64,000 bases of DNA. It comes from Edaphobacter lichenicola. Lineage in GTDB: Bacteria; Acidobacteriota; Terriglobia; Terriglobales; Acidobacteriaceae. This document shows positions 1 through 64,000 of the stretch, piece after piece (the stretch's first letter is position 1; each line of letters opens with the position of its first letter). The translations under genes and the position numbers were made by a program. The DNA lies in the NCBI RefSeq assembly GCF_014201315.1, contig NZ_JACHDY010000007.1, forward strand, positions 124,001-188,000. The letters are read 5' to 3'. The notes beneath the pieces were generated by a model that saw only the letters and a list, made by a program, of their open reading frames with translations, was not told where the DNA came from and made no database searches.

Positions 1-2
1 GG

Positions 3-494
3 TTCCTGATCTATATCAAAGAAGAGATTATTCTGGTGCTCTCGGTGGTCTCCTCCGAAGCTGCCATGCCTACGCTGATGGAGAAGCTCGAGGCGGTAGG
101 CTGCTCCAAGGCGCTCGTGGGGCTCGTAGTGCCGACCGGTTACATCTTCAACACGGACGGCACCGCGCTCTACATGACCCTCGCCGCTCTATTTGTTGCA
201 CAGGCTACTGGAACCCACCTCACGCTCATGCAGCAGCTCACCATCTTTGCCGTTGCCATCCTCACCTCAAAGGGCGCGAGCGGTGTGCAGGGAGCATCCT
301 TCATCGCGCTAGTCGCTACCTTGTCCGTGGTGCCGACGATCCCCGTGGCCGGCATGGCGCTCATCCTCGGCATCGACCGCTTCATGGCGATGTTCCGCGC
401 AGTGGTCAACATGATCGGCAGCGGCGTGGCAACTCTGGTCATCGCGCGCTGGGAAAACGAAGTCGACGCTGCCACGTTGGGCAGCCGCATGTAG
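3..494 (+). CDS. dctA: C4-dicarboxylate/proton or sodium symporter, C-terminal part
   Basis: This is the 3' part of a DctA-type (DAACS family) symporter that takes up succinate, fumarate and malate across the inner membrane; the start lies before the window. The reading frame is open from base 3. Visible family features are the serine-rich re-entrant loop ([10 protein letters not shown]), the helix with [12 protein letters not shown], which carries the cation and substrate contacts, and the motif ASGVQGASF before the last helices. About 160 C-terminal residues are present and they look intact. A bicupin gene follows 27 bases after the stop, so the two may be cotranscribed. Confidence 0.9.
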
Positions 495-521
495 TGCAAC
501 ATTCGCTTTTTGGGAGAAACC

Positions 522-1400
522 ATGGCTCACGCAGTGATCAAGCTCGAAGAAGATAACTTTTCCATTCCCGAAGGTTATGGCCGACATGCCAAGGGCTACT
601 CGCGAGTCTCATTTATCGACCATTCGACCTCTGCGGCAGCCGTCCACATGGCCCATCAAATCGTCCAACTCGAACCCGGAGGCTATCTCGAGCAGTGCGT
701 GCTCGCCTATGAGAAAAGCCTTTACGTTCTGGAAGGTGAGATGGACTTGATGATGGATGGCCGCAGCTACCGCATGGGACCGGGCGATTACGCCCTGATT
801 CTAGTGGGCTCGGCACATGCGTTGAGATCAAGCAGCGGCACGCGCGCGCGCTGGATGGAGATGATTGCTCCACAGCCTCTGGCCAAGGCCGTAGGGCAGG
901 ATACCTTTTTCGTTGACGACTTCGATTGGCCTAAGAAGATTGAGCGCTTCGATAAAGGGGACGCTCGCACCCGTTTTGTAGGACACTTTGAAGATGCTCA
1001 GCTGCCACCGCCCGGCAACCTGCAGATGGACGGATACACCGGAGACGGTGCGCGCCTGATCAGCCAGAAGATGATGGTCGATCGCAACTTTGGATCGGCC
1101 CACATGACGATGTTCGTCGTGGAATTTGCGGAAGGCGGCGGTGGTTCACACCACACACATCCCTTCGAGGAGTCTTACTACTTTGTTTCGGGCATGGCCG
1201 ACTGTGAATTTGAAGGCAAGAAGTACATCGTAGAGCCCGGAACGTTATGTTGGACCGGAGTCGGTGCGAAGCATGCAATCTACACGCGAGGATCTGAACC
1301 ACTCCGGTTCATTGAGACGCAGACGCCTCAACCTCCAGCGCGCCAGGCCTTCCGGTTCGATTCTGAGTGGCGCAAAATGCGTGAAAGATATCCGGACTGA
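522..1400 (+). CDS. Bicupin protein, (S)-ureidoglycine aminohydrolase-like
   Basis: The 292-residue protein has two cupin barrels, roughly residues 45-125 and 185-270, as in AllE/YlbA-type ureidoglycine aminohydrolases and related metal-dependent bicupins. The C-terminal barrel keeps a metal-site pattern, HHTHPFEESYYF, with two spaced histidines and a glutamate and a later histidine in GAKHAI. I chose ATG 522 because GGGAG lies 6-7 bases upstream; an in-frame TTG at 510 has no such site. It follows the dicarboxylate symporter closely. A purine or allantoin catabolic role is possible from family resemblance, but no other allantoin genes are visible, so the substrate is unknown. Confidence 0.75.
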   Translation: MAHAVIKLEEDNFSIPEGYGRHAKGYSRVSFIDHSTSAAAVHMAHQIVQLEPGGYLEQCVLAYEKSLYVLEGEMDLMMDGRSYRMGPGDYALILVGSAHALRSSSGTRARWMEMIAPQPLAKAVGQDTFFVDDFDWPKKIERFDKGDARTRFVGHFEDAQLPPPGNLQMDGYTGDGARLISQKMMVDRNFGSAHMTMFVVEFAEGGGGSHHTHPFEESYYFVSGMADCEFEGKKYIVEPGTLCWTGVGAKHAIYTRGSEPLRFIETQTPQPPARQAFRFDSEWRKMRERYPD

Positions 1401-1492
1401 CAGGTGCGGATCGAGTGATCCGCAATAAGAAACAGTGATGAGCCTGGCAAGCGAGACCAGACCCATCATTGAGGAGCGTCAAGTCGCTGAGC

Positions 1493-3502
1493 TCAGGCCG
1501 TCGGGCTCTCCAGTATCTGAGCCAGCGCATGCAGCCGCCTGGCGTCCTCCGGATTCTTTGCGTCCGATGCGCTCGTTTCCACAGACGCCGCCATCCCATG
1601 CAACTTTGCCAGATCCTTCTTGCCAAGGTGCGACCTCTGCGTCCGCACAATCGCCTTATTCAAATCAGCAATCCGCGCTGACGACAGTGCCTGCGAGCGC
1701 CCCAGCTGATCGAGATATGCTCGCGCCACTGTCAGTTGAGACGGCCACGCAACCTTCTGCTGGTTCTGCACGTTCAACTCGCTGACCTTCACAAGACTGG
1801 CCGCATCAATCTCATTCTGTGTCAGAAATTTGCTTGGCACCAGCTTGAACACATCGAGGCCGCGCGCAATCTCCGATCCATAAATGTAGCCGTTGTACCA
1901 GTACGCAGACCAGTCTCCCCCCAGGACCAACGCCTTGGCATCGACGGGCCCGCGATCGAAGTAAGCGATCTCGTACGGATGCGCCGCGTCCGTAAAGTCC
2001 ATCACCGAAATACCGCCCTGATACCACGCCTGGACCTCGATATCACGCCCGGGCACCGGTATGAGTGAGCCGTTGTGAGCGACGCAGTTTTCCGTCTCCG
2101 TCTGTGCGGCCGGCATCTTGTAGTAGCTTGCGAACGACAGCTTGTCGTCCTTCAAGTTGAAGATCGCATCCGCTCCCCACCTGTTCGGATCCGTCGGACG
2201 GCAGCGTGGCTGCAGACCTCCTCCCCACTCATCGGTGAACACCACTTTCGTTCCGTCGTTCGAGAAAGACGCCGAGTGCCAGTACGAGTAGTTCGGATCG
2301 TTCACTGCATCCACGCGCTTCGGATGCACAGGGTCTCTGATGTCGAGCAGAATGCCATTCCCCGAACATGCCCCAGCCGCGAGTCCGAAAGCCGAATACA
2401 CCGTGATGTCATGGCACTGGTTGGTGTCCGCAGGCTTCTCCGCCTTCTTGTCGTGGCTGCCACCATTGTTCAAGCCGTTCAAAGCGCCCGTGCGCGCATC
2501 GATAAAGACTCGCGGACTCGAAACCACCTTAGCCTGCTGCGGTGCGGCAAGCGGCACCTTGATCACGTCGATCCGGAACAGCGAAGTATTCGGGTCCTTC
2601 TCCGGCTTCTCCTCCCGCGAGCAGCCCGCGAGTTCCTCACTCTGCCGCACAAACGACGTTCCCGAAACATAGATGTAGACGTTGTCCTTATCGTTCGGAT
2701 CCACGACCAGCGTATGCGTGTGCGACCCGCGGCAGGTCTGTACCGCCGCCACCTGCTTCGGATTCTTGATGTCCGAGATATCGAAGACTCTCACACCGCG
2801 AAAACGATCAGGGCTCGCCGTCGGAATCCGGTGGTCCTTCTCATGCCCCGGCTCCGGCGGGGGCAGCGGCGGAAATCCCTGCACTCCGCAGTCCAGTCGT
2901 CCATTCGGCATCTCCACCGACATGAACAGCAGGTTCCCATACACAGAAACATCTCCCTGCCCGCCCGGACACACCAGCGTGGTAATCAGCGAAACCTTCG
3001 CCGGGTTCGAGATGTCATAGAAGCTCACGCCATAGAAGTTGCCCTGGAACAGATGCGTTCCCTGAAACGCAAAGTCGGAGTTTGCGAAGGCAAGCTGCGC
3101 AATCACCAGCTGCATGGGCTTCGGGATCTTATCCCTGTTACCCACCCCTATCAGGTCCAGGCTCTTCTGAACCGCAGGATCGTCCGGATTCGTAGACGAT
3201 AGTTGAAACGCATTAGGCTTCTTCACAAACGCGAGGTGCTCCATCCCCATCGCAGTCTCACCCGCGTCATAGAGTCCCGGCTTCAACCCCACGCGCGGAT
3301 CGTTCATCGTCGACCCCGTCATACCCGGCGGCAGCGGTACAGCCGGTTTCGGCGTGAACGGATTGTCTTCTTCCTCAGCAGCGGCCTTCGCAGCCGGAGC
3401 AGCCGGAGCCTGCGCCCGCAAAGCTACCCAACTGGAACACACCATAGCCGCGCCAAAGGCCACACCGGCCAAACGGAAAGCGAGAGACTGCATACGATTC
3501 AT
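1493..3502 (-). CDS. Secreted LVIVD-repeat protein
   Basis: The 669-residue protein starts with a clear Sec signal peptide (about residues 1-28, ending near ALRAQ). The rest resembles LVIVD-repeat proteins, predicted beta-propellers: repeated strands such as FYGVSFYDISNPAKV, FRGVRVFDISDIKNPKQV and GISVMDFTDAAHPYEI. The last 150 residues are helical and may form an extra domain. ATG 3502 overlaps the stop of the upstream DUF305 gene in an ATGA arrangement, so the two are translationally coupled. A longer in-frame reading upstream only runs through the DUF305 gene. The function of this family is not established; a role at the cell surface with the DUF305 partner is inferred. Confidence 0.8.
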   Translation of the reverse strand: MNRMQSLAFRLAGVAFGAAMVCSSWVALRAQAPAAPAAKAAAEEEDNPFTPKPAVPLPPGMTGSTMNDPRVGLKPGLYDAGETAMGMEHLAFVKKPNAFQLSSTNPDDPAVQKSLDLIGVGNRDKIPKPMQLVIAQLAFANSDFAFQGTHLFQGNFYGVSFYDISNPAKVSLITTLVCPGGQGDVSVYGNLLFMSVEMPNGRLDCGVQGFPPLPPPEPGHEKDHRIPTASPDRFRGVRVFDISDIKNPKQVAAVQTCRGSHTHTLVVDPNDKDNVYIYVSGTSFVRQSEELAGCSREEKPEKDPNTSLFRIDVIKVPLAAPQQAKVVSSPRVFIDARTGALNGLNNGGSHDKKAEKPADTNQCHDITVYSAFGLAAGACSGNGILLDIRDPVHPKRVDAVNDPNYSYWHSASFSNDGTKVVFTDEWGGGLQPRCRPTDPNRWGADAIFNLKDDKLSFASYYKMPAAQTETENCVAHNGSLIPVPGRDIEVQAWYQGGISVMDFTDAAHPYEIAYFDRGPVDAKALVLGGDWSAYWYNGYIYGSEIARGLDVFKLVPSKFLTQNEIDAASLVKVSELNVQNQQKVAWPSQLTVARAYLDQLGRSQALSSARIADLNKAIVRTQRSHLGKKDLAKLHGMAASVETSASDAKNPEDARRLHALAQILESPTA

Positions 3503-4248
3503 CGTTTCTCCTTCAACATATCCTGCATAATTCCAATCTCGGCGCGTTGCGTGTTGTCTGCGTCCGTGGCGAAGTCGAACAGCTCCGCATCCTGCCCCGC
3601 ACCGGGCGTATCGAACAACTGCTTGACCATCACCAGCGCGCCGTTGTGATGCTGAATCATTCCCGTCAAAAACAGCCGGTCGAACTCCGCTCCACTGGCC
3701 TGTCGCAGCGCCTCCATCTGCTTCGACGTCAGCATCCCCGGCATGGCCGGCATCGGACTGCCGCTTCTGTCCATATCCGGCATCCCCGGCATGGCCGCCG
3801 ACATAGTCATAGCCACAGGCTCCCCGCGCGCCCTCAGCCACCGCTTCATGAACTTCATCTCATCCGCCTGCGAAAGGCCGATGCGCGCCCCCAGCGAACG
3901 GATCTCTTTGTTCTCCGTATGCGACGGAATCAGCGCCGTCATCTCGACCGCTTGCCCGTGGTGCATGATCATGCCCTGCATGAACTCGACATCAGCCTGC
4001 GATCTTTGCGGAGCCGTCGCGGTGGTAGAGGACGGCAGCCGCCTGCTCGGAGTTCCCGGCGCGCCCGGCTGCACCACCGGAGCCGAACTCGGCTGTGCCT
4101 GCTGAGCATGAACCGGAGCAGATGGCACACTACAAAGCGCCACAGCCGAAAGCCATCCACCGAACGCCACAAATCTGGTCGCCATAGTCCGCGGTCTGCG
4201 GCTGCGACCAATAGAGTCGAAGTTCAATCTTCCCATCGCGCCGGGCAT
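3499..4248 (-). CDS. Secreted DUF305 protein (putative metal-binding)
   Basis: The 249-residue exported protein contains a DUF305 domain, a ferritin-like helical fold. Diagnostic motifs are FMQGMIMHHGQAVEM near the start of the domain and FLTGMIQHHNGALVM near its end. The paired histidines and methionines suggest copper or other metal binding, as proposed for this family. A Met/Pro/Gly-rich stretch (about residues 160-180) lies between the two halves. ATG 4248 follows a GGGAGA site by about 7 bases; the hydrophobic signal segment starts near residue 22 (ATRFVAFGGWLSAVAL). Its stop overlaps the start of the LVIVD gene, and the PD40 gene at 4376 diverges from it. Confidence 0.85.
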   Translation of the reverse strand: MPGAMGRLNFDSIGRSRRPRTMATRFVAFGGWLSAVALCSVPSAPVHAQQAQPSSAPVVQPGAPGTPSRRLPSSTTATAPQRSQADVEFMQGMIMHHGQAVEMTALIPSHTENKEIRSLGARIGLSQADEMKFMKRWLRARGEPVAMTMSAAMPGMPDMDRSGSPMPAMPGMLTSKQMEALRQASGAEFDRLFLTGMIQHHNGALVMVKQLFDTPGAGQDAELFDFATDADNTQRAEIGIMQDMLKEKR

Positions 4249-4375
4249 ATTTCGTTCTCCCACGGTATCATGGCGGCTGCGAGTCGCAAGAGAGAAAGCC
4301 AATCTCCAGAGCGCCGTGGAGAGCGTGTACCTGCCGGGTCAAGAACGTCTAACAGCAAAGAGGAGTGTCACACCC

Positions 4376-5365
4376 ATGAAGGTTCTCTCGATCCAAACGC
4401 GCTTCTTCTGTAATCTCACCGTAGTCGCAGCCTCTCTTCTAACGCCGGCTCACGCGCAGCCCACTCCGTCGCACGCAGCAGAGCAGCATCTGCGCAGCCG
4501 TCTCTTCCTCTACGACCTGCGCACCGGCTCCTCGCACCTGGTCTACACGGCCGGCTCCATCTGGGAGGCGCCGAACTGGTCCCCCGACGGCAAATACCTC
4601 ATCGCCAACTCCGGCGGTGCCATCTACAAGCTCGTCCTCAAGCAGGACGGCACAGCCGAGCCGGCAAAGCTGGCCATCCCCGCCGACTATGAATGCAACA
4701 ACGACAAGGCCATCTCGCCCGACGGCACAAAGCTCGCCTTCTCAGCCACCGTCCCGCCACAAAAAGGCTCACAGGTCTTTCTCGCCGACGCCGACGGCAG
4801 CAACGCAAAGCTGATGACGCCCGACTCCCCCAGCTACTTCCACGGCTGGTCGCCCGACAGCAGCACACTCGCCTTCGTGGCCCAGCGCAACGGCAGCGGC
4901 CAATTCGACATCTACGGCATGCCCGCCGCCGGTGGACCCGAGAAGCAACTCACCTCCAACCCCCACCACGACGACGGCCCCGATTACTCTCCGGACGGCA
5001 AGTGGATCTACATCAACTCCGACCGCTCCGGCAAAGAGGCCGTCTGGCGCTTCCCTGCCGAAGGCGCAGGCCACAACGACGAGAAGGCTGAGATGGTCGT
5101 CAACGACGGACTGGAAGACTGGTTCCCCCACATCTCGCCCGACGGCAAAAAGATGGTGTACATCGGCTACCCCGCCGGCACTCCCAATCACAACCCGCGC
5201 AACGTCTCCATCGAACTAAAGCTGGTAGCAATCGACCATGGCAAAGTGTCGGCCACCCAAAAGAAACTCCTCCAGGCCACCGGCGGCCAGGGAACAATGA
5301 ACGTCAACTCCTGGTCCCCCGACTCCACCCGCTTCGCCTACGTCACCTATGAGGTTTTACAATAA
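4376..5365 (+). CDS. Exported PD40/TolB-like beta-propeller protein
   Basis: The 329-residue protein has a signal peptide (cleavage probably after AHAQ) followed by PD40 repeats of the TolB type: PNWSPDGKYL, AISPDGTKLAF, HGWSPDSSTLAF, PDYSPDGKWIY, PHISPDGKKMVY and NSWSPDSTRFAY. These build a periplasmic six- to seven-bladed propeller. In Acidobacteriota such proteins are usually annotated as biopolymer transporter Tol-like, but no TolA, TolQ, TolR or Pal gene is nearby. ATG 4376 is preceded by AAGAGGAG. A paralogue lies at 54838-55887 with the same repeat order. The ligand is unknown. Confidence 0.8.
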   Translation: MKVLSIQTRFFCNLTVVAASLLTPAHAQPTPSHAAEQHLRSRLFLYDLRTGSSHLVYTAGSIWEAPNWSPDGKYLIANSGGAIYKLVLKQDGTAEPAKLAIPADYECNNDKAISPDGTKLAFSATVPPQKGSQVFLADADGSNAKLMTPDSPSYFHGWSPDSSTLAFVAQRNGSGQFDIYGMPAAGGPEKQLTSNPHHDDGPDYSPDGKWIYINSDRSGKEAVWRFPAEGAGHNDEKAEMVVNDGLEDWFPHISPDGKKMVYIGYPAGTPNHNPRNVSIELKLVAIDHGKVSATQKKLLQATGGQGTMNVNSWSPDSTRFAYVTYEVLQ

Positions 5366-5552
5366 CTTCGCGCTCAGAGGATCGCACTCCCGGTCGATAG
5401 ATCCTCGGAATGTGGAATGTATCGGTAAATCTGGGTCTCGAATTGACGGGGATGCGGGAAGCGAGCAGAATCGGAAAACACAGCGCGAAAAGAAGTGGGA
5501 GACAGTGAAACGACTGTCTCATTGGGGCCCCAATTCTTCACACAGGAGATTA

Positions 5553-7691
5553 ATGGCCATGGCCCACATCTCGCTTCTCCCGCTCGCTGTAACTGCGACA
5601 CTCTTGGTTGTCGCACCTGCTGTTCAAACTCAGACCCGTCCGAATATCCAGCCAACGACTCAGACTCCGAAAGGAGTCGAGGTCCAGCTCTCCTCCGCGA
5701 AGACCGCTCTCGTCTTCGAGCCCAATCGCGGCCAAGCGGCTTCGGACTTCCAATGGATAGGCCGTGGTGCCGGATTCAGGCTCGGAATAACTTCCGATGG
5801 CGCCACACTTGAGTTTGGGGAGCATGCAGCCGCGAAGCCTGCAAGACCGCTCTTTCCGAGTGCGTCTCAACTAAGGAAGCTCCAGACAAAACCAAAAAGC
5901 GCACAAAGCACCCTTGTGAAACTGCACCTCTCGGGCAGCAGCGGCTGGAAGCCGATGGGGACGAAGCCAACTGGCGGGATCAGCAACTATTTCATCGGAA
6001 AGATGCCGGCAGGTTGGCACACTGATATCCCTCAGTACGAACAGGTCAAAGTTCCGAGTGTTTATAAAGGCGTTGATCTCATCTTCCATGGCGATGAGAG
6101 CGTACTGGAATACGATTTTGTTCTCGCGCCCGGGGCCGATCCGAGACAGATTCAACTCCAGTTCGAAGGCGCAGCAACTCTCGAGGTGGACAAAGGTAAC
6201 GGCGACCTTGTGCTCGCTATGGCGAACAAGACTGAGCTTCGTCATGCCCAGCCCAAGATCTATCAGGAGGTCGGTGGGAAGAGAGTACCCGTCAAGGGGG
6301 GATTTCGGATTCTGAAGGGGGATACTGCAGGATTCACCGTCGAAAAATATGATCCGAAGCAACCACTTGTGATCGACCCGACAATCTCCTTTGTCACATT
6401 CCTCGGAGGGTCCGACACCGATACCGCGAGTGCAGTGGCTGTCGATGGCTTAGGCGACACCTATGTTACTGGACAGACTTATTCCGGTAATTTCAACGTC
6501 GTTGGAGGCATCATCCAGGGCAGCAGGTCCGGCGACTCAGACGCATTTGTAACAAAATTGGGCACACACGGCAACATCCTCTTTTCGACCTATCTGGGCG
6601 GCGGCGACAACGACGCAGGGAACGGGATCGCAGTCGATGCCAGTGGTGTTTACGTCGGCGGCCAAACCCGCTCGGATGACTTTCCTCTCAGGCAGCCCTT
6701 CCAATTTGAAAAAAAGGGTGACGCTACCGTCTTTGTTACCAAGCTATCGCCGTCGGGCAACCGGCTCGTTTACTCGACCTACCTCGGCGGCTCCAACGGC
6801 GAGAACGGCGGAGCGATCGCCATTGATGCGTCTCAATCGGCCTATGTGGCGGGATTCACGACGTCGACGGACTTTCCAGTTGTGAACGGCTATGAATACT
6901 ACCCCGGCGGCGCCGTCAGCGGCTTTGTCTCTAAGATCGCACCCAACGGCGCATCGCTCATGTACTCCACTTATCTGGGCGGGTCAGACGTCGATTCCAT
7001 ATCCGCCATCGCAGTCGACAGCTCGCTTTCAGCTTATGTGACAGGCGAATCCGTCTCGCATGACTTTCCCTACGCCGGTTACCAGTCGACCATGTTTGGA
7101 GGATCGCCTTCGGCATTTCTTACCAAGCTAAGCCCGGCGGGCGACTCGCTCCTATACTCGACATCCCTCAGCCTGGAAACAACCATCGGTACTGGCGTGT
7201 CACTGGATCCTGCCGGGAACGCCTACGTAGCCGGAACCTTTTGCTCACCGTGTTCGGAGTCGGCTGCAGATTTTGCCTTCGTCTCAAAGACCTCTCCTGA
7301 AGGAAAGCTTCTCTACCTCAAATATCTCTCAGGGACCGATGGCAGCTCCGACGGCCAGGCGATAGCAACGGATGCAGGGGGAGAGACCTGGGTCGTCGGC
7401 AACACATCCTCAACCACGTTTCCTGGCGCTCCCCCCATTACACCGAACCCCACCGCAGGCTTTCTGGTGAAACTCGATAAAGATGGAAATGGCCCTCTCT
7501 ACACGGTCTTCCTCGGGGCACAAATTAATGGAGTGGCGGTGATCAAGCCCAAAGAACGAATTGTCGAGCTCCCCACGTATCCGACAATTTACACGGCAGG
7601 CACCCGGTTTACCGGCGGGATGGGCCTCTCGAACGAGGATGCGTTTGTGGTCAAGTTGGATGAGACTCCCGTGATTGTGAACGCTCCTTAG
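5553..7691 (+). CDS. Exported SBBP-repeat beta-propeller protein
   Basis: From ATG 5553 the protein is 712 residues with a Sec signal peptide (HISLLPLAVTATLLVVAP). The N-terminal third matches the conserved domain that precedes SBBP repeats in many Acidobacteria and Myxococcota proteins (FEPNRGQA, YFIGKMPAGWHTDIPQYEQV, YKGVDLIFHG, YDFVLAPGADP). About eight SBBP repeats follow, each with F-x-T-x-L/Y-L-G-G-S-x-x-D or similar plus a YVTG strand. It stops soon after the last repeat, without the Ig-like or anchoring domain that often follows. AGGAGA precedes the start by 3-4 bases; ATG 5559 is an alternative. It begins about 190 bases after the PD40 gene. Function unknown, probably surface or secreted. 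Confidence 0.75.
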   Translation: MAMAHISLLPLAVTATLLVVAPAVQTQTRPNIQPTTQTPKGVEVQLSSAKTALVFEPNRGQAASDFQWIGRGAGFRLGITSDGATLEFGEHAAAKPARPLFPSASQLRKLQTKPKSAQSTLVKLHLSGSSGWKPMGTKPTGGISNYFIGKMPAGWHTDIPQYEQVKVPSVYKGVDLIFHGDESVLEYDFVLAPGADPRQIQLQFEGAATLEVDKGNGDLVLAMANKTELRHAQPKIYQEVGGKRVPVKGGFRILKGDTAGFTVEKYDPKQPLVIDPTISFVTFLGGSDTDTASAVAVDGLGDTYVTGQTYSGNFNVVGGIIQGSRSGDSDAFVTKLGTHGNILFSTYLGGGDNDAGNGIAVDASGVYVGGQTRSDDFPLRQPFQFEKKGDATVFVTKLSPSGNRLVYSTYLGGSNGENGGAIAIDASQSAYVAGFTTSTDFPVVNGYEYYPGGAVSGFVSKIAPNGASLMYSTYLGGSDVDSISAIAVDSSLSAYVTGESVSHDFPYAGYQSTMFGGSPSAFLTKLSPAGDSLLYSTSLSLETTIGTGVSLDPAGNAYVAGTFCSPCSESAADFAFVSKTSPEGKLLYLKYLSGTDGSSDGQAIATDAGGETWVVGNTSSTTFPGAPPITPNPTAGFLVKLDKDGNGPLYTVFLGAQINGVAVIKPKERIVELPTYPTIYTAGTRFTGGMGLSNEDAFVVKLDETPVIVNAP

Positions 7692-7789
7692 CTGCCTAAA
7701 CTTCCAACGAAATAAATCCCAAAACGGGAAACCCTCAAATAAATCCACAACCCATGGCGCATTTTTCAAGTCCGGAAAACTGGCTGCTT

Positions 7790-7895
7790 AAACACCACGT
7801 TTACCACGCATAACACCACAAATTCACCACCGAAACACCACGTTTTGGCACCCGTTTTTTGCCAAACCCCTGCAAAAACGAGGAAACACCACGTC
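7790..7895. repeat. Phased ACCAC-word intergenic repeat
   Basis: Between the SBBP gene and the sigma factor (7692-8035) there is no gene. The middle holds at least five ACCAC words starting at 7794, 7803, 7815, 7826 and 7837, spaced 9, 12, 11 and 11 bases, with another near 7888. On the other strand these read GTGGT, the same word and near-helical spacing found in the repeats at 24663 and 26271. An inverted pair around 7853-7865 (TTGGCA...TGCCAA) may form a small hairpin. The rest is T- and A-rich spacer. Confidence 0.5.
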
Positions 7896-8035
7896 AAAAA
7901 AAATAACTGCCAACAAAGTTCCTTCTTCCGGCTGTCTCTCCCCCACCCGGCGGAATGACGGTGGAGGAGGTGGCCCCCTTTCCTGCCCCGAAACCTTACC
8001 TATGCCAGAAAAAGAAAATTTGTGAAGAGCCTAGT

Positions 8036-8689
8036 TCAAGACATTGGCCTGGCATCTCGTTCGTTGATATATCTTCCGAGTGCTCGTCTCCCGCGAATTA
8101 GGCGCGATTTTGTGGCAGCCACAGAAATTCCCACTTTCTGCGCAATTTCCTCGATTGACCCGTCGGAGGATAGGCTAATCTCGAGCACATCGCGGAGTAC
8201 CGGACGGAGACGATTGACAGCCGTCCTCAAACGTACTTCCCTATCGCGCTCGATGTAGTGCAGCTCAACGTCTTTTGCTGGATCCGGAATATCTAGAGGG
8301 ACCCGCGCGTCGCCGTCGAGGTGTGCCTCTATTGAGGTCTCGTTGCGTCGACGTTTCTGCCGCAGGATCATGAGCGCAGAGTTTATTGCTATTCGCGTCA
8401 ACCATGTAGAAAATTTCGACCTTCCATCAAACGTTTTGAGATGAACGAAGGCCTGAAGAGTCGCGTTTTGACATGCATCTTCTGCGTCTTCACGATTCTT
8501 CGTGATTCGATAGACAGTGGTGAAGACGCGTCTCGAGTGGCGGTTACAAACTTCTGCGAACGCGACGTGAACCCCTTGCTTTGCAGCAGCGACGAGACTT
8601 TCATCGCTTGCATAGTGAAGTAAGCATTTTGGACTTTGATCCTGCTCAGGGGAGCCGCCTAAGCTCATTCGATTGCTATCGAAAAACAA
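8036..8689 (-). CDS. ECF-type RNA polymerase sigma factor
   Basis: The 217-residue protein has the two sigma-70 ECF domains. Sigma-2 covers about residues 40-110 (ESLVAAAKQGVHVAFAEV, then NREDAEDACQNATLQAFVHLKTFDGRSKFSTWLTRIAIN, the region 2 core), and sigma-4 covers about 145-210 with the helix-turn-helix GSIEEIAQKVGISVAATKSRLIRGRRAL. The likely start is TTG 8689, which has GGAGAG about 6 bases upstream; ATG 8668 is a weaker choice. No anti-sigma gene adjoins it. It lies downstream of the efflux operon on the same strand, separated by about 540 bases, so it probably has its own promoter. Confidence 0.85.
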   Translation of the reverse strand: MFFDSNRMSLGGSPEQDQSPKCLLHYASDESLVAAAKQGVHVAFAEVCNRHSRRVFTTVYRITKNREDAEDACQNATLQAFVHLKTFDGRSKFSTWLTRIAINSALMILRQKRRRNETSIEAHLDGDARVPLDIPDPAKDVELHYIERDREVRLRTAVNRLRPVLRDVLEISLSSDGSIEEIAQKVGISVAATKSRLIRGRRALGRYINERDARPMS

Positions 8690-9229
8690 TTTTACTCTCC
8701 GGTGTTTCCATCTAGTTATCAGTCGGGCGAGTCGCGAATTAGCGTTTCTTTATGGGTGTTTTGCAGACTAGGCGGATACGAAAAGAACGCTTCGTGTGTG
8801 CTGGGGAGTGTTCAGTTCTCAGCATATGAATTGTTCTCTGCTTTCTCAGAAATAATCGACCTGTTGGTTAAGATCGATTAGTTCTTTCTCAGCCCAGCCA
8901 GGTTTCAACCTAATTCGAGCAGTTCCTATGACGGAAGTGAGTAAAGGTGAGCTAGCCGTGAGGGTGAGCTGAAGATTTTCGAAACATCGGTCTGAGGAGG
9001 CGTGAGTGAGTTCGACAGCACGTTAGTCATGGGCACGACTTTTTGTTCGTGGGCGAAGATCACATCATGATGAAAACAATCCAACAAACAGTGCTCGAGA
9101 TGCACCTATAGAGACGCACTCTCTTTTGCTTCACTTCAAAAGGCAACGCTGGAGACGCGCCTAGCACGAAGTCTCGAGTATCTTCCGCTCTGCCGCACCG
9201 TTCTCGCTGACTCATGATCGAGTTATCTG
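8690..9229. other. Intergenic region without a recognisable gene
   Basis: This 540-base gap lies between the TolC gene and the sigma-factor gene, both on the minus strand. No open frame has coding character or a good ribosome site. Short GTGAG-rich direct repeats occur around 8938-9010. It presumably carries the promoter of the sigma-factor gene, but I cannot point to convincing -35/-10 boxes. Confidence 0.5.
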
Positions 9230-10669
9230 TCATTCAGGCCGCGTTCCCAATAGCCGCCGAATGCTGTTCCGGGCGAGAGACAGGTTTAGCTGAGAGTTCA
9301 GTACATTCATGTGCGCAGAGGTCAGCGCTGCACGAGCTGTTGCCACTCCAGAGGCGAGTTGAGCGTCAACCTTTGCCCGTTCGCTCTGGATACGGAAGCT
9401 TTCCTCGCGAGCCTCGAGAGACTGGGTTGTCACTCCTACCAGTTGTTCAAGCTGTTCTGCTTTGTCGTAAGCAGACGACAACTCGATGCTGACGTCTGCC
9501 TCTGTCTGTTTCAATTGCGTTTGGGCCATCGTGAGCTTAATGCGTGCTTCCTGAAGCTTAGCTTCGCGTTCCCCGCCGTCGAACAGGTTGTAAGTGAAGG
9601 TAGCTCCGAAGGTTCCAAAGTTATGGACCAGAAAAGGCAGGCCACTCTGATAGCTGTAGCGCGCTACTCCAGTTATGTCGGGAATGTATTCGTCCCGCGC
9701 CGCGGCGACGCCAGCCTTTGCCTTGTCTACCGTCTGTCTTGCCGACAATATTTCAGGGCTCTTGTTGAGCACAAGTGCAATTGCCTCTGCACGCGTGGGA
9801 AGAACGGAGTCATCGCCCAATGAGTTCGGGTCCAGGATAAGGTGAGTGCCAAGGGGCAAGCCGAGTGCGTCGTCCAGTTGCAGGGTAAGGTCGTCGAGGT
9901 TAAGGCGCGAGACCAGGAGAGCTTGCTGCTTATCGAGCAAATCTGTGCGGCTCATCAGTTCTACGTCGGCAAGGAGCTTCCCTTCATCGACGCCGTGCTT
10001 TGTCTCCTGCTCAACTACTGTTGCGGCGTCGACGGCGTCCTTTCCGGACGCGCCGCGTAACTTCTCAACAAGGATGCCGTAGTAAAGCTTGTGGACAAGG
10101 AGAGCGATGCCATTCTCCGAGTCGTCAGACTGAATGTGCGCCGAGTTTAGATCTGCATCGGCTGCCTTCACACCTGCCCGGATTTTGAAGATTTGCGTGA
10201 TGGGTTGGGCTAGTCCCGTCCCGCTTGTGTAACTTGTATCGCCACCTTGCCCAATAACTAACGTATTTGCCGGCAAGACGCCTGTAGGAGTTTCTCCTAG
10301 AGACCCCTCAGGAATTCTTACTCCCTCAAGTTCGGTAATATGCAGAACGGCCGACTCGTTTTTGATGGTCGGATAAAAGTGCGCCTCGGCTACTCTCTTC
10401 TGTGCTTCGCTATCTTTCACCGCAAGATGGGCTAGCTCAATGTGGCGGTTGTGCGCGAGCGCCATCTCGACTGCGCTGGGGAGCGTAAGGTGCACGCTGG
10501 CAGCGTTGGACAAATCCTCCGAAGCGGCAGCTGGATTAGACTGCTGAGCAAGAAGCAATAGCGGCGAGATGAGCGAGACGAGCAGAACCGGCGCCACGGA
10601 GATCATCACCAGTAGCCTCTTATCTATGCGGCATGTTGCTCCACGCAAAGATGTCTTTTCTGTCACCAT
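9230..10669 (-). CDS. TolC-family outer membrane efflux protein
   Basis: The 479-residue protein is of usual length for TolC/OprM-type outer membrane factors. It has a signal peptide with a long n-region (hydrophobic core VMISVAPVLLVSLISPLLLLAQ) and two outer-membrane efflux repeats of long amphipathic helices (about residues 60-260 and 285-470), with the family signature LTLPSAVEMALAHNRHIELAHL. It would form the trimeric outer-membrane channel for the adaptor and pump encoded just upstream in the same operon. A GAGAGG site sits about 10 bases before ATG 10669. Only 27 bases separate it from the MFS gene. Confidence 0.9.
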   Translation of the reverse strand: MVTEKTSLRGATCRIDKRLLVMISVAPVLLVSLISPLLLLAQQSNPAAASEDLSNAASVHLTLPSAVEMALAHNRHIELAHLAVKDSEAQKRVAEAHFYPTIKNESAVLHITELEGVRIPEGSLGETPTGVLPANTLVIGQGGDTSYTSGTGLAQPITQIFKIRAGVKAADADLNSAHIQSDDSENGIALLVHKLYYGILVEKLRGASGKDAVDAATVVEQETKHGVDEGKLLADVELMSRTDLLDKQQALLVSRLNLDDLTLQLDDALGLPLGTHLILDPNSLGDDSVLPTRAEAIALVLNKSPEILSARQTVDKAKAGVAAARDEYIPDITGVARYSYQSGLPFLVHNFGTFGATFTYNLFDGGEREAKLQEARIKLTMAQTQLKQTEADVSIELSSAYDKAEQLEQLVGVTTQSLEAREESFRIQSERAKVDAQLASGVATARAALTSAHMNVLNSQLNLSLARNSIRRLLGTRPE

Positions 10670-10696
10670 TCCAATAATCCTCTCAAGCAGACTTTT

Positions 10697-11473
10697 CTAT
10701 GAAGCAGATTTGGCCGAAGTAGCAATGATTTGGCGGAAGCCAACCTTCAGACCTTGGAGACAAGCGATGATCAAGAGGCAGGCGGTTGCGACACAGGCAA
10801 TGAGGGTAAAGGCATCCATGATCGACAGCGTGAAAGCCTGCTGGCGAATGCTTCCCGCAAACAGTACGGCCACCCGGCCCGCAGCGATATCCTGAGTCGC
10901 CGACTGCGCATGCATGATGGGTGTGAGCAGCGCAGTCGTCCAGAAGATCCACTGCCACGAGACGGCACCCATCAGCCACCCCTCGTAGGAATGCGCCATA
11001 TGGGTTGTGATGACGATATCTGCCGCGTAGGCGGCAATTCCCAAGTGGAGATAGCTCTGGGGGAGATTGCGCAGAATGGACGACAGTGTGAGGGGATAAA
11101 ATGTTCCGGCTGTCATCCCGGCTGTAGCCAGCAAAAACAACAGTACGGGGAGATGCCCGGCAAACGGCATCACGATACACAACAGGGTGAAGATCGTCGC
11201 GGAGACAAACAGGACGCGCTTCGGCCCGAGCAGGCCGCCGAGGTAGACAGAGAAGGGGCCGATGAACATCAGACCCATGTTGTAAATAGTGCCGATCCAT
11301 GAAGCTGAGTCGAAGTCGAGTCGCAGTGCTCCCCGCAGATCGGGCGCACCGACGCTGAGAAGCCTTCCGAAAAAGGTAGCCAGCGAGGCACCCAGCAGCA
11401 CGCCCAGAATCCCACAAATAGGTCTGATGCGTTGGACAGATTCGGTTTGTGGATCTGTCGTCATGTCTTCCAC
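10697..11473 (-). CDS. DHA2-type MFS drug pump, internally deleted
   Basis: This is EmrB-like in sequence but only 258 residues long; DHA2 pumps have about 14 helices and roughly 500 residues. Residues 1-175 give the normal first six helices (SWIGTIYNMGLMF, the LGPKRVL loop, WQWIFWTTALLTPIM). The chain then jumps to the family's C-terminal end (SATQDIAAG, a RQQAFTLSIMDAF-like segment, one last helix). The frame is preserved, so this is an in-frame loss of about 250 residues near position 177, not a frameshift. GTG 11473 overlaps the adaptor stop codon; ATG 11464 is an alternative. Function as a pump is doubtful. Confidence 0.8.
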   Translation of the reverse strand: MEDMTTDPQTESVQRIRPICGILGVLLGASLATFFGRLLSVGAPDLRGALRLDFDSASWIGTIYNMGLMFIGPFSVYLGGLLGPKRVLFVSATIFTLLCIVMPFAGHLPVLLFLLATAGMTAGTFYPLTLSSILRNLPQSYLHLGIAAYAADIVITTHMAHSYEGWLMGAVSWQWIFWTTALLTPIMHAQSATQDIAAGRVAVLFAGSIRQQAFTLSIMDAFTLIACVATACLLIIACLQGLKVGFRQIIATSAKSAS

Positions 11474-12627
11474 TAGTGGGCTGTCGCCGACGGAGTCGCT
11501 TCTGTTGTTTCCTGCGGATCGGTGTGAACCGTGACCTCCGCAGACAGCCCCGGACGGAGGATGTCACCTGAGGGTTTCCCATCGAAAAGGATCTTGACCG
11601 GGACACGCTGAACGACCTTGGTGAAATTCCCGGTAGCGTTATCGGGCGGCAAGAGTGCTGTAGCGGAACCACTCGCAGGTGCTATCTCGCTCACATGGCC
11701 ATGAAGGATTTGGGAAGGATAGGCGTCTATCTTGATGTCCGCGGTATCGCCAACACGAACGTGTGCAAGCTGCGTCTCGAGGAAGTTGGCCTCGACCCAT
11801 GCGCCGTCTTGAACGAAATCGACGACCTGAACGCCCGCTCCCACCAGCTGGCCCGGATGAACCCGTAGCCGACCAACTCGACCGTCGGCAGGCGCAGTAA
11901 TCTTTGTGTAAGCAAGACTCACTTGTGCAATCGTTACGCCTGCCGTCTTGGCTGCGATCTGAGCCTGTAGTCCCGCATCCTTTGCGTTAAGAGCGGCTCT
12001 CTGTTGAAGAGCCCCAGCGAGCGCGGCTCGGCTGCTTGCTACTGCCGCCTTGGTGCGCACGAGATCGGCTCGACGGCTTTGCAAGGCAGCTTGAGCAGCG
12101 TCCCGGGCTTCCTGAACCTGCTCGAACTGCTGGCGGGTTGCAGCCCGGCTTGCGAGCAATGTCTCCTGTCGCTGATATTCACTGACAGACTGTGTGACCT
12201 GAGCTTGTGAGGCGTCGATCCCCGCCTGCGCCGCATCCGCAGCAGCCTGTGCCTGCTCAACGGACGCCTGTGCGGCGTCAATGTTCGCGTCGGCGGCGCG
12301 CTTTGCGTCCTGGTTTGCGGTGAGTTCGGCATGTGCGGCGCTAATAGCAGCTTGCGCCTCATCGACGCTCGCCTGATAATCCGAGTTGTCCAATTCAACG
12401 ATTGACTGACCAGCTTTGACCAGTTGATAGTCCTGCACCCCCACTCGCTGCACGGTCCCACTAACTCGTGTGCTGAGAGGAATCTGATCGCCTGTCACGT
12501 AGGCATCGTTTGTTTTTTGAAGGGCAGCATTGCTCTTCCATGAGTCCCAATGACCTCGGATGGCAAAGATGAGAAAGATGGCTACAGCCAGCACCAATAT
12601 CGGAATCGCAATAGACCACTTCTTCAC
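11473..12627 (-). CDS. EmrA/HlyD-type membrane fusion protein
   Basis: The 384-residue protein has an N-terminal membrane anchor (residues 5-24), a split biotinyl-lipoyl domain (ISTRVSGTVQRVGVQDYQLVKAGQSIVELD near residues 50-80 and YTKITAPADGRVGRLRVHPGQLV near 235), a long Ala/Gln-rich coiled-coil hairpin (about 85-225) and a beta-barrel C-terminus. This is the layout of EmrA-type adaptors linking an MFS pump to TolC. It heads the operon adaptor, MFS pump, TolC, with promoters expected in 12628-12847. Its stop overlaps the pump's GTG start. Confidence 0.9.
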   Translation of the reverse strand: MKKWSIAIPILVLAVAIFLIFAIRGHWDSWKSNAALQKTNDAYVTGDQIPLSTRVSGTVQRVGVQDYQLVKAGQSIVELDNSDYQASVDEAQAAISAAHAELTANQDAKRAADANIDAAQASVEQAQAAADAAQAGIDASQAQVTQSVSEYQRQETLLASRAATRQQFEQVQEARDAAQAALQSRRADLVRTKAAVASSRAALAGALQQRAALNAKDAGLQAQIAAKTAGVTIAQVSLAYTKITAPADGRVGRLRVHPGQLVGAGVQVVDFVQDGAWVEANFLETQLAHVRVGDTADIKIDAYPSQILHGHVSEIAPASGSATALLPPDNATGNFTKVVQRVPVKILFDGKPSGDILRPGLSAEVTVHTDPQETTEATPSATAH

Positions 12628-12847
12628 AGCCGGACCTCATCAGGAAATCTCTAAAGCGGGCCATTCGCAAGAACAGCCTCCAAACCAAGAACCGATCAGA
12701 TAGGATTTTTGTTCGAGAAGACCCATTTCGATTGAAGCAGACGATACAGTCCCTCGGAAGTGAGGGGGAGGTTAGATCACCGTGAGCAAGGCCATGACTT
12801 TACCATGCATCGAGCCTTCGCGGAAGCCTAAATAGAGGGGCTGGTTC

Positions 12848-14635
12848 CTACAGAACTGCGCGGACGATAGACAGATAGGTAGCATCGTCGCGGATTCTAT
12901 CGAATCGCGGATCTGCAGCGATCCAGGGCAGCTCTGCCTCTTTTCGTTTGAACGATTCCCTCAGGAACTCTATCGACCTTGCAGGTTCGTTCAGCGCTAG
13001 AGCCAGGCAAGCCTTACGAAAATAACTCAGAGATGCCTGTTCCGCCAGCAAGCCCGCGCTCGCGGTAAGCGAACGCGCTTGATCTACCTCATTCGAAAGT
13101 GCAAAGATCTCCGCGATTGTGGCTAAGTAGAGCTGCACGGTTCCCACCCTGCGGCGAAGCCCCTGTGCCAGTGCCACCGCGTTCTTCAACTCACCCATCT
13201 GTATCTCAGTGAACGCGCGAATCAGTGTGGCTTCGATCGGCAACGGACCATATTGCATCACTCTGTCGTAGTAGTCCTTCGCTTCTCGATGCCAGCGGCT
13301 GTAATAAAAGAATCGAGCCATGGAAGACTTCTGCCGGGCCGAGAAGGGGTCCATCCCCTCCGCGATCTGAAGGTGCTTCCAGGATTCATCGAAGCGCGAA
13401 TGGATCAGTAAGAACTGTCCGAACTGACGATGCGCTGCGTGCTGGTCTCCGAACGATAAAGCTTTGCGAAAACTCTCTTCAGCAGCCTCCCACTTCCACT
13501 CCTGAGCGAGAATGCACCCCAGTGTTGAATGCGCATCAATGGCGTCGGAATCTATCGCAAGGGCACGCTTGCAAGCCTCCCCTGCTCGTAAGACAAATTC
13601 TTTTGAAGAGGGTGCGCCTCTCTGCGCTAAAGCCATGTAACACTGAGCAACCCCACAATGAAGCCGCCCATATTCCGGGGCTTCCAACACCAGATCCTCG
13701 AACTTTTTAAGAGAATCTGAAATCGTGACAACCGTCCCCTCTTCGAGCAGAGACTCTGCCGCAAGAGCTTCCGAGTAGAATTGATAGAGCGTTTGCGTTG
13801 GCGTTCCGAGATAACGGCGGACGATGGACACTCTGGGAGCGATGCGGCTTAGCAGGGCTGCGGCGACTGCATCGTGCAGCTTCAGCAGAGAGTCTTCATC
13901 GGTTGCCGCATCAAACCTCTGTGACCAAAGCAACAAACCCTGGGCGGTCGAGACACGCGCAGAAACACGGAGGCGATTGTGTTCGCTGCGAACTGTTCCA
14001 TCGAGGAGGATCTGTGCCTCCAGTTCTCCGTTGCCCTGAAGGGAATCAGAATCTTGCGGGCGCGACCGGGTCGCCGTCTCCAAAACGACTCGAAGGCCAG
14101 GAACCTGAACTAATCTGTGTAGCAAATCGTCGGTAATTCCAAACGCACATGCCGAAGCGATGGGATCGTTCGCATGCGCCTGAAAGGCTGTAAGAGCGAT
14201 CCGCACTCCATCACCCTCGACCCAGAGTTCATCCTGTGTTCGTGTTGATATCTGAGACCGGCCATCCAGGCTCGCCCTCCACCGGATGACGGGAACATAG
14301 CTTCCGGTCCGCATAAAAATCACTACATCGTCGGATTTTCCCTCAGTCTCGTAATATTCCTTCAATTTGCTTCTGAGTCGCCGCGCCTCCGTCCTTACGA
14401 TCGTGTCCTGGCCCGGATCGAAGTCAGCCTTTCGCCCATAGGCCTCGGTTCCAATGGTGTATTCCTTGAGGCTGCCTTCGTGGCCGTTCAGCGTTTGCTC
14501 CACCACAAATCTGAGAAACTGGGAGAGGCGACTGGAACGCGCAAAGATCTCGCTGGCGAGCACTAGTGATAATGCGTTCAACGCGGCATCTGTGGGAACT
14601 GTATCCATTCGTCGGTGGGTCGAGGTATTTGTCAT
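12848..14635 (-). CDS. TPR protein with FlgO/TolB-N-like domain and DNA-binding-like N-terminus
   Basis: The 595-residue protein has three parts. Residues 15-110 match a domain common in Acidobacteriota regulators (LASEIFARSSRLSQFLRFVVEQTL, then EYTIGTEAYGRKADFDPGQD and IVRTEARRLRSKLKEYY), thought to be a helical DNA- or signal-binding module. Residues 145-260 resemble FlgO/adenylate-cyclase-associated domains (DLLHRLVQVPGLRVV, LDGTVRSEHNRLRVSARV, LWSQRFDA). Residues 290-590 are TPR-like helices (LGCILAQEWKWEAAEESFRKAL). No transmembrane segment is seen. It lies downstream of nothing on its strand and next to the efflux operon promoter, so control of that operon is conceivable but unproven. 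Confidence 0.7.
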   Translation of the reverse strand: MTNTSTHRRMDTVPTDAALNALSLVLASEIFARSSRLSQFLRFVVEQTLNGHEGSLKEYTIGTEAYGRKADFDPGQDTIVRTEARRLRSKLKEYYETEGKSDDVVIFMRTGSYVPVIRWRASLDGRSQISTRTQDELWVEGDGVRIALTAFQAHANDPIASACAFGITDDLLHRLVQVPGLRVVLETATRSRPQDSDSLQGNGELEAQILLDGTVRSEHNRLRVSARVSTAQGLLLWSQRFDAATDEDSLLKLHDAVAAALLSRIAPRVSIVRRYLGTPTQTLYQFYSEALAAESLLEEGTVVTISDSLKKFEDLVLEAPEYGRLHCGVAQCYMALAQRGAPSSKEFVLRAGEACKRALAIDSDAIDAHSTLGCILAQEWKWEAAEESFRKALSFGDQHAAHRQFGQFLLIHSRFDESWKHLQIAEGMDPFSARQKSSMARFFYYSRWHREAKDYYDRVMQYGPLPIEATLIRAFTEIQMGELKNAVALAQGLRRRVGTVQLYLATIAEIFALSNEVDQARSLTASAGLLAEQASLSYFRKACLALALNEPARSIEFLRESFKRKEAELPWIAADPRFDRIRDDATYLSIVRAVL

Positions 14636-14779
14636 AGCAAAACGTGTCCGCTGGCTAATCCCATTCTAAGACGAGAGACGAACCTGACCTTGATTTGCCC
14701 CTCGCGCTCACCGTTAGCTCACTTCCGTCGGAAAGTCCGAGGGAATATTGTATGTTTCGATTCCAGCGGAGGTGCGCCG

Positions 14780-15172
14780 ATGACCGAGAACTCCATTGGA
14801 GATGTTCTGGCACTCATACCTTCCGATATGCAGCGAAATATGCGGCATTTGGTGAACGCCGTTGTAGGAGTCCTGACAATTTGCGACAACGCCGATGACT
14901 TCGCGCAACACACACGACAAAAGATCTACGCTGTTGCGCTCATACCGGCTAGCTTACCGACTCATGAGTGGTGGAACTTATGGGGATTACTTTCTACTAT
15001 GGAGCCGCAGCCGTCGATTCTCGTGTACACACTGAGCAGCGACTTCCCTATGTGGTCGGGTGTTCTTGAGGCTGGAGGATTCGACGTTCTTGTCGCACCA
15101 TTCACAGAAGCGAATTTGCGAAAAGCGGTCGAGTCGGCCACTAACTATTTCTATCAACGACTAACATATTGA
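14780..15172 (+). CDS. Pseudo-receiver domain protein
   Basis: This 130-residue single-domain protein has the alternating pattern of a response-regulator receiver (VVGVLTIC, AVALIPASLPTHEWWNLWGLL, SILVYTLSSDF, FDVLVAPFTEANLRKAVESA). The usual phosphoacceptor aspartate at the end of strand 3 is replaced by Pro/Ala (ALIPASLP), and the acidic pair is not evident, so phosphorylation is unlikely. The strand-5 lysine position (VLVAP) is also lost. GGAGG lies 7 bases before ATG 14780, which settles the start. It diverges from the TPR regulator at 12848-14635, which hints at a shared function, but no partner is known. Confidence 0.55.
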   Translation: MTENSIGDVLALIPSDMQRNMRHLVNAVVGVLTICDNADDFAQHTRQKIYAVALIPASLPTHEWWNLWGLLSTMEPQPSILVYTLSSDFPMWSGVLEAGGFDVLVAPFTEANLRKAVESATNYFYQRLTY

Positions 15173-15398
15173 ATTCCGCGTAACCTTCCGAGGAAATCGC
15201 GACATACATCCGTGGCTTAACAAAAGACAATAGGTCCCAACTTTTGCGGGACTTATCTGGAGTTGAAGATCTCCTGGGCCCAGGGTTTGGCCCCTGACTT
15301 GACCCGTGTTGGGAAGAATCTTCGAATCACTCACGAGGCCGCTACCGAATGGATAAACCAGTGTACCGATAAGTACACCGAAAAGGTGGCCTAAAGAC

Positions 15399-15692
15399 AT
15401 GACCGCCATCGCAAGAAGTATCGGTACCGAGATCCTCGCGAAGTTCAGCTGGACCACAACTCACCCGATAAGAACGCTTCATCGCCACGATGGATATATC
15501 ACTTTCATGGTGAAGGATGCAGGTGATCCTGATCGGAGGGAGCGGCACTTCGCGATTCGAGTTGATGCGCTCGATACATGGTTCCCAGAGTTCACTGATC
15601 GCTCCAGCGTTCTCTATGGGCTCCACTCCACAACACGCCGGAGGTTGATGACAGCAAAAGCCCTGCGCTGGCTAGCGCAGGGCTTTGTGTAG
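15399..15692 (+). CDS. Hypothetical protein, 97 residues
   Basis: I do not recognise this protein. It has no signal peptide, membrane segment or known motif; the centre is rich in charged residues (MVKDAGDPDRRERHFAIRVD). A purine-rich AAGGTGG lies 8 bases before ATG 15399. Against it being real, its last ten codons run through the terminator hairpin of the convergent TonB-receptor gene. The region before it (15173-15398) holds no other gene I can support. Confidence 0.35.
   Translation: MTAIARSIGTEILAKFSWTTTHPIRTLHRHDGYITFMVKDAGDPDRRERHFAIRVDALDTWFPEFTDRSSVLYGLHSTTRRRLMTAKALRWLAQGFV
15657..15686 (-). terminator. Intrinsic terminator of the TonB-receptor gene
   Basis: A perfect 12-bp stem (AAAGCCCTGCGC with its complement) and a 6-base loop lie 17 bases after the stop of the receptor gene on the minus strand, followed by a short T run. 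The stem is symmetric, so it may also stop transcription from the plus strand. Confidence 0.75.
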
Positions 15693-15702
15693 CAGCTTGC
15701 GG

Positions 15703-18700
15703 TTAGTAGAGGATCTTGAGGCCGAACTGGAAGATGCGCGGCTCGAAGGTGCTGGTGATCTGGCCGCCGCTGGTTGGGTTGTTGAGGCTTGCCGGGGCGG
15801 TGCTTGTGGCTGCGGTGCTCAGAGTGCCGCTAAGACCGCTGCCGGGGATGTAGAAGTTGGTGTGGTTGAAGAGGTTGTAGGACTCTGCGCGGAACTGCAC
15901 TCGCAGGCTCTCGAGGGGAGTGTTGAAGGTTTTGTTGAGGGCTACGTCGGTCTGGTAGAAGGCCGGCGAACGGCCTGGGTTTCTGGAGGCGTTGCCGAAG
16001 GGGCTCACCAGATTTCCGCTTCCGTCCTTGGTCTCGGGAAGGGTGTAGGCGGCGAGGTTGATGTACTGGATGAAGCCGTTGCTCAGCTTGGTTTTTTTGA
16101 TGGCTGGCTGACCGGCTACGACGTTGGGGCGGTACTCGTTGGCGCCGCGATAGGTTGCGGCGATCTGCGGGGAGACGGCGTTGGCGGAGTTGGGGGAGTA
16201 GCCGATGTTGTAAGCGGTACCGGCCTGCATGGTGTTGATGGCGCTGATCTGCCAGCCGCCGAGGACGGTGTCGGTGAAGCCGTTGGCGGTGTTCATGAAG
16301 TGGCGACCGTGTCCGAAGGGAAGGTCGTAGACGAGGCTGGTGACGTTGCTGATGGGCAGGTTGTAGTCCGACTGTCCGTAGTCGGCGGAGATGTTGTTGG
16401 CGTCTTGCGGCGAGGGGCTGTTGCCTTCGAGGGAGGCGCTGGCGTTGTCGAGCGAGTGCGACCAGGTGAAGGAGTTGAGGAGGGTGAGGCCGGCGACGAA
16501 GCGCTGCTCGTAACGAACCTGAAGGGCGTCGTAGTGGGAGTAGAACTCGTTGAGGGCTGCGGTGATGTCGCTGGGCCAGTTGGCGTAGGGACGGGCGAAG
16601 TTATTGGCGGGGTTCTTCTGGTTGGCGTTGAGGAAGCCCTGGAGCTTGCTGCCGTGATTGCCGACGTAGGCGATGTCGAGGAGCGTGTTCTTGGCGAGTT
16701 CCTGCTGTACGCTGAGGAAGTAGCTCTGGACGTAGCTGTCGCGGGTGTTCTTGGGGACGTAGGTGATGTTGTCGGTCGCCGGGTTGAAGGTGGTGGCGAT
16801 GCCGGTGGGGAAGCCCTGGTCGGTGGTGACGTAGCAGCTTGCAGAGGCTCCGCCTACAGGGCAGTGGTTGGCGGTGCTTGGTGTCTTCTGGGTGACGGAG
16901 ACGAACTGCGCCTGCGGGGCGTTGATGGCGAGGATGTCGCCGGAGCCAGCGCGGGTGTAGTGGACGTAGCTGGTGCCGTAGCCGCCGCGAATGGAGGTAC
17001 GTGGAGTGGCAGCGTAGGCAAAGCCGAGGCGGGGAGCGAAGTCGTTCAGGTCGGGGTTGACGAGAGTCTTGCCGTAAGTTCCGCCAGGGGATACCGGGGT
17101 GATGCCGTTGCCGGCGACCGCGCCTGGGGTGATGGTAAGGACGGTCTGGGTGATGGGGTCGAAGTTGGAGATGTAGTTGTGCTGCTCGGAGTAGGGCGAG
17201 CCGTACTCCCAGCGGAGGCCGAGGTTGAGGGTGAGTTTGGGATCGACCTTCCAGTCGTCCTGGGCGTAGACGCTTTGCAGGGTCTGGCGGAGGTGGGCGA
17301 CGAAGAGGTTGGCGAGAGAGTAGTTGTTGGTGGTGCCGAAGAGGAAGTCGGCCCAGTAGTTGTCGGCGACTGCGCCTTTGATGTCCGCGCAGGATTGACC
17401 GTTCGGATTGGTGGGGACTTTGATTCCGTTGACGGTGGAGCTTGGGCAGAGGCTGAAGCCGCCGGAGTAACTGAAGGAGCCGTAGAGGGGATTGTTATCG
17501 TTCACGGCCATCCAGATGTGCTCGTACTCGTAGCCGAACTTGAGGAAGTGGTGGCCCTTGATCCAGGTGAAGTTGACCTTTGGATCGATCAGCGCGGGAT
17601 TCTGCCACTGGGGGTTGGTGCTCTGCCGGCCAAAGGAGGTAAAGCCGCCGTTGATGCTGGTTGAGGGAAGGCCGCCGGCGACGGTGGGGTCGGAGGGCAG
17701 ACCGGGGATGGAGATGGCGTTGTCACCGATGGAGAGCGAGTACTTGCCGGCTTTGGTGCGGGAGAGGCCGAGTCGCGCATCGACGACCTTGTTGGCGCCG
17801 ATGAGGTGGGTGTAGCCGAGGGCTATCTGCTGGTCGAGGACGCGGATGGTGCCGTTGGTCTGGCCGTCGAGGGGGAGCGGGAAGACGGGATGGTTGACGC
17901 CGGTCTCTTTGCGATCGGAGACGCGGAGAAACCAGGAGCTGTTGGGGTTTTGTTGGTAGTCGAGACGGAGGTCGCCCTTATCGGAGTTGTCGGTGAAGGG
18001 GACCTGGGTGGCGTAGTTGTCTTGTGCGAGGCCGCTGGTTGAGAGGCCTGTGCCCTGGGTGGGAATCTGCTTGAAGAAGCCGATGATCTGTTGAGAGACC
18101 GGGTTGATGGCAGCGGCGGGGATGACGGTGCCTTTGGGGTAGACGACGCCCGTGATGGGATTCTGCACGTCGACGACGAGCTTGCCGTTGAGTTCGTTGG
18201 TGGTGGGGACGGTGTTGACGCTGAGCGGCTTGAGGACCTGGCGGAAGCCTTCATAGTCGACGAAGTAGAAGAGCTTGTCTTTGAGGATGGGTCCGCCAAA
18301 GTTGACGCCGAACTGGTTGCGGTTGAAGGTCGGCTTCTTGAAGGGAACGACGTTTCCGCTGGTGCCGACGAGGGTGGGCTTGAAGTAGCCGGCGGCGTTG
18401 AGGTCGGTGTTGCGGATGAACTCGTAGACGGTGGCGTGGAAGCGGTTGGTTCCACTGGCTGATGCGACGTTGATGGTGGCGCCGGAGGAGCGACCGTACT
18501 CTGCGCTCTCGTTGTTGGTGACGATCTGGAACTGGGCGACGGAGTCGGGTGGGATGGCGATGATCTGGTTGTCGAAGCCCTGGTTGCTCTCGCCGTAGGC
18601 GTTGTTGTCCATACCGTCGAGGAGGAAGTTGTTGAACATGCTGCGCTGGCCGTTGATGTTGTAGGCTCCGGCGCGGACGAGCGAGCTGATGGAGCTGGTG

Positions 18701-19224
18701 GTGGCGGCGGTGGGAGCCTGGCGGGAGCCGGTGACTAGGCCGAGGAGGTCAGAGTAGTTGCGGCTGACGAGCGGGAAGGCGGCGCTCTGATACTGGGTGA
18801 TGGTCTGGCCGCGCTGGCTGGTCTCGGTTTCGATTTGGAGGGCGACGTCGCTGACTTCGACGGTGGTCTGAGTGGAGCCTACCTGGAGCGAGAGGTCGAT
18901 GCGCTCTCGGACGCCAACGGAGATGGTGATGTTATTTGCTACCGCGTCCGAGAAGCCGGAAGATTTTGCAGAGATGGTGTAGACGCCGACGCGGAGGGAG
19001 GGGACTTCGTAGTCGCCTGAGGTGTTGGAGGTCGCCTTGGCGGTGATTCCTGTGGCGTTGTTGGTGATGGTTATGGATGCACCGGAAAGAGTGGCGCCAC
19101 TGGAGTCATGGATTGTTCCGACGAGGCTGCCGTTCTCGTACTGAGCTTGCAGATGGGAGCACAGGAAGAAGAATAGTATGGCCGCCACAAGGTTGGATAC
19201 AGAAGAAAATCTTTTTTTTCGCAT
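15703..19224 (-). CDS. Oar-like TonB-dependent receptor with carboxypeptidase-regulatory-like domain
   Basis: The 1173-residue outer membrane protein has a signal peptide (residues 1-28) and a carboxypeptidase-D-like beta-sandwich (about 32-120: GSLVGTIHDSSGATLSGASITI, SGDYEVPSLRVGVYTI). A plug domain follows (about 130-250, with NINGQRSMFNNFLLDGMDNN), then a long beta-barrel ending in FQFGLKILY with a terminal aromatic residue. This is the acidobacterial Oar/TonB receptor family, expanded in Terriglobia and thought to take up or display large substrates such as oligosaccharides or proteins; the ligand is unknown. No transport partner is adjacent. The upstream region 19225-19547 should hold its promoter. 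Confidence 0.9.
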   Translation of the reverse strand: MRKKRFSSVSNLVAAILFFFLCSHLQAQYENGSLVGTIHDSSGATLSGASITITNNATGITAKATSNTSGDYEVPSLRVGVYTISAKSSGFSDAVANNITISVGVRERIDLSLQVGSTQTTVEVSDVALQIETETSQRGQTITQYQSAAFPLVSRNYSDLLGLVTGSRQAPTAATTSSISSLVRAGAYNINGQRSMFNNFLLDGMDNNAYGESNQGFDNQIIAIPPDSVAQFQIVTNNESAEYGRSSGATINVASASGTNRFHATVYEFIRNTDLNAAGYFKPTLVGTSGNVVPFKKPTFNRNQFGVNFGGPILKDKLFYFVDYEGFRQVLKPLSVNTVPTTNELNGKLVVDVQNPITGVVYPKGTVIPAAAINPVSQQIIGFFKQIPTQGTGLSTSGLAQDNYATQVPFTDNSDKGDLRLDYQQNPNSSWFLRVSDRKETGVNHPVFPLPLDGQTNGTIRVLDQQIALGYTHLIGANKVVDARLGLSRTKAGKYSLSIGDNAISIPGLPSDPTVAGGLPSTSINGGFTSFGRQSTNPQWQNPALIDPKVNFTWIKGHHFLKFGYEYEHIWMAVNDNNPLYGSFSYSGGFSLCPSSTVNGIKVPTNPNGQSCADIKGAVADNYWADFLFGTTNNYSLANLFVAHLRQTLQSVYAQDDWKVDPKLTLNLGLRWEYGSPYSEQHNYISNFDPITQTVLTITPGAVAGNGITPVSPGGTYGKTLVNPDLNDFAPRLGFAYAATPRTSIRGGYGTSYVHYTRAGSGDILAINAPQAQFVSVTQKTPSTANHCPVGGASASCYVTTDQGFPTGIATTFNPATDNITYVPKNTRDSYVQSYFLSVQQELAKNTLLDIAYVGNHGSKLQGFLNANQKNPANNFARPYANWPSDITAALNEFYSHYDALQVRYEQRFVAGLTLLNSFTWSHSLDNASASLEGNSPSPQDANNISADYGQSDYNLPISNVTSLVYDLPFGHGRHFMNTANGFTDTVLGGWQISAINTMQAGTAYNIGYSPNSANAVSPQIAATYRGANEYRPNVVAGQPAIKKTKLSNGFIQYINLAAYTLPETKDGSGNLVSPFGNASRNPGRSPAFYQTDVALNKTFNTPLESLRVQFRAESYNLFNHTNFYIPGSGLSGTLSTAATSTAPASLNNPTSGGQITSTFEPRIFQFGLKILY

Positions 19225-19547
19225 ATCCCTAAGCTACAGGGCTGGCGATTAACCTCCGATCAAAGAGGTATGAACGGGGGATTACGGGCTAAGTATTATT
19301 GGGGGTTATCAATGAATGTTTAATAGCTTTCCGGCGCCGGATTGTCAAAACAGACTGATTCTAACTACCGAATATCACCCTCACCCAACGCTTACGCCGA
19401 CACCTATGTCTTGCAAACTCTCGCGTAGGCTCAGCCACGATGGGTTTAGTCATAGCGAAATGTATGGACTCGACGGCGATTTCGCTCCTGTCGGACGGGT
19501 GTCCTCGGCGTCGCCGTCGCAACACCGAGGGTTTGTCATACTCCTCT
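19225..19547. other. Intergenic region upstream of the TonB receptor
   Basis: About 320 bases between the excisionase-like gene and the receptor start, both on the minus strand. I see no gene. The part next to the receptor is AT-rich (around 19285-19325) and is the likely promoter zone. Confidence 0.45.
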
Positions 19548-19751
19548 CTACCTAGTCCAGCCCGCCTTGATCGCCGTGTCTACTTCGGACAGCTTGAAGC
19601 GGTGATAGTTGCGCTTGCCATTACGAATCGGGTGCGAGGGGATGCGGCCTTCGTTGACGCGCCTGGTGACGGTGTTGAGGCTGAAGCCGATGTGATCGCA
19701 GACTGCTTTGATGTCGACCCACCTCTCAGGGGCGGATACTTGGTTGGACAA
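19548..19751 (-). CDS. Excisionase-like helix-turn-helix protein
   Basis: The 67-residue protein is a winged helix of the MerR/AlpA/excisionase type: WVDIKAVCDHIGFSLNTVTRRVNEGRIPSH followed by a basic wing (NGKRNYHRFKLSEVDTAIKAG). Such proteins are directionality factors of integrative elements or small phage-type regulators. The only in-frame start is TTG 19751, without a good ribosome site, so the start is uncertain. It lies 80 bases downstream of the 3' end of tRNA-Ser on the same strand, a usual place for integrated elements, but no integrase is present, so it may be a remnant. Confidence 0.65.
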   Translation of the reverse strand: MSNQVSAPERWVDIKAVCDHIGFSLNTVTRRVNEGRIPSHPIRNGKRNYHRFKLSEVDTAIKAGWTR

Positions 19752-19830
19752 GCCAAAAGAACATAATCCAGCATTTGCCGGGGTTGTTGCGGTTCATCTG
19801 GATGTCTTTGGAACTCCTGGAGCTAGAGGG

Positions 19831-19920
19831 TGGCGGAAGAGGAGGGATTCGAACCCCCGATACCCTTTCAGGTACGCCAGTTTTCAAGACTGGAGCCATC
19901 AACCACTCGGCCACTCTTCC
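19831..19920 (-). tRNA. tRNA-Ser (anticodon UGA)
   Basis: On the minus strand the gene begins GGAAGAG and ends CTCTTCC, then G and an encoded CCA. The anticodon stem CCAGT/ACTGG encloses CTTGAAA, giving anticodon TGA. A long variable arm (GCGTACCTGAAAGGGTATC) marks it as class II, as expected for serine. The T arm has GGTTCGAATCC. Confidence 0.95.
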
Positions 19921-20055
19921 CTGTCTGAAGTTTAGTACGCAGCGAGCCATTGCGCAAAAAAAGATGATCGCCACCCGCCCCAAACGTTATAGGGCAACGG
20001 GCGGATTCATCGGCGATCTGTGGAATCTATACTCTTGATAGCCGCGGCACAACGC

Positions 20056-21759
20056 ATGAAACATAGCGTAGTACAAGAAAGTGACAGGCAACACTTGTCG
20101 AACCCAATCAAGGATCATGAACCGGAATCGTCGTCCACCTCCTTGCCTCATGATGACTCGTCGCATGAGGAATCAGAGGCCAGGCCTGCATGGCCGGAGC
20201 GCACACTCGTGTGGCTACTGGGGATTTATGGCGCAATTGGGCTGAGTTTTCTGGCGATTGTGCCAAAATATTTTCTTCCTGCAGAAGATGCGATGATCTT
20301 GTTTGCTTACAGCAGAAACCTTGCGCTGCATGGCGTCATTACTTTTTTTGCTGGCGGACCGCGCACAGAGGGAGCGACGGATTTTGCGTGGATGGCACTC
20401 GTTGCTGGGGCCATGAGGGTTGGCCTCGATCCGTACTGGTTCTCGGCTATGGTCAATGTGGGATCGCTGCTGGGACTGGCTGTGGTTTTGCTGCGGATGG
20501 CGCGGATTCGGATCTCAACGCTCCGTGTGCTTACGATCGCGGGATCGGTGGCGCTGTTCCCACAGATCTTCGCGGCAGCGGCGGGGTTCGCGGTTCTTCC
20601 GGATGCTTTGCTGCTTGCGACGGTGACTCTGCTGGTGATTGAGCGCCGAGTGGCCTGGGCCTCCCTTGGCGCGCTGGTTTTCTGCCTGTTCAGGCCGGAT
20701 GGAGTGGTCTTTGTGCTGCCTCTGTTGGCTTATGCGGTGGTCTCTTCGAAGGAGAAGAGGGTAGAGCTGGGGAGAGTGGCGGCATTTTTTCTGGTGCCGG
20801 GGATAGCGTATTTCGCGTGGAGAGTGCATTACTTTGGTGAACTTTTTCCGCTTCCGTTCCTCGTGAAGTCGGATGCGCGGCGCGTGCTGGGGCTGGTTGT
20901 CGCTCATTCGATGCAGCAGAGTCTCAAGTATCTGCTGTTCGACGCGGCGGTGCTGATGCCGGGGATTTTGCTTCGCGGATTGCGACCAAAATATCTGTTT
21001 GTGAGTCTGATCGCGGCGCCGACGGCGTTCTATTGGATGATGCGGCTGGATCAGAATATCGGCGACCGCTTCTTCTACTATTTGCCGCTTGCTGCCGCTA
21101 TTTTACTCGCGATCCATTGGGAGCAGACAACATTTTCGTCGCGCAGGACGGTGTTGGGTGTTGGCTTCGTTGCGTGGCTGTTTTTGATCGCGATGCCGTT
21201 CTACCGCGAGCTTCGTACCTTTCGGGATATGCAGTTCCACGAGGCGAAGGGCGTCGCCCAGGAGCTGAGCGCTACGCCGGAACATGGCTCCATGGTTACA
21301 ACGGAGGCTGGATTTCTGCCCTACTATTCGGGGTGGACGACGTATGATCCGTGGGGCCTGAATACGCCAGAGTTTGCCCATCGCTTTGTACAACCTGAGG
21401 ATGTCGAGCGTCTACGCGCTGATGTGATTGTGGTGCATCCGGATCAGCCGGAGAGCTGCCTGATCCAACCCGGATGGCAGACACAGTACGCAGGCCGGAC
21501 ATGGCCAAACCTGAGTCGAAACCTGGTGATTGGCGTTAAAGCATCGCGGTATGAGTTGTGGTTGGTCTCTTACGGGTCGGAGTTTTATCGGCAGCGAAGA
21601 GGCTGGCGTTACGGGGAAGGCGATCGTGAGTGCTGGTTTTTGCTGAGAGATTCACCGCACTACTCCGGCATCGCAGAGGCACTTGGCCGACACCATGGAG
21701 TTGGCCCGCCTGAGTCGATTCGTCTCGAGCGGGAGCACGCGCTGCACGCAGCCCAATAG
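20056..21759 (+). CDS. Polytopic membrane protein, GT-C glycosyltransferase-like
   Basis: The 567-residue protein has a hydrophilic N-terminus (about 45 residues), then about ten membrane helices between residues 50 and 380, and a soluble C-terminal domain of about 170 residues. The first exo-loop carries acidic residues after helix 1 (YFLPAEDAMILFAYSRNLALHG), the usual place of the catalytic Asp/Glu in GT-C enzymes that use polyprenyl-phosphate sugars. The C-terminal part (VTTEAGFLPYYSGWTTYDPWGLN) resembles that of bacterial arabinosyl- or mannosyltransferase-like proteins. ATG 20056 lacks a clear ribosome site. Substrate unknown; a cell-envelope role is inferred. Confidence 0.65.
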   Translation: MKHSVVQESDRQHLSNPIKDHEPESSSTSLPHDDSSHEESEARPAWPERTLVWLLGIYGAIGLSFLAIVPKYFLPAEDAMILFAYSRNLALHGVITFFAGGPRTEGATDFAWMALVAGAMRVGLDPYWFSAMVNVGSLLGLAVVLLRMARIRISTLRVLTIAGSVALFPQIFAAAAGFAVLPDALLLATVTLLVIERRVAWASLGALVFCLFRPDGVVFVLPLLAYAVVSSKEKRVELGRVAAFFLVPGIAYFAWRVHYFGELFPLPFLVKSDARRVLGLVVAHSMQQSLKYLLFDAAVLMPGILLRGLRPKYLFVSLIAAPTAFYWMMRLDQNIGDRFFYYLPLAAAILLAIHWEQTTFSSRRTVLGVGFVAWLFLIAMPFYRELRTFRDMQFHEAKGVAQELSATPEHGSMVTTEAGFLPYYSGWTTYDPWGLNTPEFAHRFVQPEDVERLRADVIVVHPDQPESCLIQPGWQTQYAGRTWPNLSRNLVIGVKASRYELWLVSYGSEFYRQRRGWRYGEGDRECWFLLRDSPHYSGIAEALGRHHGVGPPESIRLEREHALHAAQ

Positions 21760-21894
21760 CTGCTGTCGCCGAGAGTACGCACACCCTGTTTTGGCACGCT
21801 TCGGTTACCTCCGTTGACCTGCACGCAGCGTCTATTTACGAGTTTCCGATCGAGGCCGATAGAGTAGCCAGGATTGTTTCCCTGGGAGTCTTCC

Positions 21895-22023
21895 TTGCCT
21901 TCGCTGAACTATCAACTGAAGCCGCGCCCGCGGATTGGGAATCAGATATTTTATGCCCTGGTTCTACTACAACTGGGAATCTCGATCGGCGGTCTGCTTG
22001 GTACGAACTCGATGCGGAGCTAG
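21895..22023 (+). other. Cut-off N-terminus of the GGDEF/EAL gene
   Basis: In the same frame as the downstream GGDEF/EAL protein, TTG 21895 has GGGAG about 6 bases upstream. It encodes about 42 residues with a basic start (LKPRPRIGNQ) and one good membrane helix (IFYALVLLQLGISIGGLLG), then an in-frame TAG at 22021-22023. This is the missing first transmembrane segment of the sensor protein that continues after the stop. Confidence 0.65.
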
Positions 22024-22038
22024 GAGTCAACCGTTCTG

Positions 22039-24447
22039 GTGCAGAGGGCTGCGCTGACGTCGTACCGGGCTCAATTGGACAGGCTGCAAACGCAGTTGGG
22101 AGGAGCGCGAGGTGAAGCCCCCGGCACCGACGCGCTGCGCCGCATGGCAGCGACGCTCGCGTCTTCTCTGCGCAAACTTGGGGATGCTGCCCCCGCAGGC
22201 GTCGAGACGAACTCGTCCATCATTTCACATCAGGCAGAGGCATTCCGGCTATTGTCGGCATCACCTGTCGTCGATGCGAGATGGATCGCTGACTACGATC
22301 AGGCGCTGGAGGGGACGGCTCATTTGCTAGAACAGGACCGAGCCTCCGCGAATGCGACGGAGGCAGCGTTTCTGAGGCAGGCCCAGAAAAATCATAGGAT
22401 CAGGCTTTGGGTGGAGCGGATGGACGCAGCGACACCACTGCTTCTATTGAGCACCATCCTATGCATGGGCTGGCTGAAACGGGAGATGCGCCTCCAGGTC
22501 TCGCATCGCGTGAAGATCGAGATGGAGCTTCGACAGGAGAGAAGTTCTTTGGAGAACCGTATTGAGGCCCGTACCGCAGAGCTGCAGTCCGAGGTCAAGG
22601 AACGGATGCGGGTGGAGCAGTTGAACCGGGGACGAAACCAGATGCTCGAAATGCTCGCGCAGGACGAGCCCACGGAGGAGATCTTCCGCGTTCTGGTGGA
22701 GGTGCTTGCAAGACATCGCTCGATCTGGGCCTGCGCGCTTCACCTTCTCGAGGGAGGAGCATTGCATCTGAAGGCTTCTGCGGATGTTCCGGAAAAGCTC
22801 ATTCGGAATCTGCAGCAACTCTCGGCCGGAATGGCAGGCGTGCCCGAGTTGGAAGCGTTGGGCCAGAGCCAAGCGCTGATACTCGCTGACCTGGCCGCAG
22901 AACGCAGACCATGGACCGAACTTTTGCGCGCCAATGGGATTCAGTCGTTATGGTCGACTCCGTTCTTTGGGCCGGCGAAGAATCCACTGGGGACGCTCAC
23001 GGTCTATGCGCTGCTGCAATATCCACCATCTCCGGCAGATCTTGAGCTTCTGGAGACGCACAGCCAGATGGCGGCGATGGTGCTGGAACGATGCCGCTTG
23101 CAGGAGGAGTTGCGGCGGCATGCTTACCACGACAGTTTGACCGCGCTGCCAAATCGTCTGCTAGGGCAAGAGAGGCTGGCGACTGCGATTCGCCGGGCCA
23201 AACGAAACGGCGAATCGATTGCAGTGCTTTGGATTGACCTGAATAAATTTAAACAGATTAATGATATGCATGGGCATGCGGCTGGAGACTCGGTTCTTCG
23301 ACAGATTGCCGAACGTCTTTCGAAGCGTCTGCGCGAGAGCGATACCGTCGCTCGGATGGGTGGAGATGAATTTGTGGCCGTTCTTGAAGGCATTCCGGGG
23401 CGAGCCGACGCACAGGGGGTGGCCGGGGCTTTGCTCGAAACTCTGAAGCTGCCAGTTGAATTTGAGGATCTGCAGTTGAGCGTCACGGCGAGCATCGGGA
23501 TCTCTCTGTTTCCCGAAGATGGCGACTCAGCCGACGAGCTGGAGCGAAATGCTGACCTGGCGATGTACGAGGCGAAGTTCGGCAATCACGGAACGCATGC
23601 GTTTACCCCGATACTGAACCAGGCTCTGAGCGCCCGTCGTGAACTAGAGGGAGAGATGGCCTCTGCGCTGGAGCATGGCGGCTTTGAGTTGCACTACCAA
23701 CCGCAGTGCGACCGCGAGGGCCGTGTTGCTGGGTTTGAAGCTTTGCTGCGATTTACTCATCCAACTCTCGGCGTGGTGCCACCCTCTCGCCTGATACCGA
23801 TAGCGGAGGAGAGCCAGATGATTATTCCGCTCGGCACCTGGGTGCTCCGCGAGGCGTGCCGGCAGAATCGTCAATGGCAGCTTGAGGGCCATCCTCCTGT
23901 GCGGGTTGCGGTGAATATCTCTTCGATGCAGTTCGCTCGCGAGGACTTCGCCGATCGAGTCGCAGAGGTTCTCGAGGAGACGGGGCTGTCCCCTGTGTTT
24001 CTGGAGCTCGAGCTAACAGAGAGCGTGGTGGTTAAAGACTTCGCTGAATCGACGCAGCAGTTGCAGAGGCTCAAGCGACTCGGCGTCAGTATCGCGATCG
24101 ACGACTTCGGCACAGGCTACTCTTCTCTGAACTATCTGAATAGACTGCCGATCGATCGGCTGAAGATCGACCGCTCTTTTATCCAGGTGCTGCATGAACC
24201 GAACAGCACTCTGCCAATCCTTGAGGCCATCATCTCCATGGCGAAGAATATGGAGCTGGGGGTCGTGGGGGAAGGAGTGGAGACGGAGGAGCAAAGGTCG
24301 ATGCTTTGTTTGAAGGGATGCGATCTCCTACAGGGATATCTCTTTTCACGGCCGGTTCAGGCCAATCGCGCAGCAGCCCTGTTGCAGGCCGAAACCCTGT
24401 ACGCATCCGCAGAGCAGGAAGATGAGCGGATTGTCACTGTGGGTTGA
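22039..24447 (+). CDS. GAF-GGDEF-EAL protein (cyclic di-GMP turnover), N-terminus interrupted
   Basis: The 802-residue reading has a helical sensor segment (about 1-120), a membrane helix (TPLLLLSTILCMGWL, about 134-150), a coiled coil, a GAF domain (about 200-345), a GGDEF domain (about 355-515) and an EAL domain (about 535-785). The diguanylate cyclase site reads MGGDEF and the inhibitory site upstream (R..D) is not clear. The EAL motif is present as FEALLRF, with DDFGTGYSSLNYL and LKIDRSF, so both activities look possible. GTG 22039 is 12 bases after an AGGAG. The natural protein probably began at TTG 21895, but an amber codon intervenes, so only a form lacking the first helix may be made. 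Confidence 0.8.
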   Translation: MQRAALTSYRAQLDRLQTQLGGARGEAPGTDALRRMAATLASSLRKLGDAAPAGVETNSSIISHQAEAFRLLSASPVVDARWIADYDQALEGTAHLLEQDRASANATEAAFLRQAQKNHRIRLWVERMDAATPLLLLSTILCMGWLKREMRLQVSHRVKIEMELRQERSSLENRIEARTAELQSEVKERMRVEQLNRGRNQMLEMLAQDEPTEEIFRVLVEVLARHRSIWACALHLLEGGALHLKASADVPEKLIRNLQQLSAGMAGVPELEALGQSQALILADLAAERRPWTELLRANGIQSLWSTPFFGPAKNPLGTLTVYALLQYPPSPADLELLETHSQMAAMVLERCRLQEELRRHAYHDSLTALPNRLLGQERLATAIRRAKRNGESIAVLWIDLNKFKQINDMHGHAAGDSVLRQIAERLSKRLRESDTVARMGGDEFVAVLEGIPGRADAQGVAGALLETLKLPVEFEDLQLSVTASIGISLFPEDGDSADELERNADLAMYEAKFGNHGTHAFTPILNQALSARRELEGEMASALEHGGFELHYQPQCDREGRVAGFEALLRFTHPTLGVVPPSRLIPIAEESQMIIPLGTWVLREACRQNRQWQLEGHPPVRVAVNISSMQFAREDFADRVAEVLEETGLSPVFLELELTESVVVKDFAESTQQLQRLKRLGVSIAIDDFGTGYSSLNYLNRLPIDRLKIDRSFIQVLHEPNSTLPILEAIISMAKNMELGVVGEGVETEEQRSMLCLKGCDLLQGYLFSRPVQANRAAALLQAETLYASAEQEDERIVTVG

Positions 24448-24580
24448 GCAGAGAAGCGTGGGGAACGGCGCGTTGTCTGTCATCAGTTGTAGGAGGCCGA
24501 GACAAGCGGTTGCTTTAGAGGCCAGTTGGCTGAGGAAGTCGTCGTGGAAGGTTTCAATAATCTGCAATCTGCGTCTCTTG

Positions 24581-24608
24581 TACCCCCCTCCCACCCTGGG
24601 GGTATTTT
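24581..24608 (+). terminator. Intrinsic terminator after the GGDEF/EAL gene
   Basis: The stem TACCCCC/GGGGGTA with a 10-base loop is followed by TTTT. It lies about 135 bases after the stop codon, and no other gene ends nearby on this strand. The gap 24448-25003 otherwise contains the repeat at 24663-24862 and no gene. Confidence 0.5.
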
Positions 24609-24662
24609 GGGGGTAAGTGGATTGGATCCAATGGGTTGGCGGGAGGGGGTGTCGCTAAAGCA

Positions 24663-24862
24663 TTGCATTCATGTGGGTTGCTTCTAAAATATTTGTTTTG
24701 TGCAGGTTATGGGCGAAAGAGTATGCGTTTCGGCTTTTGCGACGTTGAACCTGATGTGCGTGGCCCTGGTGTGTTGTGGTCCTTTCGTGGTGCGTTGGTG
24801 GCGATTTGTGGTGAGTTAAATGCGAAGGGCTGCCACAGCTTTCGCCGCCGGCTGCCCTTGGG
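24663..24862 (+). repeat. 200-bp intergenic repeat, copy 1
   Basis: This block is a diverged direct copy of 26271-26470. Shared landmarks in order are a TGGGTTG box, CTAAAATATTTRTTTTGTGC, a GATGTGYGTGGCC box, a run of GTGGT words about 11 bases apart, GAGTTAAATGCGAAGGGCTG, and a final inverted repeat around CTGCCCTTGG. It carries no gene of its own. Confidence 0.8.
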
Positions 24863-25003
24863 TTGATCTCTTACTTTTAATTGTAACGAATTGGATATAA
24901 CTCATACGCCAACTTTGGCGAAGATTCTTTGAACTATTTTTGACTCTCACCCGGAGCTCGCGCAGGTTATGGACACAACCGAAGCTAGAGCCTGTTATGA
25001 ACT

Positions 25004-26167
25004 TTAGCCAGTGCAATGTGAAGTGCCCATGGATATGCGCTCGTATCGCGACAGTGCCCACAGAGAGAAGGACAGGGTGCAGACACTTAGATAGGCGAAG
25101 TTGTATCGTAGCTTTTCCGAGTGGAGGGCAAAGGTAACAACGAACGGCGCAAGCATCACGAAGCTGGTGATGCTGAAGGTGAGTAACAGACGCGGGAGAT
25201 TCATGCGCACAAAAAAGGTGGTGCAGGCCGCCATCACGGCGAGCAGCGGAAGGGTCCAGCGAGGATGAAGTGCGCTCGGGATGTACCGTAGCTTCACTGC
25301 ATTTTGGTCAAGCTGCTGCAGGAGATGCGTGAAGGTATGAGGAGCGAAGATCGGAAGAGTGACAGCGGCGGCGGCGATAAGAACGAGGACAAACAATGCG
25401 CCGGTGCGAGAGCGTGAAGTGCGTTGCAGTGTGAGCGCCAGCAATGGAATAAGAATAACCGCATAGATGATGCGTGAAGAGAGAGTGACTCCGAGAAAGA
25501 GCGCGGCAGCAATGCTGGCATAGAATGCGCGGTCAAGCGACCGAATGAAGAGTGCGACAGCGATTGTTAGATAGAAGAAGTTGGTGAGATAGTCGCCGCC
25601 CGAAGTGAAGTCGCTGAGATTTCCAGGTGCCAGCAGAAGAAACACTGCGAGGAAGAAGAGAGCGGTTGCGCGGTGGCGGAAGAAGCGAATCGCGAAGACG
25701 AAAAAGAGGGCGAGCCAAAGGAAGTTTTGCCAGGCAATGTGACCGAGCGCGAAGAAGGGTGCGGTTAGCAACATGGCTCCGGGCAGGGGGGTAGGCGGAT
25801 TGCCCAGGAAGGTATGGGTGTCATAAGGGTACTGGTGGTGGTGGACAGCATTGAGTTCTATGCGGAGAGCATCTTCTCGGTCAGAACCAACGTTGAGGGT
25901 GTGTTTCAGGGAGATGGGATAGAGTACTGAAAATGCTGCAGTGAGAATGAGGAATAGAAGCAGGAGCCAGCCGGCGCTGATCTGACGTTGTTGCTGGTTG
26001 AGTCGATCGAGCCAGTGCATTCCCTGAGCGATGAACAGAATACCGAGCAACATAGCCGCGGTGGCTTTGCCATAAGTCAGATACTTATAGATTGCAGCCC
26101 AGGAGATGAGCGTCCAAGCAGCGCAGATGCTGAAGATAAGCAGAAACCGATGGACGGATGGATTCAT
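25004..26167 (-). CDS. Polytopic membrane protein, possible GT-C glycosyltransferase
   Basis: The 387-residue protein has about ten transmembrane helices and little soluble sequence. After the second or third helix an extracytoplasmic loop contains an acidic and histidine-rich stretch (VGSDREDALRIELNAVHHHQYPYDTHTFLGNPPTPLPG). This resembles loop 1 of dolichol- or polyprenyl-phosphate-dependent glycosyltransferases (DUF2029-like), but I cannot name the family securely. It is flanked on both sides by copies of the 200-bp repeat. ATG 26167 has no obvious ribosome site. Confidence 0.6.
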   Translation of the reverse strand: MNPSVHRFLLIFSICAAWTLISWAAIYKYLTYGKATAAMLLGILFIAQGMHWLDRLNQQQRQISAGWLLLLFLILTAAFSVLYPISLKHTLNVGSDREDALRIELNAVHHHQYPYDTHTFLGNPPTPLPGAMLLTAPFFALGHIAWQNFLWLALFFVFAIRFFRHRATALFFLAVFLLLAPGNLSDFTSGGDYLTNFFYLTIAVALFIRSLDRAFYASIAAALFLGVTLSSRIIYAVILIPLLALTLQRTSRSRTGALFVLVLIAAAAVTLPIFAPHTFTHLLQQLDQNAVKLRYIPSALHPRWTLPLLAVMAACTTFFVRMNLPRLLLTFSITSFVMLAPFVVTFALHSEKLRYNFAYLSVCTLSFSLWALSRYERISMGTSHCTG

Positions 26168-26270
26168 CTTTTTGGGAACTATAGAGCGATCCCACCGTTA
26201 CAGTGTCTCGGGCATGTATCAGAAATGTCATTTTAGTGGGAACGACTCTATCACCTTGCCTCTGCGGTAT

Positions 26271-26470
26271 TGCATCCAGATGGGTTGCGCCTAAAATATT
26301 TATTTTGTGCGGGTTAGGGGCGTCGGCGTGGCGCATTTGGCCTTTTCGCGTCGTTAGAGCGATGTGTGTGGCCGTGGTGTGTTGTGGTCCTTTCGTGGTG
26401 CGTTGGTGGTGAGTTGTGGTGAGTTAAATGCGAAGGGCTGCCCAGCTTGCGCCACAGGCAGCCCTTGGCT
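26271..26470 (+). repeat. 200-bp intergenic repeat, copy 2
   Basis: This is the second copy of the block at 24663, in the same orientation, with the same order of landmarks. Its terminal inverted repeat is perfect here (AAGGGCTGCC and GGCAGCCCTT, about 26433-26467). The end of the block overlaps the beginning of a small His-rich reading frame at 26447. Confidence 0.8.
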
Positions 26471-26647
26471 GCAAAGCATCGCACCGAGGCAGCAGGTCAC
26501 CACATCAACGCAGCCAATAAGCACGATACTGGCAACGTGGATGAGGCGCACGAACACTCGCAGAAGGCCCATGAGTCATCGACGGCGGCGCATGGCAAAT
26601 CGACGGATGCGCATTCGAAGTCTGCGGCATCGTCCAGCAAGAAGTAG
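26447..26647 (+). CDS. Small His/Ala/Lys-rich protein, possibly N-terminally eroded
   Basis: The 66-residue reading has a repetitive composition (EAAGHHINAANKHD, EAHEHSQKAHESSTAAHGKSTDAHSKSAASSSKK). It resembles the end of short His/Ala-rich proteins found in many soil bacteria, whose function is unknown. Its first 12 or so codons come from the terminal hairpin of the 200-bp repeat, and the start would be TTG, so the original N-terminus may have been replaced by the repeat. A DUF892 stress-type gene follows downstream. Confidence 0.45.
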   Translation: MRHRQPLAAKHRTEAAGHHINAANKHDTGNVDEAHEHSQKAHESSTAAHGKSTDAHSKSAASSSKK

Positions 26648-26811
26648 TTCGGTAGCCAGAACGGATTTGAAGGGGCTGCGGTGATCCGTGACCCCTTTGA
26701 CATTTAAAGGTTTTGGCGGCCAACTTCCCGTGAGTAACGCATCTCTCACTAGTTGATTCTCAAGTGGCAGTAGGGCCGGGATCAAACTATAGATCGACAC
26801 AGGAGAGATAT

Positions 26812-27399
26812 ATGCCGCTTAAGGATGTTTTGCTGGATGAGTTGCGCGATATGTACAGTGCGGAAAATCAGTTGGTGAAGGCGCTGCCCAAACTCGCCAA
26901 GGGCGCGAAGAATGCGAAGCTCAAGGAGTTGTTTGCTGCGCATCTAGAAGAGACGAAGGGCCAGGTTGAACGCTTGAAGGAGGTCTTTGGGCATCTGGAA
27001 GCGAAACCGACCGGAGAGCACTGCAATGGGATGGAAGGCATCGTGGAAGAGGGCAAGGATGCGCTGGAGAAGGATGAGGCGGGAGCGTCGTTCGATTGCG
27101 GTTTGATTGGTGCGGCGCTACGGACTGAGCACTATGAGATAGCGGGCTACCAGGCGACGATTGCCATGGCCAAGACGCTGGGGATGCAGGACGTAATCGA
27201 CTTGCTGACGGAGAACCTGAGCGAGGAGCTGGCCGCAGCAGCGAAGATTACCGAGGCTGCGCAGCCGATTCTGATGCAGAGTTCCGAAGAGCCGGAGCAT
27301 AAAAAGAAACCCAAGTCTGCCAAGGAAAAGTACTCGGCACAGAAGAGCCGTGAAGATGAAAACCAGGCGGCTGCGGGTTTGAAGAGACGCGCTTCTTAG
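26812..27399 (+). CDS. DUF892 ferritin-like protein (YciE/YciF type)
   Basis: The 195-residue protein has the four-helix DUF892 fold: LKDVLLDELRDMYSAENQLVKALPKLAKGA, LKELFAAHLEETKGQVERL, ALRTEHYEIAGYQATIAMAKTLG, then DVIDLLTENLSEELAAAAKI. The conserved Glu and His residues in these helices (E-x2-H-x2-E patterns) form a di-iron site in related proteins. The C-terminal 40 residues are Lys/Glu-rich and probably disordered. ATG 26812 follows AGGAGA by 5 bases. Family members are linked to general stress; the exact role is unknown. A terminator follows. Confidence 0.9.
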   Translation: MPLKDVLLDELRDMYSAENQLVKALPKLAKGAKNAKLKELFAAHLEETKGQVERLKEVFGHLEAKPTGEHCNGMEGIVEEGKDALEKDEAGASFDCGLIGAALRTEHYEIAGYQATIAMAKTLGMQDVIDLLTENLSEELAAAAKITEAAQPILMQSSEEPEHKKKPKSAKEKYSAQKSREDENQAAAGLKRRAS

Positions 27400-27422
27400 G
27401 CTGGGTAAGAATCTCAGAGAGA

Positions 27423-27448
27423 GAGCCTCCCCGCTGGGGGCTTTCTTT
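27423..27448 (+). terminator. Intrinsic terminator after the DUF892 gene
   Basis: A GC-rich stem (AGCCTCCCC against GGGGGCT, one bulge) with a GCT loop is followed by TTTCTTT, about 25 bases after the stop codon. Confidence 0.7.
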
Positions 27449-27496
27449 GGGGCAAAAATCGGTTTGAGCTTCGTTTGGATTAACTGCGAGAGTGCC

Positions 27497-28258
27497 TCAT
27501 GTGGTTAGCCGGTTGATCTGTCGTCCCTCTGCATCGAAGTTTGCGGGATCGAGCCAACGCTCAAAGGCGCGCTTGCGGTTGGGCCACTCTGTATCGAGCA
27601 TGGAGTACCAGGCGGAGTCGCGGCTGCGCTTCTTTATGACCATGTGCTGACGGAAGATGCCCTCGAAGGTGAATCCGAACCGCTCGGCTGCTCGCCGCGA
27701 AGGGAGATTGAGCGCATTGCACTTCCACTCGTAGCGTCGATAGCCCAACTCCTCAAATACATATCGCGCCAGGAGATAGATGGTTTCGGTTGCGGCACGA
27801 GTTCTTTGCAGCTCGGAAGAGAACAGGATGTTGCCGACTTCGATGACACCGTTGGGCGCGTCGATCCGCATGAGGCTGGCGTAACCAGCGGCGCTTTGGG
27901 CTTGTCGTGCGGTCTGTCTGGAGGTCTGTTTGGGGAGGACAGCGAAGAAGCGGGAGGCGGTGTCGTTCTCTTTGGCGCGGAGAGCCTGAAGGCAGTCCTT
28001 TTCGCACGCGTAAGGGCCGTCGCCGAGCCACGCCCAGACCGAATCGTGACCGTTTACAGCCGACCAGATCGCCTGTCCGTGGTGTGCCGCTGTGAGTGGT
28101 TCGAGCCGAACCCATTGACCGTCCAGGACAACGGGTTGAGGCAGGCGTGCGGGCTTCCAGTCTTCCAGGTTGAGAGTGGGCTCAGACACCGGATCATGAT
28201 AGCAGTGGAGGCCTGCAGGTTTGCGCGCGGCTGGAGAGAGTTGGAAGGGAAAAGGCAC
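27497..28258 (-). CDS. GNAT-family N-acetyltransferase, RimJ/RimL-like
   Basis: The 253-residue reading contains a GNAT domain of the RimJ/RimL type: VVLDGQWVRLEPLTAAHHGQAIW at the start, AAGYASLMRIDAPNGVIEVGNILFSSELQRTRAATETIYLLARYVFEELGYRRYEWKCNALNLPSRRAAERFGF in the core, then FEGIFRQHMVIKKRSRDSAWYSML. The acetyl-CoA loop Q/R-x-x-x-A/T is QRTRAAT. Related proteins begin close to residue 24 (GTG 28189), so the first 23 residues from GTG 28258 may not be translated. It probably acetylates a small molecule or protein N-terminus. A 37-residue membrane protein gene precedes it by 21 bases. Confidence 0.85.
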   Translation of the reverse strand: MPFPFQLSPAARKPAGLHCYHDPVSEPTLNLEDWKPARLPQPVVLDGQWVRLEPLTAAHHGQAIWSAVNGHDSVWAWLGDGPYACEKDCLQALRAKENDTASRFFAVLPKQTSRQTARQAQSAAGYASLMRIDAPNGVIEVGNILFSSELQRTRAATETIYLLARYVFEELGYRRYEWKCNALNLPSRRAAERFGFTFEGIFRQHMVIKKRSRDSAWYSMLDTEWPNRKRAFERWLDPANFDAEGRQINRLTT

Positions 28259-28279
28259 GGCTTGCGCCGTACCCGTCTT

Positions 28280-28393
28280 CTAGTTTGCCGGGTGAAAGCC
28301 GACCAGAACCGCGACGAAGATCACTCCAAAGAGAATGACCAATAGCGGCCACCAACGATCCACCCAAGACATCGACTCAGTTGACGAACTCAT
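28280..28393 (-). CDS. Small membrane protein, 37 residues
   Basis: ATG 28393 has a GGAGG site 7 bases upstream. The product has a short polar start (SSSTESMSWVDRWW) and one strong membrane helix (PLLVILFGVIFVAVLVGF) ending HPAN. The strong ribosome site and clean helix make a real gene likely despite its size. It lies 21 bases before the GNAT gene on the same strand, so the two may form an operon. I know no function. Confidence 0.6.
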   Translation of the reverse strand: MSSSTESMSWVDRWWPLLVILFGVIFVAVLVGFHPAN

Positions 28394-28606
28394 CTCACAT
28401 CCTCCGTTAGCTACCTTCAAATCCTAACCGAGAACCTGCGTCCGACTCAATTCTGCTCTGCGGTATTGCGAGGATGATGCGCTGAAAGACTCCACGTGCC
28501 GGGGATGTATGCAATCTTTGTACTTGATGGCGTTGAAAAAAAGTCGGCCACTGAGGCGGCCAGCACTTAGATTTGTAGAGTGTCAGTTTGTATGCAGGAG
28601 TCCTGA

Positions 28607-30046
28607 ATGAAACTCGCGATCCCGGTTGCCTCTGCTCTTTTATTCGTCTCCGTATCGTTGCCTGCCTTTGGCCAGAGTCCAGAGACAACGGGTGCTTCCG
28701 GCGACAGGTCGGCGATCTTGCGGGAGTACGACCAGGCCATCGATGAGGTTGCCGAACACGCCATGCGCTCGGTGGTGCAGATAGAAGTTACCGGCTTTGG
28801 AAAACCGGAGAGCAGCGAAGACGATGAGGATCCGACGACGTTGCAGCGACAGCGCGTGATTGGGTCGGGAGTTATCGTCGATCCGGACGGCTATATCGTG
28901 ACCAATAACCACGTCGTCGCGGGTGCGCTTCGCATTCGCGTGATCGTAGCGCCGACGACGGTGGAGTTGGTGACGTGGCACACGCAATTGGCGAATCCGC
29001 AGCGCGTCTACGAAGCGACGTTGATCGGTACGAATCGATACGCCGATCTTGCAGTCATCAAGATCGAAGCTCACGACCTTCCTGCGATTGCGCTGCCGGA
29101 GCCGTTTCACGTGCGTTTGGGACAGACCGTGATTGCGATTGGATCGCCGCAAGGGCTGGACCATACGATCACCAAGGGAATCATCAGTGCGGTGGGCAGA
29201 CAGCCCGAGTTGGATCGCCCGATGGTGTATGTGCAGACCGATGCGCCGATCAATCCGGGCAATAGTGGTGGACCGCTGATCGATCGCGATGGCAATTTGA
29301 TCGGGATCAACACCTTTATCTATAGCTCGGGAGGCGGAAGCGAGGGCCTGGGATTCGCGGTTCCCGAGCCTGTAGTTCGCTTTGTGTACTACGAGTTGAA
29401 GGCGCACGGATTTGTGCCTTCGGTTTCGATTGGAGCGCATGCGCAGGCGATCACTCCTGACCTTGCCGCAGGCCTGAAGCTGACCCAGGATCATGGCGTG
29501 ATCTTCTCTGATGTGGATATGGGTGGTCCGGCCGCAGCAGCGGGGCTGAAACCTGGCGATATTGTGGAGATGATCGATGGTGTTCCAATCGACTCGTTTC
29601 CGAAGTACACGGCTTTTCTATATGTTCACGCGCGGGGAGCGCCACTCCGTATGGTGGTGTCACGCGTCGGTAAGCAGATGACACTCTCGGTCAACGCAGT
29701 TGATTCGCTTCCGATGGTGGATAGCTTGTCGGATCTGACGAATCCGAAGAAGGATCTTATTCCCTCTCTCGGCATCTTTGTCGTCGATCTCAATGATTTT
29801 ATCGCTGCAGCTTTGCCTGGACTGCGCTCGAAGCGTGGCGTTGTGGTGGCCGGCGTTCTGTCTGGAGAGCCTGCTACGCTCGCCACTCTTGAGGTAGGGG
29901 ACGTGGTCCGCGCTATCAATGGGAGGGCGCTGAATACCACCGAGGAGTTGCGGCAACAGCTTGCGAACTTCAAACCGGGAGACTCGGTAGCGTTAGAGGT
30001 GGAACGCCAGTCGGTCTTGCAGTATGTGGCCTTCGAAGTGGAGTAG
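28607..30046 (+). CDS. HtrA/DegP-type serine protease with two PDZ domains
   Basis: The 479-residue periplasmic protease has a signal peptide (cleavage near AFGQ), a trypsin-like domain (about 50-255) and two PDZ domains (about 270-370 and 380-475). The catalytic triad is visible: His in YIVTNNHVVAG, Asp in YADLAVIKIE and Ser in NPGNSGGPLIDRDG. The LA loop is long and acidic (GKPESSEDDEDP). The second PDZ is atypical but keeps GVVVAGVLSGEPA and LEVGDVVRAINGRALNT. A good AGGAG precedes ATG 28607. It is followed after 220 bases by the adaptor/M50 unit on the same strand, which suggests protein quality control or peptide processing in the same envelope process, but this is inference. Confidence 0.9.
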   Translation: MKLAIPVASALLFVSVSLPAFGQSPETTGASGDRSAILREYDQAIDEVAEHAMRSVVQIEVTGFGKPESSEDDEDPTTLQRQRVIGSGVIVDPDGYIVTNNHVVAGALRIRVIVAPTTVELVTWHTQLANPQRVYEATLIGTNRYADLAVIKIEAHDLPAIALPEPFHVRLGQTVIAIGSPQGLDHTITKGIISAVGRQPELDRPMVYVQTDAPINPGNSGGPLIDRDGNLIGINTFIYSSGGGSEGLGFAVPEPVVRFVYYELKAHGFVPSVSIGAHAQAITPDLAAGLKLTQDHGVIFSDVDMGGPAAAAGLKPGDIVEMIDGVPIDSFPKYTAFLYVHARGAPLRMVVSRVGKQMTLSVNAVDSLPMVDSLSDLTNPKKDLIPSLGIFVVDLNDFIAAALPGLRSKRGVVVAGVLSGEPATLATLEVGDVVRAINGRALNTTEELRQQLANFKPGDSVALEVERQSVLQYVAFEVE

Positions 30047-30266
30047 CAGGTATTTGACTGATTGTTCTGGCAAAACTGCTCGGCTTATTGGCATAGCCTC
30101 GCCCAGGTTCCTGGCCCACCTTGCATTCCATTGCATGTACGGGGAGAAGAGTTATGCCACAGGGTTCGAGATGAGCCCTTCCTCACAAAAAGAAAACGTA
30201 ACACGACTGTGCGCGACAGGATAATATTTAGCGAAATATTCGACATAGTTTCCTTGGGGCCTGGCG

Positions 30267-32654
30267 TTGAATGATCCGGCTGGTGCGTCTCTGCTTGAAA
30301 GATTTTCGATCTCTCTCTTAGGGGAGTTGGAGAGCGGCCCTCGTGCGCGGATTTTGTCGCTCGGCATCTCCGATCTGCTGCCGGGGTCTTCCATTCTTGT
30401 GTATCTCCTCGACAATAAAAAGTTGGCCTGGATGTTGAAGGCCGCAGTGGGCGAAGTGTCGGTCGACCGGCGCGGCATTCCATTTGATTCGGGAGGCCTT
30501 GGTGCCGTAGCAACGGAGCGCACGATTCTGCAATTCAGCGCCGAGGATTTGAGTCGAGAAGACTTTGCGCATCTTGATATTCGTCAAAGTTTTAGTTCTC
30601 TTACCTATATTCCTGTCTTACTTCAGGAAGAATTACTGGGCTGCGTTGAGATTGTTAGTTTTTCTGAGCCACCTACGGAGGCTGTGCTCGAAACCGTGGT
30701 AGAGATGACCGATAGTGCTGCGGTTGCCTTCGGCGCAGCACTGATTTATGAGTTGGAACGAAATGCTGGCCTCTCTTCCGTGCTTCGACTCACGCAACTT
30801 TACGACATTGAAAAAGTGTTCAATGCGACGCTCGAGATGCAGGAGCTGCTTCCTGTGATCTGCTCCAAGGTGCAGGATCTTGTGGGAGCAACCGTAGTCA
30901 ATTTGTGGATGGTAGATCAGGACGATCTGATGCTGATACAGCAGGCTGGCGAGGATTCGGCTGCGGGAGTGGGAGATCGCCAGGTGGCGGGTGGGGGCAT
31001 CGTTGGAGATGTCGGCGAGAACGGCGAAACCGTTTTGTTACAGGGAGACGACGATGCGTTGCAACAGCGGAATCTGCGATCGACCGCAGCGGCCAGTTCC
31101 TTGATGGCTGCACCTTTGGTGAAAGACGAGAACTTGACCGGCGTGCTCGAGGTGGTCAGCTACGACCCGGAGTTTCTCTTCAGCGATGATGATCTCTTCA
31201 CTTTGACGCAGGTGGCCGAATCGGCGGCCCAGGCGCTGCATAACTCTTCCCTGCTGCAGGCAGAACGAAAGATTGAGATTCTTCAAACACTGGTCAGCGT
31301 CAGTCAGGAGATAACCTCCACGCTGAATTTGCAGCGAGTCCTGCAGGCCATCGTGAATCAACCGCAGCTTGTGATTCCGTATGAGCGCGCGGCGATCGCT
31401 CTGGAGCAGAGAAACAGAGTTACTGTGCAGGCTATCTCGGGAGTGACGAAGCTGGATCTTTCGAACCCGGAGGTCGCGTCGCTCAACGGCCTGCTCAGTT
31501 GGGTGGCCGGATTGGAGACGGAGGTCTATGTCACGCAACATGAGGAGGAGATCAGCGATACGCGACCTGAGACGCGCGAGAAGTTTCGGCGCTACTTCGA
31601 GACGACTGGCTCGCGCAGTTTCTATGCCATCCCTCTTGGAGATGACGAAGGCACGTTGGGAATACTGTCGTTTGAGAGCTCCGATCCGAATTTTCTGACT
31701 ACGCTGCACTTTGAAATCATCAAGATTCTGGCGAGCCAGGCGACTCTTGCGTTGCGGAATGCTTCGCTCTATAAGGAAGTTCCGTTTATTGGCATACTTG
31801 AACCGCTTATCGAAAAGCGACGCCGCTTTATGGCGATTGAGAAGCGTCGCCGCGCGCTGATTTTGACGTCGTGCCTTGCGGTGTTGCTCGCTTTGATTTT
31901 GGTGCCGTTTCCGATGCGGGTTGTTGGACAGGCGCAGGTGAGCCCGGCCCAGACTCAATATGTTCACGCGGAAGAAGACAGCGTTGTGCAGAAGGTCTTC
32001 GTTCATGAGGGAGACACGGTGCTGCCCGGAACTCCGCTTCTTCAAATGACGGATTGGGGTCAGCGGGCGAGTCTTGCTGCGGCACAGGCGAAGTACAACA
32101 CGGCTATGGCACAGATGACTCGCGCCCTGATCGAAAACGATGCGACGGTTGCGGGGCAACATCAACTTGAGTCGGATTATTTGCATGGTGAAGTGACGCG
32201 GTTGAACGACAGGCTCTCTCGAACGACGGTCCATGCGGACATAGCGGGCGTTGTCGCGACCCCGCATGTCGAAGATCTTGTCGGGAAAAAACTGTCGAGC
32301 GGAGACCCGCTGGTGGAGTTGGTGAGCACAGAGAACGTGGTTGTGGATGTGGCGGTACCGGAACGGGATGTTGAACTTCTGAGGACCGGCGCACCGGCCA
32401 ATATCAAACTGGAGTCGTTCCCGACTGCAACCTTCAGCGGGACGGTTAGCGTGATCAGCCCATCGGGCAAAGCTATGGGCGACGTCCATGTCTTCTTCGC
32501 ACGAGTAGCGGTACCCAATCCGAAGGGTGATCTGAGGCCGGGAATGCAGGGTCTCGGAAAGATTCGAGTGGGAACGCGCCCGTTGGGATATGTGTTGTTT
32601 CGTGATTCGGCTCTCTGGACATGGTCCAGGCTTTGGAAGTGGTTTAGCTGGTGA
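30267..32654 (+). CDS. Triple-GAF sensor fused to a HlyD-type membrane fusion protein
   Basis: The 795-residue protein combines cytoplasmic sensing with a periplasmic adaptor. Three GAF-like domains occupy about residues 5-155, 170-325 and 335-505, the middle ones joined by a helix (ALHNSSLLQAERKIEILQTLVSVSQEI). A basic linker (EKRRRFMAIEKRRR) leads to one membrane helix (ALILTSCLAVLLALILVPF, about 530-548). The rest is a HlyD adaptor: lipoyl half VHAEEDSVVQKVFVHEGDTVLPG, a short coiled coil, second half RTTVHADIAGVVATPHVEDLVGKKL and a beta-barrel. Start TTG 30267 is uncertain. Its stop overlaps the next gene (GTGA), so the two are coupled. Similar fusions occur next to M50/HlyD proteins in Planctomycetes; their role is not established. 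Confidence 0.8.
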   Translation: MNDPAGASLLERFSISLLGELESGPRARILSLGISDLLPGSSILVYLLDNKKLAWMLKAAVGEVSVDRRGIPFDSGGLGAVATERTILQFSAEDLSREDFAHLDIRQSFSSLTYIPVLLQEELLGCVEIVSFSEPPTEAVLETVVEMTDSAAVAFGAALIYELERNAGLSSVLRLTQLYDIEKVFNATLEMQELLPVICSKVQDLVGATVVNLWMVDQDDLMLIQQAGEDSAAGVGDRQVAGGGIVGDVGENGETVLLQGDDDALQQRNLRSTAAASSLMAAPLVKDENLTGVLEVVSYDPEFLFSDDDLFTLTQVAESAAQALHNSSLLQAERKIEILQTLVSVSQEITSTLNLQRVLQAIVNQPQLVIPYERAAIALEQRNRVTVQAISGVTKLDLSNPEVASLNGLLSWVAGLETEVYVTQHEEEISDTRPETREKFRRYFETTGSRSFYAIPLGDDEGTLGILSFESSDPNFLTTLHFEIIKILASQATLALRNASLYKEVPFIGILEPLIEKRRRFMAIEKRRRALILTSCLAVLLALILVPFPMRVVGQAQVSPAQTQYVHAEEDSVVQKVFVHEGDTVLPGTPLLQMTDWGQRASLAAAQAKYNTAMAQMTRALIENDATVAGQHQLESDYLHGEVTRLNDRLSRTTVHADIAGVVATPHVEDLVGKKLSSGDPLVELVSTENVVVDVAVPERDVELLRTGAPANIKLESFPTATFSGTVSVISPSGKAMGDVHVFFARVAVPNPKGDLRPGMQGLGKIRVGTRPLGYVLFRDSALWTWSRLWKWFSW

Positions 32655-33565
32655 GGGTCGAAATGAAGCATCTCTTTGCGGTGATGATTGCGGCGTCTGT
32701 CCAGTCGATGAGTCTTGGTTGCGCTCCGAGTACAGCTCAACTACACCCCTCGCAGGGACAGGAAACGCGCACGATGCAGACGGCAAACTCTCAGCCCATG
32801 AAGAGCGTGGCGCCGCCTCACGGGCTAGTCGTTAGCGGCCCTATTACCCTGGAGCAGCAACTCGATATCGTGGCTCTTCGAGCTGGAGTGATCGTGGCAC
32901 TTCCGGCCGATGTGGACACCGTGGTGCAGAAGGGTCAGTTGATGGCGGGGCTCGATGCGCGCCAGTTGGAGGCTGATCGCAATACGGCCAGGTATAAAGT
33001 CGAGAGTCTTGAAGCGGACCTGAAGAACTGGCAGTCTGAACTGCAGGTTCGCGAGACCGATATGCATCGGGCGGAGGCGATGCATAAGGAAGGAATCACC
33101 ACCCAGGAGGCCTATGACCATAGCCGCTACGAGGTTGCCGCGAGCCAGTTTGAAGTGGAGCGGCAGCGCGGGGAGATGCTGAGCGCGAAGGCCAACCTGC
33201 AATCGATCGATCTGGAGTTGGAGAAGACAAAGTTCGTTGCGCCTTTCAAAGGGGTGGTGGCGCAACGCTATGTGCGGCTTGGCCAATATGTGACGACCGG
33301 AGATAAACTCTTTCGCGTGATGGGCGCATCGCCGCTCGAGGTGCGATTCACTCTGCCCGGGGCAGAGGCAGCTCTGCTTAAGCGGGGAGCGCTGGTGACC
33401 GTATCGCCTACGCCTGAGTTCCAGCAGACTACCGATGCGACGGTGACACACGTGAGTCCCGTCGTCGACCCTGGCAGCGGCACGATTGAGGTGACTGCCG
33501 TGTTGAAGAATCGGCTGCCGGGACTTATCCCAGGCACGGTCGCCTCGGTACGGATTGCGAGATGA
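32651..33565 (+). CDS. Periplasmic adaptor subunit (RND/HlyD type)
   Basis: The protein is 304 residues from GTG 32651 (overlapping the preceding stop) or 300 from ATG 32663, which has AGGG 6 bases upstream. A hydrophobic signal region (HLFAVMIAASVQSMSLGC) includes a Cys that could be lipidated, although the lipobox is imperfect. Domains follow the adaptor order: lipoyl half (VIVALPADVDTVVQKGQLMAGLD), helical hairpin (about 105-190), lipoyl half (KTKFVAPFKGVVAQRYVRLGQYV), beta-barrel and membrane-proximal part (THVSPVVDPGSGTIEVTAVL). No RND pump is encoded nearby, so its partner is probably the M50 fusion protein, whose start overlaps its stop. Confidence 0.85.
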   Translation: MRVEMKHLFAVMIAASVQSMSLGCAPSTAQLHPSQGQETRTMQTANSQPMKSVAPPHGLVVSGPITLEQQLDIVALRAGVIVALPADVDTVVQKGQLMAGLDARQLEADRNTARYKVESLEADLKNWQSELQVRETDMHRAEAMHKEGITTQEAYDHSRYEVAASQFEVERQRGEMLSAKANLQSIDLELEKTKFVAPFKGVVAQRYVRLGQYVTTGDKLFRVMGASPLEVRFTLPGAEAALLKRGALVTVSPTPEFQQTTDATVTHVSPVVDPGSGTIEVTAVLKNRLPGLIPGTVASVRIAR

Positions 33566-35712
33566 ATCTCGCCGAAGCATTTAATGCGGCGCTGCCCGAT
33601 CTGCCTGCACGCAGAAGCCGGACCACGTCTCCCAAACTGGATCCAGCGGTGGTGTTCCGCGAAAATATCGAGGATGGCAAGCCGATTATTGTTGCCCTCA
33701 TTCGCGGCACGGACAAGATCTACCGATTTGGCTTGGATCAGTGGCGAATTATCGAGTTGTTCGATGGAATACGCTCCTACGAAGACGTAGCCGCGGCACA
33801 TGCTGAGCTCTATAGCGTGGCCTATAGCGTCGATGATCTGAAGGAGTTTGCCGGCGGCCTGGATGACGCCGATTTCTGGTACAAGACACCGCTGGAAAAG
33901 AATATTGCGCTGCAGCAGAAGCTTGAAAGCAGCAGGCATCAACATAGCAATCGCAAGTCGAAGTGGGGTGACATCTCGCATATGCAGTTCTCTGCATGGG
34001 ATCCCGACCGATACTTCAATCGCATCTATCCCTACTCCCGCTGGCTCTACTCACGATGGTTTACCACGCTTACACTCCTTCTCTTCGGATTCATGGTGGC
34101 TTTGTTCTTCGCGAACTGGGCTCAGATTGGTCGAGATACCGTTCAGTTTTATACGTTCACGGAAAAGAGCGCATCCGATCTTGCGGAGTTCTGGATTCTA
34201 TTCTTGATACTGGGGTTCTTTCATGAGTCCGCGCACGGGCTGACGTGCAAACACTACGGAGCAGAGGTTCACGCGATGGGCTTTCATCTCATCTACCTGA
34301 CTCCCGCATTCTTCGTTGATGTGAGTGAAGCCTGGGTCTACGCGAACCGCTGGCAACGTCTGGTTACGATCATCGCCGGCATATGGGTGGAGATGATCTT
34401 CTGTGCTATTGCGACGATTGTGTGGTGGGGGACCCCTGCTGGAAGCGACGCGCATGACCTTGCTTACAAGATCATGCTGTTGACGGGCGCCGCTGTGATC
34501 GTTGTGAATATGAATCCGTTGATCAAGCTCGATGGCTACTACGCTTTCTCTGAGGTGATTGGCTTCTCGGATATCAAGGAAAAATCAACGGCGTACCTCT
34601 CAGGCCTTGTGAGGGGAAAGATCTTTCGGCTTCCCGTCGAGGTGGAGTATGTGCCCAGGCGCAGGCGGTTCGGCTACCTTCTGTATGCCATTCTCTCCGG
34701 CATTTACAGCTACAGCCTTCTCTACACCGTGATACGTTTCAGCCATAACGTCTTTCTGAAGTACAGTCCCGACTGGGCGTTCCTGCCCGCTCTGGCGCTG
34801 GCAGTGGTCATCTTTCGCTCGCGCATTCGCATCTTTCTGAGGTTCGTTCAAACCGTGTATCTGGACAAAAAAGACCGGGTTCGATCGTGGTTCACCGCTA
34901 CTCGCTTCAGTGTGGCTGCGGCTGTTCTTCTCGTTCTTTTGTTCGCACCCGTTTTGCATGAGACGGTGAGCGCCAGGTTTGTCCTGGAGCCAAGCCGGCG
35001 CGAGGTTGTGAGAACGATCGTTCCCGGCCGGGTCGCAGAGGTGCTGGTTGCTGAGGGGCAGAGCGTTGTTGCCGGGGAACCCCTGGTCAGAATGCAAAAC
35101 GCTCAGATAGATGCAGGGCGTACGAGATCACAGGAGGAGTTCGCTCTGACCGGTGTGCAACGGGTACAGGCTCAGCTGACGCAGGCTGATCTTAGCTCTG
35201 TGTCGCAGGAACATGCGCGGGCGGGAGTAGAGCGAACCATCGCACAGGAGGAGACCGAACAACTTGCCCCGAGCGCGCCGATGGCGGGAACTGTGATGAC
35301 GTCGCATCTGCGGGATCTCGCGGGCACGTACCTGGATGCCGGTGCAACGATCGCAGAGATCGGCGAGACCGACCAGATGCGGGCTCGAATGTTTGTCCTG
35401 GAATATGCTGTGCCCCGAGTGCAGTACGGCGCCAGGGTTCATCTGCTGGTGGATGGACGATTCTCACCGGCTACCACTCGCGTGGAGGATTTGCAGCCGG
35501 CACCGGAGGCTTTGGCGACCGCGCTTGTGGGGACTAAGAGCGAGAAAGAAGAAGGCATTCTGAAGTACTACGTCGCCGACGCGTTGATACCCAACGATGG
35601 CACTCTGCACGATGGGATGACTGGAACCGCAAAGATCACGGTGCAACGTCGAAGCGTCATGGGTCTTATCGCTAAAGAGGTACGGGAGTTTTTCGATCGG
35701 AAGGTTTGGTGA
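33562..35712 (+). CDS. PqqD-like / M50 site-2 protease / HlyD fusion protein
   Basis: The 716-residue membrane protein has four parts. Residues 28-115 look like a PqqD-type peptide-binding domain (VVFRENIEDGKPIIVALIRGTDKIYRFGLDQWRIIELFDG). Residues 160-480 carry about eight membrane helices with an M50 zinc-protease centre: HESAHG (HExxH) near residue 220 and NPLIKLDGYY (the third ligand motif) near 315. Residues 480-700 form a periplasmic HlyD-like barrel-sandwich (ARFVLEPSRREVVRTIVPGRVAEVLVAEGQSVVAGEPL, with a short coiled coil). The start overlaps the adaptor gene by 4 bases. Such fusions are expected to bind a leader peptide, cut it in the membrane and contact an export channel. That role is inferred from the domains. 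Confidence 0.85.
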   Translation: MNLAEAFNAALPDLPARRSRTTSPKLDPAVVFRENIEDGKPIIVALIRGTDKIYRFGLDQWRIIELFDGIRSYEDVAAAHAELYSVAYSVDDLKEFAGGLDDADFWYKTPLEKNIALQQKLESSRHQHSNRKSKWGDISHMQFSAWDPDRYFNRIYPYSRWLYSRWFTTLTLLLFGFMVALFFANWAQIGRDTVQFYTFTEKSASDLAEFWILFLILGFFHESAHGLTCKHYGAEVHAMGFHLIYLTPAFFVDVSEAWVYANRWQRLVTIIAGIWVEMIFCAIATIVWWGTPAGSDAHDLAYKIMLLTGAAVIVVNMNPLIKLDGYYAFSEVIGFSDIKEKSTAYLSGLVRGKIFRLPVEVEYVPRRRRFGYLLYAILSGIYSYSLLYTVIRFSHNVFLKYSPDWAFLPALALAVVIFRSRIRIFLRFVQTVYLDKKDRVRSWFTATRFSVAAAVLLVLLFAPVLHETVSARFVLEPSRREVVRTIVPGRVAEVLVAEGQSVVAGEPLVRMQNAQIDAGRTRSQEEFALTGVQRVQAQLTQADLSSVSQEHARAGVERTIAQEETEQLAPSAPMAGTVMTSHLRDLAGTYLDAGATIAEIGETDQMRARMFVLEYAVPRVQYGARVHLLVDGRFSPATTRVEDLQPAPEALATALVGTKSEKEEGILKYYVADALIPNDGTLHDGMTGTAKITVQRRSVMGLIAKEVREFFDRKVW

Positions 35713-35896
35713 GGGTGGGCTTAACGAGAAAGAGGAAGAGCCTTAACTCTTCCTCCTTTACGTACTTCGATAAGAGAACCAGGAACAGACTTCCAAAGAA
35801 ACATCACGGGCCTATTGGAAAAACCCAGGCGTGCAATTACATCTGGACAGAGAGGCCCAATTGGCAGATATCTGCTGCTAAAAGTCCATCGCTCTT

Positions 35897-36196
35897 TTAG
35901 ACCACTTTCTTGGAGAGCGAGATTTGCTTGGACAGGTGGGCTTGCTTGGAGAGCGAGATTTGCTTCGACAGGTGGGCTTGCTTGGAGAGCGAGATTTGCT
36001 TCGACAGGTGAGCTTGCTTGGACAGCTGGAGTTGCTTCGACAGGGAGACACCGCCAGCGACCTTCTTCGCCAACATGACACGGCTGGCAACTGGAGCGTT
36101 CGATGCCGAGACATCGGGATTTGCGCTCTTGACGGCCGGGGCAGACTTCTTGGTTGACTCGAGGTTGCTGATCAATGATTTCTTCTGGATAGCCAT
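35897..36196 (-). CDS. Lys/Ser-rich repeat peptide, candidate substrate or RiPP-like precursor
   Basis: The 99-residue product has a leader-like N-terminus (MAIQKKSLISNLESTKK) of a kind I associate with short hypothetical proteins of Terriglobia, a variable middle, then eight hexads ending in LSKQ or LSKK (SLSKQL, QLSKQA, HLSKQI and so on), finishing KVV. There is no Cys, signal peptide or membrane helix. The DNA is a 36-bp tandem repeat. GGAGG lies about 9 bases before ATG 36196. A sigma-54 promoter sits about 55 bases upstream, and the regulator gene is next. It faces the adaptor/M50 operon tail to tail. Its proposed role as substrate of that system is inference. Confidence 0.7.
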   Translation of the reverse strand: MAIQKKSLISNLESTKKSAPAVKSANPDVSASNAPVASRVMLAKKVAGGVSLSKQLQLSKQAHLSKQISLSKQAHLSKQISLSKQAHLSKQISLSKKVV

Positions 36197-36251
36197 GATG
36201 TGTTTCCTCCGAATGTCGAATCAGCTTTAGCAAGCTGTTGCCTTACATGAT

Positions 36252-36267
36252 TGCAATCCTTTTGCCA
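36252..36267 (-). promoter_or_regulatory. Sigma-54 promoter (-24/-12) of the repeat-peptide gene
   Basis: Read on the minus strand the site is TGGCAAAAGGATTGCA. The GG and GC dinucleotides have the exact spacing of the sigma-54 consensus TGGCAC-N5-TTGCW. Transcription would start about 12 bases beyond, near 36241, leaving a leader of about 45 bases before the GGAGG and ATG of the peptide gene. The neighbouring regulator is of the sigma-54-activating type. Confidence 0.75.
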
Positions 36268-36344
36268 AACGCGAAGGCAGTGCATTTCAGCCCAAAACAC
36301 CCGATTCTTGGGAGTTTTCATCTTCGGCTGATCCATGTGTCTCT

Positions 36345-36362
36345 CTCGAAGTCCCGTTCGAG
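36345..36362. promoter_or_regulatory. Candidate enhancer palindrome (upstream activating site)
   Basis: CTCGAA and TTCGAG form a perfect palindrome with a 6-base centre. It lies about 80-95 bases upstream of the sigma-54 promoter, the normal distance for an NtrC-type activator site, and just after the end of the activator gene. Binding is inferred. Confidence 0.5.
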
Positions 36363-36393
36363 GGGGCAAATTTAACCTGCCTAGGGTTAATTT

Positions 36394-37806
36394 TTAACCC
36401 GACTGGTTGATTTGGTATTTGCGACAAAGGTACTTCATCTTTTCCTTGGAGATCTGCAACAAGGTGGCCGCTCCGTTCTTGCTGCCGGCCCTGCGTAAGG
36501 CCGCCGTGAGATAGGCGACTTCGATACGGGCCAGCTCATCGTCGAGATCGAGGCCGTCCGCAGGCACCAGGATCTCGTCCTGTTTCGCCGTATTCTCCTG
36601 GATCACTTTATCCGGAAGATGCTGAACTTCAATCAGATCGCCGTCGACCATCAGGGCCAGACGCTGGGCCAGATTTTCCAGTTCCCTTACATTGCCCGGC
36701 CAGTTGCTTGTTTCGAGAACCTGCAAAGCTTCGGGCGAAAAACGCTTCTGCGGCAGATCTCCTGCCGTGCAATACATCCTGAGATAGTGGTCGAGCAGGA
36801 GAGGCACATCTCCTGTCCGCTCCCTCAAGGGCGGGAGGAAGACGGGGATGACGCAGATCCGGTAGTAGAGGTCCTCACGGAACTGACCTCTTTTTACCAT
36901 CTGGTCCAGATTGTCGTTGGTCGCTGCGATGAGCCTGAAATCTATCTTTCGCGGGCTTTTGCCGCCGATTCGCTGGACGACCCGCTCCTGAAGCACACGC
37001 AGCAGCTTGCTCTGGAGAGGCAGGCTGAGCGAGCCGATCTCGTCAAGGAATAACGTTCCGCCGTCGGCCAACTCGATCTGTCCGGGATGGACGGCGTGAG
37101 CGCCGGTGAACGATCCTTTTTCGTGGCCGAAGAGCTCGGACTCCATCAGGGTCTCGGGGAGGGCGGCGCAGTTCACGCTGATCATGGGCTGGTTGCGGCG
37201 AGGACTCAGGGAGACGATCGCGCGGGCGGCGAGTTCTTTTCCGGTGCCGCTCTCTCCGCGCAGCATCACGGTGCTGTTGCTCGCTGCTACGCGGCGGAGG
37301 ATCTCATAGACGCGCTGCATGGCTTCGCTGCCGCCGATCATCTCGCAGAAGGTGCTCTTCCGTGCAATCTCGCTGCGAAGCTGGTTTGCTTCGAGCCGCT
37401 CGCGATGGCGGGTGCCCGCCTCCAGCAGGTACTCCCGGAGTTCGGGGAAGTCTACCGGCGCGAGGAGGAACTCGTCCCCGCCTGCTTTTTTTGTGCGCTG
37501 GCGCGCGTTCCGCAGAGGGGTGCGCGAGATGGCGAGGCATAAGATCTGCGGCGCGGCGGCACGCACGGATTCGATGTAAGCAAAGACGTCGGTGCCATCG
37601 GGGACGATCGTGTCGAGATCGATGACGACGATCTCGGGGGTTTGCTCGGCGAGGCTTTGGAAGAGGGCTACTGAATCTGGTGCCATGCGGATGAAGAACG
37701 CAGGTGCCAGCTCCTGACCGATATCATGGAGGGCTGCGTCATCGCTGGTTGCAAAGAGCAACTTTAGTCCGTCATGGAGTCCTGCTGCAGTTGCAATCGA
37801 TGCCAC
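36394..37806 (-). CDS. Sigma-54-dependent response regulator (NtrC family)
   Basis: The 470-residue protein has a receiver domain (about 12-130, strand [10 protein letters not shown] with the probable phosphoacceptor Asp, though the N-terminal acidic pair is weak: ATSDDA). A sigma-54 activator AAA+ domain follows (about 155-390) with Walker A GESGTGKE, Walker [11 protein letters not shown] and arginine finger FREDLYYR. A Fis-type helix-turn-helix closes it ([31 protein letters not shown]). The loop that touches sigma-54 reads GSFTGA instead of GAFTGA. No sensor kinase adjoins. A 17-bp palindrome (GGGTTAA-TTT-TTAACCC, 36384-36400) overlaps the stop. It probably activates the peptide promoter at 36252. 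Confidence 0.9.
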
Positions 37807-37887
37807 GCACAGCCTCGGTTGGAAAGAGTTCTTTCGACATTACAGCAAAGCCGGAATTATTCGAAAGTTCTCTTATAAATGATCTGG

Positions 37888-38772
37888 CTAGCGGACGACT
37901 TGGAAGGTGCGGCCCCAGCGGGCGAAGTCGACTACAGAGTCGATTTTGCCGGGGTGGCGGCGGGTGGGAGTGGCGGTGGCGGATTGGGCTAGGCTGGCGC
38001 CTGTGCCGTCGTTGCCGCCATAGCCGTCGGTGTCGTCGGGGTCGTGGGTCTGGAGGGAGAAGTAGATGACCAGGGGTTTGCCTACGATGGCTTCGCGGGG
38101 GACGAAGCCCCAGTAGCGGCTGTCTTCGCTGTCGTTGCGGTTGTCGCCGAGGACGAAGTAGTTGCCGGTCGGGATGATGAGCTCGTTGTTTTCGATGAGG
38201 GAGCGCATGCGGATCCACCAGTGGGAGTCGATCTCGGGGTCGGCGCTGTGGAGGCGGGGGAAGTTGTCGCGGAAGTTGTCGGGCGGGCTGGGGCGGTAGA
38301 CGGCGTAGGGCTCGGTGAGGGCGTGGCCGTTGATGTAGACGCGGCCATCGCGGAGGCGGAGGTGGTCGCCGGGGAGGCCGATGACGCGCTTGACGAGGTG
38401 GAGGGAGGCGTCGACGGGGTCGTGAAAGACGATGATGTCGCCGCGGCGGATGGCGGCGGTGGGAAGGAGGGTGCCGGCGCCGTCGGGGGCCGCGGCTTGT
38501 TTGTCGACGAGGAGGAAGTCGCCGACGAGGAGGGTGGACTCCATGGATTCGGAGGGGATGCGGAAGGGCTGCACGCAGAAGGTGATGATGAAGATGGCGA
38601 TGACGATGAGGTGCAGAAGGGATTGGAGGGCGGTGAAGACGCTGGACCTGTCGTGGTGGACCGGGTGGCGGCGGTGAGTGGGGTTCGGGGTTGGATGGCG
38701 TAGTTGCTGGGCGCCGACGGTGGAGGGGCTGTGCGTGGCGGGATGGCTGGAGACGACGGCGGGTTGGGTCAT
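37888..38772 (-). CDS. lepB: Signal peptidase I
   Basis: The 294-residue protein has a proline-rich cytoplasmic N-terminus (about 50 residues), one membrane helix (LLHLIVIAIFIITFCV), and the S26A catalytic domain. The catalytic Ser is in FRIPSESMESTLLVGDFLLV and the general-base Lys in SLHLVKRVIGLPGD. The later boxes GNYFVLGDNRNDSEDSRYWGFV and GKPLVIYFS are intact. It removes signal peptides from exported proteins at the outer face of the inner membrane. Its ATG overlaps the rnc stop (ATGA), so it is coupled to rnc, an order common in bacteria. The last 45 residues are an unusual polar tail. Confidence 0.95.
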   Translation of the reverse strand: MTQPAVVSSHPATHSPSTVGAQQLRHPTPNPTHRRHPVHHDRSSVFTALQSLLHLIVIAIFIITFCVQPFRIPSESMESTLLVGDFLLVDKQAAAPDGAGTLLPTAAIRRGDIIVFHDPVDASLHLVKRVIGLPGDHLRLRDGRVYINGHALTEPYAVYRPSPPDNFRDNFPRLHSADPEIDSHWWIRMRSLIENNELIIPTGNYFVLGDNRNDSEDSRYWGFVPREAIVGKPLVIYFSLQTHDPDDTDGYGGNDGTGASLAQSATATPTRRHPGKIDSVVDFARWGRTFQVVR

Positions 38773-39599
38773 TCGACCACCTCCGCGGTTACGTCAAGGG
38801 AGGCGGCTTCGGCGACCAGGCGGGCTTCGGCGACGAGACGCTCGAATGCGAGGCGGGCCGCGGCTTGTTGGGCTTGTTTCTTGGTGGAGCCTTCGGATTC
38901 GGCGAGGGCACGAGAGCCGCCGGCTTTGTCTTCGATGCGAACCTCGACGCGGAAGCGCTTCTGGTGGTCGGGGCCGCTCTGGTCGGTGAGGACGTACTGC
39001 GGCTGGCCTGCTCCGGTGGCTTGAAGGTGCTCCTGCAGGGCGGATTTGTGGTCGCCGATGGCGCCGCTGAAGGTCTTGCTGCCGTGGAGGGCGAGGTTGA
39101 GGTCGGGTAGGGCCGGCTCGATGATGTGTCTTTCGATGAAGGCGCGGGCGGCGTCGAGGCCTCCATCGAGATAGAGGGCCGCGATGACGGCTTCGAGGGC
39201 GTTGGCCAGGAGCGCGGGTTTCTTGCGGCCGCCGCTTTGTTCTTCGCCGCGTCCGAGACGGAGGAGCGAGCCGAGGTCGATGCGGGCGGCTACCTCGCCG
39301 AGGTGGCTGCGGCTGACGAGGGAGGCGCGGAGGCGGGTGAGTTCGCCCTCGCGAGAGGCTGGGAAGCGGCGGAAGAGAGCTTCGGCGACGGCGAGACCGA
39401 GGACGGCGTCGCCGACGAACTCAAGCTGCTCGTTGTCGGCGGCTGGGTCGGGGAGGGTTTCGGGGTTGGTCTCGTAGGCGAGCGAACGGTGGGTGAGAGC
39501 CCAGGTGAGGAGATCGGGACGCTGGAAGATGTGTTCGAACAGAGCCGGGGGGGCGGCGTTCGATTGCGATCGTCCGGGCTTTTTTTGGCGCGTCGTCAT
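38769..39599 (-). CDS. rnc: Ribonuclease III
   Basis: The 276-residue enzyme cuts double-stranded RNA in rRNA and mRNA maturation. The RNase III domain (about 20-165) holds the signature DNEQLEFVGDAVLGLAVAEALF with the metal-binding Glu and Asp, and the second acidic cluster NALEAVIAALYLDGG. The double-stranded-RNA-binding domain (about 185-260) is present: DHKSALQEHLQATGAGQPQYVL and STKKQAQQAAARLAFERL. The N- and C-termini are slightly extended. It overlaps lepB by 4 bases. Confidence 0.96.
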   Translation of the reverse strand: MTTRQKKPGRSQSNAAPPALFEHIFQRPDLLTWALTHRSLAYETNPETLPDPAADNEQLEFVGDAVLGLAVAEALFRRFPASREGELTRLRASLVSRSHLGEVAARIDLGSLLRLGRGEEQSGGRKKPALLANALEAVIAALYLDGGLDAARAFIERHIIEPALPDLNLALHGSKTFSGAIGDHKSALQEHLQATGAGQPQYVLTDQSGPDHQKRFRVEVRIEDKAGGSRALAESEGSTKKQAQQAAARLAFERLVAEARLVAEAASLDVTAEVVE

Positions 39600-39856
39600 A
39601 GAACTTCCCTGCTCTACTTTACCGGAGGGAGATGGCCTGGTGCTAAGGGGTAGACGCTCGTTGGTAAAGGAATGAAGCGGATTTTCAGGGAAAGCTTACT
39701 CTTGCGGCAGGTGGTCGGGGTGAAGTTCCTATGCTGCCAAGGGTTTGTGCGGCCATGGGCAGCATCGAGCGAAACAAAGACAGAAGCAGATCCCTGCGGG
39801 ATGACAAACAAAAGACAAGCAAAAGCAGAAGCAACGGCAAGAGCTACGGCAATGCC

Positions 39857-41665
39857 CTAGTGTGGCGGTGGGGGGCGGTAGGCGTCTTTTTCGGCTTTGC
39901 CGCTTGGGTCTAGCGGGGCGTTATCATCGTCTTCGTCCTGGGCTGGGTGGGCGGATTTTGGCGCGACGAAGGGCTCCTTGATTCCCTTTTCGGCGGCTGC
40001 TTTGGTGTCGGGCTGGGCGTCGCGGACGGTGAGCGCGGCCTGGTACTCGGCGACGGCCTTCTTGCGATCATCTTTGACGTCGTAGAGGCGGCCTAAGTAG
40101 ATGTGCGACCAGGCGAGGGTTCGGGGGTCCTTCGAGGAGTCGAGTACCTCCTGAAAGTCGGCGAAGGCGGCTCCGGGCTGGCGCTGCATGAGGTTGACGC
40201 GAGCGAGGACGTAGTGGGCCTGGGCGTGGTCGCCTTTGGGGTCGGCGAGAACTTTGTTGGCGATGTAGGAGGCGCCGTCGAGGTCGCCCTTGAAGATCTT
40301 CTCTTCGGCGAGTTGCAGGCCGGTGAGCTGCTGCGGGGCGCGACGCAGAACATCACGGCTTCCGGAGGGCAGGAAGGCGATCTGCTGGGCACGATGGCGC
40401 TCGCGCTCTACGTCCATGCCGTAGACCATCTCGCCCATGTACTCCTTGAGGCTGACGGACTCTTTCTCCATCTGACCGACCTGGTTGTAGAAGTACTCGG
40501 TGAGCACCCAGCCCTGGCGCATGGCGAGATCGACAGCTTTGCGGCGGGTGGCTTCGGCTTCACGCTCGTAGGCGCTCAGGTCGGCGTTGTACTGCTCGAT
40601 CTCGGCGCGCTGCTTGACCGCGGTGGGCTTGGTTGGCTTGGAGATGCCTACGTCCATGGTTCGGGCTTCAACAGCTTTGATGAGGCACTCGGTGATGAGA
40701 GGCACGATCTCAGTCTTGAAGGTGTAGTCGAGCGGCGCATCCTGAACGGCTTTGAGGAGAGGCTGGAGGCGCTCCATCGCGGAGGCGCGGGAGTAGACCA
40801 GGGGCTCGATCTCGTAGTGGAGATAGCTGTGGCGGATATCGTCCATATGGACTGCGCCGAGAGGTTCGGCCGCCGGTGAGGTGACGACGATGTAGTCGTT
40901 GGAGTAGATGCGTGCGTTGGTGGTGGAGGGAGAGAGCATGGGTTCGAGCAGGACGAGAAAGCGGCGTCCGTCGTAGCTGCTGACCGGGAGATGGAGATAG
41001 ACGTTGGTGTTGAGAATGGTTCGGGTGAGTGGATCGTGGACGCGCTTGAGGAGGTCTTCGTACTCCGGACGATGTTCAATCCAGAGGGCATGGAGGTGTA
41101 CGTCCTCGGCAAAGGTTCGGAGGAGCGGGAGAATGTTGACGACCTGGGTGGAGTCGGGCGGCAGCTCTGTTTCGCCGACGATGGGGGCGAGGCTTGGGGG
41201 CGGTGAGAGATAGAGAGCGAGCGAGATGTACTGGGCGAGGTTTAGGCTGGCGTCGTTGAGTGTGTGCTCACGGACGTAGCCGCAGAGCGCGTCCCTGCTG
41301 GCGCGGGCTTCGGGGGAGGCGGCAACCTGCGCGTTGATGTCATCGCGAATCCTGAGGCGCACCGGGGCGGAGTTGGCGAGGTCGGCGTCGTAGCCGCAGA
41401 CGTTTAGCGCAACGGCAAGATCGAAGAGGGGCTCGCTGGTTTCGAGAGTGATGGCCGAGCCGCCCGCTTCGGGTTGAGCGATGCGGGGTGCAGATTTGGT
41501 GGGGGGCTCTTTGGAGATTGTCGTGTCGGTCGTGCCCTCGGAACTGCTGCTGGAGGAGCTTGATTGCGCCCTGACGCCGAGAGGGGCCAGGAGCAAGGAA
41601 GACGCGAGGCACACGAGGAGAGATGCGGGATGGCGAGAGGAAAACGGTTTTGTTGAAAGGGACAC
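39857..41665 (-). CDS. Exported TPR protein
   Basis: The 602-residue protein has a signal peptide (residues 1-33, cleavage after VRAQ), a Ser-rich linker, and a large helical domain (about 75-440) I cannot name, with YISLALYLSPPPSLAPIVGE and RRFLVLLEPMLSPSTTNARIY. A TPR region follows (about 445-550: LQLAEEKIFKGDLDGASYIANKVLADPKGDHAQAHYVLARVNLMQRQPGAAFADFQEVL). The tail is acidic and proline-rich (EDDDNAPLDP, YRPPPPH). It is downstream of the NTF2-like gene on the same strand. The role is unknown; a periplasmic scaffold is plausible. The gap 39600-39856 before rnc contains no gene. Confidence 0.8.
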   Translation of the reverse strand: MSLSTKPFSSRHPASLLVCLASSLLLAPLGVRAQSSSSSSSSEGTTDTTISKEPPTKSAPRIAQPEAGGSAITLETSEPLFDLAVALNVCGYDADLANSAPVRLRIRDDINAQVAASPEARASRDALCGYVREHTLNDASLNLAQYISLALYLSPPPSLAPIVGETELPPDSTQVVNILPLLRTFAEDVHLHALWIEHRPEYEDLLKRVHDPLTRTILNTNVYLHLPVSSYDGRRFLVLLEPMLSPSTTNARIYSNDYIVVTSPAAEPLGAVHMDDIRHSYLHYEIEPLVYSRASAMERLQPLLKAVQDAPLDYTFKTEIVPLITECLIKAVEARTMDVGISKPTKPTAVKQRAEIEQYNADLSAYEREAEATRRKAVDLAMRQGWVLTEYFYNQVGQMEKESVSLKEYMGEMVYGMDVERERHRAQQIAFLPSGSRDVLRRAPQQLTGLQLAEEKIFKGDLDGASYIANKVLADPKGDHAQAHYVLARVNLMQRQPGAAFADFQEVLDSSKDPRTLAWSHIYLGRLYDVKDDRKKAVAEYQAALTVRDAQPDTKAAAEKGIKEPFVAPKSAHPAQDEDDDNAPLDPSGKAEKDAYRPPPPH

Positions 41666-41741
41666 GATATGGATTCGACGCTCCCGTGAAGTTTATGGGA
41701 GCGAAGGTGTGAGAGGCAACCTGCCCACGGAATGGGCCAAT

Positions 41742-42101
41742 TCAGGAGAGCGGAGTTTCGCGAATCTCCATGCTGCGAATAAGGCCATCTTGCACAAGAT
41801 AGATGTGTTGCACCATGTGATCGACGAGGACTTTACCGGTGAGATCGCGAACTACCTGATGGACTTGAACGATGGTGCGTCCATCCGGGCCGGAGGCAAA
41901 GCCAGCGGGTTCGACGTGAGGGTCGAGGATGGCCCACTGGCGTGTCCAGTAGTCCCGCACGGCATGGTGGCCGTGGACACGACCGCCCTCCATCCCGTTG
42001 GGCCAGTCCACATCGGGGTGCATGAGGTTGAGGACAGAGTCGATGTCGCGAGTGTTGAAGTGTTTGTAGGCGGAGGCGAGAAGTTCGCGGTCAGTCTGCA
42101 T
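41742..42101 (-). CDS. NTF2/SnoaL-like protein
   Basis: The 119-residue protein is a cone-shaped alpha+beta barrel of the SnoaL/NTF2 superfamily: helical start ELLASAYKHFNTRDIDSVLNLMHPDVDWPNG, then GRVHGHHAVRDYWTRQWAIL, FASGPDGRTIVQVHQVVRDLTGKVLVDHMVQHIYLVQDGLIRSMEIRE. Members bind or isomerise small molecules; nothing here fixes a substrate. Length and motifs are complete. It lies 41 bases after the anti-sigma gene. Confidence 0.85.
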   Translation of the reverse strand: MQTDRELLASAYKHFNTRDIDSVLNLMHPDVDWPNGMEGGRVHGHHAVRDYWTRQWAILDPHVEPAGFASGPDGRTIVQVHQVVRDLTGKVLVDHMVQHIYLVQDGLIRSMEIRETPLS

Positions 42102-42142
42102 GGGCTTCTACTTTTGCTTCTATTGGATGGGCGATCGGCTTG

Positions 42143-42826
42143 CTAGCCGCGGACGGAGATGCCTGAGAACGTCAGCACGACGCGCCCGCGCACCGGAGCA
42201 CCGAAGACGCTGGCCGGCTGGAAGACGCTGGTCAATAGCTGGTCGACCACCTGGCTCTGGACCGCAGAACTCTCAGGTCCGGAGACGATGCGGTAGTCAT
42301 AGACCTTCCCATCTGAGTTCACGCTGGCCTCAACGACGATGACTCCGTCGTGATCGGTGAGGATGGCGTGCGGGTTGACCGAGGAGTAGAGATAGTGGGG
42401 AGAGGTCATCGCGCCGAGGGGCTCGTCGTTCGCCATCACGGGCTCCGGCGCAGCGAAGAGTCCGAGAAGGAGGGCGATGCTGCCGACGAGTGCGATGGTG
42501 CCGGCGAAACCTGCGGAGACCTGAAGAAGCATAGGACGGGCTGTGTTGTCCCACATGAGGGACACGGTATCGATCCAACTCGATTTGCGTTTGGATTGCT
42601 CGTGCGAGATAGCCAGCCGAAGCCGAAGCGCCAGGTCAGCGGGCGCCTTGGCCGGTCCCACGCTTGAGAGCATCTGCTGGGTGGTACGCCAGGCGGTAAA
42701 TTCGCGCTCGCATACGGCACAGCTCTCCAGGTGCGATGCGATCTTATGCATCTGCTGTCCGCTGACATCGCCATCGAGATACGCCGAAAAAGAAGATTGG
42801 CACTTCAGACATGTCAGGGGAGTCAT
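42143..42826 (-). CDS. Zinc-finger anti-sigma factor with a TonB-C-like periplasmic end
   Basis: The 227-residue protein starts with a ZAS-type zinc-binding domain (CLKCQSSFSAYLDGDVSGQQMHKIASHLESCAVCEREF, with the H-x3-C-x2-C pattern), which would hold the sigma factor. One membrane helix follows (VSAGFAGTIALVGSIALLLGLFAA, about 103-126). The periplasmic part (about 165-225: GVIVVEASVNSDGKVYDYRIVSGPES, then PVRGRVVLTF) looks like a TonB C-terminal fold. It overlaps the upstream sigma gene by 4 bases (ATGA), so the two are a coupled sigma/anti-sigma pair. Confidence 0.85.
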   Translation of the reverse strand: MTPLTCLKCQSSFSAYLDGDVSGQQMHKIASHLESCAVCEREFTAWRTTQQMLSSVGPAKAPADLALRLRLAISHEQSKRKSSWIDTVSLMWDNTARPMLLQVSAGFAGTIALVGSIALLLGLFAAPEPVMANDEPLGAMTSPHYLYSSVNPHAILTDHDGVIVVEASVNSDGKVYDYRIVSGPESSAVQSQVVDQLLTSVFQPASVFGAPVRGRVVLTFSGISVRG

Positions 42827-43527
42827 CGGGCCACCTCAAGCTTAGACGTCTGAGGGTCTGTGGAAGTCGCAGAGTCGGTTGCAGCGATGGCGTCATCGGC
42901 GTTCAGGATTGCGCGAAGGGCGGAGCGGCCACGGGTGAGTCGCGACTTCACAGTGCCGAGGTTGACGTTGAGGATCTCGGCGATCTCTTCGTAGGCGAAG
43001 CCTTCGATCTCGCGCAGGATGACTACGGTGCGAAAGGCCTCGGGGATCTGGCGAAGGGCGGCTTCGACGCGCTCGCGAACTTCGGCCTGGACGGCGTGGT
43101 CGAAGGGAGAGTCGGACTGATCGGCGAGTGTGGATGCGAGGCTGAGATGGCTATTTTCCGCATCGGGATCGGACTCGAAGGAGGAGTCGATGGTGATCTC
43201 CTGCTTTTTGTGGCGGGACCACCATCGTCTTTGATTGGAGGCCTCGTGCAGCGCGATGCGGTAGAGCCAAGTGCGCAGGCTGGCTTCGCCGTGGAAGCCG
43301 CGAATGCTGCGGAACACCTTGATGAAGACTTCCTGGGTGATGTCTGAGGCGTCTGCCGGGTCGTTGAGGCTGCGTGCGATGAGCGAGTAGAGCGGCTGAT
43401 GGTACTGTGCGATGAGCACAGCGAACGCCTCCTCGGAGCCGGCCTTGAGGTCAGCGATGAGAGCGACGTCTTCTGTGGTGATGCCTATCGCACTGGCTAG
43501 ATTGCCCACTATCGTGCCCGCCTGCAT
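42823..43527 (-). CDS. ECF RNA polymerase sigma factor (RpoE-like)
   Basis: The 234-residue protein has sigma-2 (about 30-100: LIADLKAGSEEAFAVLIAQYHQPLYSL, DASDITQEVFIKVFRSIRGFHGEASLRTWLYRIALH) and sigma-4 (about 150-210: ALRQIPEAFRTVVILREIEGFAYEEIAEILNVNLGTVKSRLTRGRSAL). Between them is a polar linker. The C-terminal 20 residues are Ser/Thr-rich. It pairs with the anti-sigma gene that overlaps it. Promoter elements are expected in 43528-43737, where I see no gene. Confidence 0.92.
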   Translation of the reverse strand: MQAGTIVGNLASAIGITTEDVALIADLKAGSEEAFAVLIAQYHQPLYSLIARSLNDPADASDITQEVFIKVFRSIRGFHGEASLRTWLYRIALHEASNQRRWWSRHKKQEITIDSSFESDPDAENSHLSLASTLADQSDSPFDHAVQAEVRERVEAALRQIPEAFRTVVILREIEGFAYEEIAEILNVNLGTVKSRLTRGRSALRAILNADDAIAATDSATSTDPQTSKLEVAR

Positions 43528-43737
43528 ATCGGGTGTCCTTTACATTACGACGTGATGAATCGCTATGCAACTTTCGAGCGTGCGACGCTCTAAAAAGGTG
43601 TTAGGAACTGCGCCGCCGGCGGCCGAGTGCTCGCTCACTCTATTAGCTTTAGACACCGGGACATGGGAGATAAGTTCCCGCGCACGTTGACTAATATCGC
43701 GCTCTCGGCCAGAATAGAAAGAGTCCTTCCTAAGAGT

Positions 43738-43813
43738 GGGCCTGTGGCGCAGCTGGGAGCGCGCTTCCATGGCATGGAAGAGGTCATCGGTTCGATCCCG
43801 ATCAGGTCCACCA
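43738..43813 (+). tRNA. tRNA-Ala (anticodon GGC)
   Basis: The 76-base gene starts GGGCCTG and ends CAGGTCC, then A and an encoded CCA. The anticodon stem CTTCC/GGAAG encloses ATGGCAT, giving GGC. The T arm GGTTCGATCCC is normal. The 3' end adjoins remnants of an integrated element. Confidence 0.95.
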
Positions 43814-43871
43814 AACAACCCCTTACAAATCAGATAGCTACAGGAAGTAGGCTCCCTCCTTCCCTTTGCAG

Positions 43872-43891
43872 TTTGGTGTCATTTGGTGTCA
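43872..43891 (+). repeat. Tandem 10-bp repeat downstream of tRNA-Ala
   Basis: TTTGGTGTCA is repeated twice in tandem 58 bases after the tRNA. Its place next to a tRNA and a conjugation-gene remnant suggests a recombinase or excisionase binding site. Confidence 0.45.
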
Positions 43892-44005
43892 CGCGCGCCG
43901 ATGACCTCCGCCGACTGCTGACGACCGCTCCGGTTGACGCCGACTCTTTCGAAGCCTTCCGGCCCCGGGCACCCGACTTTCTCAACTCCGAATTGATCGA
44001 GTTAA

Positions 44006-44546
44006 TCGTCGATTGCACGCTCGCTGGGATCTCCTGCATATAGACATCCGTACCGTTTCGTTATCGGTTGTGGAACGGTTCTCCTCTGCGGTTCGCTATG
44101 GCTGAACTTCTCCTTAGCCCACCGGCCAATCCCCAATCGCTATATCCGTATCGACGAAATGGGACGCGCCCAGGCGATACAGTACACCGACCTGAATTAC
44201 AGCCCGCGCGAAGGCGAAGTACGTACCTATCTAACGGATTGGGTGAACTACCGGTTCACCATCAATCGGGAGGTCATCGCGAAGAAGTATCCGTTGAACT
44301 ACTACTTCCTCTCGCAGCCTCTCGCGTCGCAGCTCATGGCTTCCGACAATCAGAACCATCTCGTCTCCCGAGTGACCGCAGGACAGGTGGAGTCGGGGGA
44401 TGTTCAGGTGCGGAACGTCACCATCACATCTATGTCGGAGGAGATGGTGCAAGGTACGCGAGTCGCGCGAGGAACAGCGCTTCTCACGCTGGATAAGCTC
44501 TTCTCGGAACAGACTTCTCATCAGCCCCGAACGGAGCACTGGTTGC
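44006..44546 (+). pseudogene. VirB8/TrbF-family conjugation protein fragment
   Basis: The frame is open from 44006 (after a stop at 44003) without a credible start codon. It encodes a membrane helix (FVIGCGTVLLCGSLWLNFSL), then the VirB8/TrbF periplasmic domain: NRYIRIDEMGRAQAIQY, SPREGEVRTYLTDWVNYRF, ITSMSEEMVQGTRVARGTALLTLDKL and PRTEHWL. Homology stops sharply at about 44546; the frame then reads through the opposite strand of imuB. The C-terminal third is missing. Intact members are inner-membrane parts of type IV secretion. Here it is a relic joined to the end of imuB. Confidence 0.75.
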
Positions 44547-45600
44547 CCGGCTCCGGCGCTTGCGGGAGAAAGAGGCCATGCTGCGCTCGATACGGGGCGG
44601 CTGACTGCGCGTGCAGTTCCAAACCCACAACCCCTGCAGTCGGGGGATGTGTCTCCAGATCGAGTTGGAGGAGTTTGAGCAGTGTCGCCGTATCCTGCAA
44701 CGGCAATGCAGGACGAACGGTGCGCTCATGCTCTGCTCCGCCGTCGAGACGCAGCACGACACGAAGCGCGGCGATGGCCAGTGCCTTCCCGCGAACACGC
44801 TCCAGTAACTCCGTCGTCATGCGGGAGAGCAGAAACAGAAGACGTTCCAACTCCTCTACTGGAAAGTCCAGTTCCATTCGCTCCACCGGCTTCGAAGCTC
44901 GGTCTATCGGGAACATCAAGTGCGGCCATGTACCGCACGCCAGAGAATGCAGTCTCTTTCCAGCCTGTCCGAGCCGCGCAATCAAATCTGTCTCTGCCAG
45001 CGCGGCCAGTTCCGCACAGGTGCGAATACCCCAGACCGCAAAGGTCGCTTCATGCTCCGGCGCAAGCTCGAGCGCCGTGACCGGGAGTTGGCCGATCGCG
45101 TGCGCCTCGCCGCCGGACGGCACAACGGAGACGCCAGCCCTGCCACATGCGAGCGATATGGCGGCGTGGAAATTTTCGGCGACGGCAATGTTCGCAAGAA
45201 AGCCCGCCGTCATCACACTCCGTCGCAATTTATTCGCAAGCTCCACAGCATTGCCGTACAGGAGATCCATGCCGCGAATATCGAGCGCATACGTGCCGGG
45301 CCGCTCTTCCACCGACTCGATACGGGGCGAGAACATGCATGCGATGTGGTGAAGCGTGGCATGGGCCGTATGCTCGTGCTCGATAACACGACGGAGCGCG
45401 ACGACTTCCGAGAATGCTTCGGCCTGTATCCGAGTCATACCGATCTCGACACCCTGAGAACGTGCTGCATTGTTCGCCGCAAAGACCATCTCGCTTGGCG
45501 GCTCTCCATCCAGCACCACAAACGGACTCTTCCGCAACTCCGGGCGCTGGTGCGCCGCGGCCTGTGCGAAGAAGTTCGACGGATGGAGAACGGCGTACAT
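44521..45600 (-). CDS. imuB: ImuB-like Y-family polymerase homologue, 3'-truncated
   Basis: The 359-residue protein resembles ImuB, the catalytically inactive Y-family polymerase that links DnaE2 and ImuA in SOS mutagenesis. Visible are the N-terminal palm/finger part (MYAVLHPSNFFAQAAAHQRPEL, PFVVLDGEPPSEMVFAANNAARSQGVEIGM), a helix-hairpin-helix zone (WGIRTCAELAALAETDLIARLGQAGKRLHSLACG) and a little-finger domain. The sequence ends at HGLFLPQAPEPG and adds only six residues (NQCSVR and so on) before a stop; homologues continue for about 100 residues. The break coincides with the VirB8 relic. ATG 45600 overlaps the imuA stop (TAATG). No dnaE2 is in the window. Confidence 0.8.
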   Translation of the reverse strand: MYAVLHPSNFFAQAAAHQRPELRKSPFVVLDGEPPSEMVFAANNAARSQGVEIGMTRIQAEAFSEVVALRRVIEHEHTAHATLHHIACMFSPRIESVEERPGTYALDIRGMDLLYGNAVELANKLRRSVMTAGFLANIAVAENFHAAISLACGRAGVSVVPSGGEAHAIGQLPVTALELAPEHEATFAVWGIRTCAELAALAETDLIARLGQAGKRLHSLACGTWPHLMFPIDRASKPVERMELDFPVEELERLLFLLSRMTTELLERVRGKALAIAALRVVLRLDGGAEHERTVRPALPLQDTATLLKLLQLDLETHPPTAGVVGLELHAQSAAPYRAQHGLFLPQAPEPGNQCSVRG

Positions 45601-46373
45601 TACCGGACCCTCGACCAAAGCGTCTCCGCCGACCAGCTCACGCGCTGCGCTGGTCTCCTATGCATGAAAGGCGAGCCTTCGTTGCGGTTGCGTTCCCGTG
45701 CGAACTGGTACTGCTGTCTCTCGAACAACGGAGTCTCGCCCTGGCTACTGAATGGCACAACTGAGGCCGGGTCACAGCGAAGAGACAATGTCGCGCAACT
45801 GCTGGCGCAAGGCGATTGCGTGAGGAAAACTAACGCGGTGCGCGCATGTTCTGCCGCCAGCCGGAAGCGATACCACGTGCCCAACGGGATGCGTTGCGTG
45901 TGTTGCGGCAACGCATCGCTCATATCAAGCACGACCGCTGCAAAGCCTCCTGTTTGCAAGAGGAGATCGGTCGCCTTCAGTGCTTGCTCCAGCCGGGACC
46001 AAGGCTTATCTGCCAGCTTCGTTCGGCGTTCCGCAGACATGCGAAGCCAGAGCAGTCGCCGTAATTCCACACCGGAAGCCGCTGCTGTCTCCGGCGACAG
46101 GGCATCGCTCACATCGACCCAGGCGCAGGCATTACCAAGCTGGGTGATCGAGGCGAGGGTACAAAGAGCAAACGAGGTCTTGCCCGTGGAGGATGGGCCG
46201 CTGACTTCGGTGATGGTTCCGCGCGGGATACCACCCCCAATCATGGCGTCCACCTCCGGCATGCCGCTCGCAAAGACCTCCGGCGCTTGTTTGATCTTGA
46301 GCGTGAGCGCGGCAGGCACACGTTGCGCTAACGTGGATTCGATCTGGACCCGAATTGTGGCAGCGGAGGGCAT
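45600..46373 (-). CDS. imuA: ImuA-like RecA-fold protein
   Basis: The 257-residue protein has a RecA-like core with Walker A GPSSTGKTS near residue 60 and a Walker-B-like strand FAAVVLDMSDAL near 145. Other features are FASGMPEVDAMIGGGIPRGTITEV before the P-loop and LAAEHARTALVFLTQ after it. ImuA-type proteins act with ImuB and DnaE2 in error-prone repair and recruit RecA. The gene is complete and translationally coupled to imuB. Three TATTCG words lie directly upstream and may be the SOS-type operator. Confidence 0.75.
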   Translation of the reverse strand: MPSAATIRVQIESTLAQRVPAALTLKIKQAPEVFASGMPEVDAMIGGGIPRGTITEVSGPSSTGKTSFALCTLASITQLGNACAWVDVSDALSPETAAASGVELRRLLWLRMSAERRTKLADKPWSRLEQALKATDLLLQTGGFAAVVLDMSDALPQHTQRIPLGTWYRFRLAAEHARTALVFLTQSPCASSCATLSLRCDPASVVPFSSQGETPLFERQQYQFARERNRNEGSPFMHRRPAQRVSWSAETLWSRVR

Positions 46374-46378
46374 AAGCG

Positions 46379-46403
46379 TATTCGCTTTATATTCGCCTAT
46401 TCG
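46379..46403. promoter_or_regulatory. Three TATTCG direct repeats before imuA
   Basis: TATTCG occurs at 46379, 46390 and 46398, spaced 11 and 8 bases, and ends 6 bases from the imuA start. Such a place would block ribosome binding or early transcription. A LexA-like repressor site is a guess; the word does not match the known Gram-positive or gamma-proteobacterial boxes. Confidence 0.35.
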
Positions 46404-46594
46404 ATTACCATTCCGCTAATCTCGCTTGCTCTGGAAAGGGTGCATTCACTTGTAAGTCATTGGAGAATAAGGGCAGAATAATTGCTGCAACAAGCCGCTT
46501 ACGTACGCCCGTGGGATCGATCGGGTGAAACTCGGATATCCCAAGTATTGCCTTGGGCCTATTCCTCGCACGGGGAGGGCTACACGATGCGGCT

Positions 46595-47203
46595 CTAGAA
46601 CTTCCAAACGATTCCCGCTGAGGGAACCATTGCTTGTGTGAACTTATCGATTTTCAATGCGGGCACATCGAAGTCCGGAGCCTTGTACAAGAATGTCTTC
46701 GCTTGGCCGCGGATCGCGAGATGTCTCCCTAAAGGGACATCGATTCCGCCCCCGAAGACGATAGCCTGCTTCGTCTCGAAGCTCGTATCTGTGTTCTCGG
46801 GATGAAAGATGAGGGCACCGCCCCCGACCATGAAGAACGATTCGAACTTCTTCGTCAGTGGATTTGGCAGATTGAAGACGGCACCCCCGCTGACCGCCGC
46901 GACGTTCGTCTTCTGCGAAAGAACGAGGGTCGAGGTCGTGTACTTCTGACTATTGCGGAAATAGTCGAAATCGCCCTCAACCCCGAGCCACCGCGTCAGA
47001 TAAAAACGATAGCCAACGTCGACGCTGCCCGCAGACGTCGGTTTATAACGCACGCCGTCTTCGGTTACGGCCCGGGCAAAGATTGCACCGCCCTGGAGGT
47101 TGATTTCTGATGTTGGGCGGCGGTACGCCGAAGGCGTGGCCTGGGCAGCCGCAAACCCGCTCAAAGAAAGCAGAATGGACAGAGTGAATACCGATCGGTT
47201 CAT
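46595..47203 (-). CDS. Outer membrane beta-barrel protein
   Basis: The 202-residue protein has a signal peptide (residues 1-20, cleavage after FAAAQ) and alternating amphipathic strands of an eight-stranded OmpA/OmpW-like barrel (SEINLQGGAIFARAV, VDVGYRFYLTRWLGVEGDFDYF, FESFFMVGGGALIF, IVFGGGIDVPLGRHLAIRGQAKTFLY), ending in Phe (AGIVWKF). AAGGAG lies 12 bases before ATG 47203. Its upstream region carries one of the three shared pseudo-palindromes (47243), so it is probably controlled by the TetR regulator. The porin or binding role is unknown. Confidence 0.8.
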   Translation of the reverse strand: MNRSVFTLSILLSLSGFAAAQATPSAYRRPTSEINLQGGAIFARAVTEDGVRYKPTSAGSVDVGYRFYLTRWLGVEGDFDYFRNSQKYTTSTLVLSQKTNVAAVSGGAVFNLPNPLTKKFESFFMVGGGALIFHPENTDTSFETKQAIVFGGGIDVPLGRHLAIRGQAKTFLYKAPDFDVPALKIDKFTQAMVPSAGIVWKF

Positions 47204-47242
47204 GGGATGACTTGGCTCCTTGTTATCGGGGGGACAATTAAA

Positions 47243-47258
47243 TACGTACCAGTAGGAA
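47243..47258. promoter_or_regulatory. TACSTACYRGTASGTA-type operator, site 1
   Basis: TACGTACCAGTAGGAA lies about 40 bases upstream of the beta-barrel gene. It matches the two other sites (49172, 50955) in this neighbourhood at most positions and is nearly palindromic. TetR binding is inferred. Confidence 0.6.
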
Positions 47259-47324
47259 CTATATGAAAGAGAGGTGTACTGACGCTTGATCTTTGCCTTG
47301 GGGTCTGAAGTGAGTGGGAGGACG

Positions 47325-47954
47325 TTACTGAGTTGGCGGATTCGTGCCGAACATCGTGTCGAAGAGCTTACCAGCGACCTTCTTGAGAACGTCCGATGTC
47401 ACCACATCCGGATCAAACTGCGTCTCAAGCTGCAGGGCCGTCAGCATCGCGAACGCCGTATGCACCGCCTCAGTCCTGCTGATAGCCCGCTTTCCCTTCG
47501 CGGCTGGTCCCAGAAGAGAGCTGTAGGCCGTCTCCTCGTTGGGAGGAAGGATGCTCTGATAAAGCTTATGGAGGCGTTCTCGGGACTTCGGATTTCTCAC
47601 CGCATAGAGCCGAAAATCCAGCATGAGAAAGCTCCAGCGGTCATTCGTGGCGAATTCAATGAAGAACTTGCGGAAGGCGGCCATATTGCCCGCAATCGAA
47701 TCGGACTTGGACAGAAAATCCGCCATGATGGCGCGACGTCGAAGGGAGTTCTCTTCGTACAACGCAAGAAACATGTCTTCTTTACTCTTGAACTGTGCGT
47801 AGATGGCACCCTTGGTGCGCCCCGCAAGCCTGGCGATCTCTCCCAGCTCCGCCTTTTCGTACCCGTCCCGGGCAAAGACCTCCTCCGCAGCGCTCAACAA
47901 CAGCGAGCGAGTCTCCTGGGTTTTCAGCTCATGCTTGTTCGGCTTGGATGGCAT
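47325..47954 (-). CDS. TetR/AcrR-family transcriptional regulator
   Basis: The 209-residue repressor has an N-terminal helix-turn-helix (TRSLLLSAAEEVFARDGYEKAELGEIARLAGRTKGAIYAQFKSKEDMFLALY, about 13-65) and a ligand-binding helical domain. ATG 47954 is preceded by AGAAGGGA; a longer in-frame reading upstream has no support. The start lies 7 bases from a perfect inverted repeat that includes the ribosome site. It is flanked by genes whose promoters share a 16-bp pseudo-palindrome, so it probably represses the barrel protein, the 48112 gene and the flavoprotein. The inducer is unknown. Confidence 0.9.
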   Translation of the reverse strand: MPSKPNKHELKTQETRSLLLSAAEEVFARDGYEKAELGEIARLAGRTKGAIYAQFKSKEDMFLALYEENSLRRRAIMADFLSKSDSIAGNMAAFRKFFIEFATNDRWSFLMLDFRLYAVRNPKSRERLHKLYQSILPPNEETAYSSLLGPAAKGKRAISRTEAVHTAFAMLTALQLETQFDPDVVTSDVLKKVAGKLFDTMFGTNPPTQ

Positions 47955-47960
47955 CGTCGT

Positions 47961-47986
47961 CCCTTCTATCTTAGTGGATAGAAGGG
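47961..47986. promoter_or_regulatory. Inverted repeat over the tetR ribosome site
   Basis: CCCTTCTATC and GATAGAAGGG are a perfect 10-bp inverted repeat with a 6-base centre. It contains the Shine-Dalgarno bases of the tetR gene, so it could be an RNA hairpin that hides them or an autorepression operator. It does not resemble the TACSTAC sites. Confidence 0.55.
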
Positions 47987-48111
47987 GATGGGCTACCGTC
48001 TCCATGCTGAGCTGTGCGTCTCTCTGGTCTCTGAAGTGATTCATGTTTCTCCTGTTGCGCTTTGCTTGTTTTATGACTGCGCGAATCTGGTGGAGCCGAT
48101 TTCGCGGGACC

Positions 48112-49155
48112 TCAGAACGGCAGAGGGCTGTTCGCCCTCGCCGTCAAGGTTGGTTGCTCGAACTGCTTGGTGGTATTGGCATACGACTTGGCGATTTTCT
48201 TGGCAACACCGTCGGTGACATTTTTGCTCTCTCCCTCGCCGCGAAGGGTGGCTTTGACCTCTTGCGTCGAGTTCAGTCCGCCTGATGAATCCCGGATCGT
48301 GACGTTGAACGCCATCTGGGTGGTGCCGACGAAGAATCCGATGGGTCCGGTCATGGCGCGTTGGACCTGATTGCCCTGCTTGAAGCTCACAATCGAGATC
48401 GCGACCGTGTACTGCGGGCAGACTGGCTGCGCCCCCGTCTCGCCATCGCGGAACACATGGTCAACTCCCTTTACGCGTTGCATCCGGTCGACGATGTGCT
48501 CATACACCATCGCTCGATACGCAGCTGGTACTTGCGCGTCGTTCCATACGGGAGCAGATACCAGGACGTTATGCGATCCAGAACCGGGTTGGCAGGCCAA
48601 CGCCGATGCGGTCGGCACGATTCCCAGATCCGGATGTGGTTGCGCCGTCAGAATTGCATGGGTGTAGATATCAAGTACACGGGTTGCATCGTTGCCTGGG
48701 AGGAAGAACACAGCACCGTGATACGCACCCCTTTGGTCTCGAAACTCCACGGTGAGTTCGTTCACCTTGTGATGCATGACTCCCGCCGCCGCCAGTCCGC
48801 CGCCATTCGGTATGACCATGCGGACGAGCCGTCCGGTGGTCCCCCACATCTCTACGCGCTCGACGCCGTTGCTCAATGCCATGGTGTCTGCCCATGGAAT
48901 CGTGTAACGGCTCGTATTGCTGGTGAAGATGAGACCGGCGTTGTTGATCTCCATCGTTCCTTTTGCCTTCGCTTTGGTCTCAGGGAGACCATAGGCATGC
49001 TGGACCTTGCTGGCGGTCCATGGATCGACGTGGATGGCCGATGTGGACGGAATCCCCTCACCCGAAATGGGGGCGACATAGCGGCTGGGTTGTTGAGCCA
49101 ACGAAAGGCCAGACAGAAACAGGAGGCCCGTTAGCGTGGTCAGTGTTTTCTTCAT
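48112..49155 (-). CDS. Exported protein of unknown function
   Basis: The 347-residue protein has a signal peptide (KKTLTTLTGLLFLSGLSLAQ). I do not recognise the rest. The middle (about 60-170) looks beta-rich, with TMEINNAGLIFTSNTSRYTIPWADTMALSNGVERVEMWGT, which resembles PH-like sandwich strands, and VNELTVEFRDQRGAYHGAVFFLPG. The C-terminal half has YTVAISIVSFKQGNQVQRAMTGPIGFFVGTTQMAFNVTIRDSSGG, similar to exported DUF-type beta domains. GAGGTGA precedes the ATG. The upstream operator at 49172 ties it to the TetR regulon; it lies before tetR on the same strand. Confidence 0.75.
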   Translation of the reverse strand: MKKTLTTLTGLLFLSGLSLAQQPSRYVAPISGEGIPSTSAIHVDPWTASKVQHAYGLPETKAKAKGTMEINNAGLIFTSNTSRYTIPWADTMALSNGVERVEMWGTTGRLVRMVIPNGGGLAAAGVMHHKVNELTVEFRDQRGAYHGAVFFLPGNDATRVLDIYTHAILTAQPHPDLGIVPTASALACQPGSGSHNVLVSAPVWNDAQVPAAYRAMVYEHIVDRMQRVKGVDHVFRDGETGAQPVCPQYTVAISIVSFKQGNQVQRAMTGPIGFFVGTTQMAFNVTIRDSSGGLNSTQEVKATLRGEGESKNVTDGVAKKIAKSYANTTKQFEQPTLTARANSPLPF

Positions 49156-49171
49156 AAATCACCTCAAATAG

Positions 49172-49187
49172 TACGTACTGGTAGGTA
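49172..49187. promoter_or_regulatory. TACSTACYRGTASGTA-type operator, site 2
   Basis: TACGTACTGGTAGGTA, the best-formed of the three sites, lies 17 bases upstream of the 48112-49155 gene. Each half is TAC-S-TAC or its complement. Confidence 0.65.
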
Positions 49188-49243
49188 TTGTTGCAATGAA
49201 AGGTCGGGATGGCTCGTGCTTTGTGCGCCATCGGTGGACAAAC

Positions 49244-50893
49244 TTATATTCGAGATGCTTCTTGCTGCAGCGCGAGGTACTGGTGGATCGAAGCAATCAC
49301 CACGCTGCCTTCGCCTACGGCACTGGCCACTCGTTTGATCGAGCCGTGGCGTACATCCCCTGCGCAAAACACGCCGGGAAGACTGGTTTCAAGCGGGAAC
49401 GGCAGGCGGCTAAGATCGCTTCCAGATCGCGGCGTTACATCCCGGCCCGTCTGGATAAATCCGTCATCGTCCCGATTTAGGTTGGAAGGCAACCACTCGG
49501 TCGACGCGTCCGCGCCGATGAGAATGTACACCGCGTCCGCCTTCCGGCGCGGCGAGATCGTGCCACAGTGTGACGTGCAGATCGTTCTGAGCACACCGTG
49601 CCCCGCGACGGATTCCAGCTTCGAGTCCGTCTCGATCCGCACATTCGCCTTCGCTCGCAATTGCTCGATGAGATATTGCGACATCGTCGCTTCGAGCGTC
49701 GCGCCGCGCACCAACAGCGTCACCGAAGCGGCATAGTTGGCCAGGGCCACTGCCGCTTGACCTGCCGAGTTGCCGCCGCCGACAAGAAACACGCGCTTGC
49801 CGGCAAGGTTCACAGGTTCGATCCCAGCCACGCCATACGAGACACCGCGACCCACGAGTGCAGTAATTCCTTCGGCTTCGAGCGTCCGCCAGCGCACACC
49901 GGCCGTGATGAGCACGCTCGCTGCGATGAGACTGGTCCCGCCATCTAAGATGACACGATGGCCGCCAGAAGCGTCGGGTTGGAGACGAAGGACCCGACGG
50001 GTCAATACGAGCTCGGCCCCGAATTGCTGTGCCTGTCGAACTGCCCTTTCGGCGAGATCTTCTCCGGAGATGCCACTGGGGAAGCCGAGATAATTCTCGA
50101 TCCGCGAGGAGGAGCCTGCTTGACCGCCCATCGCGTTCTGCTCCACAAGCAAGACCCTCAGACCTTCCGAAGCTCCATAGACCGCAGCTGCCAGGCCCGC
50201 AGGTCCGCCTCCCACGATCAGGAGATCGTAGCTGCGATGCTGCGGTGTCGTTGAGATTCCGAAAGCCTCCGCCACCACTCTTTCCGAGAGCGGCTTCGCA
50301 ATCGCGACGCCATCGATCGTCAGCGATGGCAGTGCACAGGCGACGGAGGCCTCGCCGGTGTCAGGAGCATCGACCCACTCATAGGCGATACGGTTTGATT
50401 TGAGAAACTTCAGTATTTGCGTGAGGGACGGGTCGTTGCGCGAGCCCGACACATGCACTCGGGCGCTTGAGATTTCGATCGCGTGTCGAGGGCCATCTGC
50501 CAGACGCGTCTGTAAGACCTTGCGAATGAAGTCGCCGCATTGGGTTGAGCTTGCCATCAACTCCATCAGTTGTTGGCGGTCAAAGGCCGCAACGCGGCAG
50601 TGTGTCATGGCACACAAAGAAGAGGCGGCGGGAAGATCAAGGAGAGCGTTGACCTCACCGAAGAAGTCGCCGGTAGTCATGTCAGCAATGTGTAGCTCTT
50701 TGCCGTTGATCTGCTTTCGGACGGCGAGGCGCCCCTTTAGGATCACCAGGAACTCAAGTCGTTCTCCCTCACGGGCGAGCCAGGCACCGGGCGCCAAGCG
50801 AATGTCCGCGGCCTTCGACGCGAGTCGGGCGAGGTCTTCTCGATTCAGAGACGAAAAGAGTTCGAGTTTTGCCAGAAGTCCTGGAGTGATCAT
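49244..50893 (-). CDS. Cyclic-nucleotide-binding domain / thioredoxin-reductase-like flavoprotein
   Basis: The 549-residue protein has a CNB domain (about 10-125: LFSSLNREDLARLASKAADIRLAPGAWLAREGERLEFLVILKGRLAV, TTGDFFGEVNALLDLPA), a glutaredoxin-like or ferredoxin-like linker (about 135-210) and a thioredoxin-reductase-type domain. The latter has FAD motif LLIVGGGPAGLAAAVYGASEGL, NADPH motif VFLVGGGNSAGQAAVALA and C-terminal FAD motif GVFCAGDVR. The CxxC of thioredoxin reductases is replaced by SYGVAG, so it cannot reduce thioredoxin in the usual way. ATG 50893 is the likeliest start. The operator at 50955 places it in the TetR regulon. Confidence 0.85.
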   Translation of the reverse strand: MITPGLLAKLELFSSLNREDLARLASKAADIRLAPGAWLAREGERLEFLVILKGRLAVRKQINGKELHIADMTTGDFFGEVNALLDLPAASSLCAMTHCRVAAFDRQQLMELMASSTQCGDFIRKVLQTRLADGPRHAIEISSARVHVSGSRNDPSLTQILKFLKSNRIAYEWVDAPDTGEASVACALPSLTIDGVAIAKPLSERVVAEAFGISTTPQHRSYDLLIVGGGPAGLAAAVYGASEGLRVLLVEQNAMGGQAGSSSRIENYLGFPSGISGEDLAERAVRQAQQFGAELVLTRRVLRLQPDASGGHRVILDGGTSLIAASVLITAGVRWRTLEAEGITALVGRGVSYGVAGIEPVNLAGKRVFLVGGGNSAGQAAVALANYAASVTLLVRGATLEATMSQYLIEQLRAKANVRIETDSKLESVAGHGVLRTICTSHCGTISPRRKADAVYILIGADASTEWLPSNLNRDDDGFIQTGRDVTPRSGSDLSRLPFPLETSLPGVFCAGDVRHGSIKRVASAVGEGSVVIASIHQYLALQQEASRI

Positions 50894-50954
50894 GGTGTGC
50901 ACCAAAAAATGAAAATCTTGCGCTTTGTCGTACTCACGTATCGCTGTAAATAAA

Positions 50955-50970
50955 TACCAACCAGTACGTA
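50955..50970. promoter_or_regulatory. TACSTACYRGTASGTA-type operator, site 3
   Basis: TACCAACCAGTACGTA lies 62 bases upstream of the flavoprotein start. In reverse complement it aligns with site 2 (AGTACGTACTGGTTGGTATT against AGTACGTACTGGTAGGTATT, one difference in 20). Confidence 0.65.
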
Positions 50971-51162
50971 CTTATATTCTAATCAGACGCGCGAGGTTTG
51001 AAAAGGGTGCTAACTTTTCTTTCGGTCGCGGGCTTCCTTTAGGGCCGGTCCGCTCAGACGTGGGATTTGTGAAGCATTTTCTGGACTTTCGCTCAACACG
51101 GGCTAGCCAGTCGGTGATGACGTGATCCTGGGCTGCTCATCCGCTAATTGAAGAAGTTCCAT

Positions 51163-51210
51163 GAGGGAGGAAGTCTCCTCCCTGGCTCTGGCCGCGTCCT
51201 GAGCTACCCG
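51163..51210 (+). repeat. Direct repeat flanking the PurH-like gene, left copy
   Basis: The block GGGAGGAAGTCTCCTCCCT (itself a GGGAGGA hairpin) followed by CTCTGG and GCTACCC recurs at 52781. The gap 50971-51415 contains this repeat and further GC-rich inverted sequences, but no gene I can support. Confidence 0.6.
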
Positions 51211-51415
51211 CCTCAGCGGGACGTTCCTTCCCGCAACGCCCTCCCCAATAGATCTTGCGTGCGGACGGACGCACGCGCATATCGAAGACAGACCTCGCTA
51301 AGGGGCTCTGCCCCGATCGCGCGGCTTCAAGAGCGTCCGCCACTCTTCGCGCTTCGCTTAGAAACCTTTTCTCGATTTGTCTTGTCGTTTTTGAGTTGCT
51401 GAACCGTGGCAGACT

Positions 51416-52552
51416 TTAATGATGGAAAAGGCGTAAGCCAGTTCTTACTAGTCTTATGCCAAGCTCCTCGGCGGCTTCCTCAACGTCGGAACTCCTCACG
51501 GAACCACCTGGTTCGACGATTGTGGTGACACCGACCTCGCTTGCGTAGTCAACGTTATCGCGGAAGGGCAAGAATCCGTCAGAAGCCATCGTGATGGCTG
51601 TGAGTTCGCGCAGCCAGCGCTGGCGCCAGGAAGGATCGCCGAAGGATTCCACGGCATCATTCCCAAATGTTGCTGCAAACTCTCTCAGTTGGAGTGGCGT
51701 AATGAATCCTTCGGCGAACCGGATCTCCCAGTTCAGCCGATCCTGTCGCGACATCCCGTTCACCTGCCTCAACTCGTCAACCAATGGATGACGCCGCAGC
51801 CACCAAACACGAGCTTTCTGTGCTGCCAAACGAACACAGTCCACCCGATTCTGTTGGCCGGCTCCAATGCCGATGCACGTGCCATCTTTCGCAAGGGAAA
51901 CGGAATTCGACTGCGTATAACGAAGGGTCACCAAGGCAAGAAGGGCATCCGACGTAGTTGATGCCGAGAGAAGCTGGTCGGCAAAGAGCGCCTGATCGAT
52001 GGGCGTGGAGTCGCGCTGCTGGTCGAGGCGCATGCCGAGGACCTCGCGGCTTTCCCACTCCGGGGCAACATAGGCTGCATCGGCTTCGAACACTAGAAAC
52101 CGCCCATTCTTTTTTGCTGCCAGCTTGGCTAGGACCCCTGGATCAAATCCCGGCGCAACAATAGCGTCCGCGACAACCCGGCTGACAAAATCAGCGAGTT
52201 CATAATCGACTACGTCGGATACCGCGATGACGTCACCAAACGACGATTTCGGGTCGGCGTCGCGGGCACGTACATAAGCCGAAAGGAGCGTATTCTCGCA
52301 GCCTTCCGACACTCCCCATGTTTTTCGCGCGGAGGCATCGAGACGACCCGCAATCGCCACCCCAGCCGGCGATACGTGCTTAAATGACGCCGCAACCGGA
52401 ACAGCCACTGCCTCACGCGCCTCACGCACCAACTGCCATCCGTTAAGAGCATCCAGATAGTTGATAAAGGAAGGTTCGCCATTAACAACGGCTAGTGGTC
52501 GGGGGCCTTCCCCAACACGGGCAACCTGATGAGGATTCATGCCATACCGCAT
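51416..52552 (-). CDS. PurH-like AICAR transformylase domain protein
   Basis: The 378-residue protein corresponds to the C-terminal AICAR formyltransferase half of PurH; the IMP cyclohydrolase half is absent. Motifs are LRYGMNPHQ-like MRYGMNPHQ at the start, SFKHVSPAGVA (the catalytic Lys-His pair, with SPAG replacing the usual NPCG), GDVIAVSDVV, and GIGAGQQNRVDCVRLA, which matches the folate-site loop. The end (ASDGFLPFRDNVDYASEVGVTTIVEPGGSVRSSDVEEAAEELGI) is typical. ATG 52552 has AGGAG 5 bases upstream. It would formylate AICAR in purine synthesis or act on a related substrate. It lies alone between direct repeats and next to an IS110 element, so transfer is possible. Confidence 0.85.
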   Translation of the reverse strand: MRYGMNPHQVARVGEGPRPLAVVNGEPSFINYLDALNGWQLVREAREAVAVPVAASFKHVSPAGVAIAGRLDASARKTWGVSEGCENTLLSAYVRARDADPKSSFGDVIAVSDVVDYELADFVSRVVADAIVAPGFDPGVLAKLAAKKNGRFLVFEADAAYVAPEWESREVLGMRLDQQRDSTPIDQALFADQLLSASTTSDALLALVTLRYTQSNSVSLAKDGTCIGIGAGQQNRVDCVRLAAQKARVWWLRRHPLVDELRQVNGMSRQDRLNWEIRFAEGFITPLQLREFAATFGNDAVESFGDPSWRQRWLRELTAITMASDGFLPFRDNVDYASEVGVTTIVEPGGSVRSSDVEEAAEELGIRLVRTGLRLFHH

Positions 52553-52780
52553 GCGCACTCCTGAACCGATAAAAATCGATCTGGAGCACCCAGGCGTTCG
52601 ACGCGTTCCATTTTGCTTCCTGGTGGTTGTTCCCACCTTCGCCAGTCGCTTTGTTTATTTTAGCTGACATCGGTTGACTGAGTTTTGAATATAGCTTCGT
52701 ACCGATATCCCTCTCGCACCGCCATCCGCTAAGTCGCCAAGCGGCCTGTGCAGAAACAGACCGAAGTTCGTGTGTAGGCC

Positions 52781-52833
52781 GGGGAGGAAGTCTCCTCCCT
52801 CACTCTGGACGCTTCGCGTCCGACGCTACCCAC
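52781..52833 (+). repeat. Direct repeat flanking the PurH-like gene, right copy
   Basis: This is the second copy of the block at 51163, in the same orientation, matching over GGGAGGAAGTCTCCTCCCT, then CTCTGG, CGC and GCTACCC with small differences. The two copies enclose about 1.6 kb with the PurH-like gene. Confidence 0.6.
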
Positions 52834-52849
52834 CTTGTATGTTGCGAAT

Positions 52850-53060
52850 CAGGGCGTAACGATGAAGTTGCGCTTCGGCGGAAAGGCCGTACCCACCTGA
52901 GGCCCGGAGCGATCCTGAGCCTGACGCAGAGAACGGCCACCGTCCCTCTCTTCTTACGCCGTGGAGAATCGGAGGCATAAAGCCTGCATGTTCAAGGTCG
53001 GCGACAAGAGCGAGTCCATGACTGCGGACAGGGACGGGAGCCGAGGCGGAATCTTAACGC
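52850..53060 (+). ncRNA. Candidate IS110 bridge-RNA region
   Basis: IS110-family elements encode a bridge RNA in the non-coding end beside the transposase. The 200 bases before this transposase contain no gene and can fold; for example CCGTCCCT (52940-52947) pairs with AGGGACGG (53030-53037), enclosing an 80-base domain. The limits and the loops are not defined; the assignment rests on position and family knowledge. Confidence 0.3.
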
Positions 53061-53072
53061 CGGAGGCTGTTC

Positions 53073-54079
53073 ATGAGCAAGCGATCCATACTCGTCCAGG
53101 AAACAATGTACTGTGGCATTGATGTCAGTGCCAAGAGTCTCATCGTGGTGATTCAGCGCGGTCATCAGCGAGTCGAGCAGAAGAACTTCCCTAATAATTC
53201 TAATGGGCACAAGGCTCTCATCGTCTGGCTGCGGAAAGCCAAATCGCAGGTTCGAGTGTCGTTGGAAGCAACGGGGATTTACTCTTTGGATCTCGCGTTT
53301 GCACTTGATGCGGCGGAAGGGATCGAAGTCGCAGTCTTGAATCCCAAGGTCGCCAATCGATTCGACGGTCGAAAACTGATGCGGCAGACGCCGAGGTGTT
53401 AGCTGAATATGCTCGTCGGATGCCGTTCACCCCTTGGGTCGCCCCTAGTCTGGGGTCAATGCGGCTGCGCTCAATCGTCCGCCACGTCGAGAGTCTGTCT
53501 GTGCAATGCGCTCAGAATCAGAACCGTCTTCACGCGGCACAAGGCTCCACTTCCACACCCGGCTGCATTGTTCAAGATTTGAAGCGCTCCGTGGCATCCC
53601 TGGAGCTTCGTATCCACAGACTTCGGCATGAAGCAATGGCACTCGTCCGACAGGACGATTTGCTCCGCAAGCGATTTGAGCTGTTGGTAAGCATTCCGGG
53701 CATTGCACAGGTGAGCGCGATGCAATTGCTCGCGGAACTGGCCACCCTGCCGCCAGACCTTACGGTGCGAGAATGGGTCGCACATAGCGGCCTTGATCCT
53801 GCGCATGAAATATCAGGAAGCTCAGTCAGGAAGGCGTCTCGCATCAGCCGTGCGGGGAATCGTCACCTGAGAAGAGCGCTTTATATGCCGGCGCTGGTCG
53901 CATCCCGTTGCGATCCCCACGCAAAAGCCTTTTTCGAAAGCCTGCTGGCGCGAAAGAAAGCTCGTCTACAGGCGCTCATTGCTGTTGCGAGGAAGTTGCT
54001 GCACTCCATATATGGCATATTTCGGAGCGGCCTGAAGTACGAGGGAACAAAGCTATTTCCAAGGATCACCTTGTCCTGA
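53073..54079 (+). pseudogene. IS110-family transposase, frameshifted
   Basis: The transposase is split in two frames. The first part (53073-53402) carries the DEDD RuvC-like start: CGIDVSAKSLIVVI and VSLEATGIYSLDLAFAL. The frame is lost near 53377-53382; shifting by one base restores TDAADAEVLAEYARRMPF, which holds the last catalytic Asp pair. The second part (to 54079) has the helix-hairpin-helix-like SIPGIAQVSAMQLLAELA and the C-terminal serine domain SGSSVRKASRISRAGNRHLRRALYMPAL. GGAGG precedes ATG 53073. One lost or gained base explains the break; programmed frameshifting is not usual in IS110. The element ends are not visible as inverted repeats, as expected. Confidence 0.85.
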
Positions 54080-54365
54080 CACGATCTTCTTCAGAAGCGC
54101 GCGTCTTCCGGCACTGATCCACATCTGACCGATTCGCGGCTATAAACCGGAGTGGATGAGTGCATTGGCCTGAATGCAACAGTTGACAGTTCAGGCTATC
54201 GATGTTCATCGACGCTCGCCGAATTTTCGTTACACGTCGGCACAGGTGCCACTACTCCAGATCATCAGTTCAGGTCGGCTGAGGTGATTCTCGGCAGTTC
54301 CAGCAATTGAAGACAGCGCGGCGAATCCATTCGGCGGACCCGGTCCTGCACTTGTCAGACGTGAG
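54080..54365. other. Non-coding stretch between IS110 and the truncated isomerase gene
   Basis: About 285 bases that probably hold the right end of the IS110 element and the junction with the broken isomerase gene. I see no gene or clear repeat. Confidence 0.4.
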
Positions 54366-54692
54366 CTATACCACCGCTGGGATGCCGAGCTTTTCCGCAA
54401 GCAGGCTGGTTTTCCGGCTCACTTCCCGATCGCGTTTGGCGCGAGCCTGGTCCGAATGTAGCGCATTGCCGTGACAACTCAGCGCGCTTACGGTCGCGCC
54501 ATGATCGGCCAAGATCTTCTGAAACTCGGCGAGAGCCGAGCTGTCTTCGAGCATCGAGAGCTTGCAGTGCGCGTCTCCGGGATAGTTGCCCGTACCGAGT
54601 TCGACCGTGTCGATGCCGATTGTTTTCAATTTATCGAGAACAGCTGAAAGCGAAAGCTGCGATAGCAACGGGGTAAAAACTCCGACATGCAT
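54366..54692 (-). pseudogene. Sugar phosphate isomerase/epimerase, N-terminal fragment
   Basis: The 108-residue product begins like a xylose-isomerase-type TIM barrel (MHVGVFTPLLSQLSLSAVLDKLKTIGIDTVELGTGNYPGDAHC, then FQKILADHGATVSALSCHGNALHSD and AEKLGIPAVV). It stops there, although family members have about 280-350 residues and the metal ligands lie further on. AGGAGAG precedes ATG 54692. The break lies 290 bases from the IS110 transposase, so the missing part was probably removed by an IS-related deletion. Confidence 0.75.
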
Positions 54693-54837
54693 AGCTGGTT
54701 ATCTCTCCTTGAAGCAAAACGGCGGTCATGTATGTCTTCACGCCCGATGAATTTTAAAGACTATTTTCGAGCGCAACTCGCCAGGCGCAGCAGACTTTCA
54801 GCAGCAAGGCTGCTGCCACCAAGCAAACGAACTCGGG

Positions 54838-55887
54838 TTACTTCGCCTGTTCTGGAATCTTCTCGTACTCGGTCCAAACAAATCTCTTCGAATCCGCCGA
54901 CCAGCCGCTGGTATTGCCCGCGCCCTGCCCACCGTGGAAGGTCCTCACCGTCGTCAATTCGGCGCCTTTTTCACCAACTCCGTTCTTGAGGCGCAGCAGC
55001 TTGATCTTCATGCCGTCTCCAATGTACGAATGGTCCGGATGATCCATCGGGTAGGAGATGGTGTAGAGCCACTTGCCATCCCGAGAGATATGCGGAAACC
55101 AGTCCTGCGTGTCCGTGCCATTGGTGATCTTCTCGGCCAGTTTGTCGTCCGGCCCTGCGCCATCGGCCGGCATGCGCCAGGCATCCCACTTGCCTGAGCG
55201 CTTCGAGCAGAAGTAGACCCACTTGCCATCGGCTGAGTACTCGGGACCATCATCCTCTGCTTTGTTTGTGGTCATCCGCAACTCGTCGCTTCCGTCCGAG
55301 TCGATCCGGTAGACGTCGGCATTGTTGTCGACGATCCCCGTGTAAACGAGGTATTTACCATCGGGAGACCACCCATGCAACCAGCCCAGGTGAACTTCAT
55401 GCGCTGTGCTCCCGTCCATATTCATGACCATGACCGGGTTGTGAATATCCGCTGCACTCCTCATATTCTTCGGCAGCGGCAGCGTGATACCCGTGACGGC
55501 GATCTGCTTGCCGTCCCATGAGAGGGCGTGATCGTTGGTGAGGATCGCCTTGGTGGGGTCCCCATAGATCTTCTCGGGTTTCCCCATATTGGCGCCGCTC
55601 ACGGGAATGCGATATATGCTCCCGCCCATGTCGCAAACAAAGTACTTTCCATCGGCGGTCCAGTTCGGAGCATGCCACTCTCCCTCAACGGTGAAGACGG
55701 TCGTCGTGGTCTTCTTCTGTACGTCAAAGATCACAAAATTGGTGCGGTATTTAGCGCCGGACTGAAATGGATTCTGTGCTGAGAGCCCCGCGGAAGCAAA
55801 AAGCAGCCCCAGAAACGGGCCAGAAAGCAATATAAAACTCAAGCGTAGAGACCTCACGATGCTTCCTCCGGGAAACGAGCGAATCAT
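54838..55887 (-). CDS. Exported PD40/TolB-like beta-propeller protein
   Basis: The 349-residue protein has a signal peptide (about 1-37, cleavage near LSAQ) and PD40 repeats: PNWTADGKYFVCDM, ALSWDGKQIAV, HGWSPDGKYLVY, PEYSADGKWVYF, PHISRDGKWLYT, SGWSADSKRFVW. It is a paralogue of 4376-5365. AAGGA lies 4 bases before ATG 55887. It follows the Tat-exported isomerase gene on the same strand after 60 bases and precedes the broken isomerase gene, so it belongs to the carbohydrate locus. A ligand-binding or enzyme-like propeller role is possible; nothing shows catalysis. Confidence 0.8.
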   Translation of the reverse strand: MIRSFPGGSIVRSLRLSFILLSGPFLGLLFASAGLSAQNPFQSGAKYRTNFVIFDVQKKTTTTVFTVEGEWHAPNWTADGKYFVCDMGGSIYRIPVSGANMGKPEKIYGDPTKAILTNDHALSWDGKQIAVTGITLPLPKNMRSAADIHNPVMVMNMDGSTAHEVHLGWLHGWSPDGKYLVYTGIVDNNADVYRIDSDGSDELRMTTNKAEDDGPEYSADGKWVYFCSKRSGKWDAWRMPADGAGPDDKLAEKITNGTDTQDWFPHISRDGKWLYTISYPMDHPDHSYIGDGMKIKLLRLKNGVGEKGAELTTVRTFHGGQGAGNTSGWSADSKRFVWTEYEKIPEQAK

Positions 55888-55947
55888 AGGTTCCTTATCA
55901 ATCTCAACCGGCGGTTTTTGTCATTTCGGAAATCGCGCCGAGCCACC

Positions 55948-56862
55948 CTAACTCAGAAGTGGTTTGAGATAGCGGTAATCGATTTCAGCAGCTTCCATCG
56001 CAGAAACTTCCTTGAACGGCCCTTCCTGCTCCACAAAGATGTGCTTCACCCCAGCCTTGAGCCCCGCTTCGACAATCGGCTTGTAATCAATGCTTCCACG
56101 GCCGAGTTCGGATGACGGCGGCCTGTCAGCGGAAAAGAGCGCGGTGACCGGCTTGGTAATGTTCTTGAAGTCCTTGGCATGCAGCATGGCAATGCGATTG
56201 CCATATCGCCTCAGATATTCAACCGGATCCTTACCGCCGACCTTCATCCATCCACAGTCCAATTCGAATTTCACAACCGATGCGTCGGTCTCCTCGAGCA
56301 GGATGTCGTAGCCTGTTTTACCGTCGCCCACATCCCGGAATTCAATATTGTGATTGTGATAGGCGTACTGCATCCCTGCTGCCTTTGTCTTCTGCCCAAT
56401 TTCATTGGCGTGCGCGGCTACACTTCTGAAATCGTCTGCGGACATGCTGTTCAAGTTCTTGAAGAAGTCCGCAGCCCCCTCATTTTTGGGAGCAAGCATA
56501 GAGCTAACAGCGTATTCCGCTCCCAGTGTTTTGGCGTCATCCAGCAGTTTGTCGGTGTCATCCATCCCAAACCCGAGATGAGCGCTGGGTGCCCGTAGTC
56601 CGGCATCCCGTAGCAAGTCGCGGAATTGTGCGGCGGAGAGTTTTCCAAATCCCGCTGTCTCTACCTCGGAGTAGCCGATCTCTGCGAGCTTCTTGAGAGT
56701 ACCGGCGGGGTCTTTGGTGAGGTCGGCATTCACCATGTAGAGCTGAATGCCGACCGGCAACCCGTGGGTTCTCCGCGTCTGCTGCGAGAAAGCGGCGGCT
56801 GCAAGCGCTCCTCCGGCCAAGGGAATAAAGCGGCGGCGAGAAATCTTCATATTGCTCCGCAT
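55948..56862 (-). CDS. Tat-exported sugar phosphate isomerase/epimerase family protein
   Basis: The 304-residue protein has a twin-arginine signal (SRRRFIPLAGGALAAAAF) and a xylose-isomerase-like TIM barrel. Motifs are VGIQLYMVNADLTKDPAGTLKKLAEIGYSEVETAGF at the start, YAYHNHNIEFRD and VKFELDCGWMKVGG, which carry the usual His, Glu and Asp metal ligands, and VKHIFVEQEG near the end. ATG 56862 has AAGGAGA about 8 bases upstream. Periplasmic members of this family are common beside sugar-oxidising or 3-keto-glycoside enzymes; the substrate here is unknown. It lies between the VOC multidomain gene and the PD40 gene. Confidence 0.85.
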   Translation of the reverse strand: MRSNMKISRRRFIPLAGGALAAAAFSQQTRRTHGLPVGIQLYMVNADLTKDPAGTLKKLAEIGYSEVETAGFGKLSAAQFRDLLRDAGLRAPSAHLGFGMDDTDKLLDDAKTLGAEYAVSSMLAPKNEGAADFFKNLNSMSADDFRSVAAHANEIGQKTKAAGMQYAYHNHNIEFRDVGDGKTGYDILLEETDASVVKFELDCGWMKVGGKDPVEYLRRYGNRIAMLHAKDFKNITKPVTALFSADRPPSSELGRGSIDYKPIVEAGLKAGVKHIFVEQEGPFKEVSAMEAAEIDYRYLKPLLS

Positions 56863-56989
56863 GTGGTGATCTCCTTTATCAATCAGTTGGGTTTTGAGTA
56901 ACGATTCATTTGCTCCGAAGTTCTGGAGATTCCGCACTGCGAGTTCCTTACGGCAGTTTCAAATGAGATGAGATCGACGACGACAGCTG

Positions 56990-59341
56990 TTATTTGGAAG
57001 GATCGGGAGCGGTGAACGGAGAGCAGCAGGGCTCCGAGGTGTGATGGAAGTTCATAAATTCCACGCGAATCCAATCTGGATCGAAGAGATTTAACTGCCC
57101 TTTGCCGTCCAGGCCCACCTGGGTGCCGTCCGACGCTGGCATGCCGGCGAGGCGGCCTGCTTTAGCCAGACGGCCGCTCTCCTTGAGCTTGGTTAGCGTG
57201 TCGTCAACAGAGTTTTCACCGATCGAGAAATGATCAAGCACGCCGAGATACATCTTGCTCATGTTCGCCGGAATGCCCGTCCCTGGGTCGGAAATCAGCA
57301 TATATTCCAGCCAGTCAGTGCTGTCGGGAGACTGCTCGCTTACCCAGTCAACCTTGCCTTTATTTCTCCCGCCCCACCAGTAAGGACGGAAGTCGAGCAA
57401 CGTGCGGTAGAACTTGTCTTCCGCATCTCGGGAGTGGACAAGAAAGCCGATGTGGATGATGTGATGGCCCATAACGTCCGGCGCCACTAACGGCTTGCTG
57501 TGAGGAGGAAGCTGCACGAACTGAACCTTGTTGCCCTCCGGATCCAGGACTTCGAACCAGTGGGAGCCGTCGGATCCTTTTTCCACCTTCTCTGGAGTCT
57601 TCCAGTTGTTGGCGGCTAGATAGCGACGAAGCTGCTCGGCATTTTCGGTGTTCCACGCGCTGTGGTCGAGGCGGTTGACGCCAGCTCCGGCCGGCAATGG
57701 CAGCACTTCGATAAACTGCGTGTCGCTCAGGGCATAACGCACGCCCAGCGGATTCTCAGGATCGGACAACTTCACTGCGCCTATGACCTCGCGGTAGAAG
57801 TGGTCGGTAGCTTCGGGATTCGAAGTGAATACGGTCAAATGCGAGAGCCCTGTAATCTTGGGCCGCTCTACCGCAAGGTACGCGCTCGCTGCGGCGTTCA
57901 GGGGCTTCAGCTCCACATGCGAGAAGACTGCCTTCTCCAACTGGCCGTCATGGTGCGAGGCAACTCCCAGGCCCACATAAAACGGCTCCCCAAAGTGCAG
58001 CTTGATCGAAGCGCCTGTCGGATGCAGCGGCTCGCCCTTCATACTCACGAATAGCGTGATCGTATCGCCACGCTTCTCCAGCCGCACGATCTTGGGAGCA
58101 GCAACGTGGTTACGGGGATCAGCCAAGCTGGCAGCGCGCGACGGTGTCGGATTGGTGTTGGGAGAGTCCGGGTCGAAAGCGATTTCCTGCGTCAAAGCGC
58201 CCTTGCCGGGTCGATACTGCAGCGCCGTGTAACCCGAGCCATGCACCGCCACATACGCTGTCGCCGAGTCAACATCCAGTGTCTGCCGGAACATTACGAC
58301 CGCCTTGCGATGCGGATCCGACTTGCCCGGCGTTGGCGCGGCAAACTCGATATCCGACGTGAGGGAGGCGTCGCCCGATACCTTCTTCCAGATCATATGG
58401 AAAGCGTCGGTCTTGTTCCAAAGATTCATCCCAGCAGATTCGATTGTGTACACGCCGCTTTTCGCATCAAACGACGCCGTGCCGGCGGGATTCGCTTTGC
58501 CAACGTCCGCTTGGTTCTTAAAGATCCCGCCCGGACCCGCCTGCACTACGAGGAATTGCTCCGAGGCCACATCTCCTAAGCCAGATGGTCCTGCGGGTGC
58601 CGGGCCAGACTGCGAAGATGCTGAACTTGTGACAGCGGTAAAGTCGCCTGTGATGCCGAACTCCTTTACTTCGACAGTACCCGCAATCTTGCCCGAGTCA
58701 CCCAGGGTTGCGGTGTAGATGAGGGTCAGCGGAGACCCGTTGTACTCGGATTGATATTGCCAGGTGACCTTATTTCCGTCGACGGTGCCCGTGACCGGGA
58801 GCTCCTTGTCTTGAGGTTTGCAGCTTCCAGTGATCTTGTTTCCGGCGGCGACCAGGTTGCATGGTTGGTCGCTTTCGTTTCCGGCGATGCTTTGATGGAT
58901 GGTCCACTGGCCCGTCACCGCGCTCACCTGCCCTGAACCGGATTGTCCAGCAGCCGCCTGCCCAGGCTGCGAAGTTGCTGAGCTTGTGACAGCAGTAAAG
59001 TCGCCTGTGATGCCGAACTCCTTTACTTCGACAGTACCCGCAATCTTGCTCGAGTCACCCAGGGTTGCGGTGTAGACGAGGGTCAGCGGAGACCCGTTGT
59101 ACTCGGATTGATATTGCCAGGTGACCTTATTTCCGTCGACGGTGCCCGTGACCGGGAGCTCCTTGTCTTGAGGTTTGCAGCTTCCAGTGATCTTGTTTCC
59201 GGCGGCGACCAGGTTGCATGGCTGGTCGCTTTCGTTTCCGGCGATGCTTTGATGGATGGTCCACTGCCCTGTGAGGTTCGGCGCTGCGTATGCAGACGAA
59301 GCTAACAGGAAAGCAGATATTGCGAGAAGTCTCTTCATCAT
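56990..59341 (-). CDS. Exported multidomain protein: duplicated beta domain, DUF1349-like domain, VOC module
   Basis: The 783-residue protein has a signal peptide (1-19), then two nearly identical beta domains of about 100 residues (about 22-125 and 141-244, each with GQWTIHQSIAGNESDQPCNL and two Cys). A lectin-like/DUF1349-type domain follows (about 260-490: TDAFHMIWKKVSGDASLTSDIEF, RKAVVMFRQTLDVDSATAYVAVHG); in Acidobacteriota this domain is often fused to PD40 propellers. The C-terminal 270 residues are a two-part VOC/glyoxalase fold (GLSHLTVFTSNPEATDHFYREVIGA and HIIHIGFLVHSRDAEDKFYRTLLDFRPYWW), with a His and a Glu in metal-ligand positions. The function is unknown; it sits in the sugar locus. 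Confidence 0.8.
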   Translation of the reverse strand: MMKRLLAISAFLLASSAYAAPNLTGQWTIHQSIAGNESDQPCNLVAAGNKITGSCKPQDKELPVTGTVDGNKVTWQYQSEYNGSPLTLVYTATLGDSSKIAGTVEVKEFGITGDFTAVTSSATSQPGQAAAGQSGSGQVSAVTGQWTIHQSIAGNESDQPCNLVAAGNKITGSCKPQDKELPVTGTVDGNKVTWQYQSEYNGSPLTLIYTATLGDSGKIAGTVEVKEFGITGDFTAVTSSASSQSGPAPAGPSGLGDVASEQFLVVQAGPGGIFKNQADVGKANPAGTASFDAKSGVYTIESAGMNLWNKTDAFHMIWKKVSGDASLTSDIEFAAPTPGKSDPHRKAVVMFRQTLDVDSATAYVAVHGSGYTALQYRPGKGALTQEIAFDPDSPNTNPTPSRAASLADPRNHVAAPKIVRLEKRGDTITLFVSMKGEPLHPTGASIKLHFGEPFYVGLGVASHHDGQLEKAVFSHVELKPLNAAASAYLAVERPKITGLSHLTVFTSNPEATDHFYREVIGAVKLSDPENPLGVRYALSDTQFIEVLPLPAGAGVNRLDHSAWNTENAEQLRRYLAANNWKTPEKVEKGSDGSHWFEVLDPEGNKVQFVQLPPHSKPLVAPDVMGHHIIHIGFLVHSRDAEDKFYRTLLDFRPYWWGGRNKGKVDWVSEQSPDSTDWLEYMLISDPGTGIPANMSKMYLGVLDHFSIGENSVDDTLTKLKESGRLAKAGRLAGMPASDGTQVGLDGKGQLNLFDPDWIRVEFMNFHHTSEPCCSPFTAPDPSK
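58612..59272 (-). repeat. Near-identical 357-bp tandem duplication inside a gene
   Basis: Bases 58612-58915 and 58969-59272 match with an offset of 357 and only about six or seven differences, so the duplication of 119 codons is recent. It keeps the frame and doubles the N-terminal beta domain. Confidence 0.9.
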
Positions 59342-59429
59342 GAGTCACCTTTTGAATTTCCGGTATGGAATGGATCAATTGCGATGCAAACTTCGCCGGG
59401 ATGTCCGTTGAAGTTCGCATCGGAACGGG

Positions 59430-62400
59430 TTAGAACAGGAGCTTCAGCGCGAACTGAAACTGTCGCGGGTTGATGTTGGGGACGGTCGAGCTAATTGTGC
59501 CAAAGCCACCAGCGCTCGTGGGCGTGTCTCCCGGCAGCAATCCAACCGAAGTGCAACCCGAGGTCGTAGCGCTGCAGAAGCTTGGATTGTCTCCCGCTTG
59601 AATCGGGTACAGAAAACCATGTTGCTTTCCTTCCGTCCACCCGCTGATAGTCGAATTTGGAGGCAGGAAGTTTGGCGTGTTGGAAATGTTATAGGCCTCG
59701 GCCCGAAACTGTAGCGTCATCTTCTCGGGCAGCTCGAAGTTCTTGAAGATCGACAGATCCGCGCGCCGAGTATGCGGTCCGAAAAACTGATAACTCGCCT
59801 CATTGCCGGGAGTCCCGGCAGGCTGTGGCGTAAAAGCATTCAGGTTCAGCCAGTTCGAAAGGCTTGCATTAGAGGCCTTGTAGGCCTGGCCGGCGACCAT
59901 GCTGGGCCGGTCGGTGGTGATGGTGGGCAGATTGATCTGCGCGGAACCGTTCGCATTGGTCCAGGCATTAAGCGCCTCGAATGGCTGTCCCGTCTGCCAA
60001 AAGAAGATCACGTTACTGGTCCAGCCCTTGGCGAGCAACGCTAGGGCACCCGTCGTTGTTTTGCCGAATGGGAGCACATAGGTCCAGGTGGTGGCAAAAC
60101 GATGGCGGATGTCGATGCTTGCATTGCCGTAGTCGTAGTGTGGGTTCGTTGGAAGGAGGCCGATGCCACTTCCCCCGCTGTTGCCATCCGGAGATCCATT
60201 GCCCAGATCGTGCGCCCAGGTGTAGTTGACATTGAACTCGAGACCGCTGGTGAGCCGGCGGGCGAAGACCGCCTGCAGGCCGTAGTAGTTGTTGGTCGCA
60301 CCGCCGCTTTGATACGCAATCGTGCTCACGTTCGGCAGCGAAGTCGCCGTCAAAAGCGGAGGAGGCGCCTGCGGTCCCGTGGTGGCGTTGTTGGCATACG
60401 GCCCGTTCGGGTAGGGAAGGTTGATGGTAGAGGAGAAAAGGGCGTGCCGGCCCAGTTCGCCAACGCCCCCCAGGGTGAAGACATTCGCGCCGAATTCCTG
60501 CTGCACCATCAGGTTGAACTGCTGCACCGACGATGTATTGTAGTTGCGAGACACAGCGGTGAGCGATCCGGAGAGATTCGTCGTAGACGATGCCGTGGGC
60601 ACCGGCAGATTCGGCCACCAGCCAAAGCAAGGGACGCAGTTGCTTGAGTATGCGTAGGGAGGATTTTGATTGCCGGTTAGAGCGGTACTTATGGGGTAAT
60701 AGCTGATTCCATAACCGCCGCGCACCACTGTCCCAGGACGCACAGAAGCTGAAAATCCAACTCGCGGCGCGAAGTTCGCGTGATTGGTGGCAACGCCGAC
60801 ATGCGGGTCCGTTGATCCTTGTATCAAGGTAAGCGTTGAGTAGTCGAAGTTATCTTGCCGGTTGTGCGCCTCGGTGAAGGGCGTGAAGATGTCGTAGCGG
60901 AGACCGAGGTTCAGGGTCAGCTTGCTGTTGATACGCCAGTCATCCTGCGCATAGTAACCTTCTTCCCATGCTCTGTATCCGGGATTGATAAGCAGATTTC
61001 CACGCTGATAGCCGAGCGGCAAGCCGGTCAACATGTCTTCCGCCGAATTTCCCGTCAGGCCCGCAAACAAGATAAAGCCCAGGGGAAAGGTGGCTTGGGC
61101 ATAATTAAGCTGTCTGCGGGTAATCTGCGCACCAACTTTGAAGTTGTGCGCCCCATGCGTATAGATCAACGCCCCGTCGTAGATGAACGTATTGTTGGTG
61201 TTGATGATGGGCGTGAAGAACGAGTCGCCCAGATTCGCGTACCCGCCCGTGAGAAAGAAGGTTGGCGCAAGTCCCGTAGTATTCGGCGCCGCCGGCGTGT
61301 TGGCGTTCTCAAGGCCAATCGCTGATGAAACATTCTCGCCGTAGTTGAGGTTCTTCGAGAAGATATCGATCCGCGTAAGGCCTGCCTTGAGCTCCATTAC
61401 TAGGTTGGGCGTGAACATGTGATCGTAGACGAACGCAACACCGTGAGCCTTGGTCGTCGAATCGCCTGAGAAACCGCCTAGATTGCCGCCAGGATAGACC
61501 GGGGCGCTGATGCCGGGTACGGTAACTGCCGGGAAATAGCCCGGAGCGTTGACGTTCACATTGTTGTAGGAGTAGCGACCGAAGAGCGTGTCGCCGTTCG
61601 AAAAGTGCTGGTCGATGCGTCCGTCAAGAGAGAGAGTCATGCTCGGCTGCTTAACAACGCTCGAGTAATTGTTGAAAGTCGCAGTCGAGGAGATATTCGG
61701 GCATGGGAACATCGAGAAGTAAGCCTTGCCAACTGGGTTGGCAAAGGCGGAGGGCACTACGGTGCCCCCGTTATCGCTGAAGTCGTAGTTGCCGGTGGTA
61801 TTGCCAGGGCAGCCTGGGTTCTCCCGGACACTCGGGACAGTGAGCAAACCCGAGGAGAGCCCCTGAATCACGCGGTTGTCCTGAACATCGGCGAAAAAGA
61901 ACGTCTTGTTTTTCACGATGGGGCCGCCGATGCTGCCACCAAACTGATTCTGGCGGTATTCGGGCTTGGGAGTCGTTCCGACCTTCGCAAACCAATCGCG
62001 TGCGTTCAAAATGTCGTTACGGAAATATTCGAAAGCCGATCCGTGGAAAGCGTTTGTGCCCGACTTAGTGATAACGTTGACCACTGCACCGGCGGCAAAG
62101 CCCACTTCAGCGCTCGAGTTGTTGGTCTGCACCTGCACTTCGGCGATGGCGTCAATCGAGGGAGAGACACCTATGAGCCCCTGCGCGCGCACGTTGTTGT
62201 CCATGCCGTCGATCAAATGGTTGTTGTACAGATCCGACTGACCATTGGCCGAAACCGTCGAGGTTGCGGCGCGGTCATTGGGGCGCTGCCCCGAGGAGAT
62301 GGCGCTTGGCGAGCCCGCATTCACGCCCGGTTGCATCTGCACAAGATTGATAAAATTGCGGCCATTGAGAGGCAGGTTCTGCACCGATTGCTCGGTTACG

Positions 62401-62843
62401 GTACTCTGCACGGTCGAGCTGTCGGTCTGCAGAAGCGGTGCCGCAGCGGTAACCTCCACTGTCTCTGCCACGTTGCCGAGCTCCATCTTCTCGTTTTCGC
62501 GTAGACGGTCGCCGGCGGCGAGAGCGAAGCCAGGGATAACTAACTTCTTGAAACCCTTGGCCTCGATGGTCACCGTGTATTGGCCCGGATTGAGCAGATT
62601 GAACGTGTAATCCCCGGTATCGTTGGTCGTTGCGATAGCAGCAACCTTAGTTCCAGTGTTGGTGAGCGTCACTTTGGCGCCAGGGATCACAGCGCCGGTT
62701 GTATCGGTGACAGTACCAATAACGTCCCCGTTGGTGAGTTGAGCCTCGCCAGACCTGGCAGAGAAGCCAGCGCAGAGAGCCACCAGCCCGAAAGCGAAAA
62801 CCCGCAGGAGCAGCCTACTTCGATTGAACATTCCTTGTTGCAT
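59430..62843 (-). CDS. Oar-like TonB-dependent receptor with carboxypeptidase-regulatory-like domain
   Basis: The 1137-residue outer membrane receptor has a signal peptide (about 1-34), a carboxypeptidase-D-like domain (about 38-125: GDVIGTVTDTTGAVIPGAKVTLTNTG, TGDYTFNLLNPGQYTV), a plug (about 135-260, with LPLNGRNFINLVQMQPGVN and HLIDGMDNN) and a long barrel ending FQFALKLLF. AGGAGAG lies 5-6 bases before ATG 62843. It belongs to the same family as the protein at 15703-19224 but is clearly diverged. Placed between a GH5-like gene and the VOC/isomerase genes, it probably imports the products of the glycoside hydrolase; this is inferred from context. Confidence 0.9.
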   Translation of the reverse strand: MQQGMFNRSRLLLRVFAFGLVALCAGFSARSGEAQLTNGDVIGTVTDTTGAVIPGAKVTLTNTGTKVAAIATTNDTGDYTFNLLNPGQYTVTIEAKGFKKLVIPGFALAAGDRLRENEKMELGNVAETVEVTAAAPLLQTDSSTVQSTVTEQSVQNLPLNGRNFINLVQMQPGVNAGSPSAISSGQRPNDRAATSTVSANGQSDLYNNHLIDGMDNNVRAQGLIGVSPSIDAIAEVQVQTNNSSAEVGFAAGAVVNVITKSGTNAFHGSAFEYFRNDILNARDWFAKVGTTPKPEYRQNQFGGSIGGPIVKNKTFFFADVQDNRVIQGLSSGLLTVPSVRENPGCPGNTTGNYDFSDNGGTVVPSAFANPVGKAYFSMFPCPNISSTATFNNYSSVVKQPSMTLSLDGRIDQHFSNGDTLFGRYSYNNVNVNAPGYFPAVTVPGISAPVYPGGNLGGFSGDSTTKAHGVAFVYDHMFTPNLVMELKAGLTRIDIFSKNLNYGENVSSAIGLENANTPAAPNTTGLAPTFFLTGGYANLGDSFFTPIINTNNTFIYDGALIYTHGAHNFKVGAQITRRQLNYAQATFPLGFILFAGLTGNSAEDMLTGLPLGYQRGNLLINPGYRAWEEGYYAQDDWRINSKLTLNLGLRYDIFTPFTEAHNRQDNFDYSTLTLIQGSTDPHVGVATNHANFAPRVGFSASVRPGTVVRGGYGISYYPISTALTGNQNPPYAYSSNCVPCFGWWPNLPVPTASSTTNLSGSLTAVSRNYNTSSVQQFNLMVQQEFGANVFTLGGVGELGRHALFSSTINLPYPNGPYANNATTGPQAPPPLLTATSLPNVSTIAYQSGGATNNYYGLQAVFARRLTSGLEFNVNYTWAHDLGNGSPDGNSGGSGIGLLPTNPHYDYGNASIDIRHRFATTWTYVLPFGKTTTGALALLAKGWTSNVIFFWQTGQPFEALNAWTNANGSAQINLPTITTDRPSMVAGQAYKASNASLSNWLNLNAFTPQPAGTPGNEASYQFFGPHTRRADLSIFKNFELPEKMTLQFRAEAYNISNTPNFLPPNSTISGWTEGKQHGFLYPIQAGDNPSFCSATTSGCTSVGLLPGDTPTSAGGFGTISSTVPNINPRQFQFALKLLF

Positions 62844-62983
62844 CGTTGCTCTCCTAGTGATTCGTTGTTTCCTTTGAAACTCGGGAATTTGAGCAGAATA
62901 GAGAACGCTCCGAACGTTTGCTGGTTTTGTTGTCCCCTGCTACATTCCCGTGCGAACCATTCGCATCTCTGCGTGTGTTTGAG

Positions 62984-64000
62984 CTAACGTTCCGCCGAAG
63001 GTTCGCTTGCTTTGCCGTCGGCGTTGTAGGCGGTAACGCGATACTTGGGACCCATCAGGCCTTGGGGGCTGAGGTCAGGCCAGCCCATGTCGGAGTCGAT
63101 GGCGCACTTGTCGCAGACGAGCTCCCACTTGCCTGCGGATGCGGCGCGTTCGACGCTGTAGTTGACCGCGCCGGCAGACCCGCGCCAGCGGATGATGCCC
63201 AGGCTCTTGGTGGTGATGACAGGCGCGGGCGGGATGGCGTGTGGGGGCACAGGCAGGCCCGCCATTTTGAAGGCGTGGGTGCGGAGCATCTCGGCGCGGG
63301 CGCGCATCTCATCGCGGGAGTTGACCAGGGTGTCGATGCCGCCGTAGTAGAGCGACCACCACTGGCCGGTGTCGCTGGCGACGGCTTTAGCATGCCGAAT
63401 GTCGTTTGTGGGCATGACCATGGGCTGCCAGCCGTACTCGGGGGCGTGCGCGTAGAGAGCCCAGAATCCGTCGCCGGAGATATTGGGATCGGACTCCATC
63501 GCGGTCAGGGCAGGCCGGAAGTCGTCCTGGGTGGGCCAGTCGCTCACGTCCCAGCCGTATTCGCAGGCGGAGTAGGCTTTGCCATGCGATGTGATGAGTG
63601 CGGCGTCCTTGGAAAAGCTATCTGCAGTGTTCTTGATTCCGAACGCCATGCCGAAGAGCGGGTTGAAATGTGGATAGTACTCCGCGGTGACGAGGTCGGG
63701 AGTCTTGTCGTTGAGGACATCGGGATTCTTGAGGAACAGGCCGCTGTTGTCGGAGTAGACATGCTTCTTGTCGATGGACTTGACGAAAGCGCCGATGGTT
63801 TCGACCCACTTGATGAGAGCGGGGCCCTGTTTGGACCCGGACATCATGGCGACGATGCCGCACATGTTGCAGTTTTCCCAGGCCATGATCGTGGGATCGT
63901 CTTTGAGCGCGATGCCGGTGAGGGTGCTCTTGTGGTTGAGTAGCGCGGCGATGTGCTTCTCGAACATCGCGATCAGTTTGGGGTCACTGAAGAAGTCGTT
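62984..64000 (-). CDS. GH5-like (mannanase-type) glycoside hydrolase, C-terminal part
   Basis: The frame continues past the window end, so the N-terminus is missing. The visible 338 residues hold the second half of a (beta/alpha)8 barrel: LKDDPTIMAWENCNMCG on strand 4, KHVYSDNSGLFL on strand 5, TAEYYPHF on strand 6 and YSACEYGWD on strand 7, whose Glu would be the nucleophile. The acid/base position, normally NEP on strand 4, reads NMC here. A fibronectin-III-like domain follows (about the last 90 residues: VITTKSLGIIRWRGSAGAVNYSVERA). It would cleave beta-mannan or a related glycan outside the cell, if active. Confidence 0.75.
   Translation of the reverse strand, partial: NDFFSDPKLIAMFEKHIAALLNHKSTLTGIALKDDPTIMAWENCNMCGIVAMMSGSKQGPALIKWVETIGAFVKSIDKKHVYSDNSGLFLKNPDVLNDKTPDLVTAEYYPHFNPLFGMAFGIKNTADSFSKDAALITSHGKAYSACEYGWDVSDWPTQDDFRPALTAMESDPNISGDGFWALYAHAPEYGWQPMVMPTNDIRHAKAVASDTGQWWSLYYGGIDTLVNSRDEMRARAEMLRTHAFKMAGLPVPPHAIPPAPVITTKSLGIIRWRGSAGAVNYSVERAASAGKWELVCDKCAIDSDMGWPDLSPQGLMGPKYRVTAYNADGKASEPSAER

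What the first reader, a model, noticed from the sequence alone, without database searches (positions are those of the whole stretch)
35897..36196. 99-residue peptide built of eight LSKQ hexads behind a leader-like N-terminus
Seen: an N-terminal stretch with the look of a leader, then hexads with the pattern xxLSKQ encoded by 36-bp tandem repeats; the hexads alternate between HLSKQI and SLSKQA. The repeating K-Q bond would give many equal short peptides if cut, as in multi-core precursors; alternatively the hexads may form a regular structure or a cationic surface protein. Both are inference.
Basis: partly seen in the sequence, partly recalled or inferred. Interest (0 to 1): 0.8.

Follow-up and report, generated by a model that had tools for sequence, protein, structure and literature searches.

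The report
Hypervariable repeat peptide with processing module
A soil bacterium carries a small gene for a repetitive peptide that is found beside the same set of protein-processing genes in many related species; its first 20 or so amino acids stay the same while the repeat differs in almost every lineage, so it looks like an undescribed system for making and exporting fast-changing repeat peptides.

Summary
The 99-aa ORF is real: a leader without signal peptide, then seven LSKQ hexads and one LSKK, behind a sigma-54 site. It belongs to a conserved five-gene module of Acidobacteriota: 3xGAF-HlyD, HlyD, RRE-M50-HlyD, then the convergent peptide gene and a sigma-54 activator. 46 peptides (window plus 45 of 79 loci) share the leader M-x-I-x-KKSLI...KKA; all 46 have a sigma-54-like site 43-91 nt upstream. 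The leader is kept while the repeat is replaced: KPAI, RVQS, LAKSTN, VGHSPKV, LSGGKG and more. Repeats are protein-constrained: adjacent copies differ mostly at silent positions (pS 0.55, pN 0.06; 0.48/0.06 when arrays are picked without regard to frame). The M50 protein's N-terminus models as a RiPP recognition element, closest to lasso-peptide B1 and PqqD. I conclude that the leader docks there, M50 removes it, and the HlyD parts help export the repeat core; activity is unknown. Its K-Q multi-core cut is not: no bond is shared among repeat units. The module is a clean 7.8-kb block between htrA and lepB, genes that abut in one relative. Nine literature searches showed no description of it.

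The parts
35897..36196 (-). 99-aa precursor: leader plus hexad repeat core; no signal peptide seen
   Evidence: 45 relatives
36131..36196 (-). conserved leader, residues 1-22 (MAIQKKSLISNLESTKKSAPAV)
   Evidence: column information drops after about residue 22-25
35905..36044 (-). 36-bp (two-hexad) tandem array
   Evidence: in this array adjacent repeats differ S 3.0/24.3, N 3.0/74.7
36252..36268 (-). sigma-54 promoter-like site TTGGCAAAAGGATTGCA, 55 nt from the ATG
36394..37806 (-). sigma-54 activator (AAA+ domain; receiver-like N-terminus and Fis-type HTH only as sub-threshold Pfam matches)
   Evidence: Pfam; downstream on the - strand in 61 of 67 loci with at least 600 bp of flank
33562..35712 (+). 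RRE - M50 metalloprotease - HlyD fusion, 716 aa, convergent with the peptide gene
33619..33885 (+). predicted RiPP recognition element (residues 20-108)
   Evidence: AlphaFold2 mean pLDDT 82; Foldseek's first six chains, from three entries, are lasso B1 proteins with leader peptides; VIA Z 9.8-8.5 for lasso B1, TigE and PqqD
34222..34236 (+). HExxH zinc site (residues 221-225); LDG motif at residues 323-325
   Evidence: invariant in the 13 aligned proteins
32651..33565 (+). HlyD-type periplasmic adaptor
   Evidence: TIGR01730 above cutoff; immediately upstream of M50 in 72 of 79 loci
30267..32654 (+). three-GAF - HlyD fusion protein
   Evidence: Pfam; upstream in 71 of 79 loci
30051..37885 (.). 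whole five-gene module, absent between htrA and lepB in genome G250

Best explanation
A sigma-54-switched, leader-guided peptide export module. The machinery genes (3xGAF-HlyD, HlyD, RRE-M50-HlyD) probably have their own, non-sigma-54 promoter. When the activator is triggered, sigma-54 turns on the peptide gene. The KKSLIS...KKA leader binds the RiPP-recognition-element-like N-terminus of the M50 protein; the intramembrane metalloprotease removes the leader; and the HlyD adaptors help pass the repeat core across the envelope. The core is a low-complexity chain, usually cationic, without Cys or Trp, whose unit is kept nearly exact within a lineage and replaced between lineages. It most likely acts outside the cell in competition with, or recognition of, neighbours. 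Shown: gene set, order, promoter-like site, leader conservation, repeat replacement, protein-level constraint, predicted RRE fold. Inferred: leader binding, cleavage, export, extracellular role.
For: Module order conserved: GAF-HlyD upstream in 71 of 79 loci, HlyD in 72 of 79, activator downstream in 61 of 67 with at least 600 bp of flank. Window plus 45 of 79 loci carry the KKS-type leader; 68 of the 79 had at least 300 bp of flank. sigma-54 score >=12.5 in 44 of 46 peptide upstream regions against 1.9% of 4,600 random stretches of 160 nt; the GAF-HlyD upstream region reaches it in 1 of 36, no more than its own 380-nt control of 5.5%. Leader columns K5 and K6 46/46, S7 45/46, L8 43/46. Adjacent repeats: pS 0.553, pN 0.059 over 39 arrays; third-position differences 526 against 112 and 52; frame-blind selection gives 35 arrays, every period divisible by 3, pN/pS 0.13. 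RRE: PqqD Pfam in 12 of 39 members, best 3.3e-6; fold matches to lasso B1 and PqqD. HExxH invariant in 13 of 13. The five genes sit as one block. An RRE-dependent M50-type intramembrane peptidase removes the leader in daptides (PMC10036551, passages seen), and EpeP is thought to cleave and export epipeptide (PMC10885120, passages seen).
Against: No expression or product data. The window's own N-terminal domain matched no PqqD model by sequence; only relatives did, and Foldseek's best E-value is 2.2e-3. No energised transporter (ABC, RND, MFS) and no outer-membrane channel were recognised in the module, so the export route is incomplete. No immunity gene was recognised. 7 of 46 peptides have no clear repeat array, so repeats are not essential. 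Six of 67 loci with enough flank showed no activator.
Confidence: 0.7

Rival explanations
1. Multi-copy precursor: after leader removal the core is cut into many identical short peptides (about 4-12 aa) that act as signals or toxins, like fungal Kex2-processed repeat proteins and yeast mating-factor precursors.
For: In many arrays the unit is exact although silent sites differ widely (L048 KPAI: 24 silent and 0 replacement changes), yet it is replaced between lineages. Unit length is free. Members with the KKGKKLGxVKPL leader carry one short tail of 4-16 residues, about the size of a unit. Fungal KEPs are repeat precursors with highly diverse repeats (PMC7329392, abstract seen).
Against: No dipeptide is shared by the units, no second protease was recognised in the conserved module, several units have K-P or R-P bonds that trypsin-like enzymes resist (own knowledge), some arrays vary within (for example L060, L039), and 7 of 46 cores have no clear array.
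Confidence: 0.3
2. Intact cationic repeat chain that works by composition: binding anionic polymers (extracellular polysaccharide, DNA, envelopes) as a matrix component or membrane-active agent.
For: K+R 21% and Glu 0 of 1,478 residues in the 39 arrays, no Cys or Trp in the 46 peptides; net charge from residue 21 on is +3 to +21. 38 of 39 units have K or R and 38 of 39 have L, I, V or M.
Against: L123 (NSPLS) is uncharged and L122 (LAESK) near neutral. Composition alone would not keep unit sequence so exact.
Confidence: 0.35
3. Regular folded or fibrous surface protein, the repeat serving a periodic structure.
For: AlphaFold2 draws residues 52-98 as one helix, with 10-residue block pLDDT 75-91.
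Against: Periods of 3-15 residues and units with Pro (16 of 39) or Gly (10 of 39) hardly share one fold; single helices for low-complexity sequence are a common AlphaFold artefact (own knowledge); the model rests on four close sequences.
Confidence: 0.08
4. Cytoplasmic nucleic-acid-binding basic protein (histone H1-like), the neighbours being incidental.
For: Basic, low-complexity, no signal peptide seen.
Against: Near-constant linkage to the same HlyD and M50 genes; the RRE; leader class goes with M50 N-terminus class.
Confidence: 0.06
5. Slippage-made junk ORF without protein-level function.
For: Tandem repeats often arise by slippage; the window's own array is young.
Against: pN/pS 0.11-0.13 across arrays, every DNA period a multiple of three in the frame-blind test, conserved leader and promoter-like site.
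Confidence: 0.01

Closest known systems
Daptides (RRE-dependent intramembrane peptidase MpaP)
   Same: An intramembrane peptidase carrying an RRE removes the leader (PMC10036551, passages seen). Daptide model NF041824 is the best NCBIfam match to this protease, 154 bits over residues 24-388.
   Different: Score is far below its cutoff of 300. No oxidative decarboxylase, aminotransferase or methyltransferase among the five genes; core is usually a tandem repeat; HlyD part fused; sigma-54-like promoter.
Epipeptides (YydH/LiaK/EpeP M50)
   Same: M50 thought to cleave and export a small peptide (PMC10885120, passages seen).
   Different: 44 bits against a cutoff of 225; no radical SAM enzyme among the five genes.
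Fungal Kex2-processed repeat proteins and yeast mating-factor precursors
   Same: Tandem core copies, highly diverse among species (PMC7329392, abstract seen).
   Different: Eukaryotic signal peptide and Kex2 cutting; here neither was seen, and no common cut site.
Multi-core microviridin precursors
   Same: Several cores within one bacterial precursor (PMC5934393, start of abstract seen in the listing).
   Different: ATP-grasp ligases and conserved core motifs are recalled as theirs; no such enzyme among the five genes, and the unit sequence is not conserved.
Lasso-peptide B1 proteins and PqqD
   Same: RRE fold closest to the N-terminal domain of the M50 protein.
   Different: Stand-alone proteins or other fusions there, fused to M50-HlyD here.

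Membership tests
RiPP (ribosomally made, post-translationally modified peptide) | Genetically encoded precursor with conserved leader and variable core | tested here: met
   46 peptides; leader kept, core replaced
RiPP (ribosomally made, post-translationally modified peptide) | RRE-type domain on a processing protein (common, not universal in RiPPs) | tested here: met
   By predicted fold, and by sequence only in relatives (12 of 39); leader binding itself not tested
RiPP (ribosomally made, post-translationally modified peptide) | Dedicated tailoring enzyme modifying the core | tested here: not met
   The five genes are HlyD, M50, activator and peptide only; an enzyme elsewhere in the genome is not excluded
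Daptide | NF041824 protease above cutoff | tested here: not met
   154 against 300 bits
Epipeptide | NF058609 protease above cutoff, with radical SAM epimerase | tested here: not met
   44 against 225 bits; no radical SAM domain in the five genes
M50 site-2 protease family | M50 domain with HExxH and LDG motifs | tested here: met
   PF02163 27.7 bits, cutoff 27.2; HExxH and LDG invariant in 13 of 13
sigma-54-dependent promoter | GG-N10-GC core resembling TTGGCAC-N5-TTGCA | tested here: met
   46 of 46 at score >=11.5 against 9.5% of controls; 44 of 46 at >=12.5 against 1.9%; transcription not tested
Bacteriocin | Kills relatives, producer immune | not testable with these tools
   No immunity gene recognised among the five genes
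Kex2-processed repeat protein | Signal peptide and a Kex2 cut site in each repeat | tested here: not met
   No hydrophobic N-terminus (by eye, no signal-peptide program run); no shared dipeptide in 39 units

The most novel reading that the evidence does not exclude
A bacterial counterpart of mating-factor and Kex2-type repeat precursors: a movable, sigma-54-switched module that makes lineage-specific multi-copy oligopeptides for recognition or rivalry, matured by an RRE-M50-HlyD protease-exporter without any tailoring enzyme. The same machinery serves at least three different leader classes.
Probability: 0.3. Interest if true: 0.92.

Novelty: new variant of a known kind. Interest (0 to 1): 0.8.

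Why it matters
RiPP mining often starts from tailoring enzymes (own knowledge); this module has none and could be missed. Its M50 protein is common (78 of 398 genomes drawn from this bacterial family; 46 of 297 across the phylum at a looser cutoff), yet the window peptide matched no NCBIfam or Pfam family. It offers dozens of natural leader-sharing peptides with different cores, a direct way to test how an intramembrane protease fused to a periplasmic adaptor recognises and exports a substrate, and why a repeat unit is kept in one lineage and replaced in the next.

Tried and rejected
Family models for the peptide: only noise-level matches at E<=1 in NCBIfam and Pfam. Eight relatives against NCBIfam: weak pentapeptide-repeat matches to two LQR-type cores (E down to 1.8e-5, far below cutoff), otherwise noise. 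PADLOC: of five proteins only the activator matches, to RtcR-type CARF-AAA-HTH models over its AAA+/HTH part, expected for any such activator. Rfam at gathering threshold: no RNA at the locus. Two weak peptide matches (G104, G081) have a stop inside and no M50 match in the genome, and are dropped as chance. Shared cut site in the units: shuffling gave only mild over-representation of KV and SK among many features tested, none general; near relatives L037, L038, L039, L041 and L078 were left out and five later arrays added. The helix predicted for the core is not taken as structure. Among L092-L115, searches gave no convincing peptide for L093, L111, L114 and L115; for L111 the contig ends. HtrA is not taken as part of the module: it was near it only in L037 and L038 (flank at most 6 kb), and in G250 it abuts lepB without the module. 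Literature: nine searches; no title or abstract start in their listings described this module, and the library lacks most subscription papers. Dropped before counts: array detection left out 7 of 46 peptides or 11 of 46. In one search, 27 of 45 loci were set aside as duplicates by a crude 100-base test.

Full report
What is there. The ORF 35897-36196 (-) reads MAIQKKSLISNLESTKKSAPAVKSANPDVSASNAPVASRVMLAKKVAGGV followed by SLSKQLQLSKQAHLSKQISLSKQAHLSKQISLSKQAHLSKQISLSKKVV: seven LSKQ and one LSKK hexad, with a 36-bp DNA period. It is single-copy in its genome. The organism is probably an Edaphobacter or near relative: the closest named loci are Edaphobacter lichenicola strains at 90-93% M50 identity (inference).

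A conserved module. Upstream lie a three-GAF-HlyD fusion (30267-32654), an HlyD adaptor (32651-33565) and a 716-aa protein with an N-terminal domain, M50 protease and C-terminal HlyD part (33562-35712), all on +; convergent to them are the peptide gene and a sigma-54 activator (36394-37806) on -. In 398 genomes of the same family, 20 had a peptide match; 18 of these had the M50 gene beside it, and the other two (one stop inside each, no M50 match) are taken as chance. Using the M50 alignment, 79 named loci were fetched, the best of 345 relatives. GAF-HlyD is upstream in 71 of 79, HlyD in 72 of 79, the activator downstream in 61 of the 67 with at least 600 bp of flank. M50 relatives occur in 78 of 398 family genomes at E<=1e-100 and 46 of 297 phylum genomes at E<=1e-40, so the module is patchy.

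Leader kept, core replaced. 45 of 79 loci plus the window carry a peptide of the pattern M-x-[IVM]-x-KK[SN]-[LI] beside M50; one of them, L081, lacks two residues before KK. K5 and K6 are 46 of 46, S7 45, L8 43; a second block, mostly KKA, follows at 16-18; information falls after about residue 22-25. Behind it sit repeats such as LSKQAH/LSKQIS, LSKTVASRAV, APLVSK, LDSAKR, KPAI, LSGGKG, LRAGT, TPHARV, VAASK, VGHSPKV, NQPLLK, LAKSTN, RVQS. Of the 1,035 pairs, 7 of 10 with M50 identity of at least 75% share core 4-mers (sharing at least 0.2); at 65-75% 0 of 19, at 55-65% 0 of 61, and below that 2 of 945, while the leader stays 46-65% identical on average in those bins. A later sample gave 7 leader peptides among 18 non-duplicate loci; the other 11 showed no KKS leader, most being more distant or cut short. 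All 7 had a sigma-54 score of at least 12.5; two of the seven genomes had been seen and three of the peptides.

Promoter. The best sigma-54 score within 160 nt upstream was at least 11.5 in 46 of 46 and at least 12.5 in 44 of 46, against 9.5% and 1.9% of 4,600 random stretches from the same loci; the region before GAF-HlyD shows no such excess (1 of 36 at 12.5; 380-nt control 5.5%). The site lies 43-91 nt from the ATG. An exact-pattern search found it in only 10 of the first 20 loci, so the case rests on the weighted score.

Protein-level constraint. Between adjacent repeats, pS is 0.553 and pN 0.059 in 39 arrays. Read in the other five frames of the same DNA the ratio is 0.25-5.3, the lowest being the antisense frame that shares third positions. 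Arrays were chosen by amino-acid match, which lowers pN; choosing them by DNA alone, blind to frame, gives 35 arrays, every period divisible by three, pS 0.477, pN 0.064. L048 has nine KPAI units with 24 silent and no replacement changes (codons). Some arrays do vary inside, for example L039 (10 replacement differences) and L060 (7). The window's own array is young (S 3.0/24.3, N 3.0/74.7) and alone would prove little.

The RRE. The first 118 residues of the M50 protein, with 38 relatives, model as three strands and three helices plus a C-terminal helix, mean pLDDT 82, residues 1-16 unreliable. Foldseek's first six chains, from three entries, are lasso B1 proteins bound to leader peptides, best E 2.2e-3 (none under 0.001), probability 1.00 to 0.97; VIA-align Z is 9.8 and 9.1 for lasso B1 proteins, 8.7 for TigE, 8.5 for PqqD, with a first unrelated row (a methyltransferase) at 7.7. 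By sequence, 12 of 39 members match Pfam PqqD (best 3.3e-6) and 9 of 39 TIGR03859 (best 0.0048); the window's own protein matches neither. I take RRE as likely, not proven.

Other leader classes. Of the 24 loci L092-L115, 18 have a sigma-54 site of at least 13 before a small ORF on the expected strand: short MAKAKTVKKGKKLGSVKPL- or MAKKTLKKAKKLEATKPL-type peptides with a 4-16-residue tail, LQRG- or LQRA-type repeats, or a longer KLTxxQxxxIxxATG-type leader. For L097 and L107 the site is 126 nt from the start, farther than in the KKS class. together show six peptides of the last class, four with repeats. In these loci M50 similarity to the window mostly starts near residue 24, while in the KKS class it starts at residue 1 except in L089, cut by its contig end, so leader class and M50 N-terminus go together.

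Mobility. In genome G250 the aligned coding ends of htrA and lepB have 10 bp between them; window similarity breaks at 30050 and resumes at 37886, and G250 has its own module roughly 97 kb away. The five genes thus behave as a discrete unit. Only this one genome showed the empty site; in the other two stretches looked at (L137, L138) no htrA was found.

How it works. See Best explanation. RRE-dependent intramembrane leader removal is reported for daptides and M50 cleavage with export is proposed for epipeptide (PMC10036551 and PMC10885120, passages seen). The module has no recognised tailoring enzyme, so I do not file it as a RiPP; it works like one. Whether the core is cut into units or stays whole is open. 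For cutting: near-exact units, free unit length, analogy to fungal repeat precursors (PMC7329392, abstract seen). Against: no shared bond in 39 units, and 7 of 46 cores without a clear array. Composition is biased (K+R 21%, no Glu, Cys or Trp in 1,478 array residues), but two arrays found later are neutral.

Noticed in passing
window 52581-52659 (-): ZMP/ZTP riboswitch (41.3 bits, gathering 39) overlapping the start of an AICARFT/IMPCHase-like ORF 51416-52636 (-) as called from its first GTG.
   Followed up: no
window 58605-59266: 357-bp tandem duplication, 1.9 copies, 97% matches, inside the ORF 56990-59341 (-), which has a glyoxalase-like domain elsewhere.
   Followed up: no
window 30267-32654 (+): Three GAF-domain stretches fused to an HlyD adaptor in one protein: apparently a cytosolic sensor joined to an envelope adaptor.
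   Followed up: partly
L096, L098, L102, L106, L112: Each has two small genes with their own sigma-54 sites of score at least 13 downstream of M50: two precursors per module.
   Followed up: partly
L097, L107, L110, L128, L130, L131: Third leader class (KLTxxQxxxIxxATG-type) beside the M50 gene; 4 of the 6 carry repeats such as RKAPLSVDAEA, SAKSMRA or ALASKS.
   Followed up: partly
M50 protein residues 1-16 (window 33562-33609): Conserved MNLxEALxAALPExP segment, low-confidence in the model, aligned with KKS-leader loci and mostly not in the other leader classes; role unknown.
   Followed up: no
L114, L115: Distant relatives (L115 a Candidatus Lindowbacteria MAG) have GAF-HlyD downstream of M50; no peptide or activator was found in the stretches held.
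   Followed up: no
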